Origin: Intrasporangiaceae bacterium
GTDB taxonomy: Bacteria > Actinomycetota > Actinomycetes > Actinomycetales > Dermatophilaceae
NCBI GenBank assembly: GCA_012838445.1
Contig: DUPF01000231.1
Span: 1 to 55,429 of the forward strand
Length of the DNA: 55,429 bases
Direction: 5' to 3'
The translations under genes and the position numbers were made by a program. The notes beneath the pieces were generated by a model, which saw only the letters and a program-made list of their open reading frames with translations, had not been told where the DNA came from and did no database searches. Positions 1 to 55,429 of the stretch are shown in pieces. Position 1 is the first letter of the stretch, and each line of letters begins with the position of its first letter.

Positions 1-56
1 CGTGCGGAGGCGTGGTGTTGCCTGGGCAGCACCGGACCTCCGCACGAGCCGGGGTG

Positions 57-1559
57 TCAGTCGATGAGGAAGCCGTTGGCGATGAGGTAGCGCAGCATCG
101 GGACCACCCGGGCGGTGACCTCGGCGGCGTCCTCCTCGAGAATGGCGGCCACCGCGACCAACGCCTGGCGCGGAGTGATCGACCCGTCGGCCACTCCGAC
201 ATAGCCGGCGGCGTAGGAGTCCAACGGCACCCGCAGCCGCAACCCGCCGCCCTGGACGACGCTGACCGCCCGCGGCTGCGAGGAGCCCGGCACGAGGTGG
301 TGCTCGACCGTCACATCGGCCGCAGCAGCCCAGGCCACGTCGAGCAGATCCTCGTCGGAGAGCGTGGCCAGGCGCTCCCGCGCCGCCAGACCCGCAGCGA
401 TGGTCGGTCCCATGACCGCCGCGACCGGCCCGCGCACATCCATGAGGTCGACGAACGGCTCCCGGTCGGTGCTCGGTTTGTGGAGGGTGATGATCCCGAA
501 CCCGACCCCCTCGACATCGCGAGAGGCGAAGTCGTCGAGCCAGGACGCATACATCGCCCGGAATTGGGCCGTGCCCGCATGGTGACCGCCGTCGCGGGCC
601 CATGTCTCGGCATACTGCGCCGGGTCCTGGACTTCCCGCTGCACCACCCACGCATCGAGGCCGGAGTCGGCAACCCAGGCCCCGACCCGGTCCCGCCAGT
701 CGGCGTCGCGGGCGATCTCCCAGTTCCCGAGCAGTTGGGCCACCCCGCCGGGGACGAGATGCGCACCCAGCCCCGCGACCAGATCGGCGACGACGGCGTC
801 CCCGGCCGCACCCCCGTCGCGGTACTCGAAGAGCGGCACCGAGCCGTCCCGCGGGGTGATGACGAACGGCGGGTTGCTGACGATGAGGTCGAAGGTCTCC
901 CCGGCGACCGGTTCGAGCATCGAGCCGCGCCGGATGTCCCACGTCACGCCGTTGAGGGCGGCGTTGAAGGCCGCGTATGCGAGGGCCCGCTCGGAGAGGT
1001 CGCTCACCACGACCTGGCTCGCGTCCCGGGACAGGTGCAGCGCCTGAACCCCCGACCCGGTGCCGACGTCGAGGGCCCGGTCCACCGGGCAACGTGGGGT
1101 CCACGAGGCGAGTGTCGTCGAGGCCCCGCCGATGCCGAGGACATGATCGGGCCGCAACGGTTCGCCCGTCGCCAGCTCATCCAGGTCCGAGGCGACCCAC
1201 CAGGTGTCGCGCTCCGTCGCATACGGCCGCAGATCGCAGGTGGCCACGACCGCGTCCCCCTCGTGGCGGACCAGACCGAGTGTCGTGATCCCGTCCACTC
1301 CGACATTCGGCAGGGCCGCCTGGACCTCCCGCACGTCGACGGGGGCGCCGAGGGTGAAGAGCCGGATCAGCGCGGCGCACGGGTCGGTGGAGGAGTCGGT
1401 GACCCGCTCGGCCGGCAGTGGGTGCTCGCGGGCCAGGGCGGCACCGGCCATCGGACCGAGGACCTCGGCGATGCCGGGGACGGTGAACCGGGCCGCGATC
1501 AGGTCGGTCCGCAGCAGGGCGAGCAGGTCGGCGTCGACCACGGGCAGGGAGGTGCGCAT
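57..1559 (-). CDS. HemK-like class I SAM-dependent methyltransferase (DUF7059 N-terminal type)
   Basis: ORF contains 'ALDVGTGSGVQALHLS' SAM motif and 'DLIVSNPPFVITP' NPPF motif; start placed at MRTSLPVVDADLL, ORF-track upstream extension judged non-coding. Confidence 0.85.
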   Translation of the reverse strand: MRTSLPVVDADLLALLRTDLIAARFTVPGIAEVLGPMAGAALAREHPLPAERVTDSSTDPCAALIRLFTLGAPVDVREVQAALPNVGVDGITTLGLVRHEGDAVVATCDLRPYATERDTWWVASDLDELATGEPLRPDHVLGIGGASTTLASWTPRCPVDRALDVGTGSGVQALHLSRDASQVVVSDLSERALAYAAFNAALNGVTWDIRRGSMLEPVAGETFDLIVSNPPFVITPRDGSVPLFEYRDGGAAGDAVVADLVAGLGAHLVPGGVAQLLGNWEIARDADWRDRVGAWVADSGLDAWVVQREVQDPAQYAETWARDGGHHAGTAQFRAMYASWLDDFASRDVEGVGFGIITLHKPSTDREPFVDLMDVRGPVAAVMGPTIAAGLAARERLATLSDEDLLDVAWAAAADVTVEHHLVPGSSQPRAVSVVQGGGLRLRVPLDSYAAGYVGVADGSITPRQALVAVAAILEEDAAEVTARVVPMLRYLIANGFLID

Positions 1560-1644
1560 AGTGGCATCGAGCCTACTGGTCCGCACCAACGGCGAGGCCG
1601 CCCGGACCTGGTCCGGGCGGCCTCGTCGTCGTGGTGGAGTCCGA

Positions 1645-4005
1645 TCACTCGATGAGACGGTCGAACTGCGCGGTGGCGATCTGGGCGTCGGGGTGCTCGT
1701 CCCCACCGATCGCCAGGTCCTTGCTCTTGGACCAGGTCACCGCGGCGGCGACGATGATGAACGCGACCACCGCGATCCCGTAGCGGATCGGGGCACTGGC
1801 GCTGGCGCCGATGCTCAACGTGACGATCGCCGGGGCGATGAGCACCGACACGAGGTTCATCACCTTGAGCAGCGGGTTGATCGCCGGGCCGGCGGTGTCC
1901 TTGAACGGGTCGCCGACGGTGTCGCCGATGACGGCTGCGGCGTGGGCCTCGGAGCCCTTGCCGCCGTGATGGCCGTCCTCGATGATCTTCTTCGCGTTGT
2001 CCCACGAGCCGCCGGAGTTGGCGAGGAACACCGCCATGAGCGCACCGGCACCGATGGCGCCGCCGAGGAACCCGGCGAGCGCGCCGATGCCGAGGCCGAA
2101 GCCGACGGCGATCGGGGACATCACCGCGAGCAGGCCGGGGGTGGTCAGCTCACGCAGCGAGTCCTTGGTGCAGATGTCGACGACGCGGCCGTACTCGGGC
2201 TTCTCGGTGAAGTCCATGATGCCGGGCTTCTCGCGGAACTGGCGGCGCACCTCGAAGACGATGGCACCGGCGGCACGGGTGACCGCGTTGATCGCCAGAC
2301 CGGAGAAGAGGAACACCACGCAGGCGCCGAGGATGAGTCCGACGAGGACGTTCGGGGCGGTGATCAGACCCGACGCGTCGGCGAAGAAGGACTGGGACTG
2401 CTCTGCGGTCATGTCACCGGGCTCGATGTCACGGAACGTGGACTGCCAGGCGTCGGTGTAGGAGCCGAACAACGCGGTCGCGGCCAGGACGGCGGTCGCG
2501 ATCGCGATGCCCTTGGTGATCGCCTTGGTCGTGTTGCCGACGGCGTCGAGGTCGGTGAGGATCTGGGCGCCGTCCTCGTCGACGTCGCCGGACATCTCGG
2601 CGATGCCCTGGGCGTTGTCGGAGACCGGGCCGAAGGTGTCCATGGCGACGATGACACCGACCGTGGTGAGCACGCCACAGCCGGCGAGCGCGACGAGGAA
2701 CAGCGACAACGCCGCCGAGCCGCCGCCGAGGACGAAGGCGATGTAGACGGCGCCACCGATGATGGCGGCGGTGTAGACGGCCGACTCCAGACCGACACCG
2801 ATACCGGAGAGGACGATCGTCGCCGGACCGGTCAAGGTGGTGCGGGCGACGTCCTTGGTGGGTCGCTTGTCGGTGCCGGTGAAGTAGCCGGTGAGCCAGA
2901 GGATGATGCCGGCCAGGACGATGCCGATGATGACGGCGGCGAAGGCGACCAGTCGCGGGTCACCGTCGAGTTCGGCCACTCCGGAGTTCTCGGCGGCACC
3001 GAGTTCAGCGAAGCTGCTCGGCAGGTAAACGTAGGCGGCGATGCCGCTGAGCACGGCGGAGATGACGGCAGAGATGTAGAAGCCGCGGTTGATCGCCGAC
3101 AGGGCGCTCTCACCCTTGCGGACCTTGGTGATGTAGACGCCGATGAGGGCGGTCACGGCACCGACGCCGGGGACGATGAGCGGGAAGATCAGGCCGTAGG
3201 TGCCGAAGGCGACCGACCCGAGGATGAGTGCCGCGACGAGCATGACCGCGTAGGACTCGAAGAGGTCGGCGGCCATTCCGGCGCAGTCGCCGACGTTGTC
3301 GCCGACGTTGTCGGCGATGGTGGCGGCGTTGCGGGGGTCGTCCTCGGGGATGCCCGCCTCGACCTTGCCGACCAGGTCGGCACCGACGTCGGCGGCCTTG
3401 GTGAAGATACCGCCGCCGACCCGCATGAACATCGCGAGCAGCGCGGCACCGAAGCCGAAGCCCTCGAGGACCTTGGGCGCATCCCCTTCGTAGATCATGA
3501 CGACGACCGCGGCTCCAAGGAGGCCGAGCCCGACGGTCGTCATGCCGACGGCGCCACCGGTGCGGAAGGCGATCCGCATACCGAGCTGCTCATCGCCCTC
3601 ACGGGCGGCGGCGGCGACCCGGACATTGGCCTTGACGGCCAGCTTCATGCCGAGGTAGCCGATGATCCCGGAGAAGACGGCACCGACGACGAAGAAGATC
3701 GAGCGCCCCCACAGCACGCCCGAGGTGTCGGCCGGCAGCACGAGGAGGAGGAAGAAGACAAGGACGACGAAGGCCCCGAGTGTCTTGAACTGCCGCGCGA
3801 GATACGCCTCCGCGCCCTCCTCGACCGCACCGGCGATCTGCCGCATGTTGTCGGTGCCGGTCGCCTTGGCCAGCACCTGCTGGCGGAAGACCAGGCCCAT
3901 GACGAGGGCGATCGCGGCGATGACTGCGACAACGATGACGAGGGTGTAGTTCAGACCGCTGAGTTGCAGGTCTGAGGCTGCGGCCGGCAATGCCGAGCTG
4001 ACCAT
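1645..4005 (-). CDS. hppA: Membrane-bound K+-insensitive/sensitive proton-translocating inorganic pyrophosphatase
   Basis: 786 aa polytopic protein with 'GGGIFTKAADVGADLVGKVEAGIPEDDPRNAATIADNVGDNVGDCAGMAADLFESY', the H+-PPase signature. Confidence 0.97.
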   Translation of the reverse strand: MVSSALPAAASDLQLSGLNYTLVIVVAVIAAIALVMGLVFRQQVLAKATGTDNMRQIAGAVEEGAEAYLARQFKTLGAFVVLVFFLLLVLPADTSGVLWGRSIFFVVGAVFSGIIGYLGMKLAVKANVRVAAAAREGDEQLGMRIAFRTGGAVGMTTVGLGLLGAAVVVMIYEGDAPKVLEGFGFGAALLAMFMRVGGGIFTKAADVGADLVGKVEAGIPEDDPRNAATIADNVGDNVGDCAGMAADLFESYAVMLVAALILGSVAFGTYGLIFPLIVPGVGAVTALIGVYITKVRKGESALSAINRGFYISAVISAVLSGIAAYVYLPSSFAELGAAENSGVAELDGDPRLVAFAAVIIGIVLAGIILWLTGYFTGTDKRPTKDVARTTLTGPATIVLSGIGVGLESAVYTAAIIGGAVYIAFVLGGGSAALSLFLVALAGCGVLTTVGVIVAMDTFGPVSDNAQGIAEMSGDVDEDGAQILTDLDAVGNTTKAITKGIAIATAVLAATALFGSYTDAWQSTFRDIEPGDMTAEQSQSFFADASGLITAPNVLVGLILGACVVFLFSGLAINAVTRAAGAIVFEVRRQFREKPGIMDFTEKPEYGRVVDICTKDSLRELTTPGLLAVMSPIAVGFGLGIGALAGFLGGAIGAGALMAVFLANSGGSWDNAKKIIEDGHHGGKGSEAHAAAVIGDTVGDPFKDTAGPAINPLLKVMNLVSVLIAPAIVTLSIGASASAPIRYGIAVVAFIIVAAAVTWSKSKDLAIGGDEHPDAQIATAQFDRLIE

Positions 4006-4163
4006 TCCATCCTCCTTGATGGGTGCGTGAAAAGGGGGTTTCAGCCGCAGGTTAAGCGGCAGACTCCGCCGCTGAGACTACCTGTGTTCTGGTTCACAGA
4101 TGCGGGCGACCCCTGGGTCAGTCGGTGAGGACTCCGTCACATCGGGTGACGCGGCCGGCCCGG

Positions 4164-4523
4164 TCAGGCAGCGGACAGGGCGGCGACGGCCTCGTCGGCG
4201 CTGGGGTGGACGGCGAACACCTCGTCCAGGCCGGTGATCGAGAGGACCCGGATGATCCGCGGGGAGGTGCAGACCAGGCGCAGGTCCCCACCGAGGTCCC
4301 GCACCGCCTTGAGCCGCCCGACCATGACCCCCAGCCCGGTGGAGTCGAGGAACTCGACCTCGTTGAGGTCGAGGACGACGCGGTGATGCCCCGCAGCGAT
4401 CACCCGGTCGAGGGCGTCGCGCACGGTCACCGCACTCGCGACATCGATATCCCCGCCGAAGGCGAGGACGAAGACGCCGTCATGCTGGGACGTCGTGACA
4501 GTGACCTGCACGCGAAGAACCAC
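4164..4523 (-). CDS. STAS-domain anti-sigma factor antagonist
   Basis: 'VVLDLNEVEFLDSTGLGVMVGRLKAVRDLGGDLRLV' STAS/SpoIIAA motif; start ambiguous (GTG 4523 overlaps the AAGGAG; in-frame GTG 4511 possible). Confidence 0.9.
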   Translation of the reverse strand: MVLRVQVTVTTSQHDGVFVLAFGGDIDVASAVTVRDALDRVIAAGHHRVVLDLNEVEFLDSTGLGVMVGRLKAVRDLGGDLRLVCTSPRIIRVLSITGLDEVFAVHPSADEAVAALSAA

Positions 4524-4642
4524 TCCTTGGGAGAATGCGAACTATTGCGCATGAACTATTGCGCATACGGTAGCGAGGAAGCCCGGCTGACCCAAAGGCA
4601 CCTCCCGCCGCAGCCGCGAACCCGCGACTCCCAGGAGTTCCC

Positions 4643-5398
4643 ATGACGACAACCCTCATCACCGGCGCCAGTTCCGGGCTCGGTGCCGAGATGGCCCGCC
4701 AACTCGCTGCGCGCGGTGAGGATCTGGCCCTGTGCGCCCGCCGGACCGAACGGCTCGAGGAGCTGCGCGCCGAGATCCTCGCCGCCCACCCGGAGCGACG
4801 GGTCAGTGTCGCGGCCCTCGATGTCACCGACGACGACGCGGTCTTCGCCGTGTTCGCCGCGTTCCGGGACGAGTTCGGGACGATCGACCGGGTCGTCGTC
4901 AACGCGGGGATCGGCAAGGGCGCCCCGATCGGGAAGGGTGGCTACGACGCCAACCGGGCGACGGCGATGACGAACTTCGTCGCCGCCCTGGCCCAGAGCG
5001 AGGCGGCGATGGAGATCTTCCGGGAGCAGCGCTACGGCCACCTCGTCATGATCTCGTCGCTGTCGGCGCTGCGCGGGATGCCCGGGGCGATGACCACCTA
5101 CGCGGCGACCAAGGCCGGCGTGGCCGCTCTCGCGGAGGGGATCCAGCACGAGCTCGTCGGCAAACCGGACCTGGACATCGACGTGTCGGTCATCTACCCC
5201 GGATACATCCGCTCGGAGATGAACGACATGGTCGAGAACACTCCGCCGTTCATGGTCGACACCGACGCCGGCGTGGCCGCGATCATCGCAGCGATCGAGA
5301 AGCGCAGCGCCCACGCCCGGGTGCCCGCGTGGCCGTGGAAGCCGATGGGCACCGCCTTGCGTCACCTGCCGTTGTCGGTCGTGCGGCGCCTGGTCTGA
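4643..5398 (+). CDS. SDR family oxidoreductase
   Basis: 'TLITGASSGLGAEMARQLA' Rossmann motif and 'YAATKAG' catalytic YxxxK. Confidence 0.93.
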   Translation: MTTTLITGASSGLGAEMARQLAARGEDLALCARRTERLEELRAEILAAHPERRVSVAALDVTDDDAVFAVFAAFRDEFGTIDRVVVNAGIGKGAPIGKGGYDANRATAMTNFVAALAQSEAAMEIFREQRYGHLVMISSLSALRGMPGAMTTYAATKAGVAALAEGIQHELVGKPDLDIDVSVIYPGYIRSEMNDMVENTPPFMVDTDAGVAAIIAAIEKRSAHARVPAWPWKPMGTALRHLPLSVVRRLV

Positions 5399-5414
5399 TC
5401 GGCCGGTCCGACCG

Positions 5415-7709
5415 GTGCCCTCGACCGACGATCCGCGCAGCTGGCTGGACCTGCTCACCCACCGGCACGGGGCGGAGCGGCTCACCCACGTCGAGAACCT
5501 CCCGCCACGGGAGGGACGGAGCGCACCCTGGCCGGAGTGGACCGATCCGCAGGTGTATGCGGCCCTCGCCGGCTCCGGGATCTCGACCCTGTGGGAACAC
5601 CAGCGGGAGGGGATGGACCTGGCGTGGTCCGGCACGGACACCGTCGTCTCGACGGGGACCGCCTCGGGCAAGAGCCTCGTCTATCTCGTGCCCACCCTGT
5701 CGGCGGTGATCGCCGGGCTGGACGCGGTCACCGGCCGGGGGGCGAGCGCGCTCTACCTGTCCCCGACGAAGGCGCTCGCCGCGGACCAGGCGGCCCGGTT
5801 GGCGGCGCTCGCGGTCCCGGGCGTGCGGGCCGCGACCTACGACGGCGACACCCCGCCGCAGGAGCGCCGCTGGGCCCGCGACCACGCGCACATCATCCTG
5901 TCCAACCCGGACCTGGTCCACCATTCCCTCCTGCCCGGGCATCGGCACTGGTCCCGCTTCCTGCGGTCATTGCGCTACGTCGTCATCGACGAATGCCATG
6001 TCTACCGAGGGGTTTTCGGCTCGCACGTGGCGTCGGTGCTGCGCCGGCTGCGACGGGTGTGTGCGCGGTACGGCACCGACCCGACGTTCGTCCTGGCCTC
6101 GGCGACGGTCGCCGACCCGGCCGGCCACGGTGCGGCCCTGATCGGTCGCCCGGTCGCGGCGGTCACCGTCGACACCTCGCCGCGGGCCGGGCTGACGGCA
6201 GCGTTGTGGGAGCCGCGCCCGGACCCGGAGACGGGGGCCCGATCGTCGGCGACGACGGAGGCCGCCGCCCTCGTTGCCGACCTCGTCGGGGCAGGGGTGC
6301 AGACGGTCGCCTTCGCCCGCTCCCGCGCCGGGGTCGAGGCGCTGGCCACGTCGGCGCGTCGGCGTCTGCAGGCCCGCAGCGAGACCGACCTGGCGGCAGC
6401 GGTGGCAGCTTACCGCGGCGGCTACCTGCCCGCCGAGCGGCGCGAGTTGGAGCGGGACGTGCGGGCGGGCACGATCCGCGGCCTGGCCGCGACGAACGCA
6501 CTCGAACTCGGCGTCGACATCGGTGGCCTGGACGCGGTCGTCGTGGCCGGTTGGCCGGGTCGGCGGGCCTCGCTGTGGCAGCAGTGGGGACGCGCCGGGC
6601 GGGCCGGCGGACCCGCTCTGGGAGTCCTGGTGGCAGCAGATGACCCGCTCGACGCATACCTCATCCGACATCCGGAGGCGCTCTTCGGCGAGCCGGTCGA
6701 ACACACGGTCATGGATCCCGGGAACCCGCGGGTGCTCGCGCCCCATCTGGCCGCTGCAGCGGCCGAACTGCCGCTGACGGAGGACGATCTGGATCTGTTC
6801 GGTCCGCACGCCCGCGACGTCGTCGAGCGGCTCACCGGGGCCGGGATCCTGCGGCGGCGCCCGACCGGATGGTTCTGGGCCCGGGAGGACCGCGCGACCG
6901 ATCACGTGTCGCTGCGTGGCGTCGCGGCGGTGGTGGCGATCGTCGAACGGGACACCGGCCGGGTCGTCGGGACGATCGACGAGGCGAGTGCGCACCAGCA
7001 GGTGCACACCGGGGCCGTCCACGTCCACCAGGGCCAGGCCTATGTCGTCGTCGACCTCGATCTGGACGCGGGTGCGGCCACCGTGGTCCGGGGCGATCCG
7101 GGCTGGACGACGACGGCCGAGACCCGCAGCGAGTTCCGGATCGAGCGGATCGAGCGGACCACCGAGTATGCGGGGGCCCGGGTCTGCTTCGGCGCCGTCC
7201 GGGTCAGTGGTCAGGTGACGTCGTTCACGAGGCGGTTGCCGAGCGGGGAGGTCATCGACCGGCATGCGCTCGACCTGCCGGAGCGGACCCTGCACACCAT
7301 GGCGGTGTGGTGGACCCAGGAACCGGACCGTCTCGAGGCGGCCGGGGTGTCCGATGTGGCGATCCCCGGTGCGGCGCATGCCGCCGAACATGCTGCGATC
7401 GGGATGCTGCCGCTCATGGCGACGTGCGACCGATGGGACATCGGCGGGGTCTCCACGGATCTGCATCCGGACACGGGGTTGCCGACGATCATGGTCTACG
7501 ACGGCTATCCCGGCGGGGCCGGGTTCAGTGAACGGGCCTTCGCGCAGTGGCGGGCCTGGATGTCCGCGACCATCGACCGGTTGGCCGAATGCCCGTGCGA
7601 GCGCGGCTGCCCGTCGTGTGTCCAGTCGCCGAAGTGCGGCAACGGCAACGAACCGCTCGACAAGGCAGGCGCGCTGCTGCTGCTGCGCAGCGCCACCGGG
7701 CAGGGTTGA
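5415..7709 (+). CDS. DEAD/DEAH-box helicase with C-terminal DUF1998 (MrfA-like)
   Basis: 'STGTASGKSLVYLVP' Walker A, 'VIDECHVYRG' DExH, 'WGRAGRAG' motif VI; C-terminal four-cysteine 'CPCERGCPSCVQSPKCG'. Confidence 0.94.
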   Translation: MPSTDDPRSWLDLLTHRHGAERLTHVENLPPREGRSAPWPEWTDPQVYAALAGSGISTLWEHQREGMDLAWSGTDTVVSTGTASGKSLVYLVPTLSAVIAGLDAVTGRGASALYLSPTKALAADQAARLAALAVPGVRAATYDGDTPPQERRWARDHAHIILSNPDLVHHSLLPGHRHWSRFLRSLRYVVIDECHVYRGVFGSHVASVLRRLRRVCARYGTDPTFVLASATVADPAGHGAALIGRPVAAVTVDTSPRAGLTAALWEPRPDPETGARSSATTEAAALVADLVGAGVQTVAFARSRAGVEALATSARRRLQARSETDLAAAVAAYRGGYLPAERRELERDVRAGTIRGLAATNALELGVDIGGLDAVVVAGWPGRRASLWQQWGRAGRAGGPALGVLVAADDPLDAYLIRHPEALFGEPVEHTVMDPGNPRVLAPHLAAAAAELPLTEDDLDLFGPHARDVVERLTGAGILRRRPTGWFWAREDRATDHVSLRGVAAVVAIVERDTGRVVGTIDEASAHQQVHTGAVHVHQGQAYVVVDLDLDAGAATVVRGDPGWTTTAETRSEFRIERIERTTEYAGARVCFGAVRVSGQVTSFTRRLPSGEVIDRHALDLPERTLHTMAVWWTQEPDRLEAAGVSDVAIPGAAHAAEHAAIGMLPLMATCDRWDIGGVSTDLHPDTGLPTIMVYDGYPGGAGFSERAFAQWRAWMSATIDRLAECPCERGCPSCVQSPKCGNGNEPLDKAGALLLLRSATGQG

Positions 7710-7834
7710 TGTCGCCGCCAATGTCGTCCCGTTGATGTTGCAGGGGTGACGTCGAGACGCCGACGCGTCGTGCCCGGCGCGAGCGACGCACGGCGACTAC
7801 CCTGGCAACGACGCCCCTGCGCGAAAGGCACACC

Positions 7835-8317
7835 ATGATCATCCTGGGTCTCATCCTCATCGTCCTGGCCCTCGTGGCGGCCCTGTTCCTCTTCCTCGGC
7901 ACCTCGGCCCTGCCAACGATGGAACTCGAGGTCCTCGGCACGACGTACCACATGTCACCGTTGGCGCTCGTCATCTCCGGTGCGGTCGCGATGACGCTGC
8001 TGTGGTGGGGATGGGCGCTGGTGCGGATGGGCACCCGGCGGCGGGTCCGCAAGAGCCGGGAGGCCAAGGAGGCGGCCCGTCAGGCCGAACTGGACCGGGC
8101 CGCCCGGGAGAAGGAGAACCAGGCCAAGTGGGAAAGGGAGCTGCGTGACCGGGAGCGCCAGGTCCGCGAGACCGAGGCCCGCCTCGCCGAGCAGAAGATC
8201 TCGACGCAGGAGGCCCGTCGTCGCGCCGAGGTCGCCGAGCACCAGGTCGCCGACGAGCCTGCGGCCCCGGCTCGGGCCGACCGACCGGTTGCCGATGGCG
8301 ACGGGCGGCGACCCTGA
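7835..8317 (+). CDS. Membrane protein with N-terminal TM helices and C-terminal charged coiled coil
   Basis: 160 aa, two hydrophobic segments then R/E-rich helix; RBS-like 'gaaaggcacacc' upstream. Confidence 0.7.
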   Translation: MIILGLILIVLALVAALFLFLGTSALPTMELEVLGTTYHMSPLALVISGAVAMTLLWWGWALVRMGTRRRVRKSREAKEAARQAELDRAAREKENQAKWERELRDRERQVRETEARLAEQKISTQEARRRAEVAEHQVADEPAAPARADRPVADGDGRRP

Positions 8318-8409
8318 TCACGCGCCTGCCGACGCTGCGGGGGTTGCGTCTGCGGGGCTGAGGTTGCCCGCGTCCGCCGGGGCACAGTCGGGGGCTGAAC
8401 CGTTGCGGC

Positions 8410-8895
8410 TCAGGACCGGATGGTCTTGACGAACTCGTCGTCGCCGACCCGGACCGTGACCGGAAGGTCCGCCGTGCCGAGCGGGACGGTGAACTGGTGC
8501 GGTTGGAGGACCTGGGCGCACATTCCGTCCGTGGCGACGGTGGTCAGCACGACCTTGATCTCGTCGGTCCCGTTGTCGGCCGACTCGGTAGAGACGGTGT
8601 AGGCGACGCGGTGACATGGTGTCGGCGCGTGCCCGCTGACCTCGAGGAAGAGTTGGACCGGATCCGACTCGGCTACGTGGACCGAGGCCGTGTCGAGGAA
8701 GAACGTATCGTCCCCCCGCGTGTCGGCGAGCAGTCCATCCTCGGAGCCGTGGGTGGTGGGGTCGTCGGTCGGGCCGGTCGCTGGCTCGTCCGGTGACGCT
8801 GGTCCGGACCCACAGGCGCAGAGCAGGAGCACACCGAGGACGGTCATGGTCCCCGCGGGCCGGCCTCGCCGGCTGAGCGTGGGGAGTCGTCGCAT
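8410..8895 (-). CDS. Putative secreted lipoprotein
   Basis: 'MRRLPTLSRRGRPAGTMTVLGVLLLCACGSG' signal peptide with lipobox LCAC; start at ATG 8895. Confidence 0.65.
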   Translation of the reverse strand: MRRLPTLSRRGRPAGTMTVLGVLLLCACGSGPASPDEPATGPTDDPTTHGSEDGLLADTRGDDTFFLDTASVHVAESDPVQLFLEVSGHAPTPCHRVAYTVSTESADNGTDEIKVVLTTVATDGMCAQVLQPHQFTVPLGTADLPVTVRVGDDEFVKTIRS

Positions 8896-8945
8896 GTTGG
8901 TTAGACGACCCGGCCGAATGATCGGTTCCGGACCTTCTCGTGTCT

Positions 8946-9350
8946 TCACGGAGCCGGCCCGGCCCGGGCCGCTGCCTCGGCGCCCAGCCCGCTCGGTAGC
9001 CATCCGACCCCGGTCATGAACGGCACCACGACCCGCACGGTCACGTTGACCTGATCGTCGATGGCGCACCCGTGCAGGGTGGCACCGTTGCGGGTCGCCA
9101 CCTCGGCGGCCACCGCGCAGGGCTGGCCGCGGTCGCGTCCGGTGAGTCCGTCGACGAGTGTCCGGGCGGCCGCAACCGCACTCAGGTCTGCGGCGGCACG
9201 GGCCTGGGCCGCCGCCTGTGCCGCAGCACCCGCGGCCACCGCTGCGATCCCGATGAGGAGCACCAGCACACACGCGCCGACCACCAGCGCCGTGGCCGAG
9301 CCACGCTCGCGTCCAGGTCGGGTCCATCGAGATCGCGTCCGTCGAGTCAT
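8946..9350 (-). CDS. TadE-like secretion/pilus protein (Rv3654c-like)
   Basis: 'GSATALVVGACVLVLLIGIAAVAAGAAAQAAAQARAAADLSAVAAA' N-terminal helix typical of helicase/secretion-neighbourhood TadE-like proteins; in tad locus. Confidence 0.8.
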   Translation of the reverse strand: MTRRTRSRWTRPGRERGSATALVVGACVLVLLIGIAAVAAGAAAQAAAQARAAADLSAVAAARTLVDGLTGRDRGQPCAVAAEVATRNGATLHGCAIDDQVNVTVRVVVPFMTGVGWLPSGLGAEAAARAGPAP

Positions 9351-9712
9351 GGCTCCTCCGTGACCGCCACAGCCCGCACCGTCATCCGGTCCGGCAACAG
9401 TGTGCCGATCAGGCCCACCCGGACCGGGACGTTCACCGTCGCGGTGACCGCGTCGGCCGAACGGAACACGGACACCGCGGAGCCGGGCGGCAGGCCGGTC
9501 TGCAACCGACCCCACACCTGGTCCGTCGGGCCTCCCCTCGCCCCCTCTCTCGCCACGGCCGCAGCAACCGAGGTGGCCGCCGCTCGGTCCAGGCCGACCC
9601 GGGCGGCACCGAGCACCGCGGCCAGGACGAGCAGGAGCGTGACCAACGAGACGGCCAACTCGGCCGTGACCATGCCCGTCTCACGGCCCGCCGCCTGCTC
9701 GTCCCGTCCCAT
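9347..9712 (-). CDS. TadE family minor pseudopilin
   Basis: 'GMVTAELAVSLVTLLLVLAAVLGAARVGLDRAAATSVAAAVAREGARGG'; overlaps neighbouring genes by ATGA-type junctions. Confidence 0.82.
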   Translation of the reverse strand: MGRDEQAAGRETGMVTAELAVSLVTLLLVLAAVLGAARVGLDRAAATSVAAAVAREGARGGPTDQVWGRLQTGLPPGSAVSVFRSADAVTATVNVPVRVGLIGTLLPDRMTVRAVAVTEEP

Positions 9713-9930
9713 CACGACCCCGACGACAACGCGGTCGTGATGATGGTGGTGAGCGCGGACTTGACCGCGTTGGACTTCACGACCGCGAGCAGCACGACCG
9801 CGAACGCCACGGCCGCCAAGGTTCCGACCGCATACTCTGCGGTGGTCATACCCGCCTCGCGGACCTGACGGATCCGGACCCACAGGCCCCGATGCCGCGT
9901 CACTGATCTGGTCAATCTGGTTGACATCAT
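9712..9930 (-). CDS. DUF4244 Flp-pilin-like protein
   Basis: 'GMTTAEYAVGTLAAVAFAVVLLAVVKSNAVKSALTTIITTALSSG' type IVb pilin-like helix preceded by G^MTTAEY cleavage-like site. Confidence 0.88.
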   Translation of the reverse strand: MMSTRLTRSVTRHRGLWVRIRQVREAGMTTAEYAVGTLAAVAFAVVLLAVVKSNAVKSALTTIITTALSSGS

Positions 9931-10026
9931 TCACCTTTCGTTGAGCGAGCAGATCCGCCCGCTGCGGATCGTCGCTCTCTCAGCCTGGATCCGGCCAAGC
10001 CTGAGGGACACCCCCGGATTCGCCGC

Positions 10027-10064
10027 TGTGGACGACACCCCCGACCGTCGACTCGGCTGTGGAT
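10027..10064. repeat. Copy B of the tad-locus upstream element
   Basis: 'tgtggacgacacccccgaccgtcgactcggctgtggat', between tadC stop (10065) and DUF4244 pilin start (9930). Confidence 0.6.
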
Positions 10065-10631
10065 TCACGGACCGAGATATCCGCGGGTCATCACGAGCAC
10101 GAGCGGGATCACGGTGGTGCACATGAACGCCGGCAGCAACGCCAGTCCGAGTGGCAGTACGAGCCGGACACTGACCCGCCCCAGGGCCGCCTCCTGGGCA
10201 GAGCTCTCCCGGCGCAGGATGGCGCCGGCGGCCGCCAACAGCAACGGCCCCGGCGCTACCCCTGCCCGTCCGGCGACGGTCAACGCGGCAGCGACCGGCT
10301 GCCACACCGACGGCGCGGCTCGCCAGGCGAGATCCGGGTCGTCGCGCCGCTCGTAGCCGCCGACCACCGCGCCCAGGTCCCGCGCGATATCGCTCGGCGC
10401 CTGGGCCGCCACCTCCTCCAGTGCCGTGCCGATCGGCAGTCCGGCCCGCAACGCGACCGCGATCAGGTGCGCGATGACGGCCACCTCCGCTGCCGGCACG
10501 GGCCCGGTCCCAGGGGATCTGCTCCGTTCCCACCACGCAACGTTCCGTGGATCGGTCCATGGAGGCGGCCACACGACAACTCCCGCGAGCGCCATGATGG
10601 CGCCCGCTGCGAGCAGGAGCGCCGGCGTCAT
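10065..10631 (-). CDS. Type II secretion system F family protein (TadC-like)
   Basis: 'AVALRAGLPIGTALEEVAAQAPSDIARDLGAVVGGYERRDDPDLAWR' plus C-terminal TM 'LPLGLALLPAFMCTTVIPLVLVM'. Confidence 0.85.
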   Translation of the reverse strand: MTPALLLAAGAIMALAGVVVWPPPWTDPRNVAWWERSRSPGTGPVPAAEVAVIAHLIAVALRAGLPIGTALEEVAAQAPSDIARDLGAVVGGYERRDDPDLAWRAAPSVWQPVAAALTVAGRAGVAPGPLLLAAAGAILRRESSAQEAALGRVSVRLVLPLGLALLPAFMCTTVIPLVLVMTRGYLGP

Positions 10632-11290
10632 CGTCGCTGCGTCGAGATCGTCGGCAACCCGCTGGGGTAGCGCCGGGGCCGAGCGGCGGCGGTGACGAGT
10701 CGCCGACTCCACCGCCAACCGACCGCGGTCAGAGCCAGCCCGAGGAGCGCCGAGCCCGCAGCGACGGGCGAGGAGGCATACAGCGACATCGGATCCGCCC
10801 CCACGAGGACGGCCAGGAGGGGACCGACGAGCGGGAGCAGGGTCAGCAGACGTTGTGACGTGCGGGGCGCTGCCGCCAGGGCATCGAGCCGATGCCGCAT
10901 CCTGGCCTGCTCGCGCAGATGTCCCGCGACCTGGGTGACCGCATCGGCCAGGGGGGCTCCGGTCCGGCCGGCCAGATCCCACACCCCACCGACGATCCGG
11001 TATGCGTCGGGCACCTCCCCCTCCCCGTCCGGATCCGTCCATGCGGGCCTGGTCGGAGCACCCTGAGCGATCCGGCCACAGACGCCCGCCACGCGCCGGT
11101 GCTCGAGCCGACCCCATTCGGTCGACTCGGCCATGATGCGCAGCGCCTCGAGCGGGGGCAGCCCGGCTCGCAGCGCCGAGACCACGACTTCCAGGGCGTC
11201 GGCGAACACGTCGGGATCCGCCCCGACCGTAGCTCGACCGTTGCGGGCGGGGCGTCGCTGCCTCGGTCGCTGTCTCGGCCGCTGCCTCAC
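10628..11290 (-). CDS. Type II secretion system F family protein (TadB-like)
   Basis: 'VVSALRAGLPPLEALRIMAES' and 'DLAGRTGAPLADAVTQVAGHLREQARMRHRLDAL' GspF motifs. Confidence 0.85.
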   Translation of the reverse strand: MRQRPRQRPRQRRPARNGRATVGADPDVFADALEVVVSALRAGLPPLEALRIMAESTEWGRLEHRRVAGVCGRIAQGAPTRPAWTDPDGEGEVPDAYRIVGGVWDLAGRTGAPLADAVTQVAGHLREQARMRHRLDALAAAPRTSQRLLTLLPLVGPLLAVLVGADPMSLYASSPVAAGSALLGLALTAVGWRWSRRLVTAAARPRRYPSGLPTISTQRR

Positions 11291-12213
11291 CTCGGGACGA
11301 CCTCCCGCACCATCATCGACAGCCCACTGCGCTGCGGGGGCCAGGAGACGATCTCCTGGACCTGACGGCGGCCGTCGACCCGGTGAACGTGAACCACCGC
11401 GTCGATCGCTGCCATGGCCTGGCTGCGCACCGCCTCGGCCGGCAGTCCGGCGAGTGCGCCGAGGGCCTCCAACCGGGTCATCACATCGTGCGCAGAGTTG
11501 GCATGGATCGTGGCGCAGCCACCCTCGTGGCCGGTGTTGAACGCCCGGAACAGGTCGATCACCTCCGCGCCTCGCACCTCCCCGACGATGAGTCGGTCGG
11601 GACGCATCCGCATCGCCTGGCGGACCAGGTCGGTCATCGTGACCTCACCGGCTCCCTCGACGTTGCGGTGCCGCGCCTGCAACCGGACCACGTGCGGGTG
11701 CTCGACATGCAACTCGGTGACGTCCTCGACGACGACCAGGCGCTCTCCCGAGGGCACCAGTCCGAGCAACGCGCCGAGCACGGTGGTCTTGCCGGTCCCG
11801 GTGCCGCCGGAGACGAGAACCGTCCGCCGCGAGGCGATGAGGTCCCGCAACCGGGCGCCCTGCTCGTCGGACACCGACCCGGAGTCGATCAGATCCTCGA
11901 GGGTGAATGCGGTGCGACGTGGCACCCGCAAAGAGATGTGCGCGCCGTCGGTCGCCACCGGCGCCAGCACGGCATGCAGGCGGATCCCGCTGCTCAGCTG
12001 ACCGTCGGCATACGGCATCGCGTCATCGAGGCGGCGTCTGGCATCGGCGGCGAGCCGGACGGCGAGGCGACGCACTGCTGCGGCGTCCGGGATCCGGTCG
12101 GTCAACCGCTCCAGCTCGGCACCGCGGTCCACCCAGATCGTCCCGTCACCGTTGATGAGGATGTCGGTGACCCGCGGATCGGCCACGAGGGACCGCAGGA
12201 GGCGCTCCATCAC
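11287..12213 (-). CDS. tadA: TadA/CpaF family secretion ATPase
   Basis: 'VLVSGGTGTGKTTVLGALLG' Walker A, 'MRMRPDRLIVGEVRGAEVIDLFRAFNTGHEGGCATIHANS'. Confidence 0.95.
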   Translation of the reverse strand: MMERLLRSLVADPRVTDILINGDGTIWVDRGAELERLTDRIPDAAAVRRLAVRLAADARRRLDDAMPYADGQLSSGIRLHAVLAPVATDGAHISLRVPRRTAFTLEDLIDSGSVSDEQGARLRDLIASRRTVLVSGGTGTGKTTVLGALLGLVPSGERLVVVEDVTELHVEHPHVVRLQARHRNVEGAGEVTMTDLVRQAMRMRPDRLIVGEVRGAEVIDLFRAFNTGHEGGCATIHANSAHDVMTRLEALGALAGLPAEAVRSQAMAAIDAVVHVHRVDGRRQVQEIVSWPPQRSGLSMMVREVVPR

Positions 12214-12950
12214 CGCCCCCGACCTGCCGGCACCCGCGAGATGAGCGCGTTGAGCCAGGTCGTGTCCGCCATCGTCAGCAGTTCGTCGGCGACAGCGTCG
12301 AGGGCGGATCGATCGGTGCCCGGGGGCAGTCCGCGCTCAGCCTGCCGGACGACGCGCGCGTCGTCGACGAGATGCATCGCGGACGGCAGCCTGCTGATCC
12401 GTGCGGCTGCCGCGGAGTTGCCCACCCCTCGGGGTCCGCGACTGACGAGGACCGCATGAGTGCGACCGAGCGGACACGCGGCCTCGAGCGCACGCAGGTC
12501 GGCCAACCCCTTGACAGTGGTGCGGGTGAGGATGACGAGGACGTCCAACCGGGAGAGCAACGGCACCGGAGGGCGTGCCCCGCAGTCGAGAGCGATCAGA
12601 TCGCTCTGTGGTCCCAGCGCATCGAGGGTGTCGGCGACCAATGACCACTGCGGGTTCTCCTCGCCGCGACCGGCCAGGACGTGGACGCCGTCGGCAGCGG
12701 GCAACTGCGCGAGCAGCAGGTCCTCGGCCGGCTCAGACCCCCACGTCAGAACCTCGAGGTCCGGCCAGCGCAGCCCGTCGAGGTGTTCCAGGCACAAGGT
12801 CGTGTCCAGGCCGCCACGCGAGTCGAGATCGACGGCCACGGTGGCCCCGCATGAGTCGAGAATGGTCTGTGCTCGCGTGACGAGGGCTGCGGTCAAGGTG
12901 GAGGCACCGACCCCACCCGACGCGCCGACGACGCCGATCGTGAATCCCAT
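12210..12950 (-). CDS. ssd: Septum-site-determining / CpaE-TadZ-like P-loop protein (Rv3660c/Ssd-like)
   Basis: 'TIGVVGASGGVGASTLTAALVTRA' deviant MinD/ParA P-loop, 'VAVDLDSRGGLDTTL'; position at head of tad operon. Confidence 0.85.
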   Translation of the reverse strand: MGFTIGVVGASGGVGASTLTAALVTRAQTILDSCGATVAVDLDSRGGLDTTLCLEHLDGLRWPDLEVLTWGSEPAEDLLLAQLPAADGVHVLAGRGEENPQWSLVADTLDALGPQSDLIALDCGARPPVPLLSRLDVLVILTRTTVKGLADLRALEAACPLGRTHAVLVSRGPRGVGNSAAAARISRLPSAMHLVDDARVVRQAERGLPPGTDRSALDAVADELLTMADTTWLNALISRVPAGRGR

Positions 12951-13002
12951 GCCGCCCAGCGTGATTCACCTCAGGAGCACCGGCGAGGGGCAGGTGGTCA
13001 GG

Positions 13003-13040
13003 TGTGGACGACACTCCCGACTGCGACGGGCGGTGTGGAA
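13003..13040. repeat. Copy A of a tad-locus upstream element (TGTGGACGACACnCCCGAC...TGTGGA)
   Basis: Similar to 10027-10064; lies 53 bp upstream of the ssd start (12950). Confidence 0.6.
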
Positions 13041-13185
13041 AGTCGACTGCGGGGACGACGACCTCTGCGCGACGACGAAGGAGTGGCGACGAACGAGTCC
13101 CGGAAAGGGGACGGCCCCGGTCGGGGGCGGGCCCACCCGAGCGGGGACGGCCACCTTTCCACGACGACGAAGGAATCCAGGAAAG

Positions 13186-13219
13186 GGGACGGCCCCGGTC
13201 GGGGGGACAACCGGGGCCG
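13186..13219. terminator. Strong GC hairpin (12-bp perfect stem, 10-nt loop)
   Basis: GACGGCCCCGGT-cggggggaca-ACCGGGGCCGTC; between the Fic-like gene (ends 13498) and ssd (starts 12950), both minus strand. Could be terminator or leader structure; no U-tract. Confidence 0.5.
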
Positions 13220-13497
13220 TCGACGCGCCTGGCCCCGGGGGGGAGAGGCCGGTGCGTCGTTCGCTGCAACCCTTGCGGGGAGCGAGTGACTCCATCTTGG
13301 GCCAAAACCGCCGCCGATGCAAGCCCACGCCCCTCCAGATCCATGACTGGTTGACCTTTGCATGATTCTGTTGTTGGAACCGGATTCGGATGCTGGTTTC
13401 CGTTGTTCGGGAGGGCCCTAACTATTGCTTCCGCAGCCTCGATCTGAGCACGGCCGCGGTCACCTCGAGCTCGACCCAACTCGTGAGTAACAAACGG

Positions 13498-14370
13498 TCA
13501 CCCGCGGGCCCGCGGCACCCGTCCCGCAAGGACCGCATCGGCGACCGCCTGACCGTCCTGAGCCGCCGCGACGAGGGCCGCGCAGGAGTGCTCGAGCCAG
13601 AGCCGGACGCCGTCCCGGGTGCCCGTGGCATAGGCGGTCAGCGCACCGACATACGCGGGCATCCCCTGACGGAAATGGCCAAGTTCGGTGACCGCGACAC
13701 CGGTCGGGTCCAGCCCGGTGGCCTGCACCAGTCCCCGGTCCAGCGCCCGCGCGACGACACCGTTGCCCACCGTGAACGGACGCAAGGTCGCGACCTCCGC
13801 GTGCGCAACCGCCGAGACAACGACGCCGGGCACCTGCCCGTGCCCGCGGATCACCTCGGCGAGCAGCGCGAGCCGCTCCGGGATCTCTCTTGCCGGTGGG
13901 AGCGGTCCCACCTCGACGAACTCACCGCATACCTCCCCGTCCTGGCGAGGGCGACCGACCGAGTCCGCATCCACCCGCTCCCCCGCGGCTGCGACGTGCA
14001 ACCGGGCCAGCGCCTGCGAGGGGGCGCTGAGCACCACGCTCCGCACATCCTCACTCGCAACTGTCGCGGCGATGACACCCTTCATCACCGCATCGACCGG
14101 ATCCGGGTCCTGCGGCCAGTCGCGGACCCCGGCGAGGTATTCGCGAACGACCTCGATCGGCAGCCGGGCCCCCTCCAACTCGCCACTGGCCTGCGCCCCC
14201 TGGACCCGGGACTCGGCCGCACACTCGGGGATCCGCCGGCGCAACGCCTGATGCCACCGCAGTGCGGTCAGAGCTTCCCGGGCCGCAGCGATCGGTTCCG
14301 CAAGCTCGGGCCAGGTCGCGATCTGGGCGAGTGCGGCGACGGCAGGGTGGGGTGTGGTGGAAGTGGACAC
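13498..14370 (-). CDS. Fic-domain-like protein with degenerate active-site motif
   Basis: Fic-like 'EIPERLALLAEVIRGHGQVPGVVVSAVAHAEVATLRPFTVGNGVVARAL' (canonical HPFx(D/E)GNGRxxR is altered); start taken as GTG 14370. Confidence 0.72.
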   Translation of the reverse strand: MSTSTTPHPAVAALAQIATWPELAEPIAAAREALTALRWHQALRRRIPECAAESRVQGAQASGELEGARLPIEVVREYLAGVRDWPQDPDPVDAVMKGVIAATVASEDVRSVVLSAPSQALARLHVAAAGERVDADSVGRPRQDGEVCGEFVEVGPLPPAREIPERLALLAEVIRGHGQVPGVVVSAVAHAEVATLRPFTVGNGVVARALDRGLVQATGLDPTGVAVTELGHFRQGMPAYVGALTAYATGTRDGVRLWLEHSCAALVAAAQDGQAVADAVLAGRVPRARG

Positions 14371-14489
14371 TCCCCAACGGTAGGCCAGCAGAGGTCGGCA
14401 CGCCCCGCCCGGCACCACTATCGTTGCGTGCACCAGAGAAGCCATCCGGCGGCCGCAGCCGCACGCGACGACCCGGCAGGAGGTCACCG

Positions 14490-15692
14490 ATGTCCGGCGG
14501 ACTGCACCTGCCCACCGCACTCCTCGTCCTCGCCCTGTGTGCCGTCGTCGCGATCGGGTGGGCGTTCTACGCCCGCGGCCGCCGCCGCGACCGTGGCTTC
14601 CTGTCCCACATCGACCGGGCCACCTACCAGACCCTGCACACCGTGTCCCTCGCCGCCAGTCCCCTCCGAGAAGGGCTCACCGAGGAGGGTGCCACCCGAG
14701 CCGCCCGCCAACTCATCGACATGGTCGGCGCCGAGGCCGTCGCCATCCAGGGCCCGACGAGCACCTTGACCTGGGTCGGCCAAGGTGACCACCACCGGGA
14801 GCACGTCACCGAACACACGACCCGCGTCTTCGAGGACGGTCAGACGATCGTCCTCGGCCCGGCCGAGATCACCTGCTCCCACCCCGACTGCGTCATCCGC
14901 TCGGCGGTCATCTCGCCCCTCGTCGTCGACGACCTCGTCGTGGGAGCCTTCGCTGCCTACGCTCCGCAGAGCTCGGCCGGACTGGCCCGTGCGACCGAGG
15001 AGATCGCTAACTGGGCCTCCTCCCAGCTCCAACTCGCGGAACTGGCGCGGGAACGGACCCGGGCGATGGAGGCCGAACTGCGGGCGTTGCGGGCCCAGAT
15101 CAGCCCGCACTTCGTCTACAACTCCCTCGCCGCGATCGCCTCGTTCGTGCGGACCGACCCGGAACGGGCCCGGGAACTGCTCCTCGAGTTCGCGGACTTC
15201 ACCCGGTATGCGTTGCGCAAGGGAGGCGCCTTCACAACCCTGTCCGAGGAGTTGCGCAACGTGGAGCGCTACCTCGTCCTCGAGCAGGCCCGCTATGGCG
15301 ATCGACTCTCGGTCTCCCTCCTCATCGCCCCGGAGGTGCTGCCCGTCCAGGTGCCCTATCTCGCCGTCCAGCCGCTCGTCGAGAACGCCGTCCGGCACGG
15401 ACTGGCCGGCAAACCCACGCCCGGGACGCTGACGCTGGAGGCGCGCGACCTCGGGTCGGAGGCGGAGATCGTCATCGAGGACGACGGCGTCGGCGCCGAC
15501 CCGGAGCAGATCCGTTCCGCCCTCGACGGGGTCGGCGGCATCGACAGCGTCGGCCTGGGCAACGTCGACGCGCGGTTGCGTCAGGTCTACGGGGACGGCT
15601 ACGGCCTGGTCATCGAGACCGCTCCCGACGCCGGAACGAAGGTGTCCTTCCGCGTGCCGAAGTTCGCCCCGAAGATCGCCGGAGCCGCCTGA
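14490..15692 (+). CDS. LytS-type sensor histidine kinase
   Basis: 'LRALRAQISPHFVYNSLAAIASFVRTDPERARELLLEFADFTRYALR' His_kinase motif, C-terminal HATPase 'LAVQPLVENAVRHGL'. Confidence 0.93.
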   Translation: MSGGLHLPTALLVLALCAVVAIGWAFYARGRRRDRGFLSHIDRATYQTLHTVSLAASPLREGLTEEGATRAARQLIDMVGAEAVAIQGPTSTLTWVGQGDHHREHVTEHTTRVFEDGQTIVLGPAEITCSHPDCVIRSAVISPLVVDDLVVGAFAAYAPQSSAGLARATEEIANWASSQLQLAELARERTRAMEAELRALRAQISPHFVYNSLAAIASFVRTDPERARELLLEFADFTRYALRKGGAFTTLSEELRNVERYLVLEQARYGDRLSVSLLIAPEVLPVQVPYLAVQPLVENAVRHGLAGKPTPGTLTLEARDLGSEAEIVIEDDGVGADPEQIRSALDGVGGIDSVGLGNVDARLRQVYGDGYGLVIETAPDAGTKVSFRVPKFAPKIAGAA

Positions 15693-15720
15693 GGTCCACC
15701 CTGTGGGATGGCCACCGCCG

Positions 15721-15754
15721 CCGCCATAACTTCGCGATCGCGAAGTTATGGCGG
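15721..15754. repeat. Perfect 34-bp palindrome (17-bp arms, no spacer)
   Basis: CCGCCATAACTTCGCGA|TCGCGAAGTTATGGCGG between convergent HK (ends 15692) and menB (ends 15781). Confidence 0.95.
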
Positions 15755-15780
15755 GAACGGGGATGGGGCCGGGGCCCGGG

Positions 15781-16656
15781 TCAGGCGCGGCGGGGGAACT
15801 TCTCGAACTCGGCGCGTCGCTTGGCCTTGTACGCCTCGCGCCCCTCTGCGGCCTCGTCGGTCGCGTAGAAGAGCAGGTTGGCGTCGTGGGCGAGCTGCTG
15901 CAGGCCGGCCATCCCGTCCTGGGAGGCGTTGAAACTCGCCTTCATCAGCCGCAGCGCGAAGGGGCTCTTGTCGAGCATCTCCCGGCACCAGCGCACCGTC
16001 TCGGCCTCGAGTTCGGCGAGCGGGACGACGGTGTTGACCAGCCCCATGTCGAGGGCCTCCTGCGCGTCGTAGAGCCGGCACAGGAACCAGATCTCCTTGG
16101 CCTTCTTCGGCCCTACCTGCTCGGCGAGCAGCGCCGCGCCGTAGCCGCCGTCGAAGGAGCCGACCCTGGGACCGACCTGGCCGAACATCGCGTTGTCGGC
16201 GGCGATGGTCAGGTCACAGACGAGATGGAGTATGTGTCCCCCGCCGACCGCATACCCCGCGACCATGGCGATGACCGGCTTGGGCAGCCGTCGCATCTGG
16301 ATCTGCAGGTCGGTGACGTGGAAGCGACCGACGGCGCCGGCCTTGCCCGGCTCGGTGAGGTAGCCGGTGTCGCCGCGCACGTTCTGGTCCCCGCCGGAGC
16401 AGAACGCTCGGTCCCCGGCGCCGGTGAGGATGATGACCCCGACGCTGCCGTCCTCCCGGGCGTGGGTGAGGGCCTCGGAAACCTCGATGAGCGTCTGCGG
16501 GCGGAAGGCGTTGTGCACCTCGGGCCGGTCGATCGTCACCTTGGCGATGCCGTCCTCGGAGTGCTCGTAGCGCACGTCCTCGAAGTGCTCGAACCCGGGG
16601 ACAGCGGTCCAGGTGACGTCGGTGGAGTACTCGGTGTTGCCGATCGGTCGTGACAT
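15781..16656 (-). CDS. menB: 1,4-dihydroxy-2-naphthoyl-CoA synthase
   Basis: Crotonase fold '[15 protein letters not shown]', '[41 protein letters not shown]'. Confidence 0.95.
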
Positions 16657-16761
16657 GGGGCTCAGTCTAGGAGCCGGTCCGCACCCGGTCGGCACCGTCC
16701 GGTTCGCGGTCCGCCGCCCGGGACCGGCCCGTGAGGGCCTTTGTCGTCCTACAGTGTTGCC

Positions 16762-17514
16762 ATGCCTGGCACCGGCGCAGACCGTCTCACGGCACTCGTC
16801 GTCGACGACGAGGCACCCGCCCTTGCCGAGATGCGCTTCCTCCTCGACCAGGACGACCGGATCGGTCGGGTCATCACCGCGAGCAGCGGCACGGACGCGT
16901 TGCGGGCCCTGGAGTCGCAGCAGATCGACGTCGTCTTCTCCGACATCAACATGCCCGGCCTGGACGGGATGGAGTTGGCCCGGATCGTCGCCCGGTTCGC
17001 CCAGCGTCCCCAGATTGTCTTCGTCACCGCCTACGACGAGCACGCCGTCGACGCCTTCGCCGTCGAGGCGACGGACTACGTCATGAAGCCGGTGCGCGAG
17101 GAGCGGTTGCACGAGGCGATCCGCCGGGTGGTCAGCCAGTTGCGCGGCTCCGACACCGATCACGCCGTCGTCGAGGACGAGACGATCCCGGTCGAACTCG
17201 GTGGGGTGACCCGCTTCATCAACCGCAGCGACATCCGCTACGCCCAGGCGCAGGGCGATTACGCCCGGTTGCACACCGCCCGCGGATCGCACCTCGTGCG
17301 GATCCCGCTCAACACCCTCGAGGAGCGGTGGGAGTCGGCCGGGTTCGTCCGGATCCACCGCTCCACCCTGGTCTGCACGCATCACATCAAGGAGGTCCGT
17401 CTGGAACGCGGCCGGTTCGTCGTCGTCATCGACGGCGCGGAGTTGCAGGTGAGCCGGCGCCACACCCGTGATCTGCGTGAGCGCCTGCTCAAGCCGCACT
17501 CCGCCGACCGGTGA
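16762..17514 (+). CDS. LytTR-family response regulator
   Basis: '[18 protein letters not shown]' receiver and '[32 protein letters not shown]...RIHRSTLV' LytTR domain. Confidence 0.94.
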
Positions 17515-17927
17515 CCCGGCACGAGCCCCGGCGCGCGCGGTCCTCGCGGCAGACCGACAGCGGCGCCCAGCGGGTGCGCATCACGAGTTCGCGACGCCCC
17601 TCCCGCGCACCGGCACGTCGACCGCTCCAGGCCGACCTGGACGAGCAGACCGAGCTCGGTGAGGTCTACCTGCGCGGGTTGATGCGCGCCCAGTTCACCC
17701 TCGCGGCGTCGATCATCGGCATGGGGGTCGTCGGTCTGGGCGGGCTGCCGCTGCTGTTCTTCCTCGTCCCGGCGACCGGCCAGGCCCGGGTGTTCTCGGT
17801 CCCGATCTCGTGGCTGCTCATCGCGGTCCTCGTCTACCCGGCGACCTTCCTCATCGCGGCCCACTACGTGCGCCGGGCCACCCGGATCGAGGCCGACTTC
17901 ACCGAACTGGTCCGGAGACGCTCATGA
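17511..17927 (+). CDS. DUF485-like small membrane protein
   Basis: Two TM segments; start GTGA-overlaps the response-regulator stop; immediately precedes the symporter. Confidence 0.75.
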
Positions 17928-17952
17928 GCGCAGCGACCGGGCGGTCGCGGAC

Positions 17953-19509
17953 ATGACCGGCACCAAGGTCGACCTGTTCGCGGTCACCGCGATCGTCCTG
18001 GTCTGTGCCGCCACCCTCGTCGTCGGGTTCTTCGGGCTGCGGCTGTCCCGGACGACGAGCGACTTCTACGTCGCCTCCCGGCAGGTGGGACCGACCCGCA
18101 ACGCGAGCGCCATCAGCGGCGAATACCTCTCCGCGGCAAGCTTCCTCGGTGTTGCCGGACTGATCTACGAGCGCGGCTTCGACTCGCTGTGGCTGCCGGT
18201 CGGCTACACCTCCGGCTATGTCGTCCTCCTCGTCCTGGTGGCGGCCCCGCTGCGCCGGTCCGGCGCATACACGATCCCGGACTTCGCCGAGATGCGGATG
18301 CAGTCCCAGACCATCCGCCGCTTCTCCGCCCTCCTCGTCGTCGCCATCGGCTGGCTCTACCTCCTCCCCCAGTTCCAGGGGGCGGGGCTGTCGCTGCGGT
18401 CGGTGACCGGGTGGCCGACCTGGGTCGGGCCGGTCGTCGTCGTCGTGACGGTCACCCTCGGTGTCGCCGCCGGCGGGATGCGCTCGATCACCCTCGTCCA
18501 GGCCATGCAGTACTGGCTCAAACTGTGCGCCCTCGCGATCCCGGCCTTCGTCCTGCTCTTCCTCTGGACCTCGCAGGGCTCCCCCGGACCGCGCGAGATC
18601 GCCGGTGGCGGGACCGTGCTGCGGGAGTGGTACGAACCGCTCGTCCGATCCGCGACCGACCCCTACCCGCTCTACTCGACCTACAGCACCCTGCTCGCGC
18701 TGTGCCTCGGCACGATGGGGTTGCCGCACGTCCTCGTCCGCTTCTACACCAACCCCGACGGCAAGGCGGCGCGACGCACGACCGTCGTCGTCATCGGCCT
18801 GATCGGGATGTTCTACCTGATGCCCCCGATCTACGGGGTGCTCGCCCGGGTCTACCTGCCCCAGCTCGGGGTCGAGGTTCCGAGCGACCAGGTCGTCCTG
18901 CAACTGCCCAAGGCCGCCTTCCCCGGACTGACCGGTGACCTGCTCGCCGCGATCCTCGCCGGTGGCGCCTTCGCGGCGTTCCTCTCGACCGCCTCCGGGC
19001 TCGTCGTCTCCATCGCCGGGGTGCTCGCCCAGGACGTGTTGCGCCCGGCCCTGGCGAAGATGACGACCGGGGACAGCGACGTCATCCAGAGCTTCCGCCT
19101 GGCGACCTTCATCGCCGTCCTCGTCCCCCTCATCGGGGCGGTGTTCACCGCCCCGCTCGGGTTGGCCCGCACCGTCAACCTCGCCTTCGCGATCGCCGCC
19201 TCGACGCTGGCACCGCTCCTCCTCCTCGGGGTGTGGTGGCGTCGGCTCACCGTGCCCGGCGCCTTCGCCGGCCTGTTCGTCGGGGGCGGACTGGCCGCCG
19301 CCGCCACCGGGATCACCGTCGTCTTCCGTCCCGAACCGGGCTGGTTGGCGACCGTCCTGTCCCAACCGGCCGCCTGGTGCATCCCGGCCGCCTTCGCGAC
19401 GATGATGATCGGTTCCCTGCTGACCCAGAAGCAGATCCCGCCCGGGACGCCGAAGACGATGGCCCGACTGCATACCCCCGAAGGGGTGGAACTGAAGTCG
19501 GTGCGCTAG
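17953..19509 (+). CDS. Sodium/solute (SSS) cation-acetate symporter family
   Basis: 'SDFYVASRQVGPTRNASAISGEYLSAASFLGVAGLIY' SSS signature. Confidence 0.93.
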   Translation: MTGTKVDLFAVTAIVLVCAATLVVGFFGLRLSRTTSDFYVASRQVGPTRNASAISGEYLSAASFLGVAGLIYERGFDSLWLPVGYTSGYVVLLVLVAAPLRRSGAYTIPDFAEMRMQSQTIRRFSALLVVAIGWLYLLPQFQGAGLSLRSVTGWPTWVGPVVVVVTVTLGVAAGGMRSITLVQAMQYWLKLCALAIPAFVLLFLWTSQGSPGPREIAGGGTVLREWYEPLVRSATDPYPLYSTYSTLLALCLGTMGLPHVLVRFYTNPDGKAARRTTVVVIGLIGMFYLMPPIYGVLARVYLPQLGVEVPSDQVVLQLPKAAFPGLTGDLLAAILAGGAFAAFLSTASGLVVSIAGVLAQDVLRPALAKMTTGDSDVIQSFRLATFIAVLVPLIGAVFTAPLGLARTVNLAFAIAASTLAPLLLLGVWWRRLTVPGAFAGLFVGGGLAAAATGITVVFRPEPGWLATVLSQPAAWCIPAAFATMMIGSLLTQKQIPPGTPKTMARLHTPEGVELKSVR

Positions 19510-19528
19510 GTCCGGCGCGGCTCAGGCC

Positions 19529-19939
19529 TCAGGGCTGCTCGCCGTGCACGATCGCCGGCGGCACCGCGAGGACCGGCATCGTCGCGTCGAGGACGATCTG
19601 CTGGGCGATGCTGCCGAGGAGCACCTTGCCGACCGCCGAGCGGCGCCGCAGCCCGACGACGAGGACCGCAGCCCGGACCCGCTCGGCCTCGGCGAGCACC
19701 CCGTCGGCCACATCGTGTGAGATCGGTTGCCGGATGACGAAGTTCACGCCCGTGGAACGCAGATCCCGCTCCAGGTCGGGGAGGCTGTCGTCCCCGGCAT
19801 ACCGCGGCGTCTCATAGTCATCCCGCGAGGTCGTGTGGATGACGACCAGCGTCATCCGCCGCAGCCGCGCCTCCTCGACCGCGACCCGCAGCGCAGCCTT
19901 GCTCGACTCCCCTCCTGCATAGGCCACGGCGACGGTCAT
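19529..19939 (-). CDS. Universal stress protein
   Basis: 'VAVAYAGGESSKAALRVAVEEARLR' and 'GSIAQQIVLDATMPVLAVPP'. Confidence 0.9.
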   Translation of the reverse strand: MTVAVAYAGGESSKAALRVAVEEARLRRMTLVVIHTTSRDDYETPRYAGDDSLPDLERDLRSTGVNFVIRQPISHDVADGVLAEAERVRAAVLVVGLRRRSAVGKVLLGSIAQQIVLDATMPVLAVPPAIVHGEQP

Positions 19940-19993
19940 GGATCTACCGTGGCACCGATCCCACCTCGGCGGCGAGACTGCGTTGCCAAGATC

Positions 19994-20815
19994 TCACGAA
20001 TCGTCCACCCGCACCGCCGCCAACTGCCGCGACTGGGCGACCAGGCGACCGCTGCTGTCCCAGATCCGGGCGTCCTCCTCCAGGAGCGTGGCCGAGAAGT
20101 TCTCCGTCGCGAGTTCCACGAGCAGCCACCCGGGGGCCGGGACCGCCCGGACGTGCGCGGTGAGCTCGAGCGTCGGCGCCCACCCGAGCAGCCCGAGGTC
20201 GAACGCGACCGGCGGCAGCGCGTCGAGGAAGAACAGCAGCGCCAACGGGTCCGGCTCCCGGCCGTCCCGGAACCGGATCCAGGCCCGCAGCCGCCCCTGC
20301 CGGGACGGCTGACCGACCGCCCACATCGCCGTCGCCGGGTCGAAGCGCAGATCCACGCGCTCCAGGATCGGCGGCATCGCGACCGCCGCGCCCTCTGCCG
20401 GGACGTCCTCGAAGCCGAGGCATTCCTCCGGGGCCGGCATCGGCGGCGGCTCGCTCTGCCGCCGCATCGGCTCCGACAGGGCGACCAGGTCACCGAATGT
20501 CGCCAACGCCCGGATCCGCTCCACCGCTACGCCATCCACCTGCTGCGTCAACGACGCCTGGCCGGTGGACACCGTCCGACCCGAACGGACCGCTTCGGTG
20601 CGCACCGCATACCCCCCGGCCTGCGCAGCCGAGAGGAAGTGGGCGGACAGGACCAGGCAGTGCGGGTGCCGGCCGTCGCCGTCGAGGACCGGCCGCAGCG
20701 CACTGGCCAGCCGGGCCATGAGGATCCCGCCGTTGACGGCCGACCCGATCGTCCATCCCTCGAGCAGTTCCGGGGCGGCGAGGGCGGCATCGAACTCGAA
20801 GGTCGTCTCGGACAT
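19994..20815 (-). CDS. TesB-like acyl-CoA thioesterase family protein
   Basis: Double hot-dog features 'NGGILMARLASALRP', 'RFRDGREPDPLALLFFLDALPPVAFDLG'. Confidence 0.85.
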   Translation of the reverse strand: MSETTFEFDAALAAPELLEGWTIGSAVNGGILMARLASALRPVLDGDGRHPHCLVLSAHFLSAAQAGGYAVRTEAVRSGRTVSTGQASLTQQVDGVAVERIRALATFGDLVALSEPMRRQSEPPPMPAPEECLGFEDVPAEGAAVAMPPILERVDLRFDPATAMWAVGQPSRQGRLRAWIRFRDGREPDPLALLFFLDALPPVAFDLGLLGWAPTLELTAHVRAVPAPGWLLVELATENFSATLLEEDARIWDSSGRLVAQSRQLAAVRVDDS

Positions 20816-21005
20816 GGCCGTCAGTCTGCCAGCCGGCCCGCAGCCACCGCTCCGGCGGCGCCATCCGTCGGCGCCTGCCGACCGCTGACCGCCGCGCTCG
20901 GTCCGCCGATCGCGTCGGGCGCGGGGACTTCTTGCCCTGTACCCTCCCGGTGTTGTTGTGTTGAGGGAGCGTGCCGATGTCGCCACCTTCGAAGGAGAGC
21001 CACTG

Positions 21006-22955
21006 ATGACCACTGGAAGTCTCGTCCCCCCTGCTGAATTCGCCGCCCAGGCCAATGGCACAGCCGAGATGTTCGAGCAGGCCGATGCCGACGTCGAGGC
21101 CTTCTGGGCCGAGCAGGCCCGGACCTACCTGGACTGGTCGACCGACTTCGACCAGGTCCTGGACTGGAGCGATGCCCCGTTCGCGAAATGGTTCGTCGGC
21201 GGCGAGTTGAACGCCGCCTACAACTGCGCGGACCGGCACGTCGAGGCCGGCAACGGGGACCGGGTCGCGATCTACTTCGAGGGTGAGCGGGGGGACAGCC
21301 GCACGATCACGTATGCGGAACTCGCCACCGAGGTCAAGCGGACGGCCAATGCCCTCGCCTCGCTCGGGGTCGCCAAGGGGGACCGGGTCGCGATCTACAT
21401 GCCGATGATCCCCGAGACGGTGTTCACCATGCTGGCCTGTGCGCGCCTCGGGGCGCCGCACTCGGTCGTCTTCGGTGGCTTCTCCTCCGATGCGCTGCGC
21501 TCCCGGATCGCCGACGCCAAGGCCAAGGTCGTCGTGACCACCGACGGGCAGTTCCGTCGCGGCAAGCCCTCCCCGCTCAAGCCGGCGGTCGACACCGCGC
21601 TGCAGGGTGAGACGACCGTCGAGAAGGTGCTGGTCGTCAAGCGCACCGAGGGTGAGGTGGACTGGACCGAGGGCCGGGACCTGTGGTGGCACGACGTCGT
21701 GCCCGCCGCCTCCGATGAGCACGAGCCCGAGCCGCACGACTCCGAACACCCGCTGTTCATCCTCTACACCTCGGGGACGACCGGCTCCCCCAAGGGCATC
21801 CTGCACACCACCGGCGGGTTCCTCACCCAGTGCGCCTACACGAACTCCGTCGTCCACGACGTGCACCCGGAGACGGACGTGTACTGGTGCACCGCCGACG
21901 TCGGCTGGGTCACCGGGCACAGCTACATCGTCTACGGCCCGCTCGCCCTCGGGGCCACCCAGGTGATGTACGAAGGCACCCCGGACACCCCGCACCAGGG
22001 CCGCTGGTGGGAGATCGTGCAGAAGTACGGCGTGACGGTCCTCTACACCGCGCCGACCGCGATCCGCACCTTCATGAAGTGGGGCGAGTCGATCCCGGCC
22101 CAGTACGACCTGTCCTCGATCCGGCTGCTCGGCTCGGTCGGTGAGCCGATCAACCCCGAGGCCTGGTTGTGGTACCAGAAGAACATCGGCGGCGGGACCG
22201 CACCGGTGGTCGACACGTGGTGGCAGACCGAGACCGGGGCGATCATGATCAGCCCGCTGCCCGGGCTGGGCATGATGGAGCCCGGATCCGCCCAGCGGGC
22301 CATCCCCGGGATCAGCGCCGAGATCCTCGACGACGAGGGCAACGTCCTCACCGACCCGGAGAAGGTCGGCTATCTCGTGCTCACCAAGCCGTGGCCGGCG
22401 ATGCTGCGCGGCATCTGGGGCGACCCGGAGCGCTACAAGGACACCTACTGGGCCCGGTTCGGTCCGGAGTACTACTTCGCCGGTGACGGTGCCCGCTATG
22501 ACGAGAAGGGCAACATCTGGGTCCTCGGCCGCGTCGACGACGTCATGAACGTCTCCGGCCACCGGCTCTCCACCGCCGAGATCGAGTCCTCGCTGGTCTC
22601 CCACCAGAAGGTCGCCGAGGCCGCTGTCGTCGGCGCCAGTGACGACACCACCGGTCAGGCCGTGTGCGCCTTCGTCATCCTCCGTGAGGAGGCGGTCGAG
22701 GAGGCCGACGAGGAGGGCGAGGGCGCCGAGTTGGTCCAGGAGCTGCGCAACTGGGTCGCCAAGGACATCGGCCCGATCGCCAAGCCCCGCACGATCATGG
22801 TCGTCCCGGAACTGCCGAAGACCCGCTCCGGCAAGATCATGCGCCGCCTGCTGCGCGACGTGGCCGAGAACCGCGAGATCGGCGACGTGACGACCCTGGC
22901 CGACAGCAGCGTCATGAACCTCATCAAGGAGGGCATGGCCGCCCCCGCGGACTGA
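21006..22955 (+). CDS. acs: Acetyl-CoA synthetase
   Basis: '[24 protein letters not shown]', '[17 protein letters not shown]', '[18 protein letters not shown]'. Confidence 0.96.
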
Positions 22956-22980
22956 TCCGCGGACTGGGGTTCCACCCGAT

Positions 22981-23024
22981 CCGAACGAGCTCGCCCGGCG
23001 TCACCGCCCGGCGAGCTCGTTCGG
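22981..23024. terminator. Convergent-junction hairpin overlapping mnhG 3' end
   Basis: CCGAACGAGCTCGCC (15 nt) pairs perfectly with GGCGAGCTCGTTCGG, with additional GGCG/CGCC pairing inside; between acs and mnhG. Confidence 0.75.
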
Positions 23025-23354
23025 GTCGGTGGCCGGGTCGAGGGGTGCTCCGGAGCGGTATGCGGCGCGCCCCAGCGTGTTCGCCGCGACCGAGGAGACG
23101 ATCATCGAGGCGAGGATCGACAGGATGACTTTGACCAGGTTGCCCCAGGACCAGCCGGTGTCGATCGTGACGTGGATCAGGGCGCCGGTGAGGATGAACG
23201 GCAGGCCGACCGCGGTGGCCGGGCCGAGGGCGTTGACGCGGCTGACCGCGTCCCGGACCCGGAGCATCGAGATCCCGCTGACGAGGAAGCCGAACGCCCC
23301 GATGACGATGAGCACCGCGGCGAGGACCTCCAGAGCGACGAGGAGCCCACTCAT
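23001..23354 (-). CDS. mnhG: Mrp Na+/H+ antiporter subunit G
   Basis: 'FGFLVSGISMLRVRDAVSRVNALGPATAVG' MnhG motif; operon context. Confidence 0.9.
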   Translation of the reverse strand: MSGLLVALEVLAAVLIVIGAFGFLVSGISMLRVRDAVSRVNALGPATAVGLPFILTGALIHVTIDTGWSWGNLVKVILSILASMIVSSVAANTLGRAAYRSGAPLDPATDPNELAGR

Positions 23355-23614
23355 CGACGCCCCCTGGTGAGCATCTGCCCCAGGGCGAGGGTGCCGAGGA
23401 TGCCGAGCACCGTGGCGAGCAGGGCGACGTCGAACGTCACCGCCGAGCGGCTCAGGGCAGCGATGGGGACGAACACCCCGGCTGCGGCGAAGAAGAGCAG
23501 GTCACCGATGACCGCCCGGCTGGCATCGGAGTCGGCCCGGATGATCGCGGCCATCCCGAGCATCGCGGAGATCCCGATCAGGCCGACGGCGATCCCGTAG
23601 GCGAGGAGCATCAT
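23351..23614 (-). CDS. mnhF: Mrp antiporter subunit F
   Basis: 'ADSDASRAVIGDLLFFAAAGVFVPIAALS'; ATGA overlaps. Confidence 0.85.
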   Translation of the reverse strand: MMLLAYGIAVGLIGISAMLGMAAIIRADSDASRAVIGDLLFFAAAGVFVPIAALSRSAVTFDVALLATVLGILGTLALGQMLTRGRR

Positions 23615-23970
23615 GACAGGTCCTCCTCCCAGCCGCGGCCCCGAGTGGCCCGCAGCAGCAGCCGCTCCATGTGCTCGAGTTCGGCGATGGCGGCCTCGTG
23701 GGTGTGGGCGTAGAGGAAGTGCACGAACAGGCTCTTCGGCCCGCCGTTCGGCGGGTCGTAGATCCCGAGCGTCAGGGTCCCCGGGGTGACGGTGATCGAG
23801 CTCTCGATGGCAGCGACCTCCAACCGGGTGCTCGCGTGGAGCGGGAACTCGACGATCGACGGGGAGACCCGCAGGCCGGGGGTGATGACGTCCCAGGCGA
23901 GTTGGGCGGCCTGCTTGAGCACCTCGAGGAGGAGCCAGAGGATGTAGACCAGCCCCCACCACGCTCGCAT
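23611..23970 (-). CDS. mnhE: Mrp antiporter subunit E
   Basis: 'SITVTPGTLTLGI' MnhE motif. Confidence 0.9.
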   Translation of the reverse strand: MRAWWGLVYILWLLLEVLKQAAQLAWDVITPGLRVSPSIVEFPLHASTRLEVAAIESSITVTPGTLTLGIYDPPNGGPKSLFVHFLYAHTHEAAIAELEHMERLLLRATRGRGWEEDLS

Positions 23971-25496
23971 CACGGCAGCACCGCCTCGACATAACCGGTC
24001 GGGTCGACCAGACCGGTCACCGCCTGCCCCGCGATGGACCACAGCGGCCCGGCGAGGACGAAGACGGCGAGGGAGAGGGCGAGCATGAGCGCCGCCGGTG
24101 CCAGGTCGCGCAGCGGAATGCGCACCCAGTCGGGCAGTGGCACCGGACGCATCGGGTCCCCTTCGTGGATGAGTGGATCGGCTGGACGGTACAACTCCAT
24201 CTTCGGCCCCCAGAACACCTCGTGCCAGAGCCGTTGCAGGGCGATGAGCGAGACGATGCTCGCGAGGACGATGACGGTGATGACGATCCCGGCGGTCACC
24301 GGGGCGGCCTGCGCGGCGGCCATGACGAGGGCGATCTTGCCCCAGAACCCGGACGAGGGCGGGAATCCGACGAGGGAGAGCAGGGCCAGCCCGACGATCC
24401 ACGCGAGCGCCCGCTCCCGCCGCAGCAGGTTGGACAGCCGCACCAGGTGCGCCGTGCCGTAGGTGCGCTCGACGGCACCGGAGGCGAGCAGCAGCGCACC
24501 CACGGTCAGGACATGGTGGACGAGGTAGAACAGTCCGGCGGACAGGGCGGCCGCGGTCGACAGGGCGACGCCGAGGAGGATATAGCCCACCCCGGCGACC
24601 ATCTGGAAGGCGATGACGGCGCGGATCGTGTTGCCGCCGAAGGAGGCCAGCGAGCCCACCGCGATGCTGAGCAGCGCCACCGTGAGCAGGACCGGCAGCC
24701 ACTGCTGCTCACCGGCGAAGACGACCGAGTAGATCCGGTAGATCGCGTAGAGCGCGGCCTTGGAGTGCAGTCCCGCGAACAGGGCCATGACCATCGCCGA
24801 GGTTCCCGGGTATGCGCGGGGCAGCCACCCGTGGACCGGCACCGCCCCGGCCTTGATGACCAGCGCGAGGAGGACGACCGCGGCACCGAGCGCGACATCG
24901 GGTCGGTCGACGGCAGCCCCGGACAGGACGGCGATGTTGACCTGGCCGGCCGCCGCATACAGCAGCGCGACCCCGATGAGGAACACCGATGAGGTGACGA
25001 GGTTGACGACGAGGAAGAGCCGGCCCACCCCGAGCCGCCGCCACGTCCCGGTCATGGCGAGCAGCGCATACGAGGGCAGCAGCATGACCTCGATGAAGAC
25101 GAACAGGTTGAAGATGTCCCCGGTGAGCAGCACCCCGTTCACGCCGGCGATGAGGACGAGGACGAGCGGGGTGAAGAACGGCAGGCGGACCTCCCCGGTG
25201 CGGGCACCGAACCACAGCACGACCGCGGTCGTCAGACCCGTGACGGTGAGCATGACGGCGCTGATCCCGTCCGAGACGAACGGGATCGCGACCCCGGGGA
25301 TGAATCCGCCGACCTGGGCGGCCAGTGCCGGGGTCCCGCCGAGGTGCTCCCGCAGCAGCCAGATACCGGCCAAGCCGGTGCCGAGCGGGGCGAGGAACAG
25401 CAGGATCCGGTGCAGCGGACGCCACGGCACGAGGGCGGCGAGGGCGGCACCGATGACCGGCACGGCGACCAGGAGCGGGAGGGCGGGGGCGTTCAT
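23970..25496 (-). CDS. mnhD: Mrp antiporter subunit D
   Basis: NuoN/NuoM-like proton pump domain 'LALVIKAGAVPVHGWLPRAYPGTSAMVMALFAGLHSKAALYAIYRI'. Confidence 0.94.
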   Translation of the reverse strand: MNAPALPLLVAVPVIGAALAALVPWRPLHRILLFLAPLGTGLAGIWLLREHLGGTPALAAQVGGFIPGVAIPFVSDGISAVMLTVTGLTTAVVLWFGARTGEVRLPFFTPLVLVLIAGVNGVLLTGDIFNLFVFIEVMLLPSYALLAMTGTWRRLGVGRLFLVVNLVTSSVFLIGVALLYAAAGQVNIAVLSGAAVDRPDVALGAAVVLLALVIKAGAVPVHGWLPRAYPGTSAMVMALFAGLHSKAALYAIYRIYSVVFAGEQQWLPVLLTVALLSIAVGSLASFGGNTIRAVIAFQMVAGVGYILLGVALSTAAALSAGLFYLVHHVLTVGALLLASGAVERTYGTAHLVRLSNLLRRERALAWIVGLALLSLVGFPPSSGFWGKIALVMAAAQAAPVTAGIVITVIVLASIVSLIALQRLWHEVFWGPKMELYRPADPLIHEGDPMRPVPLPDWVRIPLRDLAPAALMLALSLAVFVLAGPLWSIAGQAVTGLVDPTGYVEAVLP

Positions 25497-25825
25497 CGGT
25501 CCCGCTCCTCACCGGTCTCGGGGATCCGGTGGGTGTTGTCGTTGCGGCCGATGACAGCAAGGGCGAGGAGGAAGACGGTCACGGCGAGGGTGATGACGAT
25601 CGCGGTCAGGACGAACGCCTGGGGCAGCGGGTCGGCGGCCTCGGCGGGATCCATGAGTCCGACGAGCGGTTCGTCCCGGTAGGCGGAGACCCCTGCGGTG
25701 AGGAGGAAGAGGTTGACGGCGTGGCTGAGGATCCCGATGCCGAACGCGATCCGGACCAGGCTGCGCTGGAGGAGCAGGTAGGTGCCGCCCGCGACGAGGA
25801 CCCCGATGGTCAACGACAGGATCAT
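25493..25825 (-). CDS. mnhC: Mrp antiporter subunit C
   Basis: NuoK-like 'GTYLLLQRSLVRIAFGIGILSHAVNLFLL', 'DPLPQAFVLTAIVI'. Confidence 0.93.
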   Translation of the reverse strand: MILSLTIGVLVAGGTYLLLQRSLVRIAFGIGILSHAVNLFLLTAGVSAYRDEPLVGLMDPAEAADPLPQAFVLTAIVITLAVTVFLLALAVIGRNDNTHRIPETGEERDR

Positions 25826-28698
25826 CGCGGGGCCTCCTCTGCGTGCGAGGTGGGCTGCGGATCCGGGGCCGGCTTCGGGGTGGCGCGCACCTCACCGGAG
25901 GGAGCGCCGAGGGTGTTGAAGGCGACCATGACCAGGCCGAGCACCGCCGTGTAGACGCCGACGTCGAAGAGCAGCGAACTGACCCACTTCATCCCGAACG
26001 CGTCGGTGGCGACCGGTTCGAGGAAGGCCCCGGCGAGGTAGCCGAGCAGGCCGGTGCCGGCGGCGGTGAGGATGCCCCCGGCGATGAGGTAGACGGGCAG
26101 TTTCGGTCCGGACACGGGGGCGTCCTTGGTCTTGGCCATGTAGACGTAGGCGACGGCGCACGCGGCGACGAGGGCGGCGATGAAACCACCGCCGGGCTGG
26201 TTGTGGCCCCGCCAGAACAGCACGAGCGAGGTCACGACGAGGACCGGCACGATCGGCTGCTGCAGCAGCCGCAACACCTCCGTGTTGGCGTGGGTGTCCT
26301 CGAGGGCGTTGTATGCGCGGCTGCCCTCGGCGTCCAACTCGACCTTGGGGGTGGGCACGTAGGTGACCGGCGACTCCGGGGACGGGTCGGGGCGGGGGTC
26401 GAGGAAGCGTCGGGGCACGGTCGCCAGGACGGCGATGATCGCGATCCCGGCCATGCCGAGGACGACGAGTTCACCCATGGTGTCCAGCGCCCGGAACTCG
26501 ACGAGGATGACGTTGACGATGTTGGTCCCGCCGGTCACCTCGTAGGCGTTCTCGAGGTAGTACTCCGCGATCTCGGAGCGGTCCCGCCGGCCGATGACGG
26601 TGAAGGCCGCGACGGTGGCGGCCACCCCGGTGAGGACGGCGATGATCGTGTTGCGTGCATACTTCGGGTTCCTCCCGCTGCTGAACTCCAGCGGCAGTTT
26701 GCGCAGCACGAGCATGATGACCAGGACGGTGAGGACCTCGACGAGGAGTTGGGTCAGGCCCACGTCGGCCGCGCCGAGCATGAAGATCTGCACGGTGACG
26801 GCGATGCCGACCCCGCCGAGCAGGACCGCGCCGCCGATCCGGGAGCGGGTGAAGCACAACGTGACGACGGCGGTCGTCACGACGACGAGCACCCCGAGGT
26901 CGATCGGGCGGCCCAGGTCCGGGCGCAGCGCCGGGACCGTGCCGGAGAGCCACAGCCCGAGGGAACCGACACCGAGGAGGCCGGCGAGGGTGACGAGGAT
27001 CGGGGCGACGTGCCGGGAGGGGTAGTCGGCGCGGACCAGTTCGGCCGACCACAGGCCCCGTCTGGTCAGGCGACTGTTGATCGCGGCGAGCACCCCGGCC
27101 CCATCGAGGGCGAACATCGGTCGTTCCACGATCGGTCGCAGCCGGGCCCGGCGCAGCACGAGGGCGGTGCCGACGGTGAAGACGACCACGGTGATGACCA
27201 GTTCGATGCTCACCCCGTGCCACAGGTGGAGCGGGATCCGTTCGGCGTACCCGGGCCGGATCGAGGCGACCGCCGACAGCAGCGGCTGCTCGAACCACGA
27301 GATGACGAACGCCAGCGGCAGTCCGATGACGATGGGGAACGCGGCCGGCCACAGCGTCGCCCACCTCGTCTCGCGGATCTCGGGGTCGGGCCGGTCACCG
27401 TCGAGGAAGGCACCGGTGAGGATCTTCCCGCAGTATGCGAAGGTCAGAACCGCGCCGAAGGCCGCGATCGCGAGGGTCGTCCAGGCCAACGCCGCAGGTC
27501 CGGGCGTGTCGAGGAACGCGGTGAAGATCTGCTCCTTGGAGATGAAGCCGAGCAACGGTGGCACCCCGGCCATGGACGCCACCCCGAGGACCGTCGCCCA
27601 GAACGTCCACGGCATCGCGGTCCGCAGCGCCGGCAACCGGTCGATCTTGCGGGTGCCCGCCTGGTGGTCGACGATGCCCATGAGCATGAACAGCCCGGAC
27701 TTGAAGCAGGCGTGGGCGATGGTGTGCAGCAGGGCGGCCGCCAGGGCGAACGTCGTGCCGATGCCGATCGTCGCGGTGATCAGTCCGAGTTGGCTCACCG
27801 TCGAGTACGCCATGAGCTTCTTCAGGTCGGTCTGCTGGAGGGCGAACCAGGCGCCGAGGCAGGCGGTGAGCAGTCCGAGCGAGACGAGCAGGATCGTCCA
27901 GACCGGCACCCCCTTGAACAGCGCGGAGAACCGCATGAGCAGGTAGATCCCCGCCTTGACGACCGCTGCGGCGTGCAGGTACGCACTGACCGGGGTGGCC
28001 GCCGCCATGGCGTCCGGGAGCCAGAGGTGGAACGGGAACTGGGCCGCCTTGGAGAACCCGGCGATCGCGACGAGGGTGGCGACCACGCCGGTGAAGACCG
28101 GGTCGGACTGCCAGACCGGGGAGATCATCGCCTGGGAGAAGTTCGTCGTCCCGAGCCGGGCGATGATCAGGCCACCGGCGGCGAGGAAGGTCAGCCCGCC
28201 GATGAACGTCATCAGCATCGTCCGCATCGACGCGGGTTCACCGGCCTGGCCGCTGCGGGCGATGAGGAGGAACGACGCCAGCGATGTCAGCTCCCAGGTG
28301 AGGAACATCAGGATGAGGTTGTCGCTGAGGACGAAGGCGACCATCGAGAAGGTGAACCCCGTCATGATGAGGTAGAACCCGCTCTGACGGCCGGTGAGGA
28401 AGTAGGTCGGCGAGTAGAAGAAGACGAGCGCGCCGATGATCAGGGCGAGCGCGATGAACACGAGGGAGAGCCCGTCCAGGCGCAACGTGAGGTTGAGACC
28501 CAGCTCCTCGACCCAGGGCACCGAGAAGATCACCGGTGTGCCGTTGACGACGTCCCGGGCGGTGGGCACGAGCAGCACAGCGATGGCAACGAAGATCGCG
28601 CCGAGCAGATAGCCCGCGGCGCGGCCCATCACTCTCGTGAGCAGCAGGCTGAGCAGCGGCACGAACGCCAGCGCGGCCAGCAGCCAGACGAGAATCAC
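25822..28698 (-). CDS. mnhA: Mrp antiporter subunit A with fused MnhB/DUF4040 C-terminus
   Basis: 'FPFHLWLPDAMAAATPVSAYLHAAAVVKAGIYLLMR' NuoL motif; C-terminal MnhB-like 'WRGHNQPGGGFIAALVAACA'; likely GTG start (VILVWLLAAL). Confidence 0.93.
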   Translation of the reverse strand: MILVWLLAALAFVPLLSLLLTRVMGRAAGYLLGAIFVAIAVLLVPTARDVVNGTPVIFSVPWVEELGLNLTLRLDGLSLVFIALALIIGALVFFYSPTYFLTGRQSGFYLIMTGFTFSMVAFVLSDNLILMFLTWELTSLASFLLIARSGQAGEPASMRTMLMTFIGGLTFLAAGGLIIARLGTTNFSQAMISPVWQSDPVFTGVVATLVAIAGFSKAAQFPFHLWLPDAMAAATPVSAYLHAAAVVKAGIYLLMRFSALFKGVPVWTILLVSLGLLTACLGAWFALQQTDLKKLMAYSTVSQLGLITATIGIGTTFALAAALLHTIAHACFKSGLFMLMGIVDHQAGTRKIDRLPALRTAMPWTFWATVLGVASMAGVPPLLGFISKEQIFTAFLDTPGPAALAWTTLAIAAFGAVLTFAYCGKILTGAFLDGDRPDPEIRETRWATLWPAAFPIVIGLPLAFVISWFEQPLLSAVASIRPGYAERIPLHLWHGVSIELVITVVVFTVGTALVLRRARLRPIVERPMFALDGAGVLAAINSRLTRRGLWSAELVRADYPSRHVAPILVTLAGLLGVGSLGLWLSGTVPALRPDLGRPIDLGVLVVVTTAVVTLCFTRSRIGGAVLLGGVGIAVTVQIFMLGAADVGLTQLLVEVLTVLVIMLVLRKLPLEFSSGRNPKYARNTIIAVLTGVAATVAAFTVIGRRDRSEIAEYYLENAYEVTGGTNIVNVILVEFRALDTMGELVVLGMAGIAIIAVLATVPRRFLDPRPDPSPESPVTYVPTPKVELDAEGSRAYNALEDTHANTEVLRLLQQPIVPVLVVTSLVLFWRGHNQPGGGFIAALVAACAVAYVYMAKTKDAPVSGPKLPVYLIAGGILTAAGTGLLGYLAGAFLEPVATDAFGMKWVSSLLFDVGVYTAVLGLVMVAFNTLGAPSGEVRATPKPAPDPQPTSHAEEAPR

Positions 28699-28885
28699 GG
28701 GGCGCGAGGTCACTTCCGGGGTCGAGGGTTGGCGATCACCGCCACGTGTGTGGCGCAGCGCCAGTCTAACGAGAGACCCACGTCGCCCAGCAGGGTCCGC
28801 GCACAACCCGGGTGCACCGCGATAGGCTCCTTTGGTGGTCTGCGGGGCAGGCCGCGAGCAGTTGACACCGACCAGCGAGGACCCG

Positions 28886-29290
28886 ATGAGCCACGACGAC
28901 CTGCGTGAGAACGAGCGCACGATCAGCCAGCTGGTCGCCGATGCCAGCCACGACATCCAGGGGATCATCAGATCCGAGGTGGCGCTGGCCAAGGCCGAGG
29001 TGTCCGCCGGAGCCAAGGTCATGAGCAAGGGCGCCGGGCTGCTCGTCGGGGCCGGCATCATCGCCGTCTTCGGCCTGATCTACCTGTTCCACACCCTGGC
29101 CCAGGTCATCGCCATCTGGTTGCCGGTGTGGGCCGGGTATCTCATCGTCACCGTCGTCCTCTTCGTCGTCGCCGCCGTGCTCGGCCTGCTCGGCAAGAAG
29201 GCGCTCAGCGGCGTCAAGGCCAGTCCGGACCGGGCCAAGAAGCAGGCCCAGCTGACGATCGCCGCGATCAAGGACGCGGCGCGGCCCTGA
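28886..29290 (+). CDS. Phage-holin-family (Act_Holin/DUF1469-like) membrane protein
   Basis: 'ISQLVADASHDIQGIIRSEVALAKAEV' followed by two TM helices; chromosomal stand-alone, no phage genes nearby. Confidence 0.85.
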   Translation: MSHDDLRENERTISQLVADASHDIQGIIRSEVALAKAEVSAGAKVMSKGAGLLVGAGIIAVFGLIYLFHTLAQVIAIWLPVWAGYLIVTVVLFVVAAVLGLLGKKALSGVKASPDRAKKQAQLTIAAIKDAARP

Positions 29291-30222
29291 ACACCTCCGG
29301 CGGCGAGGTCACCGACCTGCTCGTCGACGGGCCGTGGACGCACCGGTTCGTCTCCGCCCACGGATGCCGGTTCCACGTGGCCGAGCAGGGTGACGGTCCG
29401 CTCGTCCTCCTCCTGCACGGTTTCCCGCAGTTCTGGTGGATGTGGCGCCACCAGATCAGCGCCCTGGCCGACGCCGGCTATCGGGCCGCCGCACTCGATC
29501 TGCGCGGCTTCGGCGCCTCCGACAAACCACCGCGCGGGCACGACTCGTGGACCACGTCGGCCGACACCGCTGCCGTCGTCCGCTCCCTCGGTGAGGAGCG
29601 GGCCGTCATCGTCGGCCACGGGCTCGGCGGCTGGGTGGGCTGGACCACCGCATACCTCCACCCGCAGGTCTGTCGGGCCCTGGTGACGGTGTCCATGCCG
29701 CACCCGCGGGTGCTGCGCCGGGCCCTGCTGTCCAGTCCGCGGCAACTCCTCGCCGGTCGGTATCTCGCCGGGATGCAGACCCCGCTGGTGCCGGAGCGGG
29801 AGATGGCCCGGCCTGGCTATGTCGAGGAACGACTGCGCAGCGGCGCCGGCACCGTGCTCGACCCGGCCCGCACCGAACCCTTCCCGTCCGCCGAGGAGAT
29901 CGGCCGCTACACCCAGGCGCTGGCCCAACCGTTCGCCGCCGACTGCGCCGCCGAGCACTACCGCTGGCTGGTCCGCTCCCAACTGCGGGCGAGCGGACGT
30001 CGCCTGGCCGCCGCGCTCAAGGGTCGCCTCCCGCTCGACGTCCTCTCTCTGCACGGCGCCCACGATCCGGTCATCCTCCCCGAACTCGCCCCGCGCAGCG
30101 CCGAGTATGTCTCGGGAACCTTCTCCTCGCATACCCTCCCGAGGGCGGGGCACTTCCTGCCCGAGGAGGCACCGACCCAGACCTCCCAGTTGCTCATCCG
30201 CTGGCTCGGGGGGTTGACCTAG
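29287..30222 (+). CDS. Alpha/beta hydrolase
   Basis: 'LVLLLHGFPQFWWMWRHQISALADAGYRAAALDLRGFGASDKP', 'IVGHGLGGWVGW'; probable CTG start overlapping the upstream stop (CTGA). Confidence 0.85.
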   Translation: MNTSGGEVTDLLVDGPWTHRFVSAHGCRFHVAEQGDGPLVLLLHGFPQFWWMWRHQISALADAGYRAAALDLRGFGASDKPPRGHDSWTTSADTAAVVRSLGEERAVIVGHGLGGWVGWTTAYLHPQVCRALVTVSMPHPRVLRRALLSSPRQLLAGRYLAGMQTPLVPEREMARPGYVEERLRSGAGTVLDPARTEPFPSAEEIGRYTQALAQPFAADCAAEHYRWLVRSQLRASGRRLAAALKGRLPLDVLSLHGAHDPVILPELAPRSAEYVSGTFSSHTLPRAGHFLPEEAPTQTSQLLIRWLGGLT

Positions 30223-30337
30223 CCGGGGTGGCGGTGCGGTTCGGGGGTCTGCCGGTGGGATCGTCGACGCGCGCTCGAGCGCACCGTAGGAATCCCCCAC
30301 ACCCGAGGCCACGCCGCCGGGGATCGGTGCCGCGCGG

Positions 30338-31012
30338 TCAGACCCGGCCGCGCAACCAGGCCGAGATGATGTGCTCGGGCAGATCCCGCTCCAGGCTCTC
30401 GTCCCAGGGGGTGGTCAGGTCGGCGAGGTCGAACAGGACCGAGAGCAGCATCGCGGTGAATCCCCACACGAACAGCCCGTCCGCAGCGAACCCCGGACCG
30501 CGATAGCCGCGCGGCCCGACGACATTGAAGCGGTTGGCCGCATCGAGCAGGTGCCCGACCGGAACCCGCGCGACGCGAGCGACCTCGATCTCGTCGACGA
30601 CCCCGATCGGCCCGGGCGTGTGCCACCACCCGAGCACCGGGGTGACCGCGTGACCGGACGGGCCGAGGAACAGCGCCGGCAGCGAACCGACGACCTCGAC
30701 CGAGCCGGGATCGACACCGACCTCCTCCTGTGCCTCCCGCAACGCAGCATCGACCGGGCCGGCGTCACCGTCCTCGAGGCCACCGCCGGGGAAGGACACC
30801 TGTGCGGCGTGCGAGCGAAGGTTGTGCGCCCGTTCGGTCAGCACGACGTCCTCACCGCCGAGCGGGTCCGGCCCGAACAGCATGAGGACAGCCGAGCGGC
30901 GCGGCGGGTCCTCGGGGGGCCGGAACTGCTCGAAGTACTCCGGCGGGTCATGGGTGACCCGCTCGAGCACCCGATCCATCCACGCCGGACGTGGCTGCAC
31001 ACCGTCCCTCAC
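30338..31012 (-). CDS. NUDIX hydrolase, CoA pyrophosphatase type
   Basis: '[29 protein letters not shown]' Nudix box; GTGA overlap with nth stop. Confidence 0.9.
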
Positions 31013-31722
31013 CGGGAGGCTCCGGGGGCCAACTCGTACTTGAGCAGCCGCTCCGCCTTGGCCGGATCGGTCTCGCCGGTCCCGAAGGCCGGACAGAGCC
31101 GGGCCACCGGGCACGCCCCGCAGGCCGGGCGGCGGGCGTGACAGGTGCGCCGGCCGTGGAAGATGACGACGTGCGAGAGCATCGTCCAGTCCCGGCGCAG
31201 GAACAACGCGCCCACGGCGTGCTCGATGGCGACCGGGTCGGTCTCCTCGGTCCAGCCGAACCGTTGCACCAGACGGGCGAAGTGGGTGTCGACGGTGATG
31301 CCGGGCACGCCGAACGCGTTGCCGAGGACGACGTTCGCGGTCTTGCGGCCCACCCCCGGCAACGTGACGAGGTCCTTGAGCCGACGCGGCACCTCCCCAT
31401 CGAACCGCTCCTCCAACGCGGCGCCGAGTCGGATGAGTGAGTCGGTCTTGGCCCGGTAGAACCCGGTGGGCCGCACGATCGACTCCATCTCCTCCCGGTC
31501 CGCGGCGGCGTAGTCGGCGGCGGTGCGGTATCGGTCGAAGAGGGTCGGGGTCACCTTGTTGACGCCGACGTCGGTGGTCTGGGCCGACAGGATCGTCGCG
31601 ACGAGCAGTTGGAGCGGGGTCTCGAAGTCCAACTCGCAGTGGGCATAGGGGTATCGCTCGTGGAGCAGGCGGTACATCCGTCGGGCGCGTCGGGTCCGCG
31701 CCAGCGGGGTCTCGTCGATCAT
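31009..31722 (-). CDS. nth: Endonuclease III
   Basis: '[34 protein letters not shown]' HhH-GPD and C-terminal Fe-S '[19 protein letters not shown]'. Confidence 0.96.
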
Positions 31723-31809
31723 GGGCACCTGTCCCAGGGTAGTGCGCCGCCGACAACAGACCCGCGCCGCTCACCGCCGCCGGGGTGACACTCGTGGCAG
31801 ACTGGCCGC

Positions 31810-32487
31810 GTGGATCTCGATGTTGTGCGTCGTTCACCGCTCTTTGCTGCCCTGGACGACGAAGCCGCTCGCACGCTCATGAGCAGCATGGTGCGCTCGC
31901 GGATGGAGCGCGGCGACGTGCTCTTCAACGAGGGCGACCAGGGCGACAAGCTCTATGTCATCGCCGAGGGCAAGATCAAACTCGGCCGGACCTCCGCGGA
32001 CGGCCGCGAGAACCTTCTCGCGATCCTCGGTCCCGGTGAGATGTTCGGCGAGTTGTCACTCTTCGACCCGGGCCCGCGTACCGCGACGGCGACCGCGATC
32101 GCCGAGACCCAGATCCTCGGGTTGTCCAACGAGCAGCTGCAGCAGTTCCTCTCCGCCCGCCCGCACGTCGCCGGCACCCTCCTGGCCGCGCTGGCCCGCC
32201 GGCTGCGTCGCACCAACGAGAGCATCGCCGACCTGGTCTTCACCGATGTCCCGGGCCGGGTCGCCAAGGCGCTGCTCGACCTGTCCCGCCGCTTCGGCCG
32301 GCCGGTCGAGAACGGCATCATGGTCGCCCACGACCTGACCCAGGAGGAGCTCGCCCAACTCGTCGGCGCCTCCCGGGAGACCGTGAACAAGGCCCTGGCC
32401 GACTTCGCCTCCCGCGGCTGGCTCAAACTCGAGGCCCGGGCGGTCCTGCTGCAGGACCTGGACCGGCTCAAGCGCCGCGCCCGCTGA
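31810..32487 (+). CDS. Crp/Fnr (GlxR-like) transcriptional regulator
   Basis: cNMP-binding 'GDKLYVIAEGKIKL...GPGEMFGELSLFDPGPRTATATA', HTH 'LTQEELAQLVGASRETVNKALADFASRGWL'. Confidence 0.95.
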   Translation: MDLDVVRRSPLFAALDDEAARTLMSSMVRSRMERGDVLFNEGDQGDKLYVIAEGKIKLGRTSADGRENLLAILGPGEMFGELSLFDPGPRTATATAIAETQILGLSNEQLQQFLSARPHVAGTLLAALARRLRRTNESIADLVFTDVPGRVAKALLDLSRRFGRPVENGIMVAHDLTQEELAQLVGASRETVNKALADFASRGWLKLEARAVLLQDLDRLKRRAR

Positions 32488-32505
32488 CCTCCCGCCCTCG
32501 TCACC

Positions 32506-32588
32506 TTTCCCGCTTCATGCGTGAAACGGGAACTCCATCACGGTACGGAAGCGTGGTGAAGTTGGCGTTTCCCGCATGAAGCGCGAAA
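32506..32588. repeat. Long imperfect inverted repeat (37-nt arms, 9-nt loop)
   Basis: Left arm tttcccgcttcatgcgtgaaacgggaactccatcacg matches reverse complement of right arm at 31/37; between convergent crp-like and MBL genes. Confidence 0.9.
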
Positions 32589-32682
32589 CGCATGGCGCGC
32601 CGGAACGGTGGTTGGCAGGGTGGTTGGCGCGGGGTGCGTCGGGAGTGTGACGTGCCGAGGGGGTGGTGGGCGCGCGGGGTCG

Positions 32683-33504
32683 TCAGGAGTGTGCCGCGCG
32701 AAGGAAGTCGAGTTGGGCCTGGATGCTCAACCGGGCGGCCGGCCAGACGGACTGCGGGACCTGCGCATACACCCGGCGCAGCACCCCCTCGACCGGGTCG
32801 TCCTCGGCTGCGGCCCCGTCGGCCAGCGCGGCCCGCACCTGCTCGAGACGCTCGGCCCGGTGCACCCGATAGAACTCGACCATCTCCTCCGCGTCGGGGA
32901 CGACCGGCCCGTGGCCGGGCAGGATCGTCGTCACGGTTCCGCCACCGGTCAGGGCCCGGATCCGCTCCAGGGAGTCCAGGTATGCGGCCAGTTCACCATC
33001 CGGGTGGGCCACGACGGTCGTGCCCCGGCCCAGGACCGTGTCCCCGGTCAGCAGGGCATGATCGGCCTCCAGGCTGAAGGAGATCGAGTCGGCCGTATGC
33101 CCGGGGGTCGCGACGACCCGCACGTCGAGCCCGCCGGCTCTGAGTACATCCCCGTCGGCGAGGTCGTCATGGCCCCGCCCGACCGCCCGGACCCGGGATC
33201 CGGTCAGGTCGGCGAAGTGCTCCCCGGCCTCGCTGTGGTCGAGGTGGTGGTGGGTCAGCACCGTCTCGGTGACCCGGGCACCGCGTTCGCCGACGATCCG
33301 CAGCACCTCGGCGAGATGCCCGTCGTGCAACGGGCCGGGGTCGATGACGATCGCCTCGGTCTCGTTGTCGCCGAGGATGATCCACGTGTTCGTGCCGTCG
33401 AGTGTCATCGGGCCGGGGTTCGGGGCCAGCACGCAGTAGGCGTTCGCGGTGACCTGCCCGCTCTGCCAGGGAGCGGCGGTGAACTCGGGGGGCTGGGTCG
33501 TCAT
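32683..33504 (-). CDS. MBL-fold metallohydrolase (LACTB2-like)
   Basis: 'ETVLTHHHLDHSEAGE' HxHxDH, 'LLTGDTVLGRG', 'TILPGHGP'. Confidence 0.93.
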   Translation of the reverse strand: MTTQPPEFTAAPWQSGQVTANAYCVLAPNPGPMTLDGTNTWIILGDNETEAIVIDPGPLHDGHLAEVLRIVGERGARVTETVLTHHHLDHSEAGEHFADLTGSRVRAVGRGHDDLADGDVLRAGGLDVRVVATPGHTADSISFSLEADHALLTGDTVLGRGTTVVAHPDGELAAYLDSLERIRALTGGGTVTTILPGHGPVVPDAEEMVEFYRVHRAERLEQVRAALADGAAAEDDPVEGVLRRVYAQVPQSVWPAARLSIQAQLDFLRAAHS

Positions 33505-33506
33505 CG

Positions 33507-34346
33507 TCACTGCCTCGCCGGCAGCGGGGTGCGCAGGACGAGTTCGCCGCCGTCCAACTCGGTCAACTCGGGCAGGACGAGCGGGACGTCTGCGGCATCG
33601 GTGCAGACCGCCTCGACCGAGCCCGCCGCCGCGAGGTCCTCGAGGCACACCTGGGTCGGTGGGAACATCAGCACCGCTCCCTCGGTCAACGCGTCGAGCA
33701 CCTCGGCCGGGTCGGCCCAGTCGGCGTGGTCGACCTCGCTGGTCTGGTCGTCCGGAACCTGCCCGTCGGGCACCGCGGCAGCGAAGAACCTCGTGTCGTA
33801 GCGGCGCCGCTCGAACGTCGGCGTGATCCAGTGCGCCCGATAACTGAGCAGGTCACTGCGCAGGACGAGTCCCTCTGCCGCCAGGACGTCCGCGAGGGAC
33901 AACTCGTGACCGGCCAAACCGGTGCGGCGTTCGTGCCAGGTCGGCGAACTGACGTCCGCGACAACCGAATCCGCGTCGGGACCGGCGAGCAGGACACCAC
34001 TCTCCTCGAACAACTCGCGGATCGCCGCGGTCACGAGCAACCGCGCCGAGGCCTCGTCGACCCCGAGCACCTCCGCCCAGTCCTGCGGGGAGCGCCCGGC
34101 CCAGACGACGTCCTCGCGGGCGTCGCGCGGGTCGACCCGACCACCGGGGAAGACCACGACCGACGGGGCGAACTCCATCGAGGCCACCCGCCGTTGCAGG
34201 AACACCTCGAGGCCGGAAAGGGTCGCCGCAGGGCGGACGAGCATGACCGTCGCGGCCAGGGCCACCTCCGCCGGGGCGATCTCCCCGCGCTGCCACGCGG
34301 CCGCGACGCCGGCGAGCCGGGTCCCGTCCAGGGTGAAGTCACGCAT
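33507..34346 (-). CDS. NUDIX hydrolase (NUDT19-like)
   Basis: 'VVVFPGGRVDPRDA... AAIRELFEESGVLLA' split Nudix box. Confidence 0.9.
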   Translation of the reverse strand: MRDFTLDGTRLAGVAAAWQRGEIAPAEVALAATVMLVRPAATLSGLEVFLQRRVASMEFAPSVVVFPGGRVDPRDAREDVVWAGRSPQDWAEVLGVDEASARLLVTAAIRELFEESGVLLAGPDADSVVADVSSPTWHERRTGLAGHELSLADVLAAEGLVLRSDLLSYRAHWITPTFERRRYDTRFFAAAVPDGQVPDDQTSEVDHADWADPAEVLDALTEGAVLMFPPTQVCLEDLAAAGSVEAVCTDAADVPLVLPELTELDGGELVLRTPLPARQ

Positions 34347-34818
34347 CGGCACGGACCGAGACGACGATCTCCACCTCGACCGGGGCATCGAGCGGCAAGG
34401 AGGCAACCCCCACCGCGGAGCGGGCATGCACGCCCGCGTCACCGAACGCCGTGCCGAGCAGCTCGGAGGCGCCGTTGACGACCCCCGGTTGTCCGGTGAA
34501 CGCCGGATCGGAGGCGACGAAGCCGACGACCTTGACGACCCGGCTGACCCGGTCCAGGTCGCCGACGACGGACTTCACCGCGGCGATCGCGTTCAGGGCG
34601 CACACCTGCGCCAGTTCCTTGGCCCGGTCCGGGCTGACCAGCCCGTCGCCCTCGCCGACCTTGCCGGTGGCGAGCAGCCCGCCGTCGGCCAACGGGAGCT
34701 GCCCCGACGTGAAGACGAGGTCGCCCTCCTGCAGGGCCGGCACATACGCCGCCACCGGCGCCGCCACCTCCGGCACGCTCAACCCGGCCTGGGCGAGGCG
34801 CTCCTCGACCGCACTCAC
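34339..34818 (-). CDS. RidA family protein
   Basis: 'DLVFTSGQLPLADGG', 'CALNAIAAVKSVVGDLDRVSRVVKVVGFVAS', GTG start. Confidence 0.92.
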   Translation of the reverse strand: MSAVEERLAQAGLSVPEVAAPVAAYVPALQEGDLVFTSGQLPLADGGLLATGKVGEGDGLVSPDRAKELAQVCALNAIAAVKSVVGDLDRVSRVVKVVGFVASDPAFTGQPGVVNGASELLGTAFGDAGVHARSAVGVASLPLDAPVEVEIVVSVRADA

Positions 34819-34982
34819 GACGCGACCGGCCGCTTCAGATAGGCGACGAGGCCACCACTGTCCGGGTTGACGATCACCTGGACCAACTCCCAGCCGTCCT
34901 CGCCCCACTGGTCGAGGATCTGCTTGGTCGCGTGGACGATGAGCGGCACCGTCGCGTACTCCCACTTCGTTGTCTCAGCCAT
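34815..34982 (-). CDS. DUF4177 domain protein
   Basis: 55 aa 'KWEYATVPLIVHATKQILDQWGEDGWELVQVIVNP'. Confidence 0.88.
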   Translation of the reverse strand: MAETTKWEYATVPLIVHATKQILDQWGEDGWELVQVIVNPDSGGLVAYLKRPVAS

Positions 34983-35072
34983 GAGCGCAACCCTAACGCT
35001 CGCACGTGGCGTCGGCCACGTTCCCCAGGTGCGAGACCGTGCTCCGGGTGCGCACCGCATACATTGGCGATC

Positions 35073-36095
35073 ATGGCCGATCAGCGCAATCCCGCACCCT
35101 TCGCCCACACCCGGCTCCATGTCATCAGCGGCAAGGGCGGCACCGGCAAGACAACCGTCGCAGCCGCCCTGGCGATCGCGCTTGCACTGCAGGGCAAGCG
35201 GGTCCTCATCGCCGAGGTCGAGGGCCGCCAGGGCATCAGCCAGGCGTTCAACGTGCCACCGCTGGCGACGACGGAGGAGCGGATCTTCGCCGATCGCAGC
35301 GGCGGTGAGATCTACGGGATGGCCGTCGACGCCAAGGAGTCACTGCTCGAATACCTGCAGAAGTTCTACAAACTCGGCCGAGCCGGCGCGATCCTCGAGA
35401 AGGCGGGAGCGATCGACTTCGCGACGACCATCGCACCCGGGGTCCGTGACGTCCTCCTCATCGGCAAGGTCTACGAGGCGGCCGGACGCCGCACCGGCGG
35501 GCGACGCGGCGGCGGCGACCTCGTCTACGACGCCGTCGTCCTCGACGCACCCCCGACCGGCCGGGTGGCCCGCTTCCTCAACGTCAACCACGAGGTCGCC
35601 GGTGTCGCCAGGGTCGGGCCGATCAAGGCCCAGGCCGACTCGATCACCCGGATGGTCCGCCACCACACGACCGCGGTCCATCTCGTCACCCTCCTCGAGG
35701 AGATGCCGGTGCAGGAGACCATCGACGCCATCGGCGAGTTGCGTGAGGTCGGCCTGCGGGTCGGCGCCATCATCGTCAACCAGGTCCGCGACCCCCTCCT
35801 GACCGACGACGAACTGGCCATGATCTCCGACGTGACCTCCGGTCGGGAGGAACTCGTCGAATCGGTGCGTGCCGACCTGGTCAGCACCGGCGTCAAGGCG
35901 ACCAAACCGATGGTGCACGGACTGCTCGCCCAGGCCCACGATCTCGCCGACCGGGTCGCCCTCCAGGCCCAGGAGGATGCCGTCCTCGCCGGGCAGCGTC
36001 TCCCCCTGGCCCACCTGCCCGCCCTACCCGGAGGCGTCGAGGACGGCGGCCTGCGAGTCCTGGCCGACGCCCTCGTCGAGGAAGGAATCATCTGA
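35073..36095 (+). CDS. ArsA/GET3-family ATPase (Rv3679-like)
   Basis: 'VISGKGGTGKTTVAAALAIALA' P-loop; first of pair upstream of WhiB/PBP. Confidence 0.92.
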   Translation: MADQRNPAPFAHTRLHVISGKGGTGKTTVAAALAIALALQGKRVLIAEVEGRQGISQAFNVPPLATTEERIFADRSGGEIYGMAVDAKESLLEYLQKFYKLGRAGAILEKAGAIDFATTIAPGVRDVLLIGKVYEAAGRRTGGRRGGGDLVYDAVVLDAPPTGRVARFLNVNHEVAGVARVGPIKAQADSITRMVRHHTTAVHLVTLLEEMPVQETIDAIGELREVGLRVGAIIVNQVRDPLLTDDELAMISDVTSGREELVESVRADLVSTGVKATKPMVHGLLAQAHDLADRVALQAQEDAVLAGQRLPLAHLPALPGGVEDGGLRVLADALVEEGII

Positions 36096-37276
36096 TGACC
36101 ACCCAGCCCGACGTCCGACCGCTGCGGGTCGACGACCTCCTCCAGAACCCGAGCACCGGCATCATCGTCTGCTGCGGCTCCGGTGGGGTCGGCAAGACGA
36201 CGACCGCCGCCGCGCTCGGCGTCCGCGCCGCCGAGATGGGCCGCAACGTCGTCGTCCTGACGATCGACCCGGCCCGGCGCCTGGCCCAGTCGCTAGGCCT
36301 GAGCGAACTCGACAACACCCCCCGTCCGGTCCTCGGCATCGACACCGCCGCCGGCGGATCGCTCGAGGCGATGATGCTCGACATGAAGCGGACCTTCGAC
36401 GAGGTCGTCCTCAACCACTCCACCCCGGAGAAGGCCGAGCAGATCCTCGCCAACCCCTTCTACCAGGCCCTGTCGAGTTCCTTCGCCGGGACTCAGGAGT
36501 ACATGGCGATGGAGAAACTCTCCCAACTCAGCGCCCAGGCCGCCGAGGAAGGCACCTGGGACCTCATCGTCGTCGACACCCCACCGTCGCGTTCCGCGCT
36601 CGACTTCCTCGACGCGCCCAAGCGGCTCGGTTCCTTCCTCGACGGACGGTTCATCCGCCTGCTCATGGCTCCGGCGCGGGCGGGGGGACGGGCCTACCTG
36701 AAGGTCCTCACCGGCGGCATCACCATGGCGACTGCTGTGATGTCCAAACTACTCGGCGGCCAGATGCTCCAGGACGTGCAGACCTTCGTCGCCGCCCTCG
36801 ACACGATGTTCGGCGGGTTCCGGCAGCGCGCAGAGCAGACGTATGCGCTGCTCAAGGACTCCCGGACCGCTTTCGTCGTCGTCGCCGCACCCGAGCGGGA
36901 CGCGCTGCGGGAGGCGTCCTACTTCGTCGACCGGCTCGACCAGGAGCACATGCCGCTGGCCGGGGTCATCGTCAACCGGGTGCAACGGCTCGCCGCCCGC
37001 GGCCTGACCGCGGCCCGGGCCGATGCTGCCGCCGAGGCCCTCGGCGAAGCGAGCCAGGCGGGCACCGGGTCAGCGACCGCGGCCCTGACCGAGGGGCTAC
37101 TCCGAGTGCACGCCGACCTGGCCGAGACCGCCGAACGCCACCACGGGCATACCGCCCGGTTCACGGCCGGACATCCCGGGATCCCGCTGACCGAGGTGCC
37201 GGCAGCGGCCCAGGACATCCACGACCTCGACGGGTTGCGCGAGATCGGCCGAGCGCTCGCGACGCCGGGTTCCTGA
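36095..37276 (+). CDS. ArsA/GET3-family ATPase (Rv3680-like)
   Basis: 'CCGSGGVGKTTTAAALGVRAAEMGRNVVVLTIDPARRLAQSLGL'. Confidence 0.93.
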   Translation: MTTQPDVRPLRVDDLLQNPSTGIIVCCGSGGVGKTTTAAALGVRAAEMGRNVVVLTIDPARRLAQSLGLSELDNTPRPVLGIDTAAGGSLEAMMLDMKRTFDEVVLNHSTPEKAEQILANPFYQALSSSFAGTQEYMAMEKLSQLSAQAAEEGTWDLIVVDTPPSRSALDFLDAPKRLGSFLDGRFIRLLMAPARAGGRAYLKVLTGGITMATAVMSKLLGGQMLQDVQTFVAALDTMFGGFRQRAEQTYALLKDSRTAFVVVAAPERDALREASYFVDRLDQEHMPLAGVIVNRVQRLAARGLTAARADAAAEALGEASQAGTGSATAALTEGLLRVHADLAETAERHHGHTARFTAGHPGIPLTEVPAAAQDIHDLDGLREIGRALATPGS

Positions 37277-37301
37277 CCGCTCGACGTCACGGACCCCTGA
37301 C

Positions 37302-37664
37302 TCAGCCGACCTGGCTGGCGCTGAACTCGGTCGCACCGGCGGCGCGCATCGCCTGCAGCAGCGCCGCCCAGTCGGTGACGTCCGGTCGGGCCCGCAGCAG
37401 GGCCCGCCGCTCCCGCTCGGTCATCCCACCCCAGACCCCGAACGGGGTCCGGTTGTCCAGAGCGTCCGCGAGGCACTCGGCGACCACCGGGCACCCCTTG
37501 CACATCGCCTTGGCCAACCGCTGCTCCTTGCCCTGGACGAACAACGCATCCGGGTCCTGCCCGGCGCACTGGCCCTGGGCGGCCCAGTCCCGGACCCAGG
37601 TGGTCTCGGGGTGCGGCGAAGTCACGGCATGGGCGGGGAGACTGCGGAACGGAACCAGTGTCAT
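37302..37664 (-). CDS. whiB4: WhiB-family Fe-S transcriptional regulator (WhiB4-like by synteny)
   Basis: Conserved cysteines 'GQC...AMCKGCPVVAECLADALDNRTPFGVWGGMTERERR'; located between ArsA pair and ponA2-like PBP as in Mycobacterium. Confidence 0.88.
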   Translation of the reverse strand: MTLVPFRSLPAHAVTSPHPETTWVRDWAAQGQCAGQDPDALFVQGKEQRLAKAMCKGCPVVAECLADALDNRTPFGVWGGMTERERRALLRARPDVTDWAALLQAMRAAGATEFSASQVG

Positions 37665-37864
37665 CGGCTAGGCGGTCCTTGATCTGATCGCGGCTCCTTG
37701 TGGGGGCCGGTGTGAACAGGCGTGCATCCGCAGTGTGCGACGAATCTCGTGTGAATACAAGAGGCCCGTTCGGTCAAGTTTTCGGTATCATGCCGGCCCG
37801 GCGTCGACCCCGCTTCTCGTGCGGCTGCGCGCACCTGTCAGGATGACCCGTTACCCTTGCCCCC

Positions 37865-40267
37865 ATGCAGGGCCGCGCCGAGAGTCTTCCCCAGGTGCTC
37901 AGACTTCTGAGCGCCTTCGTTGTCACCGCAGTCGCCATGGGCATCCTCATGGCCGGTCTCCTCATGCCCGGGGCGTATGCCACCGGTGCCGCAGCCAACT
38001 CGGGGATCGCCGCGTTCGAGGATCTCCCGAGTGACTTCAAGGCTCCGCTGCTCTCGCAGCAGTCGACGATCCTCGACGTCAACGGTGGTGTGATCGCCAC
38101 CCCCTATGACGAGAACCGCATCATCATCTCCCTCGACAAGGTCTCGCCGGTGATGAAGGAGGCGATCATCGCGATCGAGGACTCTCGCTTCTACGAGCAC
38201 AACGGGCTCGACCTGCGAGGGTTGACGCGAGCAGTCGTCTCGAACATCCAGAACGACACCGTCCAAGGCGCCTCGACGATCACCCAGCAGTACGTCAAGC
38301 TCTCCCTCGAACAGGCGGCCCTGAAGGCCGGCGACAAAGAGGGCGCGAGGAAGGCCAAGGCGCAGACCCTGGAACGCAAGATCCAGGAACTCAAGTACGC
38401 CATGACGGTCGAGAACGAGATGACCAAGGACGAGATCCTCGAGAACTACCTCAATCTGGCCTACTTCGGCGATCTGGCACACGGCATCGAGGCCGCCGCC
38501 CAGCACTACTTTTCCATTCCGGCCAGCGAACTCAACCTCGGCCAGTCCGCGCTGCTCGCGGGTCTGGTGCAAGAACCGGGCAGATCCGACCCAGTGAACT
38601 ACCCGGAGAAGGCGGAAAGACGCCGCAACATCGTCCTGGACCGGATGGAGGAACTTGGCATCATCTCGACCAAGGATGCCGACGCCTGGAAGGACATCCC
38701 CATCGCGGACATGCTCAAGGTCAAGCCTGATCAGAAGACCTGCCAGCGGGCCTCGATGCCGTTCGTCTGCCAGTTCGTCATCAACTGGCTGCTCCAACAG
38801 CCTGAGCTTGGCGCGAACTTCGAAGAGCGCAGGCAGAACGTCTACAACAATGGCCTGACCATCAAGACGACCTTCGACCCGGCTGTCTACGAGACGGTGA
38901 TGCGGCACCTGACCGAGACCGTCCCGATCGGTGACCCGACCGAGGTGGGCGCAGCGGCCGCGGTTGTCGAGCCGGGCACCGGGAAGATCGTGGCCTTCGG
39001 GCAGACCTCGACGTACGGCAACGACACCGGCACGTTCGGCATCACCGAGGTGAACTGGAGTGTCGATCAGAAGTACGGTCAGTCCGGCGGTTTCCAGATC
39101 GGTTCGACGGCGAAGATCTACTCGGTCGTGCGGGCCCTCGAGGAGGGGATGGGACTGGAGACCACCGTTAACGCTCGCCGCTACACCACCAGCCAGGGGG
39201 CCCAGTTCTTCGCCAGCGAATCGGTTGATGACTGTGGCCCGCAGGACCCGATCCCGCCGGTCCGAAACTCCGAGGGCAACGTTGGCGGCGACATGTCGTT
39301 CCGCCGTGCGGTGGCCCGGTCGGTCAACACGGCGTTCATTCCTCTCGTGTTGTCCAAGGTCGGCGTCTGTGACACGCAGAAGACAATGGCGAAGATGGGA
39401 CTGCACAAATCCAGTGGAGCGCCGATCGACCCCTACCTGTCCGAGGTCACCCTCGGCTCCGGTGAGAGTTCCCCGATGACCGTGGCGTTGTCCTTCGCCA
39501 CCCTTGCCTCAGGTGGCAAATACTGCGAGCCCTACCCGGTGACCGAGGTGACGAACACTAAGGGCGAGGTGCTCATGGCACCCGAGCCGTCTTGCGAGCA
39601 GGTCGTCGAGCCGGAGATCGCCGCAAGCGCCAACGATCTGCTGCGCAGCGTCATGCAGCCAGGCGGCACCGGCTCAGCCTTCCCGCTTGCCGGTGGCCGT
39701 GAGTCAGCCGGCAAGACGGGGACCACGGACAGCTTCGTCCAGTCGTGGTTCGCTGGCTACACCCCCCAGTTGTCCACGGCGGTCTATGTCGGTCGTCCCG
39801 ACTCCAACACCAAGTCGATGCGGCACATCCGGATCGGCGGACGCTACTACGACCGAGTCTACGGCGGCACCATCGCAGGCCCGTTGTGGAAGCGCATCAT
39901 GGACGACACTCTCGAGGGCAAGGAAAAGGTCAAGTTCGAGCGCCCGAGCAGAGAGTCGGCCAAGGGCAAGAGCGTCCCGGTCCCCAATGTTGCCGGACGG
40001 AGTGTGAACGAGGCCCGCAGGCTCCTTGCGAAGGCTGGCTTCGACGGTCACGTGGTCCAAGTCAACCACCGTGCCCCGAAGGGTGCAGTGCTGGGCACAC
40101 GCCCGACGGGCTCGGCACCGTGGGGCAGCTCGGTCGCCATCCTGGTCTCTGCGGGGTACACCCCGCCACGCCCACCGGCGCAGACCTCGACCTCGGATGC
40201 GCCGGAGAGCCCACCAGCGAACGAACCACCCCCGAACGCACCCCCGCCCGGCGGCGACGACGACTAG
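37865..40267 (+). CDS. ponA2: Class A penicillin-binding protein (PonA2-like) with PASTA domain
   Basis: GT51 'AIIAIEDSRFYEHNGLD...ASTITQQYVKL', transpeptidase 'GSTAKIY', 'SVN', 'AGKTGTTDSFVQSWFAGYTP', C-terminal PASTA. Confidence 0.93.
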   Translation: MQGRAESLPQVLRLLSAFVVTAVAMGILMAGLLMPGAYATGAAANSGIAAFEDLPSDFKAPLLSQQSTILDVNGGVIATPYDENRIIISLDKVSPVMKEAIIAIEDSRFYEHNGLDLRGLTRAVVSNIQNDTVQGASTITQQYVKLSLEQAALKAGDKEGARKAKAQTLERKIQELKYAMTVENEMTKDEILENYLNLAYFGDLAHGIEAAAQHYFSIPASELNLGQSALLAGLVQEPGRSDPVNYPEKAERRRNIVLDRMEELGIISTKDADAWKDIPIADMLKVKPDQKTCQRASMPFVCQFVINWLLQQPELGANFEERRQNVYNNGLTIKTTFDPAVYETVMRHLTETVPIGDPTEVGAAAAVVEPGTGKIVAFGQTSTYGNDTGTFGITEVNWSVDQKYGQSGGFQIGSTAKIYSVVRALEEGMGLETTVNARRYTTSQGAQFFASESVDDCGPQDPIPPVRNSEGNVGGDMSFRRAVARSVNTAFIPLVLSKVGVCDTQKTMAKMGLHKSSGAPIDPYLSEVTLGSGESSPMTVALSFATLASGGKYCEPYPVTEVTNTKGEVLMAPEPSCEQVVEPEIAASANDLLRSVMQPGGTGSAFPLAGGRESAGKTGTTDSFVQSWFAGYTPQLSTAVYVGRPDSNTKSMRHIRIGGRYYDRVYGGTIAGPLWKRIMDDTLEGKEKVKFERPSRESAKGKSVPVPNVAGRSVNEARRLLAKAGFDGHVVQVNHRAPKGAVLGTRPTGSAPWGSSVAILVSAGYTPPRPPAQTSTSDAPESPPANEPPPNAPPPGGDDD

Positions 40268-40393
40268 TTCGCGGCGGGACCCAGGTCGCCGAAGGGACGG
40301 GCGCGTCCGTGGCCATCCCCGAAGGTGGGGAAACGGTCGAAATCGTGCCCGGATCCCGACGGATCGCCCACCCTCGCGGGTGGCTGGGCCGAC

Positions 40394-40858
40394 TCAGCGC
40401 CCCTGGAGCGCAGCCTTGACGAGGGCCGCCACGCGGCCACCGTCGGCACGTCCGGCAACCGCACCCTGGGCTGCCTTCATGACCTGGCCCATGTGCTGCA
40501 TGCCGGTGGCCCCGGTCTGGTCGATCGCGGCCGCCACGAGGTCCCGCAGCGCGGCATCGTCGAGTTGCTGCGGCAGGTAGGTCTCCAGGATCGCGAACTC
40601 CGCCTCCTCCTGGGCGGCGAGTTCGCTGCGGCCCGCATCGGTGTACGCACCGGCAGCCTCCTGGCGCTTCTTGGCCTCCTTGGCGATGACCTTGAGCACC
40701 TCGTCGTCGTCGAGGTCGCGGTGCTCGGCGCCGGCCACCTCCGCGGTCGTGATCGCGGTCAGGACCATGCGCAGGGTTCCGGCCCGGGTCTTGTCCTGGG
40801 CGCGCATCGCGTCATGCAGGTCGGCCTGGACCTGCGCCTTGAGGGACTGAGTGCTCAT
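40394..40858 (-). CDS. GatB/YqeY domain protein
   Basis: 'QVQADLHDAMRAQDKTRAGTLRMVLTAI... LETYLPQQLDDAALRDLVAAAI'. Confidence 0.94.
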   Translation of the reverse strand: MSTQSLKAQVQADLHDAMRAQDKTRAGTLRMVLTAITTAEVAGAEHRDLDDDEVLKVIAKEAKKRQEAAGAYTDAGRSELAAQEEAEFAILETYLPQQLDDAALRDLVAAAIDQTGATGMQHMGQVMKAAQGAVAGRADGGRVAALVKAALQGR

Positions 40859-40979
40859 GGCTCCAGTCTCCCACCCGGGGCAAGGCGTTATCGGGCGGAG
40901 CCGCGCTCGGGTGCGCACCGCATACCCATCAGGATCGTGAAGATTCGGCAGACCCGCGGACGGGTGGGACACTGGCCCG

Positions 40980-41990
40980 GTGAGTCCTCTTGCCACCCTT
41001 GCTGCCTCGGCCGGGGTCCTCGCGGCGGTCGGTGCGGCCGGATTGGGGTATGCGGGGGTCATCGAGCGGAACTGGTTCGCCTTGCGGGAGTTCGAGATCC
41101 CGGTCCTGCCGGCAGGGGCCCGGCCGGTGCGGATCCTCCAGGTCAGCGACCTGCATTTCGTGCCGGGTCAGGAGCGCAAGGCGCGGTGGGTGCGCGGTCT
41201 GGCGCGCCTGGAGCCGGATCTCGTCATCAACTCCGGCGACAACCTCAGTCACATGTCGGCGGTCCCGCCGGTGCTGCGGGCGCTGGAGCCGCTCATGGAG
41301 TTCCCGGGTGTTTTCGTCCTCGGGTCGAACGACATCTATGCCCCGCACCTGAAGAACCCGGCGAAGTACCTGACCCGGAGTTTCGGGGAGTTGCGCGACG
41401 ACCGTCCGCTGCTGCCGGTCGAGGACCTCACCGACGGAATGCGCTCCGGCGGCTGGCTGGACCTGAACAACGTCCGACAGTTGATCGAGGTCGCAGGACT
41501 GCCTCTCGAATTCGTCGGGGTGGACGACCCGCACATTCAGCGGGATCGGTATGAGCACGTCGCCGGGCCGGCCTCCGCCGACGCCGCGGTGACGATCGGT
41601 CTGACCCACGCGCCCTACCAGCGGGTGCTCGACGCGATGACGGCCGACGGTGCCGATCTTGTCGTCGCCGGCCACACACACGGCGGGCAGTTGGCGCTGC
41701 CCCGCTTCGGTGCCGTCGTGACCAACTGCGATCTCGACCGGCGCCGGGCCAAGGGTCTGTCGCGGTGGTGGCCCGGGGCGGGGGTGCACCCGATCGCGCG
41801 GGACCACCCCGACGGTCAGGATGGGATCTCCCCAGTGAGCCCGTGGCAGTCGCGCGCCTCCGATGAGCCGACGCCCCCGGACGCAGCCTGGCTGCACGTG
41901 TCCGCGGGCCTGGGCACCTCCCGGTTCGCGCCGGTGCGTTTCGCCTGCCGCCCCGAGGCCTCGCTGCTCACGCTCGTCCCGCGGGCCTGA
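40980..41990 (+). CDS. Metallophosphoesterase
   Basis: 'RILQVSDLHFVPGQERK', 'VVAGHTHGGQLALP'. Confidence 0.93.
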   Translation: MSPLATLAASAGVLAAVGAAGLGYAGVIERNWFALREFEIPVLPAGARPVRILQVSDLHFVPGQERKARWVRGLARLEPDLVINSGDNLSHMSAVPPVLRALEPLMEFPGVFVLGSNDIYAPHLKNPAKYLTRSFGELRDDRPLLPVEDLTDGMRSGGWLDLNNVRQLIEVAGLPLEFVGVDDPHIQRDRYEHVAGPASADAAVTIGLTHAPYQRVLDAMTADGADLVVAGHTHGGQLALPRFGAVVTNCDLDRRRAKGLSRWWPGAGVHPIARDHPDGQDGISPVSPWQSRASDEPTPPDAAWLHVSAGLGTSRFAPVRFACRPEASLLTLVPRA

Positions 41991-41994
41991 CCCT

Positions 41995-42028
41995 CCGCCA
42001 CTTCTTCGCGATTGCGAAGAAATGGCGG
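41995..42028. repeat. 34-nt near-perfect palindrome related to 15721-15754
   Basis: CCGCCACTTCTTCGCGA|TTGCGAAGAAATGGCGG, two arm differences; starts right after the metallophosphoesterase stop. Confidence 0.9.
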
Positions 42029-42204
42029 CGATCCGTGCTGCGGAGACCGATCCGCGACGATGCCGGCCTCGGCACCCCTGCTGCGCCGGTGATCCCTGTC
42101 GGGCCGACCGACTGGTGAGCCGGGCGAGATACCGATTTCAGGGACCGTGGCGGCGTCGGTTATCCTCGGATGTCGCCGCCTCTCGGGGCGGCGGTCGACA
42201 GCCA

Positions 42205-42282
<78 letters not shown>

Positions 42283-42291
42283 CAGAAAACA

Positions 42292-42325
42292 GGCCCCCTG
42301 ATCAGCGGAAACGCGGTCAGGGGCT
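42292..42325 (+). terminator. Hairpin downstream of tRNA-Pro
   Basis: GCCCCCTGATCAGCG-gaaa-CGCGGTCAGGGGC imperfect stem-loop 11 nt after the CCA. Confidence 0.7.
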
Positions 42326-42393
42326 GTGTCATCTCCGCGGCCTGGGCAACTCTCGGACAGAGCCGCGGCAGGAGCCCGGGTAGCCTGACCGGC

Positions 42394-42828
42394 ATGGCAG
42401 AACACGTCGTCGCGGTCGCTGCGATCGTCGCTGACGGCCGAGCGCTGCTGGCCCATCGGCACCCCGATCGGGAGTGGTATCCCGACTGCTGGGATCTCGT
42501 CGGCGGCCACATCGACCCCGGCGAGAGGCCCGTCGACGCCCTCCGGCGGGAGTGTCGGGAGGAGCTCGGGATCGAGGTCCAGGACCCGATCGCCGTGCCG
42601 ATGCCGTCCTCCGATCCGGCGGTGGAGGTCCACGGCTTCGTCGTCTCCTCCTGGTCCGGCACGCCGACCAACCTCGCCCCGGACGAGCACGACGATCTGC
42701 GGTGGTTCGGACCCGACGAACTCGACTCCCTCCGGCTGGCCGATCCGGCGATCCTGCCCGTCCTGACGCGAGTGCTCCGGGCGCAGGTCGGCACGGACCC
42801 CTCCCGAATCCCCTTGGACGGCGGATAG
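42394..42828 (+). CDS. NUDIX hydrolase (MutT-like)
   Basis: 'DLVGGHIDPGERPVDALRRECREELGIEV'. Confidence 0.92.
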   Translation: MAEHVVAVAAIVADGRALLAHRHPDREWYPDCWDLVGGHIDPGERPVDALRRECREELGIEVQDPIAVPMPSSDPAVEVHGFVVSSWSGTPTNLAPDEHDDLRWFGPDELDSLRLADPAILPVLTRVLRAQVGTDPSRIPLDGG

Positions 42829-42908
42829 GTTCGACATCGGGATCCGCACCTCCCGTCTTGTCGGAAGCACCCGAGACCGACGGCTGCCCGCGCACCCGTC
42901 GCAGGAGG

Positions 42909-43256
42909 ATGGACACCATGACCGAACCGATGTACCCCCAGGGCAGCGAGAAGATCTCCACCCGCCGCAAGGAACTCGCCCCCAAGCAGCACGAGGCGTT
43001 CGAGGCGTTCAGCACGGCGGTCTTCGCCGATGGTGAACTCGACTCCCGCACCAAGCAACTCATCGCGGTCGCCGTCGCCCACACGACGCAGTGCCCCTAC
43101 TGCATCCAGGGCCACACCGCGATCGCCAAGCGCAAGGGTGCCAGCGAGGAGCAGATCATGGAGGCCATCTGGGTCGCCGCCGAGATGCGGGCCGGGGCGG
43201 CCTTCGCCCACGCGACCCTGGCGGTGAACACGCTGCAGCACATGGGCCAGCACTGA
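42909..43256 (+). CDS. Carboxymuconolactone decarboxylase/AhpD-like protein
   Basis: 'AVAHTTQCPYCIQGHTAIAKRKGAS' CxxC motif. Confidence 0.92.
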   Translation: MDTMTEPMYPQGSEKISTRRKELAPKQHEAFEAFSTAVFADGELDSRTKQLIAVAVAHTTQCPYCIQGHTAIAKRKGASEEQIMEAIWVAAEMRAGAAFAHATLAVNTLQHMGQH

Positions 43257-43264
43257 GCCGCGGG

Positions 43265-43825
43265 ATGTCGTCAGCCTCGAGCGACCAGATCTGGACGATC
43301 GGTCACTGGGTATGCGCGGAGCAGGTCTTCCTGGACACGTTGCGGGGCGCGGATATCGAGATGGTCGTCGACGTGCGGGCCCAGCCCGGCTCGCGCCGCA
43401 GTCCGCAGTTCAGTAGGGACGCGATGCCGACGTGGTTGGGTGAGGCGGGGATCGCATACCGTCACATCGGCGAACTCGCCGGACGTCGACCGAAGCAGCC
43501 GGACGCTCCCCCATTGGTGAACGCGGGCTGGCAGAACGCGAGTTTCAAGAACTACGCGGACTACACCCTCAGCGACGACTACCGGGCCGGCGTCGAGGAA
43601 CTGACCTCCTTGGCCCGAGAGCGCAACGTCGCCATCATGTGCGGCGAGCCGATGCCGTGGCGGTGCCACCGCGCCCTCATCGCGAGCACCCTGACCGCGC
43701 AGGGGTGGACCGTGTGGCACCTGTCGACGACCGCCAAACCCCGTCGGCACGAACTCGGCGCGTGGGGTGCCACACCGCTGGTGGCACCCGACGGCACCGT
43801 CACCTACCCGCTGCCGGACGAGTGA
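43265..43825 (+). CDS. DUF488 family protein
   Basis: 'TIGH...VVDVRAQPGSRRSPQF', 'IMCGEPMPWRCHRALIA'. Confidence 0.9.
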   Translation: MSSASSDQIWTIGHWVCAEQVFLDTLRGADIEMVVDVRAQPGSRRSPQFSRDAMPTWLGEAGIAYRHIGELAGRRPKQPDAPPLVNAGWQNASFKNYADYTLSDDYRAGVEELTSLARERNVAIMCGEPMPWRCHRALIASTLTAQGWTVWHLSTTAKPRRHELGAWGATPLVAPDGTVTYPLPDE

Positions 43826-44300
43826 CGTCGGCGCGCCGGGCGTGCAGGCCCAGGACCCGTTCGGCCAACTCCGGATCGGGACCCTCGACGACGGCACCGG
43901 GGACAACCTGCTCGATCGGCAGCGCCGCGACCGGGGACGCGGGTAGCCCCAACTCGGCACTCCACTGCACGAGGAGAGCGGACGAGGCGGCATAGACGAT
44001 CCGGCCCAGGCCGACCCAGCCGTGGGCGGCCGCGCACATCGGGCAGTGCTCGCCGGAGGTGTAGACGACGCAGTCCGCCCGCTCGGTCGGGTTCAGGTTC
44101 GCCGCCGCCCACCGCGCGATCGCGAACTCGGGATGCTGCGTGTGGTCCCCGCTCGCGACGTGGTTGTGGTCTTCGAACAGGACTGTCCCGTCGGCCGAGA
44201 CGAGGACCGATCCGAAGGGCTGGTCCCCGGCCGTGAGGGCCTGCTCGGCCAGGTCGACAGCGCGTGTGAGGAAGGTCCGGTCGGTGTCAGAGATCGCCAT
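43800..44300 (-). CDS. Nucleoside/cytidine-deaminase-fold deaminase
   Basis: 'HPEFAIARWAA' and 'YTSGEHCPMCAAAHGWVGLGRIVY' zinc motifs. Confidence 0.92.
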   Translation of the reverse strand: MAISDTDRTFLTRAVDLAEQALTAGDQPFGSVLVSADGTVLFEDHNHVASGDHTQHPEFAIARWAAANLNPTERADCVVYTSGEHCPMCAAAHGWVGLGRIVYAASSALLVQWSAELGLPASPVAALPIEQVVPGAVVEGPDPELAERVLGLHARRADVTRPAAGR

Positions 44301-44309
44301 GGCATCACG

Positions 44310-45113
44310 TTAGCCCGCCGCTCGCTCCCGCCGCGCCATCGCGATGTAGTGCCGCCCGAGGAGGTAGACCGCGAGGGCACAGAGCAGGTGCCACAGCGCG
44401 TGGCCCTGCAGCCACGACTCCGGGTCGCACCAGGGTCCCCCGCTCTGCGAGATGAGCCAGATCCCGAACGCGACCAGGAGCGCCAGCACGGAGCCGACAC
44501 CCCACAGCGGCCGCGGTGGACGCACCCGCCGCCACAGCACGATCTCGATCAGCAGTGCCGCGATCACGAGCACCGCGAAGACGAGGTTCCCGGTGTGGTG
44601 CAGGATCTCGATCCGGTCCCCGCGCAATGTCACCCGCGTGCCCACCCCGAAGACGACGATGAACGCCAGGACCACCCGAGCGGTCGAGAACCGCCCCAGC
44701 CGCCCGACGGCGTAGGCCACCGAGAACGCTGCGATGAGATGCATCGACATGACGTCGAGGTGGCCGCCGAGGGCGCTCTCGGTCGCGTGCATCGCCATCG
44801 ACGCCGGCCCGAGCAGGGCCGCGGTCGCGGTGAAGACCGTCGTCACCGGGAGCGAGTTCAGGCGGTGCGCCGGGTCGCGTGCGTGCCAGGCCAGGGCCAG
44901 CCCGGCCGCGACGAAGCCGAGGTTGCTCAGCGTGTTCGACGGCTGGGCGAAGAAGCACCAGTGCGCCGTCTCACAGAACTGCGCCCCGCGGTCGACATCA
45001 GGACCGAGCCACCCGTAGGCGGTGGCGAGGACGACGAGTCCGACACCGAGCACCCCGACCAGTGCGGTGACCGCAAGGGGCAGCACCGATCGAGAGGACG
45101 GGGACCGGACCAC
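44310..45113 (-). CDS. Ceramidase-domain (CREST-like) membrane protein
   Basis: 'FCETAHWCFFAQPSNTLSNLGFVAAGLALAW', 'MHATESALGGHLDVMSMHLIAAFSVAYA'. Confidence 0.75.
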   Translation of the reverse strand: MVRSPSSRSVLPLAVTALVGVLGVGLVVLATAYGWLGPDVDRGAQFCETAHWCFFAQPSNTLSNLGFVAAGLALAWHARDPAHRLNSLPVTTVFTATAALLGPASMAMHATESALGGHLDVMSMHLIAAFSVAYAVGRLGRFSTARVVLAFIVVFGVGTRVTLRGDRIEILHHTGNLVFAVLVIAALLIEIVLWRRVRPPRPLWGVGSVLALLVAFGIWLISQSGGPWCDPESWLQGHALWHLLCALAVYLLGRHYIAMARRERAAG

Positions 45114-45120
45114 AGGAGCA

Positions 45121-45156
45121 AGTATGCGGTCCGCACCAGGGTGCGGACCGCATACT
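45121..45156. repeat. Perfect hairpin (17-bp arms, 2-nt gap) made of two inverted copies of the 16-bp GTATGCGGTCCGCACC motif
   Basis: AGTATGCGGTCCGCACC-ag-GGTGCGGACCGCATACT, between hsp20 stop and ceramidase-like gene start. Confidence 0.93.
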
Positions 45157-45181
45157 CATCGGTGGATCGGGTCGGGGACGA

Positions 45182-45628
45182 TCAGCCCTCGACGTTCTCG
45201 CTCGTGGCCGTGCTCGTGACGGTGTCCTGCGTCGACCGGTGGGTCACCGAGATCTTGCGCGGCTTGGCCTCCTCGGTCACCGGGATGCGCAGGGTCAGGA
45301 CGCCATCGGCGTAGTCGGCGGCGATCTTGTCGAGCGCGACGCCGTAGCCGAGGGTCAGCTGGCGGGCGAAGGTGCCGCTCGGCCGCTCGTGGGAGAGCCA
45401 CTGGACCTCCCCGTCGGCCTCGGTGCGCCGCTCGGCGCGGATCGTCAGGGTGCGCTCCTCGACATCGATGTCGATCGAGTCGGGGTCGGCGCCGGGCAGG
45501 TCGATGTGGGCGACGAACTCGTCACCGCTTCGGTACAGGTCCATCGGCATGCCGGTGGCGGTCGGGGTGCGCAGAGCACCGGACATGATGCGGTCCAGGT
45601 CGCGGAAGGGGTCGAAACGGGTGGCCAT
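45182..45628 (-). CDS. Hsp20/alpha-crystallin small heat-shock protein
   Basis: 'DIDVEERTLTIRAERRTEADGEVQWLSHERPSGTFARQLTLGYGVALDKIAADYADGVLTLRIPV'. Confidence 0.95.
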   Translation of the reverse strand: MATRFDPFRDLDRIMSGALRTPTATGMPMDLYRSGDEFVAHIDLPGADPDSIDIDVEERTLTIRAERRTEADGEVQWLSHERPSGTFARQLTLGYGVALDKIAADYADGVLTLRIPVTEEAKPRKISVTHRSTQDTVTSTATSENVEG

Positions 45629-45720
45629 GGTCTCCTCCTCGAGATGGCGGTTGCTCAGATGTGTTGTCGTACAGGTGTCGGGCGTGCTGCCGGGGCGGTC
45701 GCCGTGCGACAGGACGCGAA

Positions 45721-45741
45721 CATGAGCGTCAACGACTCAAC
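45721..45741 (-). promoter_or_regulatory. HAIR-like (HspR) operator upstream of hsp20
   Basis: Minus strand gTTGAGT-N7-gCTCAtG vs consensus CTTGAGT-N7-ACTCAAG, about 11/14 matches, about 95 bp upstream of hsp20 start. Confidence 0.5.
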
Positions 45742-45828
45742 TTTGAGCTCTATTCCCGCAGGGATGCGTCAGGGCCAGGAGTTGTGACCTGACCCACAAC
45801 GCTGGTGAACCTTCGATACGTTGAGCAG

Positions 45829-46704
45829 ATGGACACCACCAACACCCGAGAGATCGAGCAGAGCGTCCACACCGATCTGCGCGACACGATGACCTATGGG
45901 TCCTACCTGGCCCTGGACACTCTCCTCGACGCCCAGCGACCCGTCTCGGTGCCGCCGCATCACGACGAACTGTTGTTCATCATCCAGCACCAGACGTCCG
46001 AGCTGTGGCTCAAGTTGATGCTGCACGAGTTGCGTTCCGCCGCACGGCTGCTCGCCCAGGACGAGATGCGGATCAGCCTGAAGATGCTGGCCCGGGTCAA
46101 ACACATCCAGCGGTCCATGGTCGAGCAGTGGTCCATCCTGGCGACGCTCACCCCAACGGAGTACGCCGAGTTCCGCGGCTTCCTCGGCAAGGCCTCCGGG
46201 TTCCAGTCCTTCCAGTACCGCGCCGTCGAGTTCATCCTCGGCAACAAGCACCCCGGCATGCTCAAGGTCCACGAGCAGGACCCGGCCGCGCACGCCCTGC
46301 TCAGCGAGATCCTGCACGCCCCGAGCGTCTACGACGAGTTCCTGCGCTGCCTGGCCCGCCGCGGCTACGCGATCCCGACGGAGGTCCTGGAGCGGGACGT
46401 CACGCGGGCCCACGTCTCCCACCCGGGCCTGATCGACGTCTTCTACGGGATCTACGCCGACGCGGAGCACCACTGGGACGTCTACGAGGCCTGTGAGGAG
46501 CTCGTCGACCTCGAGGACAACTTCCAGTTGTGGCGGTTTCGGCACCTGAAGACGGTCCAGCGGATCATCGGGATGAAGACCGGCACGGGCGGCTCGTCCG
46601 GAGTCGCGTTCCTCCAGCGGGCCCTCGACCTGACCTTCTTCCCCGAGTTGTATGCGGTCCGCACCCGGATCGGCGCGGTCGACTCGACGGAGGTCCCCGA
46701 CTGA
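45829..46704 (+). CDS. kynA: Tryptophan 2,3-dioxygenase
   Basis: 'HHDELLFIIQHQTSELWLKLMLHEL', 'SGFQSFQYRAVEFILG', 'GTGGSSGVAFLQ'. Confidence 0.96.
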   Translation: MDTTNTREIEQSVHTDLRDTMTYGSYLALDTLLDAQRPVSVPPHHDELLFIIQHQTSELWLKLMLHELRSAARLLAQDEMRISLKMLARVKHIQRSMVEQWSILATLTPTEYAEFRGFLGKASGFQSFQYRAVEFILGNKHPGMLKVHEQDPAAHALLSEILHAPSVYDEFLRCLARRGYAIPTEVLERDVTRAHVSHPGLIDVFYGIYADAEHHWDVYEACEELVDLEDNFQLWRFRHLKTVQRIIGMKTGTGGSSGVAFLQRALDLTFFPELYAVRTRIGAVDSTEVPD

Positions 46705-47996
46705 TGTCGACCGACCCGCAGGACCGGCCGGGCCGGACCGAACTGCACCATCTGCACGAGTTGCACGAGCGCGCTGCCGAACTGGACGCCGCCGACGAGA
46801 TCGCCTGGACCCGTGACCGATTCGTCCCGATGGGGGCGGGTGAGAGTGCGGTGCGGGCCTATCTGGACGGCAACTCCCTGGGGCGGCCGTTGCGGGCCAC
46901 CCAGCGCCGGATCAACGACCTCATCGAGTCGGCGTGGGGGACCCGGCTGATCCGGTCCTGGGACGAGGAGTGGATGGAGTTGCCGCTCACACTCGGTGAC
47001 CGGATCGGGGCGGTCGTCCTCGGGGCTGCACCGGGCCAGACGTTCATCGGTGACTCCACGACCGTCATGCTCTACAAGCTTCTTCGTGCCGCGGTGGCGG
47101 GTGCGCTCACCAGCGACCCGCGGCGGACCAGCATCGTCCTCGACACCGAGAACTTCCCGACCGACCGTTACGTCGCCGAGGGCATCGCCGCGGAGACCGG
47201 ATCGCGCCTGGTCTGGATCGAGCCGGACCCGTCGACCGGGGTGATCCCGGAGCAGGTCGCCGCTGTCGTGACGGAGCAGACCTCCGTCGTGCTCCTCTCC
47301 CACGTCGCCTACAAGTCCGCGTGGGTGGCCGACCTGGCCGCGATCACCGAGATCGCCCACGACGTAGGCGCACTGGTCCTCTCCGACACGTGCCACTCCG
47401 GTGGGGTGCTCCGCGAGGATGTCGACGCGACCGGCATCGACATCGCCGTCGGCTGCTCGTACAAGTTCCTCAACGGCGGCCCGGGCGCCCCCGCCTACGG
47501 CTATGTCGCGGCCCGGCACCACGACCGGCTCCGCCAACCCATCCAGGGCTGGATGGGGCACGCCGAACCGTTCGTCATGGGCCCCGGATACCGTCCCAGC
47601 CCGGGGATGCGGCGGTTCATCTCGGGCACGCCACCGATCCTCGGCATGGTCGGCATCGCCGACACGGTGGACCTGATCGAGGAGGCCGGGCTGGACCGGA
47701 TCCGGGCGAAGTCGACCGCGTTGACCCGATTCGTCATCACTGCCGTCGATACACACCTGGCCCGGCACGGGGTGCGCGTCGTCTCCCCGCGCGAGGACGC
47801 CCGGCGCGGAGCGCACGTGACGATCGCCCACCCCGACAGCCGCTCGATCTGCGCCCAGTTGTGGTCTAGGGACATCATCCCCGACTTCCGCGAACCGGAC
47901 GGCATCCGGCTCGGATTGGCCCCGCTGTCAACGAGTTTCGCCGAGGTCGCGATCGCGCTGACCGAGATCGACGACCTCCTGCGCCGGCGCCGCTAG
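46704..47996 (+). CDS. kynU: Kynureninase
   Basis: 'YLDGNSLGRPLRAT', 'GCSYKFLNGGPGAPAYGYV' PLP lysine motif; start overlaps kynA stop. Confidence 0.96.
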   Translation: MSTDPQDRPGRTELHHLHELHERAAELDAADEIAWTRDRFVPMGAGESAVRAYLDGNSLGRPLRATQRRINDLIESAWGTRLIRSWDEEWMELPLTLGDRIGAVVLGAAPGQTFIGDSTTVMLYKLLRAAVAGALTSDPRRTSIVLDTENFPTDRYVAEGIAAETGSRLVWIEPDPSTGVIPEQVAAVVTEQTSVVLLSHVAYKSAWVADLAAITEIAHDVGALVLSDTCHSGGVLREDVDATGIDIAVGCSYKFLNGGPGAPAYGYVAARHHDRLRQPIQGWMGHAEPFVMGPGYRPSPGMRRFISGTPPILGMVGIADTVDLIEEAGLDRIRAKSTALTRFVITAVDTHLARHGVRVVSPREDARRGAHVTIAHPDSRSICAQLWSRDIIPDFREPDGIRLGLAPLSTSFAEVAIALTEIDDLLRRRR

Positions 47997-48769
47997 GAAC
48001 CCTGACCCTCCCCGGAGACCGCCGACCGGACGGCTGCGACGACCTCGGTCCAGGCGGCTGCCGCCGGGTCGATGAGGTCGTAGTGGTGCGCCCCGGCGAT
48101 GACGTCGACCGCCAGGCCGGAGCCGGTCGACTGGGCGACCGGTACGGTCAGGTCCTCCGCACCGTGGACGCAGCGGACCTGCCCCAGCCGCTCCGGCACC
48201 TCGGCGAGGAGACGGACCGGGTCGAGGTGCGCATACCGTCCCCGCTTGGCGGCCGTGCGAGCCCCGAGCCAGTCCATGATGGCCCCCTCCCCCAACGTCT
48301 CGGTCAGGCCGCTCGTGAGATCGACGACCGGGGCGAGCGCAACGACCGGCACCGCCGGACGGACCTGGTCGAAGGCGCGCTGCAGCACCAGGGTCCCCCC
48401 GGCGGAATGGCCCACCCAGGCTGCCGGCTCCTCCCCGAGACCTTCGAGCAGATCCGAGATGGCATGGATATCGGTGACGCTGAGGTCCGGATCGCCGCTG
48501 ACCCGCCGATACTCGGCGAGGACGACCGGGCGGGCGAGCTGATCGGCGAGGATCGCGGCCGCGAGTCGGGCATGCGCGCGGTCGATCGTCGGGCGGAAGA
48601 ACCCCCCGTGGACGAACACGATCGGCGACCCGCCCGAGGTACGCGGCGCATACCACTCGATGATCTGGTCCGGGTGCGGACCGTAGGACTCCTCCCGGCC
48701 CGGCCCGACCTGGGCGGCGCGCTCCAGCAGCGAGTCGAGGGCGGCGTCCTCGCGCTCCTGCGGGGTCAT
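47993..48769 (-). CDS. Alpha/beta hydrolase, probable kynurenine formamidase
   Basis: 'IVFVHGGFFRP' oxyanion-hole HGG, 'WVGHSAGGTLVL' GxSxG; genomic context with kynA-kynU. GTG 4 codons upstream also possible start. Confidence 0.78.
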   Translation of the reverse strand: MTPQEREDAALDSLLERAAQVGPGREESYGPHPDQIIEWYAPRTSGGSPIVFVHGGFFRPTIDRAHARLAAAILADQLARPVVLAEYRRVSGDPDLSVTDIHAISDLLEGLGEEPAAWVGHSAGGTLVLQRAFDQVRPAVPVVALAPVVDLTSGLTETLGEGAIMDWLGARTAAKRGRYAHLDPVRLLAEVPERLGQVRCVHGAEDLTVPVAQSTGSGLAVDVIAGAHHYDLIDPAAAAWTEVVAAVRSAVSGEGQGS

Positions 48770-48847
48770 GGCGCTCACGAACCCACTGTAGATAAGGAAA
48801 GAGCCCAGGTCGCCGTTGACCCGGGCTCGCATCTTCTTAGGAGTTCG

Positions 48848-49006
48848 TCACATCCGGAAGGCACGGACGAACTGGACTTGCTCTGCGTGGGCGCGCTTGG
48901 CTCGCACGGTCTCGACCTTGTCGAGGCGGTCCGCCTGGGAGCGGAACATCTCGCTGAGCTTACGCAGCACCCGCGCCGGACTCTGGTGCGTGTGCGTGGT
49001 GTTCAT
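48848..49006 (-). CDS. Small (52 aa) hypothetical protein
   Basis: MNTTHTHQSPARVLRKLSEMFRSQADRLDKVETVRAKRAHAEQVQFVRAFRM, divergent from LysR-type regulator; no homolog recognised. Confidence 0.5.
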   Translation of the reverse strand: MNTTHTHQSPARVLRKLSEMFRSQADRLDKVETVRAKRAHAEQVQFVRAFRM

Positions 49007-49051
49007 GTCCCCTATTGTGTCAACATCAACTACTAAGCACAAGTGGAATCT

Positions 49052-49069
49052 ACTTATCAGCAGTTAAGT
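49052..49069. promoter_or_regulatory. Inverted repeat ACTTA-N8-TAAGT in LysR-regulator intergenic region
   Basis: 'acttatcagcagttaagt' 30 bp upstream of the LysR-type regulator start; AT-rich island. Confidence 0.45.
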
Positions 49070-49098
49070 CGATCTGAAGATTGGGATAGGCTCGTCGC

Positions 49099-49989
49099 AT
49101 GCTCGATCCGCACCGCCTGCGCGTCTTCCGATCCGTCCTGGCCAGCGGCTCCGTCGGGGCCGCCGCCGACAACCTCAAGATGAGTTCGAGCGCGGTCAGC
49201 CAGCACCTGTCCGCCCTTCAGCGCGAGACCGGCCTGACCCTGTTCCGCCGTGAGGGCCGCGGCCTGGCCCCCACCCCGGCGGCTCTGACCCTGCAGGCCG
49301 AGAGCGACGGACTGATGGGTATGCTCGCCCGCCTCGACTCCCTCGTCGCCGACCTGCGGGAGGGACGCAGCGGGCGTCTGACCGTCGGGTACTTCCCGTC
49401 CGCCGGCGCCGAGTGGATGCCCCAGCTCGCGGTCCGGCTCACGACCGAGATGCCGGAGCTGACCCTGGACTTCGTCCTCAACGACAGCCCGTCGCGCACC
49501 TACGCCCCCGACCTCGACATCGTCGTCGAACCGCCCGGGACCCCACCCCGGGACGGCTATCGGCGCACCGATCTGGTGAGCGACGCATACGTGGCGATGC
49601 TGCACCGGGACCACCCGCTCGCCGACGCGCAGTCCCTCCACCTGGCCGACCTGCAGGAGGACCGGTGGATCTCCAACGATCCGCTCCGCGACATCCACAC
49701 GATCCTCGTCAACGAGGCGTGCGCCGCCGCCGGGTTCCGACCCCGGTATGCGGTCCAGGCCCAGGACCACCACACCGCCATCGCGTTCGTCGCCGCCGGG
49801 GTCGGGGTGACCGTGCTGCCGGGTCTGGCCTCGCACGTCCATCCGCGCGACGCCGTCGTCGTGCCGATCACCGCGCCGACACCGATCCGGCACATCTCGG
49901 TGCTCAGCCGGGAGCGGACCGCCAGCCCGGCCGCCGTCGAGCGGGCCGTGGAGCTACTGACGATGCTGGCTGCTCCCGGCACCCGCTGA
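49099..49989 (+). CDS. LysR-type transcriptional regulator
   Basis: N-terminal wHTH 'LRVFRSVLASGSVGAAADNLKMSSSAVSQHLSALQRETGLTLFRREGRGLAPT'. Confidence 0.95.
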   Translation: MLDPHRLRVFRSVLASGSVGAAADNLKMSSSAVSQHLSALQRETGLTLFRREGRGLAPTPAALTLQAESDGLMGMLARLDSLVADLREGRSGRLTVGYFPSAGAEWMPQLAVRLTTEMPELTLDFVLNDSPSRTYAPDLDIVVEPPGTPPRDGYRRTDLVSDAYVAMLHRDHPLADAQSLHLADLQEDRWISNDPLRDIHTILVNEACAAAGFRPRYAVQAQDHHTAIAFVAAGVGVTVLPGLASHVHPRDAVVVPITAPTPIRHISVLSRERTASPAAVERAVELLTMLAAPGTR

Positions 49990-50039
49990 CCCCCGGCACC
50001 CGCTGACGGGGCTGCCGGTGCGCTGACTCAGACGTTCGG

Positions 50040-51239
50040 CTACTGCTGGCCGATCGCGCCGAGGAGCTCCTGGAACCAGCCGACGGACGGGTCGAACTTC
50101 TTGTGCCCCTTGATCCGGGGGAACTCGATGGCCCGCAACTCGTCGCCGCGCTCCTCGTCGTGGCCGACGACGCCGGAGACTCCGGCCATCGCCGACTCGA
50201 CCGCGAGCGTGGTGCACGTGTCGATGAGCTCGAGGTCCTCGCTGTTCGGGGCGGCCGAGCGGGAGAAGTACCCCGACTTCTGGACCATCGTCTTCTCCGC
50301 ACCGACGAGCTCGGCGAACTGCTTGGCGAACCAGGCCCCCGGGTTGACCTTGTCGAGCTGGACGTGCCCGAACGGGTCGACCGGCACCTCTTCACCCTTG
50401 GCGCGCATCTCCTCGACGATCTCCTCCACGCCGGCACCCTCGGAGAGGAAGATGTTGACGCAGCCGATCTCGTCCATGACGGCCTTGAGCCGGTCGGCCT
50501 CCGCGTGCAGGTCCGGGTGCAGCTCGGGGACGTAGACCGCGTGCACGTCCCAGCAGCGCGGGTCGTTGCCGAAGCCGGTGACGAACTCCTGCTCCCCCAC
50601 CCATGCGTGGTAGCGACGGGCGGTCTCGGCGGTCAGCCAGCCACAGTTGCGGCCCATGACCTCGTGGACGATGAGCATCCGCGGGTTCGAGGAGTGTTCG
50701 GCGATGATGTTCTTGGCGTAGAGCGAGCCCTGCTCGGCGGCGGTCCAGGCGCCGAGGCTCTGCCGGATCGGGACGACGTCGTTGTCGATCGTCTTCGGCA
50801 ACCCGACGACGGTCAGTTCGTAGTCGTTCTCGTGCAGGTAGGCGGCCAGGTCCGCCGCGGTGGTGTTCGTGTCGTCGCCGCCGATCGTGTGCAGGACGTC
50901 GACACCGTCCTTGGTCAACTGCTCGGCCGCGACGTGGAGCGGGTCCTGCCCCTCCTGGACCAGTCCGCGCTTGACGCAGTCCTCGACGTTGGTCAGCTTG
51001 ACCCGGCTGTTTCCGATCGGGGAGCCGCCGCGCAGGTGGAACAGGTGCGCCTTCTCCCGCACCTCCGGGGTGACCTCGTCGTAGCGGCCGGTGAGCAGGC
51101 CGGCATACCCGTCGAGGTAGCCGATGATCCGGATGCTCGGGTCCAGAGCGGTGTACTTCTCGATGAGGCCCCCGACAGCGGAGGACAGGCACGGGGCCAG
51201 GCCACCGGCGGTGAGGAGGGCGACGGTGCGGACGGTCAT
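50040..51239 (-). CDS. pfp: Pyrophosphate--fructose-6-phosphate 1-phosphotransferase
   Basis: 'LHTIGGDDTNTTAADLA' and 'VVGLPKTIDNDV' (GGDD and PKT residues of PPi-dependent PFKs). Confidence 0.93.
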   Translation of the reverse strand: MTVRTVALLTAGGLAPCLSSAVGGLIEKYTALDPSIRIIGYLDGYAGLLTGRYDEVTPEVREKAHLFHLRGGSPIGNSRVKLTNVEDCVKRGLVQEGQDPLHVAAEQLTKDGVDVLHTIGGDDTNTTAADLAAYLHENDYELTVVGLPKTIDNDVVPIRQSLGAWTAAEQGSLYAKNIIAEHSSNPRMLIVHEVMGRNCGWLTAETARRYHAWVGEQEFVTGFGNDPRCWDVHAVYVPELHPDLHAEADRLKAVMDEIGCVNIFLSEGAGVEEIVEEMRAKGEEVPVDPFGHVQLDKVNPGAWFAKQFAELVGAEKTMVQKSGYFSRSAAPNSEDLELIDTCTTLAVESAMAGVSGVVGHDEERGDELRAIEFPRIKGHKKFDPSVGWFQELLGAIGQQ

Positions 51240-51381
51240 GGTGGCGTTCACCTTTCGTGGGATGACACAACGGGTATGCGGCACTCGCCTCCATCATGGC
51301 GCATTGCGACGGTCCTGGCCCGACCGGGCAGCGCGCGAGGTGTTCGCCGTGCCGTGCTCGCTGTCAGGCGCGGACGAGCCG

Positions 51382-51480
51382 AGGCGCTCGGCGCGAGACG
51401 AGGCGGTTGCACACCGCGAGGCGCAATAGCACCTCGCCTCGCACAGACCACCTCGCGTCACGCGCGCCACCTCACCTCGC
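51382..51480. repeat. 99-bp direct repeat, copy 1
   Basis: Gapless alignment to 52545-52643 with about 10 mismatches; contains internal GCGAGGCG/CGCCTCGC inverted repeat. Confidence 0.95.
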
Positions 51481-51572
51481 CACCGGTCGTGGAGCCGCCA
51501 TCAACGCCCACTCGCCCGCTTACTGTGGATAACTTCCGTCGGTCAGGACCGCGACGTGCTGAGATCGATGCC

Positions 51573-52523
51573 ATGATCGCGAAGCCGCCGCCTTTCGACC
51601 CCACCGCGCTGCGGGTGCGAGCCGACCTGCGCCAGTTGGCTCTCGACCCTGCGCGCGCCGGGTGGCATTGCGTTCGCCGTGGTGTGTGGCTTCCGCCGGG
51701 TGCCTGGGAGGCCCTCCCCGTGGACCAACAGTTCGAGGCCTTCGTTTTCGCCACACTGCTCAGTTGTCAGGAGCCGCAGGACGTCATCATGTGCGGTCCG
51801 GCCGCCGCCGCCGTGTGGGGTATGCCGAGCATCGATCCGTGGCCGCGGGTCGTGCATGTCCTCGATCCGGACCGGCAGATGGGCCCGTCCCGCTACATCC
51901 GGCCCCGGGGCGGTGCGCCGGTACAGCCTCGAGAGGTCAAGGGTGCCCTCGTCACGCCACCTGCTCGGACCGTGATCGACCTGGCCTGCACCGGCTCGAT
52001 GGAGAATGCCCTGGCCGCGGCTGACTATGCACTGCGCGAGAAGCTGTGCACGCGTGCCGACCTCGAGACCGAAGCAGCGGCGCTGGCGCCCGGTGCTCGT
52101 GGCCGGTCGGTGTGCCGGGTGCTGGTCGATCTGGCTGACGGCCTGAGTGGGTCGGCGGGCGAGAGCCTGTCTCGTCTGGTCATGTTCCGAGCCAACTTCT
52201 CGCGGCCGGTCCTGCAGCGTGAGTATCGCGATGAACTCGGGCTCATCGGCTATGTCGACTTCGACCTTCCCGGACTCATCGGCGAGTTCGACGGGAAGAT
52301 CAAGTACAAGGTGCCACCTACGGCGACCCCGGAGGAGGCGAGCACGATCGTCTGGGAGGAGAAGATCCGAGAGGACCGCCTCCGGCGCATCAAGCCAGTC
52401 GCGCGCTGGACGTGGTCGGTGGCCCGTACCCCGGGCGCCCTCGCTCGACTCCTCATCAGCCACGGGTTGCGTCCGCTGCCCAGATCGACATGGTTCGACC
52501 TCGGTGAGCGGCCTGCGTCGTGA
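51573..52523 (+). CDS. AbiEi-like/DUF559-type putative PD-(D/E)XK protein
   Basis: 'GYVDFDLPGLIGEFDGKIKYKV...EEKIREDRLRRI' nuclease-like motif, N-terminal 'GWHCVRRGVWLPP... MCGPAAAAVWGMPS' AbiEi-antitoxin-like; bracketed by 99-bp direct repeats. Confidence 0.8.
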   Translation: MIAKPPPFDPTALRVRADLRQLALDPARAGWHCVRRGVWLPPGAWEALPVDQQFEAFVFATLLSCQEPQDVIMCGPAAAAVWGMPSIDPWPRVVHVLDPDRQMGPSRYIRPRGGAPVQPREVKGALVTPPARTVIDLACTGSMENALAAADYALREKLCTRADLETEAAALAPGARGRSVCRVLVDLADGLSGSAGESLSRLVMFRANFSRPVLQREYRDELGLIGYVDFDLPGLIGEFDGKIKYKVPPTATPEEASTIVWEEKIREDRLRRIKPVARWTWSVARTPGALARLLISHGLRPLPRSTWFDLGERPAS

Positions 52524-52544
52524 GCGATAGCCCGCGCCGAGGCT

Positions 52545-52643
52545 AGGCGTTCGGCGCGAGACGAGGCGTTCGCACACCCCGAGGCGCAATAACACCTCAC
52601 CTCGCACAGAGCACCTCGCATCACACGCACCACCTCACCTCGC
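52545..52643. repeat. 99-bp direct repeat, copy 2
   Basis: See 51382-51480. Confidence 0.95.
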
Positions 52644-52685
52644 GCCATGCAGGGCACGGGGACATGGGCGAGGAGGAGGGTTGGG

Positions 52686-53771
52686 TCAGGCCGGGTCGGC
52701 GCCGGTCAACTCCCGGGCGACCAGGCCCGCGGTCTGGAGCATGTTCAGCCCGGCACCCTTGCGCAGGTTGTCGCCGCTGACGAAGAAGTCGAGGGACCGG
52801 GGGAAGTCCGGGCTCTGCCGGAGTCGGCCGATGAAGCGGGGGTCGGCGCCGACGACGTCCACCGGTGTCGGGAACTCCCCGGTCTCCGGGTCATCCATGA
52901 GGACGACCATCGGCGCTTCGATGATCGCCCGACGGGCCCGGTCGACGTCGATCGGGCGGGAGAACGTCGCGTGCACCGAGATGGAGTGCGATGACACGAC
53001 CGGGACCCGCACACAGGTGGCCATGACCTTCAGGTCGGGCAGGCCGAGGATCTTGCGCGTCTCATCGCGCAGTTTGCCCTCCTCGGAGGTCCACCCGGCC
53101 CCCTCGTAGTATCCGACGAAGGGGATGACGTTGAGTGCCAACGGTGCCGGGAAGCAGGAGTCGCCGAGTTCGTGCTCGATGAGGCGGCGGATGTCGCCGG
53201 GATGCTGGGCGAGATCCCGTTTGCCGGCGACGACATCGACCTCGTCGAGGAGTCGGGCGATGCCGGCCCGGCCGAGGCCGGAGGCGGCCTGGAAGGAGGT
53301 GACGACCAGGGACTGCAACCCCCAGCCGCGGTGCAGCACCCCGAGGGCGTCGATCATCGTCATCACGGTCGCGCCGGGGTTGGCGATGATGCCGCGCGGC
53401 CGGTTGGCCACCTCTTCGGGGTTGACCTCGGCGACGACGAGCGGCACCCCCTCCTCGCCGCGGTAGGTGATGCTGTTGTCGATGACGACGACACCACGGC
53501 CCGCGGCGTAGTCGACCCACTCGTGGGTGATCTGCGGCGGGATGTCCACCAGGGCGACGTCGACACCGTCGAAGAACGCCTCGTCCAGCGGTTGGATCGT
53601 CAGGTCCTCACCGGCCACGGTCACGGTCGTGCCGACGTCGTCGGCGGCGGCGGCGAGGCGCACCTCGGACCACTCGTGGCGGTACATCGGCAGCACGGAC
53701 AGGATGACCCTGCCGACCGCGCCGGTGGCACCGACGACACCGAGCACAGGCCGGTCGTCGTTGCTCCCCAT
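52686..53771 (-). CDS. asd: Aspartate-semialdehyde dehydrogenase
   Basis: 'LGVVGATGAVGRVILSVL', 'PRGIIANPGATVMTMIDAL'; catalytic Cys position should be checked (see findings). Confidence 0.93.
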   Translation of the reverse strand: MGSNDDRPVLGVVGATGAVGRVILSVLPMYRHEWSEVRLAAAADDVGTTVTVAGEDLTIQPLDEAFFDGVDVALVDIPPQITHEWVDYAAGRGVVVIDNSITYRGEEGVPLVVAEVNPEEVANRPRGIIANPGATVMTMIDALGVLHRGWGLQSLVVTSFQAASGLGRAGIARLLDEVDVVAGKRDLAQHPGDIRRLIEHELGDSCFPAPLALNVIPFVGYYEGAGWTSEEGKLRDETRKILGLPDLKVMATCVRVPVVSSHSISVHATFSRPIDVDRARRAIIEAPMVVLMDDPETGEFPTPVDVVGADPRFIGRLRQSPDFPRSLDFFVSGDNLRKGAGLNMLQTAGLVARELTGADPA

Positions 53772-53797
53772 GCGTCCTATCTTGTCACGCGGGACGG

Positions 53798-55063
53798 TCA
53801 GCGCCCGGTCCCGGCGTGGACGACTGCCTCGGACTCACCGTCGAGGTCGAACGCCGAGTGCACCGCCCGCATCGCTTCGGCGAGCCGCTCCTCCCGGGTG
53901 ATGACCGAGATCCGGATCTCGGAGGTGGAGATCATCTCGACGTTGATCTGGGCGTCGGCAAGCGCCTTGAAGAAGGTCGCCGAGACGCCGGTGTTCGTGC
54001 GCATCCCGGCCCCGATGAGGGACAGTTTGCCGATCTGGTCGTCGTACTGCAGACCGGTGAACCCCACCTCGGTGCGGATCGCCTCGAGCGCCTGCATGGC
54101 GACCCGGCCGTCGGTGCGGGCCAGGGTGAAGGAGATGTCGGTGCGGCCGGTCTCCACCGCGGAGACGTTCTGGACGATCATGTCGATGTTCAGTCCGGCC
54201 CGGGCGAGGGCCTCGAAGATCGCGGCGGCCATGCCGGTGCGGTCCGGCACACCGACGACGGTGAGTTTGGCCTGGGAGGCGTCGTGGGCGACGCCGGAGA
54301 TGATCGGGGCTTCCACGGATTCTCCTTCGGTGTAGTCCGCAACGATCGTGCCGGGCAGGTCGGTGAACGTCGAGCGGACGTGGATGGGGATGTCGTAGCG
54401 GCGGGCGTACTCGACGCAGCGCAGGTGGAGGATCTTGCTGCCGGCGGCGGCGAGTTCGAGCATCTCCTCGGCGGAGATCCGGTCGATCTTGCTCGCTCGG
54501 TTCACCACCCGCGGGTCGGCGGTGAACACGCCGTCGACGTCGGAGTAGATCTCGCAGACCTTGGCGTCGAGGGCGGCCGCGAGCGCGACGGCGGTGGTGT
54601 CGGAGCCACCCCGGCCGAGGGTGGTGATCTCCTTCGTCGTCTGGCTCACGCCCTGGAACCCGGCGACGATGACGATGTGCCCGTCGTCGAGGGCCTGGTT
54701 GATCCGTCCCGGGGTGACGTCGATGATCTTGGCCCGGCCGTGCTCCTCGTCGGTGAGCACCCCGGCCTGGCTGCCGGTGAAGGATCGGGCGGTGAAGCCG
54801 AGGTCGTGGATGGCCATCGCGACCAGGGCCATGGAGATCCGCTCGCCGGCGGTCAGGAGCATGTCCAGCTCCCGCGGCGGTGGCAGCGGGCTGACCTCCT
54901 GAGCCAGGTCGAGCAGTTCGTCGGTCGCGTCCCCCATGGCGGAGACGACGACACAGACGTCGTTGCCGGCGCGGCGGGTCTCGGTGATCCGTTGCGCGAC
55001 GCGTTTGATGCTCTCGGCATCGGAGAGGGAGGATCCGCCGTACTTCTGGACGACGATGGACAC
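53798..55063 (-). CDS. ask: Aspartate kinase
   Basis: '[20 protein letters not shown]', '[19 protein letters not shown]', C-terminal ACT domains. Confidence 0.97.
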
Positions 55064-55207
55064 GGGTTCTCCTGGGCCTAGGTGACAGCCGGCTGGCTGA
55101 GTGGACGATCGATGCTAACCGGATGCGGTATGCGCGGACCGGCTCGGTCGCATACCGGACCACCCCAGCCCCCACCTGCCCCGCCTTTCTCTCCCCACCC
55201 GTTAAAG

Positions 55208-55246
55208 GGTGACTGCACCACGCTTCGGAAGCGTGGTGAAGTCACC
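55208..55246. terminator. Strong hairpin GGTGACT-g-CACCACGCTT-cgg-AAGCGTGGTG-a-AGTCACC
   Basis: 17 bp paired with one G.A mismatch, 3-nt loop; between DUF5063-like gene end and ask start. Confidence 0.7.
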
Positions 55247-55303
55247 GCTGGCGTGACGCAGTCCGCCGGGGATCCGGATCGACCGGGGTCAGGTCTGGTG
55301 GGC

Positions 55304-55429
55304 TCAGCCGTGCAGCGCATCGAAGGCGGCTTCGGCGACGACGTCCTCGTCGGCGTCGAGGCGGACGTGGCCGAGCAGGGTCTGCAGGACGCGCAAGGCC
55401 ATCGAGGCCCGCACTCCCCACTGGGACAG
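55304..55429 (-). CDS. Partial C-terminus of DUF5063-like protein (runs off window)
   Basis: Minus-strand reading LSQWGVRASMALRVLQTLLGHVRLDADEDVVAEAAFDALHG*; assignment relies on usual recR-DUF5063-ask-asd synteny. Confidence 0.55.
   Translation of the reverse strand: MSQWGVRASMALRVLQTLLGHVRLDADEDVVAEAAFDALHG

Follow-up and report, generated by a model that had tools for sequence, protein, structure and literature searches.

REP sequences are a puzzle that is decades old; to our knowledge, HUH RAYTs are the only enzyme class tied to them so far. In REP/RAYT systems (REPtrons), the gene is flanked by two palindromes and cognate solo palindromes are dispersed in the same genome; the gene evolves rapidly, the repeats change with it, and they have a hairpin structure (PMC2817692, PMC3733652, PMC8266576). 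The nuclease family described here resembles REP/RAYT in each of these respects. It differs in that its protein has no Y1/HUH transposase domain (no Pfam match). In addition, a REP/RAYT pair would be expected to have flanks that are always inverted, while here direct and inverted flanks are about equally common (the direct alignment is better in 23 loci, the inverted in 18), and the nuclease-associated repeats are mostly longer than REPs. At the level of sequence, comparison of loci and genomes establishes the association of gene and repeat, and with it the bracketing of the gene, a repeat type for each gene lineage, the dispersed solo copies, a turnover of repeat types in step with the gene, the conservation of pairing, the fold predicted for the protein and the absence of Y1/HUH transposases from eight host genomes. 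Gene and repeats are probably a REP/RAYT-like selfish system of independent origin that uses an enzyme of the PD-(D/E)XK type. No description of an association between this nuclease family and palindromic repeats was found in the open-access literature.

The window, i.e. the whole stretch of 55,429 nucleotides of Intrasporangiaceae DNA that was analysed, contains one such cassette (Table 1). The first-pass annotation had reported two 99-bp direct repeats, a single gene for a 316-aa protein between them, and the housekeeping genes pfp and asd on either side. Gene and neighbours are as described; the repeats are real and slightly longer than reported, and align without gaps (BLAST E = 1.1e-33 in a search of the whole genome). 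The gene is the sole ORF within the repeat pair.

Table 1. Features of the nuclease cassette and its neighbours in the window (z: DNA folding against shuffles)
Feature	Position	Strand	Basis
pfp	50040..51284	minus	Gene adjoining the cassette
Upstream quasi-palindromic repeat, apparently decayed	51375..51480	+	89% identity over 106 nt to downstream copy; solo relatives on C94 and C283; z -1.1
Core stem GCGAGGCG ... CGCCTCGC around AATAG centre, upstream repeat	51416..51442	.	DNA fold of 51380-51480
316-aa protein, AbiEi-like N-terminal region and predicted Vsr/DUF559-like PD-(D/E)XK-type domain	51573..52523	+	ORF, AlphaFold2, Foldseek, PADLOC
Invariant motif GEFDGKIKY, residues 237-245, nuclease domain	52281..52307	+	Conservation in 57 homologs
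Downstream quasi-palindromic repeat, apparently decayed, direct orientation	52538..52643	+	89% identity over 106 nt to upstream copy; z -0.3
asd	52686..53771	minus	Gene adjoining the cassette

A gene-free pfp|asd junction, as envisaged at first reading, occurs in relatives: in L134-L136 the two genes are side by side and the nuclease gene is absent. Some relatives have an unrelated ORF between pfp and asd. Since relatives have the junction without the nuclease gene, the window gene has apparently been inserted. In relative G004, the spacer between pfp and asd (L134:1400-1480) has no nuclease gene but contains a different palindrome, GCGAGCCTGCTGCAGCAGGCTCG.

Each window repeat had also been said to fold. 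The core stem is indeed present in the upstream copy, and the centre of that copy, GGCGCWATAKCGCC, is also found in related C168-type repeats (see below); however, both copies fold as DNA no better than shuffles. Strong folding is seen in two solo copies of the same repeat at other places in the genome (z = -4.9 and -3.7 against shuffles). Given the weak fold beside the gene and the strong fold in the solo copies, the window repeats look like decayed palindromes.

The host genome (G000) was available as a whole-genome assembly of 3.38 Mb in 293 contigs. Among the matches listed, the window repeat has two more clear copies, on contigs C94 and C283, with no gene of the nuclease family adjoining. 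The genome has five further copies of the nuclease gene. All five are bracketed by their own quasi-palindromic repeat, whose sequence differs between paralogs; one type is common to the C168 and C194 paralogs. The paralogs' repeat types also have dispersed solo copies, and the C168 type is found at no fewer than about 16 loci. The first-pass description of a one-gene cassette between dispersed repeats was therefore right and understated the case. The contrary suggestion, that the repeat is merely a common REP without a link to cargo, does not hold, as every paralog is paired with a repeat type of its own. The paralogs on C194 (L032) and C168 (L033) are both located at an ftsH|nuclease|hpt-like junction, and their nucleases are clearly different. 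C194 is a short contig (1739 bp) that possibly comes from a sister species as a contaminant; contamination of the assembly is 5.3%.

The promoters of AbiEi and Rv2827c contain 23-bp inverted repeats to which these proteins themselves bind (PMC7319586); recognition of the repeats by the nuclease protein would thus have a precedent. Pfam and NCBIfam searches of the window protein gave no match, and a sequence-profile search of the PDB found nothing. In Pfam, relatives and a paralog match AbiEi_4, MTES_1575 REase and DUF559 weakly, the last two in a paralog. The AbiEi-like N-terminus noticed in the first reading is supported by PADLOC AbiEi profiles, which match 56 of the 57 family members. An AlphaFold2 model of the 316-aa protein, built with 57 sequences, has a pLDDT of 94.1. 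Foldseek matched this model to Rv2827c and AbiEi (1zel, 6y8q) and, weakly, to the EDxHD enzyme I-Bth0305I (3r3p; TM 0.60 by target length, E 0.81) and Vsr (1vsr; E 1.7). Going by motifs and profile hits, the Rv2827c/AbiEi match is attributed to the N-terminal region and the I-Bth0305I/Vsr match to the C-terminal domain, in line with the nuclease-like motif that had been noticed. E197, D229, E238, D240, K244, E263, K264, R266 and E267 are invariant in 57 homologs; within the motif, G237, G241 and Y245 are invariant together with E238, D240 and K244.

According to the model, the protein would combine a DNA-binding region like that of AbiEi with a nuclease fold resembling Vsr and I-Bth0305I. The predicted extra nuclease domain distinguishes it from AbiEi and Rv2827c, which its N-terminal region resembles by fold and by profile. 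I-Bth0305I-type enzymes are intronic, whereas the gene here is free-standing between palindromes. Compared with Vsr and homing endonucleases, the family has many repeats per genome and the motif EFDGxxKY.

The AbiEi profile matches would also fit a cassette for defence or for a type IV toxin-antitoxin system (AbiE), and a defence-type role had been suggested at the outset. This is very improbable. The repeats leave room for a single ORF and hence for no toxin partner inside the cassette; AbiE systems differ in having an AbiEii (DUF1814) gene in the same operon. In addition, the window gene has housekeeping genes as neighbours, and none of the phage records searched holds the protein. Plasmid records gave only five matches, all partial.

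A scan of public genomes identified 80 loci of the nuclease family, all in Actinomycetota going by record titles. The 500-bp upstream flank was aligned to the downstream flank for 77 homologs, with 242 genes from the same loci as controls. The similarity of the 5' and 3' flanks exceeds the 99th percentile of the controls in 79% of the homologs; about a fifth have no detectable flanking repeat, and one control scored 132. A chance origin of the flanking repeats was rejected on the comparison with the 242 control genes. The repeats are often long palindromes, with arms that reach about 28 bp; the best flank palindrome has a median score of 13.6 at nuclease loci, compared to 6.5 in controls. Median spacing is 88 nt from the end of the repeat to the start codon and 17 nt from the stop codon to the next repeat.

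Repeat type goes with the nuclease across genomes. Eight palindromes from seven other genomes each match many places, with counts that are lower bounds, and every listed match lies in the one genome which carries the cognate nuclease gene. Cross-side repeat similarity between loci is at background (about 17) where the proteins are less than 60% identical; it is 30 where they are 60-75% identical and 52 above 75%, with a within-locus value of 42.5. A flank of L052 is highly similar to a flank of L093 (score 102); a tRNA was sought at these flanks and none was found. Elsewhere, a solo repeat is located just past a tRNA-Leu gene (L005:1292-1374) and a nuclease cassette adjoins a tRNA-Pro gene (L124:2627-2703).

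An unrelated transposase such as a RAYT could have made the palindromes, with nuclease genes landing between them by chance; palindromic extragenic repeats are classically tied to RAYTs (PMC2817692). This is scarcely credible, since each paralog is flanked on either side by matching repeats of its own type, and repeat similarity tracks nuclease similarity. A profile search for Y1_Tnp (PF01797) found no match in eight host genomes, while the E. coli control was positive; a RAYT origin of the palindromes was rejected on this basis. Because the enzyme is unrelated and the eight hosts have no Y1_Tnp, the nuclease system is not a member of the REP/RAYT family.

Turnover of the repeats can be followed in Cryobacterium. 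Flanking palindromes are present at 15 of 17 nuclease loci in five genomes and absent at the other two. The nuclease gene is conserved less than its neighbouring genes. In four sister species, an orthologous nuclease has type A repeats on both flanks in C. glaciale and type B repeats in the other three. Within an 18-kb region, all four C. glaciale solo sites have repeats at orthologous positions in the sister species, and these are mostly type B. Type scoring covered these four sites and five more. In PH31-O1, the four solo sites with a scored repeat are all type B. C. flavum has B at four sites, a tandem of B and A at another and a truncated remnant at a further one; C. luteum has a mixture. 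Genome-wide, among the matches listed, all are type A in C. glaciale and all are type B in PH31-O1. As orthologous sites carry different types across sister species, repeats at fixed places have evidently been replaced by the other type, either through conversion in place or through gain and loss in tandem. The central hairpin is the same in types A and B and is maintained through compensatory changes (covariation of pairing 0.333, against 0.122 in shuffles, 0 of 500 shuffles; slid controls at most 0.19).

Type A is also present in C. luteum and C. flavum, whose orthologous nuclease has type B flanks; no nuclease with type A flanks was found in either species. A search for clean empty sites of type A or B solo repeats found none. 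At L056:11265 there is a solo palindrome similar to the repeat type of one C. cryoconiti paralog; two sister species lack it. In C. flavum C40, a tandem of type B and type A repeats occurs twice, about 1.5 kb apart (L268:3413-5182). Some nuclease genes contain an internal stop codon and are apparently decaying (L053:5884-6828; L251 and L261, C. flavum C21).

In the favoured REP/RAYT-like reading, the protein would bind and cut the repeats and cause their spread, and the system would be mobile. The protein would recognise its own palindromic repeat, probably via the AbiEi-like winged-helix region; the Vsr-like nuclease domain would nick or cut at or near the palindrome, perhaps once this has formed an extruded hairpin. 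Repair that draws on another copy, or an insertion in tandem with subsequent loss, would then bring the repeat type to new sites or to existing ones. With a copy on each side, the nuclease gene itself may occasionally be copied or moved, and solo repeats would be the non-autonomous part of the system. Tentatively, the enzyme may be a homing-type nuclease which drives selfish repeats by cutting resident palindromes and overwriting them with its own type; in this case the repeat set of a genome would be converted when the nuclease changes specificity.

The family is widespread in actinobacteria and is present where no RAYT-type transposase was found. If an unrelated nuclease family does follow REP-like repeat-gene logic, such systems arose more than once. 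This would also account for palindromes that are now left unannotated, and many natural enzyme-repeat pairs of differing specificity would be available for comparison.

The positions of solo repeats bear on two further explanations. Nine of 20 type A solo repeats are at convergent, eight at tandem and three at divergent intergenic positions, with gene orientations taken from a simple GC3-based gene guess; the copies are mostly at 3' ends of genes. The protein could be an AbiEi-type transcription regulator whose nuclease fold is no longer catalytic; the flanking palindromes would be autoregulatory operators and the solo copies its regulon. Its AbiEi-like N-terminal region and the inverted-repeat binding of AbiEi and Rv2827c at their own promoters (PMC7319586) are in keeping with this, but a promoter regulon is disfavoured by the location of the solo copies at gene 3' ends, with only three of the 20 between divergent genes. 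A further repeat copy is found just past the stop codon (median 17 nt), the repeats have a length of about 70 nt and keep their pairing, and the candidate catalytic residues are invariant; regulation is thus an unlikely explanation.

Strong hairpins at 3' ends of genes might instead act as RNA (terminators, mRNA-stabilising or processing sites) and spread by another route, with the protein perhaps cutting them as an RNase. This is quite unlikely: it leaves unexplained both the match of own-type repeats on the two sides of the nuclease and their joint turnover, no Rfam family covers the repeats, and the nearest folds of the nuclease domain are DNA endonucleases.

Two other elements were observed in C. 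glaciale. One is a minisatellite of CCGAAGCCGAAAA-like units (L070:8523-8725), which three sister species lack. The C. glaciale region also contains a fluoride riboswitch (Rfam RF01734) at L238:8615-8684.
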